Part shown: piece by piece, positions 1 through 10,915 of the stretch | Numbering within the stretch: position 1 is the stretch's first letter | Layout: every line of letters starts with the position of its first letter | Origin: an uncultured Actinomycetes bacterium | Lineage (GTDB): Bacteria > Actinomycetota > Thermoleophilia > Solirubrobacterales > Thermoleophilaceae | Assembly (NCBI GenBank): GCA_946481495.1 | Contig: CAMLNW010000078.1 | Coordinates: forward strand, 1 to 10,915 | Direction: 5' to 3' | DNA length: 10,915 bases | Made by a program: the position numbers and the translations under genes | Notes under the pieces: generated by a model | The model's input: only the letters and a program-made list of their open reading frames with translations | What the model was told of the DNA's origin: nothing | Database searches by the model: none

Positions 1-2532
1 GATCACGAGCTGTTCGTCGGCTCGGGCACCGAGCCGGTCACGGTCACCGCCGAGCGCGCCGGGCTCGACCCCGCGACCCAGTACTACTTCCGCGTCGTAG
101 CGACCAACGCCAATGGAACCACCATCGGTCCGGACCAGCCAGTCGAGACGCTCAACGAAGACGGACTCACCCAAGGCCGCCGCTACGAGCTCGTCTCACC
201 GGCCGACAAGGGTCCCGTCGGTGTGGCGGGGATTGGTACGGGTCTCAATAATCAGGTGATCGCGCAACCGTCTTCTGACGGTGGTGGGTTGGCGTATCTG
301 ATGGGTTTCGGTGCTACTGAGTCGACAAGTGGCGGTGAGGTGGCTTTCATGGCCAAGCGGGAGGCCGGTGGTTGGGCTTCGTCGCAGTTGTCGCCGTCGT
401 CGGTGGGTAATGATCCTTTGTACACGCCCTCGATTGCCCCGACGCGTGAGGTGTTCGTCGCACCGGATCACAGCTGTGGGTTCTTGTTGTCGGGGGTGGC
501 GCTTACCGACGATCCTGTAGCCAAGCAGTCGGCCGATGTCGGGATCTACAACATCTATCGCCGCAACAGCGACGGCAGTCTCGACCTCGTCCCGGGTGTC
601 GCCCCGACCAATCTACCGCCTGTTACGACTGGAGCCGTGGATCTCTATCAGTACACCTTCCACGGTGTCACTCCCGATTGTGACCGGGTGGTCTTCAGCA
701 GCATGCTGAAGTACCCGGGTGTCGACTTCAGTGGCGGCTCCAGTGCTTTCGCCCTCGGGCAGGGCTCGGGCTTGTATCTCTGGGATGACGACAGTGGGTT
801 GGAGAACCTGGGTGTCATTCCGGGGCCGTCGGGTCCGGAGGTGGCGGTGCCGGCAAAGCTCGGCGCCCCCCCGGGACAAATGTCCGGCGCAGTGGGTAGC
901 GACCAAGGTTCCCAGGATGCGGTGTCTGAGGATCTGCGGCGTGTGTTCTTCACCGCGATCAGCAAGGTGGGCGGCGACATCGACCGGGAGGCGGTGTTCA
1001 TGCGCGAGGACGGCGAGACGACCGTTGACGTGTCGCAGTCGCAGACCGCGACGCCCAACGACGACAACGCGCGCTACCAGATGACCACTCCGGACGGTGG
1101 GCATGTCTTCTTCACCGGCCGCTACGGGCTCGCCTCCAACGGCACCAGCACCGGGGCGACCACCTGCAACCAGCAGAACGGGGCGGGTTGCGACCTGTAT
1201 CGCTACTCGGCCGCGACCGGCACGCTGACCGACGTCTCCGCCGCCTCCGACCCCGCCAACACCCAGGGAGCGGGCGTGGTCGGAGTCCTCAACCTCTCCG
1301 ACGACGGGTCGCGCGTGTACTTCGCGGCTCGCGGCCAACTCGTCCCGGGCAAGGGCAAGACCCAGGCCCAGAACCTCGCCGGCACGCGCGGCTACAACCT
1401 CTACCTCTGGGACTCCGGGACGCTGTCGTATGTCGCGACAGTGCCGGAGACCGACGCGATTGGGGGCGGCGGGGGCGGCCACGTTGGGCTGCTGGCGTCT
1501 TATCTGAACACCAACATCACTATTGGTTGGCGTTCTGGCCTCACTCCGAGCGGCAGCCATCTGTTGTTCCAGTCGACGGGCAATTTGACCGGCGAGAACG
1601 CGAGTGGGCGTACGGAGGCCTACCGCTATAGCGCGGGGTCGGGCGAGCTCGTGTGTGTGTCGTGTCGTCGTGACGGGTTGGCTCCGAATCCGTCTCGGCA
1701 GCCTTTGCCCGGCCTGGAGGCTGCAGGGTGGGAGCTCGGTACGTGGCGTCCTTTGAAGGTGATCAGCGATGACGGTAGTCGTGTCTTGTTCTACAAGGCC
1801 GATCCGCTCGCGCCTGGCGCCCCGGAGGGCAGCGACCATGGTCTGTTCGAGTGGCATGACGGCCAGATCTCTCTGTTGGCGGCTACCGATAACGATGATC
1901 CTTCCCCTGGTTCGTCGGCGGTACGGATGGGTGGCGCCAGCGATGACATGGACAGCGTGTTCTTCACGACGCCGCAGTCGCTTGTCGGCCAGGACTTCGA
2001 CGGCCGCCAGGACTTCTATGTCGCACGTGTCGGCGGCGGGTTTGCCGATCCGCCGGCGCCGCCGACGCCGTGCGATCCGTTGAGCGACGGGTCGTGTCAG
2101 GGGCCGGGCGCCCCAGGCTCAGGTGGCGGCGATGCGGAGACATCGAAGCCGTCGAGTGATGGCGACGCCGACCAGGGGGCGCGTGCGGTGGTCAGCGTCG
2201 GCCGGTTCTCCGCTGCGGCCCGTCGCGCTCTGGCTAGTGGTCGCAGCGCGCGGCTGCGGCTTGTGGTCAACCGCCCTGGTGCCGTGAAGCTGGCGGCTAC
2301 GGCGAGGATCGCTAAGCGCGTACGGCGTGTTGGGTCGTCGTCGACTCGGGCTCGTAAGGCGGGCTCCGTGAGCGTTCCGTTGCGGCTGTCTCGGTCTGCT
2401 CTGGTCGAGCTTGGCCGTAGGGGTGAGCTTCGGGTGCGTGTCGCGGTCTCGTTGACTGGTGCTCGTCCGGGTGTTGTGTCGGTTGTGGTCAAGGCGCCAC
2501 CTACCAAGCGCAACGGGGGAGGTGCCCGATGA
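1..2532 (+). CDS. Large secreted-type protein: FN3 remnant, beta-propeller and basic C-terminal beta domain (5' partial)
   Basis: The frame is open from base 1, so the N-terminus and any signal peptide lie upstream; 843 residues are visible. Residues about 15-50 (GLDPATQYYFRVVATNANGT) are the C-terminal half of a fibronectin type III domain. From RYELVSP (about 61) to about 680 runs a propeller of the PD40/TolB-like kind, with blade-start motifs of the SDDGSRVxF type at about residues 92, 154, 224, 309, 363, 433, 515, 589 and 647. Each is usually followed by a YRYS, YLWD or FEWH strand. A Pro/Gly/Ser-rich linker contains C691 and C699, and a basic, strand-rich domain ends the protein (about 720-843). 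No enzymatic motif is seen; an extracellular or cell-envelope binding role is inferred. It resembles a family of large hypothetical proteins I associate with Solirubrobacterales. The GTG at 223 lies inside the open frame and is not the real start. The stop overlaps the next gene's ATG. Confidence 0.85.
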   Translation, partial: DHELFVGSGTEPVTVTAERAGLDPATQYYFRVVATNANGTTIGPDQPVETLNEDGLTQGRRYELVSPADKGPVGVAGIGTGLNNQVIAQPSSDGGGLAYLMGFGATESTSGGEVAFMAKREAGGWASSQLSPSSVGNDPLYTPSIAPTREVFVAPDHSCGFLLSGVALTDDPVAKQSADVGIYNIYRRNSDGSLDLVPGVAPTNLPPVTTGAVDLYQYTFHGVTPDCDRVVFSSMLKYPGVDFSGGSSAFALGQGSGLYLWDDDSGLENLGVIPGPSGPEVAVPAKLGAPPGQMSGAVGSDQGSQDAVSEDLRRVFFTAISKVGGDIDREAVFMREDGETTVDVSQSQTATPNDDNARYQMTTPDGGHVFFTGRYGLASNGTSTGATTCNQQNGAGCDLYRYSAATGTLTDVSAASDPANTQGAGVVGVLNLSDDGSRVYFAARGQLVPGKGKTQAQNLAGTRGYNLYLWDSGTLSYVATVPETDAIGGGGGGHVGLLASYLNTNITIGWRSGLTPSGSHLLFQSTGNLTGENASGRTEAYRYSAGSGELVCVSCRRDGLAPNPSRQPLPGLEAAGWELGTWRPLKVISDDGSRVLFYKADPLAPGAPEGSDHGLFEWHDGQISLLAATDNDDPSPGSSAVRMGGASDDMDSVFFTTPQSLVGQDFDGRQDFYVARVGGGFADPPAPPTPCDPLSDGSCQGPGAPGSGGGDAETSKPSSDGDADQGARAVVSVGRFSAAARRALASGRSARLRLVVNRPGAVKLAATARIAKRVRRVGSSSTRARKAGSVSVPLRLSRSALVELGRRGELRVRVAVSLTGARPGVVSVVVKAPPTKRNGGGAR
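271..2040 (+). repeat. Nine divergent propeller-blade repeats (protein level)
   Basis: The blade-start motif recurs as SSDGGG, APDHSC, TPDCDR, SEDLRR, TPDGGH, SDDGSR, TPSGSH, SDDGSR and SDDMDS, each followed by a hydrophobic strand such as RVYF, HVFF or RVLF. Spacing is 54 to 85 residues, with variable loops. The repeat is visible only in the protein; I see no long nucleotide identity between copies. Whether all nine form blades of one propeller cannot be settled from sequence alone. Confidence 0.65.
2515..2522 (+). promoter_or_regulatory. Strong Shine-Dalgarno (GGGGGAGG) for the downstream secreted protein
   Basis: The GGAGG core at 2518-2522 sits 6 nt before the ATG at 2529. The site lies inside the last codons of the upstream gene, and the start overlaps its stop as ATGA. 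This favours the ATG at 2529 over the later in-frame ATG at 2589 and implies translational coupling. Confidence 0.75.
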
Positions 2533-5500
2533 CCGTCTCGTTGATGGCCCGTCGTTTCTTCTCACCTCACGCCGAAAGCGAGAACCGCATGACACGCACC
2601 CCCACAGCGACAGTGGCAGCGACGACGACGATTGCGGTTGTGGTCGCGTTGTTGGCGGCGCTTGCGTTTGCGTCTGTTGCGCAGGCCGCGTCGCCGGCGT
2701 GGCGGGTGATCGGGACGAGTGGCCCGACGCACCTCCCGCCGGCCGGTGTCCCGGGGCCGACCGGCCCCGGGACGGGTGTGCTTGGGATCTATGCGACCAA
2801 CGTCGGTGGTCAGAACACCAGCGGGACGATCACCCTGGACATCGGGCCGTTGCCGGCAGGGATCACGACCGCCGCGACCCCGGCGGGGCTGGGCTGGTCG
2901 TGTCTGCCGGCCGGGGCGGGTCAGAGCAGCGTGAGTTGCACGTATACTGCCTCGGTGCCTGCGGGGTTCAACGCGCCGGGGCTGCGGGTGCCGGTTGCGA
3001 TGGGACCGACGGCGCCTGCGAGCTCGAGCGTTGAGATCTCCGTGGAGGGTGGCGGGGCGCCGGCCGACCCGCTTGGCAATGACACTTACACGATGCCGCT
3101 GACGGTGTCGGCGGAGCCCGCCGAGGCTGGTGTGGAGGCGTTCTGGGCGGGTGCGTTCGATGAGAACGGCCAGCCCGCGACCCAGGCGGGCAGTCATCCC
3201 GCTCGTGCGATCGCGATGTTCTTCTTCAACAGCGAGTTCCGCGAGGGCGTTGGCAGCACCGATCAGCCCTTTCAGGGTGTCGCGGCAACGGGTGTCGTCC
3301 CGGTCGGTGACGCGCGGCAGATCGACCTCGATCTGCCGGTCGGTTTCGTCGGGAATCCGATGGTGACTATGCGCTGCCCGCAGACCAAGCCGGATCGCTG
3401 CTCAAACGATGCGCTGGTCGGCCAGATCTTCCCGCAGATCCTAGGTTTCACCGAGGACGTCGGCGTGGGCTACTCGGGCTTCGGCAGCCAAGGCCACCTC
3501 TTCAACACCGAGCCGGCTACCGGCCATCCCGCCCAGCTAACGCTCACCTACCAGACCACCAGAGCGAGCGTCATGGCGTCGTTGCGTCCTGACGACTACG
3601 GAGTGACCGCGATCTCACCGAACATCCCTCAATTCGCGCGCTTCTCAGCCGCCCACTCGCTGATCGAGGGCATCCCGCAGGCTTCTGGCGGCAAGCCGTT
3701 CTTCACCAACCCGACCGACTGCTCAGGTGTCGCGCTGACCACGTCGATCACGATGTCGACTTGGCAGGCGCCAACACTGTTCTCACCCCTGGTGAGCTCA
3801 CCCTCACCCGCGATCACTGGTTGTGAGTTGGTGCCGTTTGAGCCGGACGCGACCGTCGCACCGACGTCGACCGGTCGTGATTCGGCGTCGGGTCTCGATT
3901 TCGACGTGACGCTGCCCCAGGACGGCTTGTTGGATCCTGACGAGCTCGCTACCAGCCACCTCAAGGATGTCGTCGTCGATCTCCCGGAGGGTATGTCGGT
4001 CAACCCGTCGGGTGCGACGGGCTTGAAGGGCTGCTCGGACGCCCAGATGCAGGTTGGGTCGAAGTCTGCGCCGACGTGTCCGGATGGGTCGAAGCTCGGG
4101 ACGGTGGAGATCACTTCGCCGCTTGTGGATCGTGCGATCGGCGGCACGATGTATCTCGGTGTGCCGAAGTCGACGGATCCGATGTCGGGTGAGATGCTGC
4201 GGTTGTTCGTCGTCGCTCGCGACGACGACCTCGGGATCATGGTCAAGCTGCCCGGGTCGGCGACCGCCGACCCCCAGACGGGGAAGTTGACCGCGACGTT
4301 CGAGAACAACCCACGCCTCCCGTTCGACCAGTTGAGCGTGAAGTTGCGCGGTGGGGATCGTGGTGTGCTCGCTACCCCTCAGGCTTGTGGTCCGCGGTCG
4401 ATTTCGGCGGAGTTGTCGCCTTGGTCGGGTAATGCGGCGGTGACGGAGTCGACGTCGACTGACTACGCCGGCGACTGCAGCTTCGGGTTCGCGCCGAAGC
4501 TCGCTGCCGGGATGAGCAGCCAGAAGGCTCGCGGCAGTGGGTCGTTCAGTTTCCGGTTCTCGCGCCAGGATGGCGAGCAGTGGATCGACGGCTTGACCGC
4601 CAGTCTGCCAAGAGGTTTGCTCGCGAGCGTCAAGGATCTTCCGTTGTGCTCTAGCGGCCAGGCTGCGGCGGGCGCTTGTCCGGCCGGGAGCCGGATCGGG
4701 TCGGTTGACGCGACCGCCGGCTCTGGCAATCCGTTCGTGTTGGAGCAGAAGGGCCAGGCGTTTTTGACCGAGGGCTACAAGGGTTGCCCCTACGGCCTAG
4801 CCGTGGTCGTCCCGGTGATCGCCGGACCGTTCGACGGCACGACGCCGGAGACCGATCTCGGTGACATCGTCGTCCGCCAATCGGTGTGTGTCGATCGTTC
4901 GACCGCGCAGGTGTCGGCGATCAGTGATCCGTTGCCGACGATCTGGCACGGCGTCCCGCTACGCGTCCGGTCGGTGACCGTCAACATCGACAGGCCCGGG
5001 TTCATGCTCAACCCCTCCGACTGCTCGGCCAAGCAAGTCGGCGGCAAGTTCCACTCCGCCAACGGATCGACCGCCGGAGCGGACACTCCGTTCCAGACCT
5101 CAGGGTGCGCCGCTCTGCCGTTCAAGCCGACCCTCGCGTTGAGCTTGACCGGTCGCAAGCAGGTCACGACCGGCAAGCATCCCGGTGTCAAGGCGACCGT
5201 CACCCAACAGGGTGTCGGCGAGGCGGGGATCGAGAAGGCCGTCGTCCGGCTGCCGAAGAGCCTCGCTTTGGATCCCGACAACGCTCAGGCGTTGTGCGAG
5301 TTCGTCGATGGCACCAAGCCCGATCTCGAGAACCACTGCCCGAAGGGCAGCATCGTCGGACGGGCCAGGGCCGTCTCGCCGCTGCTAAACCAGCCGCTGA
5401 CGGGGAACGTGTACTTCGTCAAGAACATCCGCACAGACCCCACGACCGGCAACCAGATCCGGACGCTGCCGATGATCATCGTCGCGCTCCGCGGCGAGAT

Positions 5501-5822
5501 CGCCGTCAACCTCCGCGGCGAGTCGTCGACGACCAAGGGCGGCAAGCTGGTCAACACGTTCGCCAACGTCCCAGACGCGCCGATCAGCCAGTTCAACCTC
5601 AACATCCAGGGCGGCAACACCGGCATCCTCGCCGTCACCCGCACCCGCCGGGCCAAGATCAACCTCTGCACACGACGCCACACCGCAGAGACCGACATGG
5701 ACGCACAAAACGGACGCCGACACGACTTCGACGTCCAGATGAAGACCCCGTGCACCAAGAAACAGACCAAAGCCGCCAAACGCCAAGCAAAACGCGCAGC
5801 GGCCAAGGCCCAGCGCGGCTAG
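2529..5822 (+). CDS. Secreted tandem-module protein with DUF11-like N-terminus and four Cys-framed repeats
   Basis: This 1097-residue protein has a signal peptide: hydrophobic core about residues 35-50, probable cleavage after AQA at 53. Residues about 56-200 resemble a DUF11-type beta domain (PLPAGITTA, C125 and C137). Four modules of about 210 residues follow. Their LP strand motifs lie at 269-270 (LDLPVGF), 485-486 (VVDLPEGM), 693-694 (TASLPRGL) and 908-909 (VVRLPKSL). Each has the same cysteine framework: 283/291/398/432, 502/517/620/650, 707/717/832/860 and 923/937/1047/1075. Modules 1 and 3 share NP[TS]DCS; modules 2 and 4 share GKLxxTF and GGxxGxLA. The last about 22 residues are Lys/Arg/Ala-rich, with no LPXTG motif or C-terminal membrane segment. 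The protein has 20 cysteines, all assignable to these pairs or one extra pair in module 3. I do not recognise the module as a named family; a structural envelope or surface role is inferred. The alternative start at 2589 would give a more usual signal peptide length but has only a weak ribosome site. Confidence 0.9.
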   Translation: MTVSLMARRFFSPHAESENRMTRTPTATVAATTTIAVVVALLAALAFASVAQAASPAWRVIGTSGPTHLPPAGVPGPTGPGTGVLGIYATNVGGQNTSGTITLDIGPLPAGITTAATPAGLGWSCLPAGAGQSSVSCTYTASVPAGFNAPGLRVPVAMGPTAPASSSVEISVEGGGAPADPLGNDTYTMPLTVSAEPAEAGVEAFWAGAFDENGQPATQAGSHPARAIAMFFFNSEFREGVGSTDQPFQGVAATGVVPVGDARQIDLDLPVGFVGNPMVTMRCPQTKPDRCSNDALVGQIFPQILGFTEDVGVGYSGFGSQGHLFNTEPATGHPAQLTLTYQTTRASVMASLRPDDYGVTAISPNIPQFARFSAAHSLIEGIPQASGGKPFFTNPTDCSGVALTTSITMSTWQAPTLFSPLVSSPSPAITGCELVPFEPDATVAPTSTGRDSASGLDFDVTLPQDGLLDPDELATSHLKDVVVDLPEGMSVNPSGATGLKGCSDAQMQVGSKSAPTCPDGSKLGTVEITSPLVDRAIGGTMYLGVPKSTDPMSGEMLRLFVVARDDDLGIMVKLPGSATADPQTGKLTATFENNPRLPFDQLSVKLRGGDRGVLATPQACGPRSISAELSPWSGNAAVTESTSTDYAGDCSFGFAPKLAAGMSSQKARGSGSFSFRFSRQDGEQWIDGLTASLPRGLLASVKDLPLCSSGQAAAGACPAGSRIGSVDATAGSGNPFVLEQKGQAFLTEGYKGCPYGLAVVVPVIAGPFDGTTPETDLGDIVVRQSVCVDRSTAQVSAISDPLPTIWHGVPLRVRSVTVNIDRPGFMLNPSDCSAKQVGGKFHSANGSTAGADTPFQTSGCAALPFKPTLALSLTGRKQVTTGKHPGVKATVTQQGVGEAGIEKAVVRLPKSLALDPDNAQALCEFVDGTKPDLENHCPKGSIVGRARAVSPLLNQPLTGNVYFVKNIRTDPTTGNQIRTLPMIIVALRGEIAVNLRGESSTTKGGKLVNTFANVPDAPISQFNLNIQGGNTGILAVTRTRRAKINLCTRRHTAETDMDAQNGRRHDFDVQMKTPCTKKQTKAAKRQAKRAAAKAQRG
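3180..5755 (+). repeat. Four tandem ~210-residue modules in A-B-A-B order
   Basis: The intervals between the conserved LP motifs are 216, 208 and 215 residues; one-to-three and two-to-four intervals are 424 and 423. A hand alignment of 31 ungapped residues starting at G585 (module 2) and G1005 (module 4) gives 14 identities. Modules 1 and 3 share the third-cysteine motif NP[TS]DCS and a fourth cysteine followed by [LV]PF[EK]P. All four share C-x6-[VIL]-G at the second cysteine (CSNDALVG, CPDGSKLG, CPAGSRIG, CPKGSIVG). This fits duplication of a two-module unit. Outer boundaries are approximate. Confidence 0.75.
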
Positions 5823-5849
5823 TCACCGCAGCCAGCGCGAGGAAAGGCA

Positions 5850-5877
5850 AAGGGGCCGGCCACCGCGGCGGCCCCTT
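5850..5877. terminator. Hairpin between convergent genes, possible bidirectional terminator
   Basis: AAGGGGCCG at 5850-5858 is perfectly complementary to CGGCCCCTT at 5869-5877, giving a 9-bp GC-rich stem with a 10-nt loop. It lies between the stop of the module protein (5822) and the convergent stop of the SRPBCC gene (5887). Neither side has a clean U-tract. Read on the - strand, the stem is followed by a moderately T-rich TTTGCCTTTCC; read on the + strand, by TCGCCCTCCTT after the stem's final T. Termination is inferred from structure and position. Confidence 0.6.
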
Positions 5878-5886
5878 CGCCCTCCT

Positions 5887-6339
5887 TCAGCTTCCGCCCT
5901 CCACATACCCCTTCAGCTCGTCCGCGCGCGCGTTGACGAGCATGTCGATCAGCTTGCCCTCGACGGGTCCGCGGATCAGCATCCCGAGCATCCGGCCGGT
6001 GTCACCCTCGAGGGCGTAGGTGGCGCGTGTCCGCCCGTCGCCGAGGTCCTCGAGCTCCCACGAGCCGTCCATCGACTTCAGGTCGCCCTTCTCCTGCGTC
6101 CACGACAGCCGCGTCGGTCCCGCGTAGCTGAAGCGGACCTTCGCCTTGACGGTCGTCACCTTGGCGTCGGCCTCGGTCTCGACCAGTGTCGGGCGGCCCT
6201 GGTCGTCGCGCTCGAGCGCCTCCAGGTCCTTCATGCCGCCCTGCCAGTCGGGCGCCTTCTCGACGTCCTCGACGGCCTTCCACACCTGCTCGATCGGCGC
6301 ATCGATCTCCGCGCTCGACGATCCCGCCAGAACAGCCAT
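5887..6339 (-). CDS. SRPBCC (START-like / polyketide cyclase fold) family protein
   Basis: This 150-residue protein has the typical length and pattern of the SRPBCC superfamily, whose members form a helix-grip fold around a hydrophobic pocket. The N-terminal strand (SSSAEIDAPIEQVWKAVED) matches the usual 'v.ApvevVw..l.D' opening. The central part alternates polar and hydrophobic strands, WELEDLGDGRTRATYALEG is the expected late strand pair, and the amphipathic C-terminal helix (LIDMLVNARADELKGYVEG) would close the cavity. No signal peptide or membrane segment is seen, so it is probably cytoplasmic. The ligand cannot be told from sequence. The start is supported by GGAGG at 6346-6350 on the - strand, 6 nt upstream. 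It lies 31 nt after the amidase stop on the same strand, so the two are probably co-transcribed. Family assignment is solid; a specific function is not. Confidence 0.85.
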   Translation of the reverse strand: MAVLAGSSSAEIDAPIEQVWKAVEDVEKAPDWQGGMKDLEALERDDQGRPTLVETEADAKVTTVKAKVRFSYAGPTRLSWTQEKGDLKSMDGSWELEDLGDGRTRATYALEGDTGRMLGMLIRGPVEGKLIDMLVNARADELKGYVEGGS

Positions 6340-6345
6340 CCCAAG

Positions 6346-6350
6346 CCTCC
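6346..6350 (-). promoter_or_regulatory. Shine-Dalgarno GGAGG for the SRPBCC gene
   Basis: The + strand CCTCC at 6346-6350 reads GGAGG on the - strand, 6 nt before the ATG at 6339. It lies within the 31-nt gap after the amidase stop and fixes the SRPBCC start. Confidence 0.7.
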
Positions 6351-6370
6351 GTCGTAGTTGTTCCCCGACC

Positions 6371-7873
6371 CTACCCAGCGCTCTCGGCCGGCGGCGCCCA
6401 GCCGCCGAACACCCGCCCCAGCTCCTGCGCCGCCGCGATCGAGACGTGGTCGCGTCCCGGGCCCGCCGCCACCTGCACCCCGAGCGGCAGCCCGTCGCTG
6501 TTCAACCCGAGCGGGACCTGCGTCACCGGAACCGCGGCAAGGTTGAGCACCGCCATCGGCTGCACCCACCAGACGCGCCCGACCGTGCCGCCGTGGCGCG
6601 GGGCGACGGAGGGGTAGGGGGGATGCAGCAGCACGCCGTCGCCGATCGTCGCCTGAACCTCCTCCGCGAACGCCCGGCCCCAGGCGATCATCTTGCGCGC
6701 GCGGCGCGGGAAGCGGTTCGAGAACGCCCACTCGGCGGCGAGCAGCATCCGCGTCGGCGTCGTGTGCGGACCGCTCCGCGCTAACAGGCCGCGCAGCGTC
6801 ACCGGGTCCGCTCCCTCGCCGGTGAGCAACGCGCGCAGTCCTACCTCGTCGTCGGCGAGCGCGGCGAGGTACGGCTCATAGGCCTTCCGCATCGAGCGCA
6901 GCGAGACGCGCTCGATCGTCGCGCCGGCCGCCGCCAGGGCGCCCGCCGCCTGCTCGCGCGCCGCGGTCAGGTCGCGCGCCAGCGGGCGACTGAGGCTGTA
7001 GTCGCTGACCAGTACCCGCAGCCCGTCCAGCGACACCGCCGCCGGGTCGCCCAGCTCCATCTCGCGCGCGACCGGATCGGTCCCGTCCGGTCCCGCCAGG
7101 ATCCGCAGCAGCGGCATCAGATCCTCCGCCCGCCGGGCCAGCGGCCCGTTGACCACCATCCGTGTCACCTCCCCGTGCGGCGGCGGCCAGGCGCCGGTGA
7201 TCGGCACCAGACCGAGCGAGGGCTTGTGGCCGAACACCCCATTAAAGAACGCTGGCCCGCGGATCGACCCGCCGACGTCGGAGCCGAGCCCGAACGGTGA
7301 CCCGCCCGCGCCGATCGCCGCACCCTCGCCGCCCGACGACCCGCCGGCGATCCGCTCGTGGTCATACGGGTTGCACGTCCGCCCGTAGACCCGGTTGTCC
7401 GACTCGATCCAGAGACAGACCTCCGACGTGTTCGTCAGCCCGAGCACGATCGCGCCCGCGTCGATCAACCGCTGAGCGACAGGCGCCGTCGTCTCCGCCC
7501 GCGCCTCCCGCCGCGCCAGCACCCCCGCGCAGTTTGGCATCCCCGCCACGGCGATCGACTCCTTGATCGTGCACGGCACACCCAGCAGCGGCGGCAGCTC
7601 CTCACCCGCGCTGGCCGCCGCCACCCGCGCATCCGCCGCGTCCGCCGCCACCCGCGCATCCGCCGCGTCCGCCTCCGCCCGCGCGTCCGCATAGCGAGGC
7701 ACTACCACCGCGTTGATCGTCGGATTCACCCGCTCCAACAGCTCGATGTGAGCGTCGATCACCGCCCGCGAGCTCACCCGCCCCGCCCGAATCGCCCCCG
7801 CGATCTCCATCGCCGACGCCCGCAGCGTCCACGCCACCTCGTCCCCGGCCCTGTTCACCATCCCCGTCGCCAT
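6371..7873 (-). CDS. Amidase (amidase signature family)
   Basis: This 500-residue protein belongs to the amidase signature family, which hydrolyses amide bonds (and sometimes esters) through a Ser-cisSer-Lys triad. K104 lies in GVPCTIKES, S179 in the Gly/Ser-rich GGSSGGEGAAIG stretch, and S203 in GSDVGGSIRGPA. The spacings of 75 and 24 residues equal those of mammalian FAAH (K142, S217, S241 from memory), and the RTCNPYDHERIAGGSSGG region is FAAH-like. The enzyme therefore looks catalytically complete; the substrate is unknown. There is no signal peptide, so it is likely cytoplasmic. Residues about 63-86 contain a 9-residue unit (DARVAADAA) in tandem, encoded by a DNA repeat. The ATG at 7873 has only a weak upstream GGTCGAG with no spacing; the next in-frame ATG (residue 5) is possible. 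It probably forms an operon with the SRPBCC gene downstream and diverges from the small membrane genes. Confidence 0.92.
   Translation of the reverse strand: MATGMVNRAGDEVAWTLRASAMEIAGAIRAGRVSSRAVIDAHIELLERVNPTINAVVVPRYADARAEADAADARVAADAADARVAAASAGEELPPLLGVPCTIKESIAVAGMPNCAGVLARREARAETTAPVAQRLIDAGAIVLGLTNTSEVCLWIESDNRVYGRTCNPYDHERIAGGSSGGEGAAIGAGGSPFGLGSDVGGSIRGPAFFNGVFGHKPSLGLVPITGAWPPPHGEVTRMVVNGPLARRAEDLMPLLRILAGPDGTDPVAREMELGDPAAVSLDGLRVLVSDYSLSRPLARDLTAAREQAAGALAAAGATIERVSLRSMRKAYEPYLAALADDEVGLRALLTGEGADPVTLRGLLARSGPHTTPTRMLLAAEWAFSNRFPRRARKMIAWGRAFAEEVQATIGDGVLLHPPYPSVAPRHGGTVGRVWWVQPMAVLNLAAVPVTQVPLGLNSDGLPLGVQVAAGPGRDHVSIAAAQELGRVFGGWAPPAESAG
7617..7690 (-). repeat. 27-bp tandem repeat inside the amidase gene
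   Basis: Two perfect 27-bp copies occupy 7617-7643 and 7644-7670, followed by a degenerate partial third copy to about 7690. The unit is nine codons, so copy-number changes stay in frame. The protein reads DARAEADAA-DARVAADAA-DARVAA, lengthening the Ala-rich helix between the N-terminal helices and the catalytic Lys segment. Most family members have a shorter segment here, as I recall it. Confidence 0.85.
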
Positions 7874-7946
7874 CTCGACCAGACGCTAGTCGACGCAAAG
7901 CCGTTGCTCCCGCAGCGTCGCCTGTTACACAGGCACTGCTTGGATC
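7874..7946. promoter_or_regulatory. Divergent intergenic region with a small inverted repeat
   Basis: These 73 nt separate the amidase start (- strand) from the first small membrane gene (+ strand), so promoters for both directions should lie here or slightly inside the genes. CCTGT-TAC-ACAGG (7921-7933) is a perfect inverted repeat with 5-bp arms, 13 nt before the + strand ATG, where an operator could sit. TTGCTC (7904-7909) with TACACA (7926-7931), 16 nt apart, is a poor sigma-70-like candidate. No convincing promoter is visible; the arms are short enough to occur by chance. Confidence 0.3.
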
Positions 7947-8162
7947 ATGGGCGTGAGTCTGAGCTACATCGCGATGATCTTCGGTCTTCCCCCGCTCGGA
8001 GGCATCTACTGGGCGAGCGGTCTTGTCGTGGCGGGCATTTGGGCTAAGTGGCCTGTGGCCAAGGCACGGCGGCGTGCGGAGCTTGGGGCAGCGTCGGCGA
8101 CGCTCGCTCTAGGCGCTTTCGCAGCGGTCCTGCTGCTTGGTAAGGTATGTATATATGCATAA
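7947..8162 (+). CDS. Small membrane protein of unknown function
   Basis: This 71-residue protein has two hydrophobic segments, about residues 8-32 (YIAMIFGLPPLGG and on) and about 48-66 (ATLALGAFAAVLLLG). A basic connector (AKARRRAE) separates them and would be cytoplasmic by the positive-inside rule. I do not recognise a family. Codon use is less C-ending than in the flanking enzyme genes, and base composition falls towards its 3' end (TATGTATATATGCATAA). The ATG at 7947 lacks a clear ribosome site; GTG at 7953 is an alternative. Its stop overlaps the ATG of the next gene by 8 nt, so the two are probably translated together. It stands as a likely gene mainly because of the membrane-protein pattern and the coupled neighbour. 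Confidence 0.6.
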   Translation: MGVSLSYIAMIFGLPPLGGIYWASGLVVAGIWAKWPVAKARRRAELGAASATLALGAFAAVLLLGKVCIYA

Positions 8163-8448
8163 GGATCATCCCGAATATCCCAAAGACGCTCTCGACACGC
8201 TGGGCGACAGGACGACGTACGTCACCATGTGCGTTCTGGGGTTTATCGCAGTAGTGGTCTCGCTTGAGTTCGACGACCCTGCCTTGCTGGCGATCGGCTG
8301 GATCTGTGTGACGCTCCCGCTTACGTTCGTCTTAGGGCTGATGAGATATGTCTGGCATCGGCGTCGGTACGCGCGCAGGGCGCGAGCGAAGCCTTCCGAG
8401 GACGACGCCAGGTCGCGCTATGTGGCGCCCAGTACCCGCCGCACGTAG
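8155..8448 (+). CDS. Small two-helix membrane protein with basic C-terminal tail, unknown function
   Basis: From the ATG at 8155 this gives 97 residues. A polar N-terminus (MHKDHPEYPKD) precedes two hydrophobic segments, about 22-37 (VTMCVLGFIAVVVSL) and about 44-63 (LLAIGWICVTLPLTFVLGL). An Arg-rich tail (WHRRRYARRARAK) then predicts both ends inside. The frame also opens at TTG 8137, but the ATG is preceded by GGTAAGG at 8139-8145 with 9-nt spacing and gives the more natural start. It overlaps the preceding small gene by 8 nt. Its last 31 nt are antisense to the end of the lactone oxidase gene. No family is recognised. The local AT-rich stretch around 8145-8185 is unlike the rest of the window and might mark foreign origin, though it is short. 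Confidence 0.65.
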   Translation: MHKDHPEYPKDALDTLGDRTTYVTMCVLGFIAVVVSLEFDDPALLAIGWICVTLPLTFVLGLMRYVWHRRRYARRARAKPSEDDARSRYVAPSTRRT

Positions 8449-9761
8449 CCGTTGGCGAACACACCGCCCGGATCGAGCCGCCGCCGCACCGTCTGGAAGC
8501 GCTCCCACTCCGGATAGCGCGGCGCCAGCGTCGCCGTAGTCTGGAAGTGGCGCTTGCCCCAGTGCGGCCGCCCGCCAAAGCCGTTCATGACCTCCTCGAC
8601 CGCGCGGAAGTACGGCTCCCACTCCATGCCGCGGTACATGTGGACCGCGATGTAACAGGTCTCGCGGCCGCCAGCCGGGCTCAGGAAGGCGTCGTCGGGA
8701 GCTACGAACCGCACCTCGATCGGAAACGGCACCGCGAAGTCTGGCCGCGACGTGACTTCGAGCACGGCGCGCACCGCCTCGACCGCCCGCTCACGCGGCA
8801 GCGCGTACTCCATCTCGGTAAAGCGCACTAGTCGCGGTGAGGCGAAGATGCGGTAGGAGCGGTCGACCCGCCGTGTCGTTCCCGACGCGCGCGCCAGCAG
8901 CCGGTTGATCGACGGAATCAGCCTCGGCGCTCGCCGCCCCGCTGCGCACGCCAGCCCGAAGACGTGGTTGCGCAGCAGCACGTCATCCACCCACGCACGC
9001 GCGCGCGAGGGCGGCTCGGGCGCCTGGTCGACGCGTCGGTTGGTCCGTGTAAGCGCCAGCTCGCTGTGCGGGAAGACGTAGAACTCGAAGTGCTCGGCGC
9101 CATCGACCAGATCGTCGACCCGGCCCAGCACCTCCTCCAGCGGCGCCGTCGCATCGACTCCCTCGAGCGTGAACGCCGGCACCGCCTGAAGCGTCACCGC
9201 CGTCACGACGCCGAGCGCGCCGACGCTCACGCGCGCCGCCCGCCAGGCGTCCGGATCGTCGTGCTCCGACACCTTCACCAGCGAGCCGGCGCCGGTCACC
9301 ACCTCCACCTCCTGCAACCCCGCCGACAGATTCTGCAGCCGTGACCCCGTCCCATGCGTCCCGGTCGCCGTCGCGCCGGCGATCGACTGGACGTCGATGT
9401 CGCCGAGGTTCTCGAGCGCCAGCCCGTGCGCCCACAGCGCCTCGCTCAGCTCATTCAGCGAGATCCCCGCCTCCACCCGCGCCAGTCCGCTCGTGCTGTC
9501 GACCTCCAGCACCCGCCGCATCCGGTCGAGTCGCAGCAGCGTTCCGTCGGTCAGCGCTGTGTCGGTGAACGAGTGCCCGGCGCCGGCGACCCGTACGACC
9601 CGACCCGCATCGCGTGCGCGTCCGACGGCCTCGGCGACCTCGGTCGTCGTCGCCGGATGCTCGATCGCCGCCGGCCGGCAAGCCTGGTCGCCCGCCCAGT
9701 TGCGCCACTCGCCGGATCCGATCGACCTCGCCCCGCCCTGGCCCGCTCGACCGAGCGCCAC
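8418..9761 (-). CDS. FAD-linked sugar-1,4-lactone / alditol oxidase family oxidoreductase
   Basis: This 447-residue protein has the two-domain layout of the family that includes L-gulono-1,4-lactone and D-arabinono-1,4-lactone oxidases and bacterial alditol oxidase. WRNWAGDQ near residue 19 is a family opening. In AGAGHSFTDTALTDG, H63 corresponds to the histidine that carries covalent FAD in characterised members. GDIDVQSIAGATATGTHGTG (about 120-139) continues the FAD-binding domain. The substrate domain has EVRF (E349, R351, matching an E-x-R pair in alditol oxidase from memory) and HWGK (400-403). It would oxidise a sugar lactone or polyol; the exact substrate and the electron acceptor (oxygen or a carrier) cannot be read from sequence. 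The start is GTG, 3 nt after the DoxX stop, with GAGG 9 nt upstream, which suggests co-transcription with DoxX and the hydrolase. No export signal is seen. Confidence 0.9.
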   Translation of the reverse strand: MALGRAGQGGARSIGSGEWRNWAGDQACRPAAIEHPATTTEVAEAVGRARDAGRVVRVAGAGHSFTDTALTDGTLLRLDRMRRVLEVDSTSGLARVEAGISLNELSEALWAHGLALENLGDIDVQSIAGATATGTHGTGSRLQNLSAGLQEVEVVTGAGSLVKVSEHDDPDAWRAARVSVGALGVVTAVTLQAVPAFTLEGVDATAPLEEVLGRVDDLVDGAEHFEFYVFPHSELALTRTNRRVDQAPEPPSRARAWVDDVLLRNHVFGLACAAGRRAPRLIPSINRLLARASGTTRRVDRSYRIFASPRLVRFTEMEYALPRERAVEAVRAVLEVTSRPDFAVPFPIEVRFVAPDDAFLSPAGGRETCYIAVHMYRGMEWEPYFRAVEEVMNGFGGRPHWGKRHFQTTATLAPRYPEWERFQTVRRRLDPGGVFANGYVRRVLGAT

Positions 9762-9764
9762 GGG

Positions 9765-10121
9765 CTACCGCCTCGCGGCGTGCGCCCAGGCGATCGCCAG
9801 TGCTTGCAGCGGCAGCCGCGCCAGCAGGGCCGCCCGCCCGCCGGGCACCTTTGGATAGCGCTCGGGATGGAACGCCATGTGCACGTTCGCCGGGAAGACG
9901 GCGACCAGCGTCGCGATGCTCCAGAGGCTCGCTGCCCGCCGTGTCCGCGCATGCAGCACGCCGGCGCCGCCCGCGATCTCGGCGACCCCGCTCGCGTAGA
10001 CGAGCGCGCGCTTGGCTGGCAGCGCGTCGGGCACGATCGACTCGTACGTCCGCGGGATCACGAAATGCATGATCCCCATGAAGATGAAGAACCCCCCGAA
10101 TGTGCGTGCGGCGCGTGACAT
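9765..10121 (-). CDS. DoxX-like family membrane protein
   Basis: This 118-residue protein has four hydrophobic segments, about residues 9-24, 37-57, 63-83 and 98-115, the usual DoxX-like topology and length. Family-like features are the first helix (GGFFIFMGIMHFVIP), a second helix with EIAGGAGVL, and the FPANVHMAFHPERYP loop after helix three followed by ARLPLQALAIAWA. The broader DoxX family takes its name from a subunit of the thiosulfate:quinone oxidoreductase of Acidianus, and a mycobacterial DoxX acts in a membrane oxidoreductase complex; the role of this short subgroup is not established. It lies 34 nt after the hydrolase and 3 nt before the lactone oxidase, all on one strand. That placement hints at a membrane redox partner for the flavoenzyme. 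No clear ribosome site precedes the ATG, so coupling to the hydrolase is possible. Confidence 0.85.
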   Translation of the reverse strand: MSRAARTFGGFFIFMGIMHFVIPRTYESIVPDALPAKRALVYASGVAEIAGGAGVLHARTRRAASLWSIATLVAVFPANVHMAFHPERYPKVPGGRAALLARLPLQALAIAWAHAARR

Positions 10122-10155
10122 CGGCGCGGCGATGCTACACCGCCCGCCGAATGGC

Positions 10156-10915
10156 TCAGGCGCTTGCCGCTTCGGCGTCCTGTGCGACCAACCGCGCCCG
10201 AACCCGCCTGCCGTTGTGGGTCGCGGCGTCGGTGTCCGCCACGAACTCCGTCACGAGCTCCGCGAAGCGGAGCGGATCGTCGAGCTGCGGGAAGTGGCCG
10301 GCCCCCTCGAAGATCTCCAGCCGGCTGTGCGGCAGCAGCGCGTGTGCGCCGCGACCGTGCTCGACGGGGATGATCGGATCGCGGTCGCCCCAGACGATCA
10401 ACGTCGGCAGGTCGGCCGCCAGGTAGAGCCGGTCGGTCGCCGTCACGCGCTGGCCGAGTGGGCTGATCACCGAGCGCACCGTGCGCACGAAGGCGGCGCG
10501 CCGCTCGGTGTCCCCGAGCGAGGCGACGCCGCGCGACACCTCCGCCAGATCCGCGCCCGGCTTGAAGCCGAGCCGCCCGATCAGGCCCGCGACCGCCGTG
10601 CCCGCTTCGATCAGCGGTCGTGCCGTCAGCAGCGGCAGCACCTGTTCGGCGAACGGCAGCGCAGCACTGCGGATCAGCGGGCTGACCTCGCGCCCGAGGC
10701 CGCCGCTGCCGACCAGCACGAGCCGCTCGACCATGTCGGGGAACTGGTAGGCGAACTGCATCGCCACGCCACCGCCGAGCGAGTGCCCGACGACCGTCGC
10801 GCGCTCGACCTCGAGCACGTGCAGCAGGTCGCGCATCACGCAGGCGTGGCCGCCGAGCGAATGGTCGCCGCGTTGACGGTCGGACTCGCCGTGGCCCGGC
10901 AGGTCGGGTGCAATC
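10156..10915 (-). CDS. Alpha/beta hydrolase (N-terminus beyond window)
   Basis: The frame is open to the window edge, giving 252 residues from base 10914 and lacking the true start; the GTG at 10839 is internal to a good domain match. Numbered from the first visible residue, APDLPGHGESD (2-12) is the usual strand-4 loop. VVGHSLGGG (41-49) holds the nucleophile S45, WGDRDPIIP gives the acid D179, and EGAGHFPQLDDP gives the base H207. The triad is intact. A helical cap lies between about residues 75 and 160, as in esterases, C-C hydrolases and lactonases of this fold. The C-terminal tail (NGRRVRARLVAQDAEAASA) extends beyond the last core helix. It is the first visible gene of a run with DoxX (34-nt gap) and the lactone oxidase, so a lactone or ester substrate is plausible but unproven. 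Confidence 0.9.
   Translation of the reverse strand, partial: IAPDLPGHGESDRQRGDHSLGGHACVMRDLLHVLEVERATVVGHSLGGGVAMQFAYQFPDMVERLVLVGSGGLGREVSPLIRSAALPFAEQVLPLLTARPLIEAGTAVAGLIGRLGFKPGADLAEVSRGVASLGDTERRAAFVRTVRSVISPLGQRVTATDRLYLAADLPTLIVWGDRDPIIPVEHGRGAHALLPHSRLEIFEGAGHFPQLDDPLRFAELVTEFVADTDAATHNGRRVRARLVAQDAEAASA

Follow-up and report, generated by a model that had tools for sequence, protein, structure and literature searches.

The window examined here, the whole 10,915-nt stretch from an uncultured member of the Thermoleophilaceae, encodes an exported 1097-aa protein (open reading frame 2529–5822, + strand) in which an N-terminal β-sandwich domain precedes four homologous modules with a conserved four-cysteine framework. 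The module is the basis of a large unannotated protein family, found in an actinobacterial class that is often encountered in soil and seldom cultured. The best overall explanation, to which somewhat better than even confidence is attached, is that the protein is secreted and serves a surface adhesin as its disulfide-stapled stalk. A broader proposal is tentative and, on balance, doubtful: that the family makes up a lineage-specific surface fibre of the class to which the Solirubrobacterales belong, composed of A-cap-(B-A)n-B-cap rods, with two disulfides per module replacing isopeptide bonds and length set by n, and that the rods act with a dedicated secreted β-propeller, encoded directly upstream, as a two-component adhesion or capture apparatus of the surface with several specificities per cell.

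Module homology and the cysteine framework

The chain contains modules M1 (type A, N-terminal form; 3171–3857, +), M2 (type B, internal form; 3858–4493, +), M3 (type A, internal form; 4494–5132, +), and M4 (type B, C-terminal form; 5133–5756, +), with cysteines at residues 283/291/398/432, 502/517/620/650, 707/717/832/860, and 923/937/1047/1075, respectively. The original prediction of a repeated module with fixed cysteine and LP spacings is borne out. From M1 to M4, the C1-C2 distances are 8, 15, 10, and 14, the C2-C3 distances are 107, 103, 115, and 110, and the C3-C4 distances are 34, 30, 28, and 28; the LP motifs at 269, 485, 693, and 908 are spaced by 216, 208, and 215 residues, with alternate modules 424 and 423 apart. 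The motifs said to be common to alternate modules are likewise present, namely NPTDCS (394) in M1 and NPSDCS (828) in M3, as well as GKLTATF/GGDRGVLA in M2 and GKLVNTF/GGNTGILA in M4. Residue N828 sits within the NPxDCS motif common to M1 and M3.

Mutual homology of the four modules is established computationally, as all six pairs align profile-profile with E-values of 1.9e-5 to 4.1e-25. Controls with reversed and column-shuffled profiles, run over ten pairs including the N-terminal domain, gave E-values of 0.027 or worse. DNA repeats in the window are short and weak; therefore, the module duplication is probably old. In the giant relatives described below, the M2- and M3-type modules have a mean identity of 27%.

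A search with the short (A-B) form returned 805 matches, the best 120 of them being listed; because matches could be as long as 1.75 times the query, some longer members are among the 805. In an alignment of 120 homologues of the window protein, each of the 16 framework cysteines is present in 112–120, and all 16 occupy the aligned columns in 102. Family-wide spacings are looser than those of the window protein (C1-C2, 6–54; C2-C3, 93–165; C3-C4, 27–60). The members of the cysteine pairs co-occur across homologues, in agreement with the pairing proposed earlier. Single-sided exceptions comprise seven in M1 C1-C2 and seven in M2 C3-C4, and since a cysteine lies close by in each, these 14 look like alignment shifts. 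Further exceptions affect M1 C3-C4 in P0120, M4 C3-C4 in P0082, and the N-domain pair in eight homologues. Beyond what had been predicted, M3 harbors two extra cysteines (753 and 787), both present in 26/120 homologues and both absent in 94/120 (Fisher p 7e-27, uncorrected for relatedness), and the separate N-terminal domain has a pair of its own (125 and 137).

Array plan, fold, and distribution

The module tree splits into an A side and a B side with an SH-aLRT of 99 (quick method without bootstrap). This split and the existence of free-standing A-B proteins are in line with the earlier idea that a two-module unit was duplicated; the idea nevertheless needs refining. The first A, internal B, internal A, and last B modules mostly fall in their own groups, and because these four positional groups are mostly distinct, the array is better described as a terminal A, one internal B-A, and a terminal B. 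Most relatives follow a newly recognized plan, A-(B-A)n-B, in which the terminal modules have forms of their own. Proteins with n = 0 have 500–770 aa, the window protein has n = 1, and three giant open frames have n = 9, 11, and 15 (4,643, 5,628, and 7,223 aa, respectively), i.e., up to 32 modules. The module order 1-2-3-4 is kept in 118/120 homologues, ten of which have one module match split in two; by module matches, the remaining two have an incomplete array.

AlphaFold2 modeled the 1097-aa protein with a pLDDT of 90.4 and a pTM of 0.79, and an n = 0 A-B protein with values of 92.9 and 0.87. In the fold searches, the former model mostly tested the N-terminal domain and the latter tested the modules. 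In these models the module resembles the Ig-like sandwiches of adhesins and pilins, a fold that is broadly not new; the closest structures among the listed matches of the A-B model are Ace, Cnm, antigen I/II, PrgB, and pilin domains, and a type II cohesin dyad is also among its Foldseek matches. The N-terminal domain (residues 51–195; 2679–3113, +) has the CLIPPER, or DUF11, fold. Residues 50–195 contain no lysine, which precludes a Lys-Asn isopeptide bond in this domain. M1 has only two lysines.

Disulfides are predicted between C1 and C2 and between C3 and C4. In the AlphaFold2 strands, C3 and C4 lie opposite each other on a hairpin, in register within 0–3 residues, in all four modules and in both n = 0 modules. 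VKOR genes are found in 43/48 module-bearing genomes versus 124/251 others, a comparison confounded by relatedness and assembly completeness.

The module had not been recognized as a named domain, and indeed the window protein has no match in Pfam, NCBIfam, or PHROGs, including the CnaA-like and DE-variant IgG families; PDB sequence searches gave chance-level rows only. Pfam matches among 88 short members are limited to RibLong, Filamin, and SlpA_C (one member each), and those among 38 longer members are DUF11 in eight, Ig_2 in two, and NHL, SGL, and DUF7890 in one each. The Ig_2 match of P0096 (202–273) and the NHL/SGL matches of P0117 precede the modules. No known adhesive domain was detected by Pfam in the 126 members. 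A viral origin was rejected, as a scan of viral contigs confirmed no relative, and a viral structure search yielded nothing beyond weak matches, most of them multi-domain.

In a genome survey that scored only the top candidates per genome, module matches are clear in 48/299 genomes of the class; among 396 phylum genomes, none outside the class has one. A first scan of genome contigs found no relative, and a second found four loci, all in one MAG. Several family genes can share a genome: one (G001) has 14 family matches, ten of which cover at least 700 of the 1040 profile positions, and about 22 family genes are distributed over four genomes. Among the open-access papers listed on surface or secreted proteins of Solirubrobacter, Solirubrobacterales, or Thermoleophilia, on fibrillar adhesins, on CLIPPER, and on oxidative folding, no title describes the module family; the adhesin mentions in the available part of PMC9903846 do not concern this class. 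Profile models of A and B would allow these proteins to be named.

Gene context, export, and proposed function

A Shine-Dalgarno-like element read from the sequence, GGGGGAGG (2515–2522, +), lies 6 nt 5′ of the ATG at 2529. An ATGA overlap (2529–2532, +) joins the start of the rod gene to the stop of the upstream gene (1–2532, +; 5′ end beyond the window), and the two genes may be translationally coupled through it. The upstream product comprises the end of an FN3-like domain, a propeller-like region, and a basic C-terminal region. Its PD40 match in the window copy is weak (E 0.17); eight scanned relatives of the gene show PD40 in four cases, NHL in two, FN3-like in two, and no match in three. 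All 12 homologues detected in four genomes with an upstream-type gene as query (L041:8192-10564, a G199 gene) directly precede a family gene, and P0117 fuses an NHL propeller and four modules in a single chain. By computation, genes of the rod family are often neighbors of one encoding a secreted propeller-like protein.

The export proposed earlier agrees with a hydrophobic peak of 2.42 in residues 21–60 (19-residue Kyte-Doolittle). By this simple hydropathy measure, an export signal is predicted at residues ~1–54 (2529–2690, +), with an alternative start at M21 (2589), and the first 80 residues exceed a hydropathy of 1.6 in 112/120 homologues. The Lys/Arg/Ala-rich tail (residues 1077–1097, predicted helix 1077–1096; 5757–5822 with the stop codon, +) has basic counterparts, defined as eight or more residues with a net charge >0.25 per residue; they occur in 98/116 homologues that have the last cysteine. 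LPxT[GASN], the one sortase pattern searched, is absent from the last 60 residues of all 120 homologues, and no TM-like stretch occurs in their last 80.

It is hypothesized that Sec export would deliver an extracellular rod in which the DUF11/CLIPPER-like domain is followed by four Ig-like modules arranged as A-cap, B, A, and B-cap, each clamped by two disulfides. The C1-C2 bond would pin the loop following the LP strand, while C3-C4 would staple the open end of the last β-hairpin. Once oxidized, these bonds could stand in for the Lys-Asn isopeptide bonds of many Gram-positive adhesins and pilins, giving a stiff, protease-resistant stalk outside the cell that would be lengthened by inserting further B-A pairs between its terminal modules. 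Through its basic tail, the protein may stay attached to anionic wall polymers with no need for sortase. The upstream propeller-like protein would be the most likely partner, either as a ligand-binding head or as a co-assembled component, such that the gene pair may constitute a unit for adhesion or capture, of which a genome has several diverged copies. The pairing suggests a two-component hypothesis for many pairs of “hypothetical proteins”.

Other explanations accommodate parts of these data. That cysteines and LP motifs are spaced by chance in an exported protein of low complexity might be read from the low module identity and the short, weak DNA repeats; a chance repeat is refuted by the reversed and shuffled profile controls, and together with the profile alignments, the conservation across 120 homologues, and the high-confidence model, these leave it a negligible probability. 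A secreted enzyme or inhibitor whose modules harbor an unrecognised active site could explain why the polar residues K573, R679, R783, D800, and N828 are each conserved in at least 96% of the 120 homologues. However, the conserved set is mostly Gly, Pro, and Cys, and the structural matches are Ig-like binding or stalk domains; this reading is highly improbable.

A nutrient-capture scaffold, in which modules and propeller would bind extracellular polysaccharide or protein debris for the cell and paralogous pairs would serve different substrates, is unlikely but accords with the several diverged paralogues per genome, the propeller-like partners, and the cohesin dyad. Against it, Pfam detects no carbohydrate-binding domain in the 126 members, and their sole enzyme family, SGL (gluconolactonase-like), overlaps the NHL propeller of P0117. 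Quite unlikely is a structural coat or S-layer-like matrix, for which the rods would pack side by side, as a sheet or a coat like that of a spore, without specific adhesion. The very long forms, the basic tail with no sortase motif, and the stray SlpA_C match would suit such a coat, whereas the presence of many diverged copies in a genome, with no single dominant one, and the patchy occurrence across the class argue against it. The disulfide-stapled adhesin stalk remains the preferred reading.

Comparison with known systems

The DUF11/CLIPPER fold (PF01345; structure 9IFR; PMC12617251) is that of the N-terminal domain and not of the repeated module. In contrast to the isopeptide-bonded CLIPPER domains, the N-terminal domain carries the conserved Cys pair 125/137 instead of lysine; PMC12617251 indicates that the Lys-Asn bond is not universal in the family.

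Oxidative folding is described for exported proteins of actinobacteria, including pilins oxidised by MdbA (PMC9974433, in the portion available); like these pilins, the window protein is an exported actinobacterial protein, probably of the surface, with disulfides, here predicted. Unlike those sortase-assembled pilins, it shows no sign of sortase polymerisation, an LPxTG-type signal and a C-terminal TM-like stretch each occurring in 0/120 relatives.

Fibrillar adhesins are characterized in the accessible text of PMC9210967 by a large length with a rod-like repetitive stalk region, an adhesion region, and a cell-surface anchor. The 1097 aa and four homologous modules (up to 32 in relatives) agree with the length and stalk features, the rod shape being predicted, and export, which the definition implies, accords with the hydrophobic N-terminal stretch of the window protein and of 112/120 homologues. 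The upstream partner may supply the adhesion region. With fibrillar adhesins and periscope proteins, as presented in the available parts of PMC9210967 and PMC12617251, the family shares a long exported multidomain chain, a variable number of stalk-like domains, and a DUF11-type domain. It differs from them in having no detected known adhesive domain or covalent anchor motif, and in that the sampled modules are old and specific to their position in the array, not near-identical repeats.

The Ig-like domains of Gram-positive adhesins and pilins (Ace and Cnm; the antigen I/II C-terminal domains AspA, BspA, and P1; PrgB; PilB and GBS80) are likewise β-sandwiches arranged in tandem in extracellular chains, and they are the best structural matches listed for the modules. 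They provide the natural comparison for an Ig-like extracellular stalk with a simple length rule and apparently conserved disulfides where many Gram-positive adhesins have isopeptide bonds.

Layout of the protein and homology of its modules

The 1097-residue protein is encoded on the + strand at window 2529–5822, with GGGGGAGG read in the sequence 6 nt 5′ of its ATG at 2529, which shares an ATGA overlap with the stop of the upstream gene. The contig spans 10,995 bases and probably derives from a metagenome. An N-terminal export signal precedes an N-terminal domain (residues 51–195), which is followed by modules M1 (215–443), M2 (444–655), M3 (656–868), and M4 (869–1076), and by a basic tail ending at residue 1097. 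A GC-rich inverted repeat without a T run lies at window 5852–5875, about 30 nt 3′ of the stop codon of this gene, and is absent from the output of the terminator scan.

The original prediction described an unrecognized four-cysteine module repeated in A-B-A-B order. Those of its spacings and motifs that were checked, including cysteine and LP positions, are all present in the sequence as given, and its observation of the repeat is confirmed by profile–profile comparison of an alignment divided into modules (120 homologues listed of 134 found, window protein included, 31–71% identical in local alignments). The nearest profile to each A module (M1, M3) is the other A, and to each B (M2, M4) the other B, with E values of 4e-25 for M2–M4, 2e-17 for M1–M3, 6e-16 for M2–M3, 2e-14 for M1–M2, 1e-8 for M3–M4, and 2e-5 for M1–M4. 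When ten pairings among the modules and the N domain were run against reversed or column-shuffled control profiles, E was 0.027 or worse, and comparison of the N domain with the modules revealed no relationship (best E 0.06). The repeated module is an unnamed domain with a probable Ig-like fold.

Each of the 16 module cysteines is kept in 112–120 of the 120 homologues listed, and all 16 in 102 of them. Where one partner appears absent from the M1 C1–C2 (7 cases) or M2 C3–C4 (7 cases) pair, a cysteine lies nearby in 14/14; other apparent single-sided losses affect M1 C3–C4 (homologue P0120), M4 C3–C4 (P0082), and, in 8 cases, the pair in the N domain. An optional third pair in M3, 753/787 (window 4785–4889), has both or neither cysteine in 120/120 homologues listed. 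Family-wide spacings (C1–C2 6–54, C2–C3 93–165, C3–C4 27–60) are more variable than in the window protein. In the predicted model, the LP strand and the strand after it are joined by a loop containing short helices, with C1 on one side of this loop and C2 on the other. The model strands indirectly place C3 and C4 opposite each other on the closing hairpin of every module, with register offsets of −3, 1, 1, and −1; the corresponding values are 1 for the N-domain pair, −1 for the extra M3 pair, and 0 and −1 in the AlphaFold2 model of a short A-B protein. K573 in M2, nearly invariant (97% of the 120 homologues listed), is a possible candidate isopeptide lysine.

Array architecture across relatives

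The interpretation of the repeat as a duplicated two-module unit is supported and extended. Arrays were read by running module profiles over stop-to-stop open frames of the fetched loci and over the 120 homologues. Most complete proteins follow the plan 1-(2-3)n-4, in which n is the number of internal B-A pairs. The window protein and most other relatives have n=1, while n=0 proteins comprise ten of 500–770 aa in loci L032–L040 and one in L087. Giant open frames of 4,643–7,223 aa, largely alternating B and A modules and carrying a lysine-rich C-terminal region, occur in genomes G131 (L029/L088; 7,223 aa, 32 modules, n=15), G128 (L030; 5,628 aa, 24 modules, n=11), and G176 (L031/L056; 4,643 aa, 20 modules, n=9); these counts take M1 as one module, though its match is split or mixed. 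No array with n of 2–8 was found in the sampled loci and homologues, a sample not drawn to measure n. The M1 match is missing in a few loci (L044, L079).

The plan is not universal because divergent readings occur in giant-bearing genomes, where some further proteins read as A-B, a stretch of ~230 aa, and A-B, or as A-B together with a long region that the profiles do not match; their type labels are less clear. Adjoining family genes stand at L089, L090, and L091 in these genomes, some with ~230 unassigned residues between two A-B units. At L037, an adjacent frame (7414–8361) carries CCEPE/CCGD-type cysteine clusters and is apparently unrelated to the modules.

A quick IQ-TREE tree (SH-aLRT support only) was built from a selection of 65 modules taken from 8 homologues, from 6 n=0 proteins, and from three giants, each giant contributing 3 copies of each internal type. 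One branch splits A from B (99), internal and terminal B are likewise apart (90 and 96), and M1 modules form one group (99); A modules of n=0 proteins take no settled position. Since the giants' sampled first, middle, and last copies cluster by position across genomes and not by genome, the giant arrays look old, as judged from these sequences.

Genomic distribution and the putative upstream partner gene

Profile A2 matches 68 of 299 genomes in the class set (the class of a Solirubrobacterales MAG). The match table gives a clear module match in 48 of these and weak module-region matches in three more (G170, G239, G259), the remainder having N-domain matches only. In the phylum-wide set, 24/396 genomes matched, with module matches only in G001, G048, G054, and G066, all members of the class set; the other 20 match within the stretch for the N domain, at profile positions no higher than 199. 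Because both surveys scored only two candidates per genome, they may overlook weaker or additional copies. Copy numbers were taken from searches with every candidate scored, which gave 14 matches in G001 and 5, 9, 9, and 5 in four genomes, the latter read as about 22 family genes.

The product of the putative upstream partner gene (window 1–2532, +) combines the end of an FN3-like domain with a propeller-like region and a C-terminus that is basic. Among eight relatives scanned, Pfam matched PD40 in 4 (two above the curated cut-off), NHL in 2, FN3-like in 2, and nothing in 3; "propeller" is thus a family-level prediction, as only some relatives match. One relative (L041:8192–10564, G199), used as a query in those four genomes, found 12 partner genes, 12/12 sitting immediately 5′ of a family gene in the same orientation, with a distance between match ends of −101 to 264 nt; from the family-gene side, 12 of about 22 are paired. 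Of the n=1 genes in the fetched loci that are preceded by 1200 bp or more of sequence, 25/45 are paired under a strict rule and 27/45 when the overlapping cases L001 and L070 are counted, although these counts are not independent because several loci share one genome. The partner was found at 0/11 n=0 loci, lies only downstream at L062, and gives a weaker match ~1.3 kb upstream at L075. Places where such a secreted propeller-like gene is the upstream neighbour include window 1–2532, L041, L043, L047, L059, L061, L063, L066, and L071–L073. In one natural protein, P0117, an N-terminal NHL propeller is fused to four modules. The window's SRPBCC, amidase, lactone oxidase, and hydrolase genes were also compared with open frames from 48 loci and gave no match.

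Relation to known surface stalks

A surface stalk would fit the parts seen here: a signal for export, sandwiches in tandem with predicted disulfide staples, a length that varies, a tail rich in basic residues, and no LPxTG-like motif. In such actinobacteria, according to PMC9974433, ~60% of exported proteins have even cysteine numbers and pilins require an oxidoreductase. Genomes that carry the modules are enriched in VKOR (43/48 vs 124/251 others), but the genomes are related and some are incomplete. The tandem-domain surface stalk is a protein kind already known, to which the window protein probably belongs; the new part is the A-(B-A)n-B plan, stapled by predicted disulfides, with its linked propeller-like gene.
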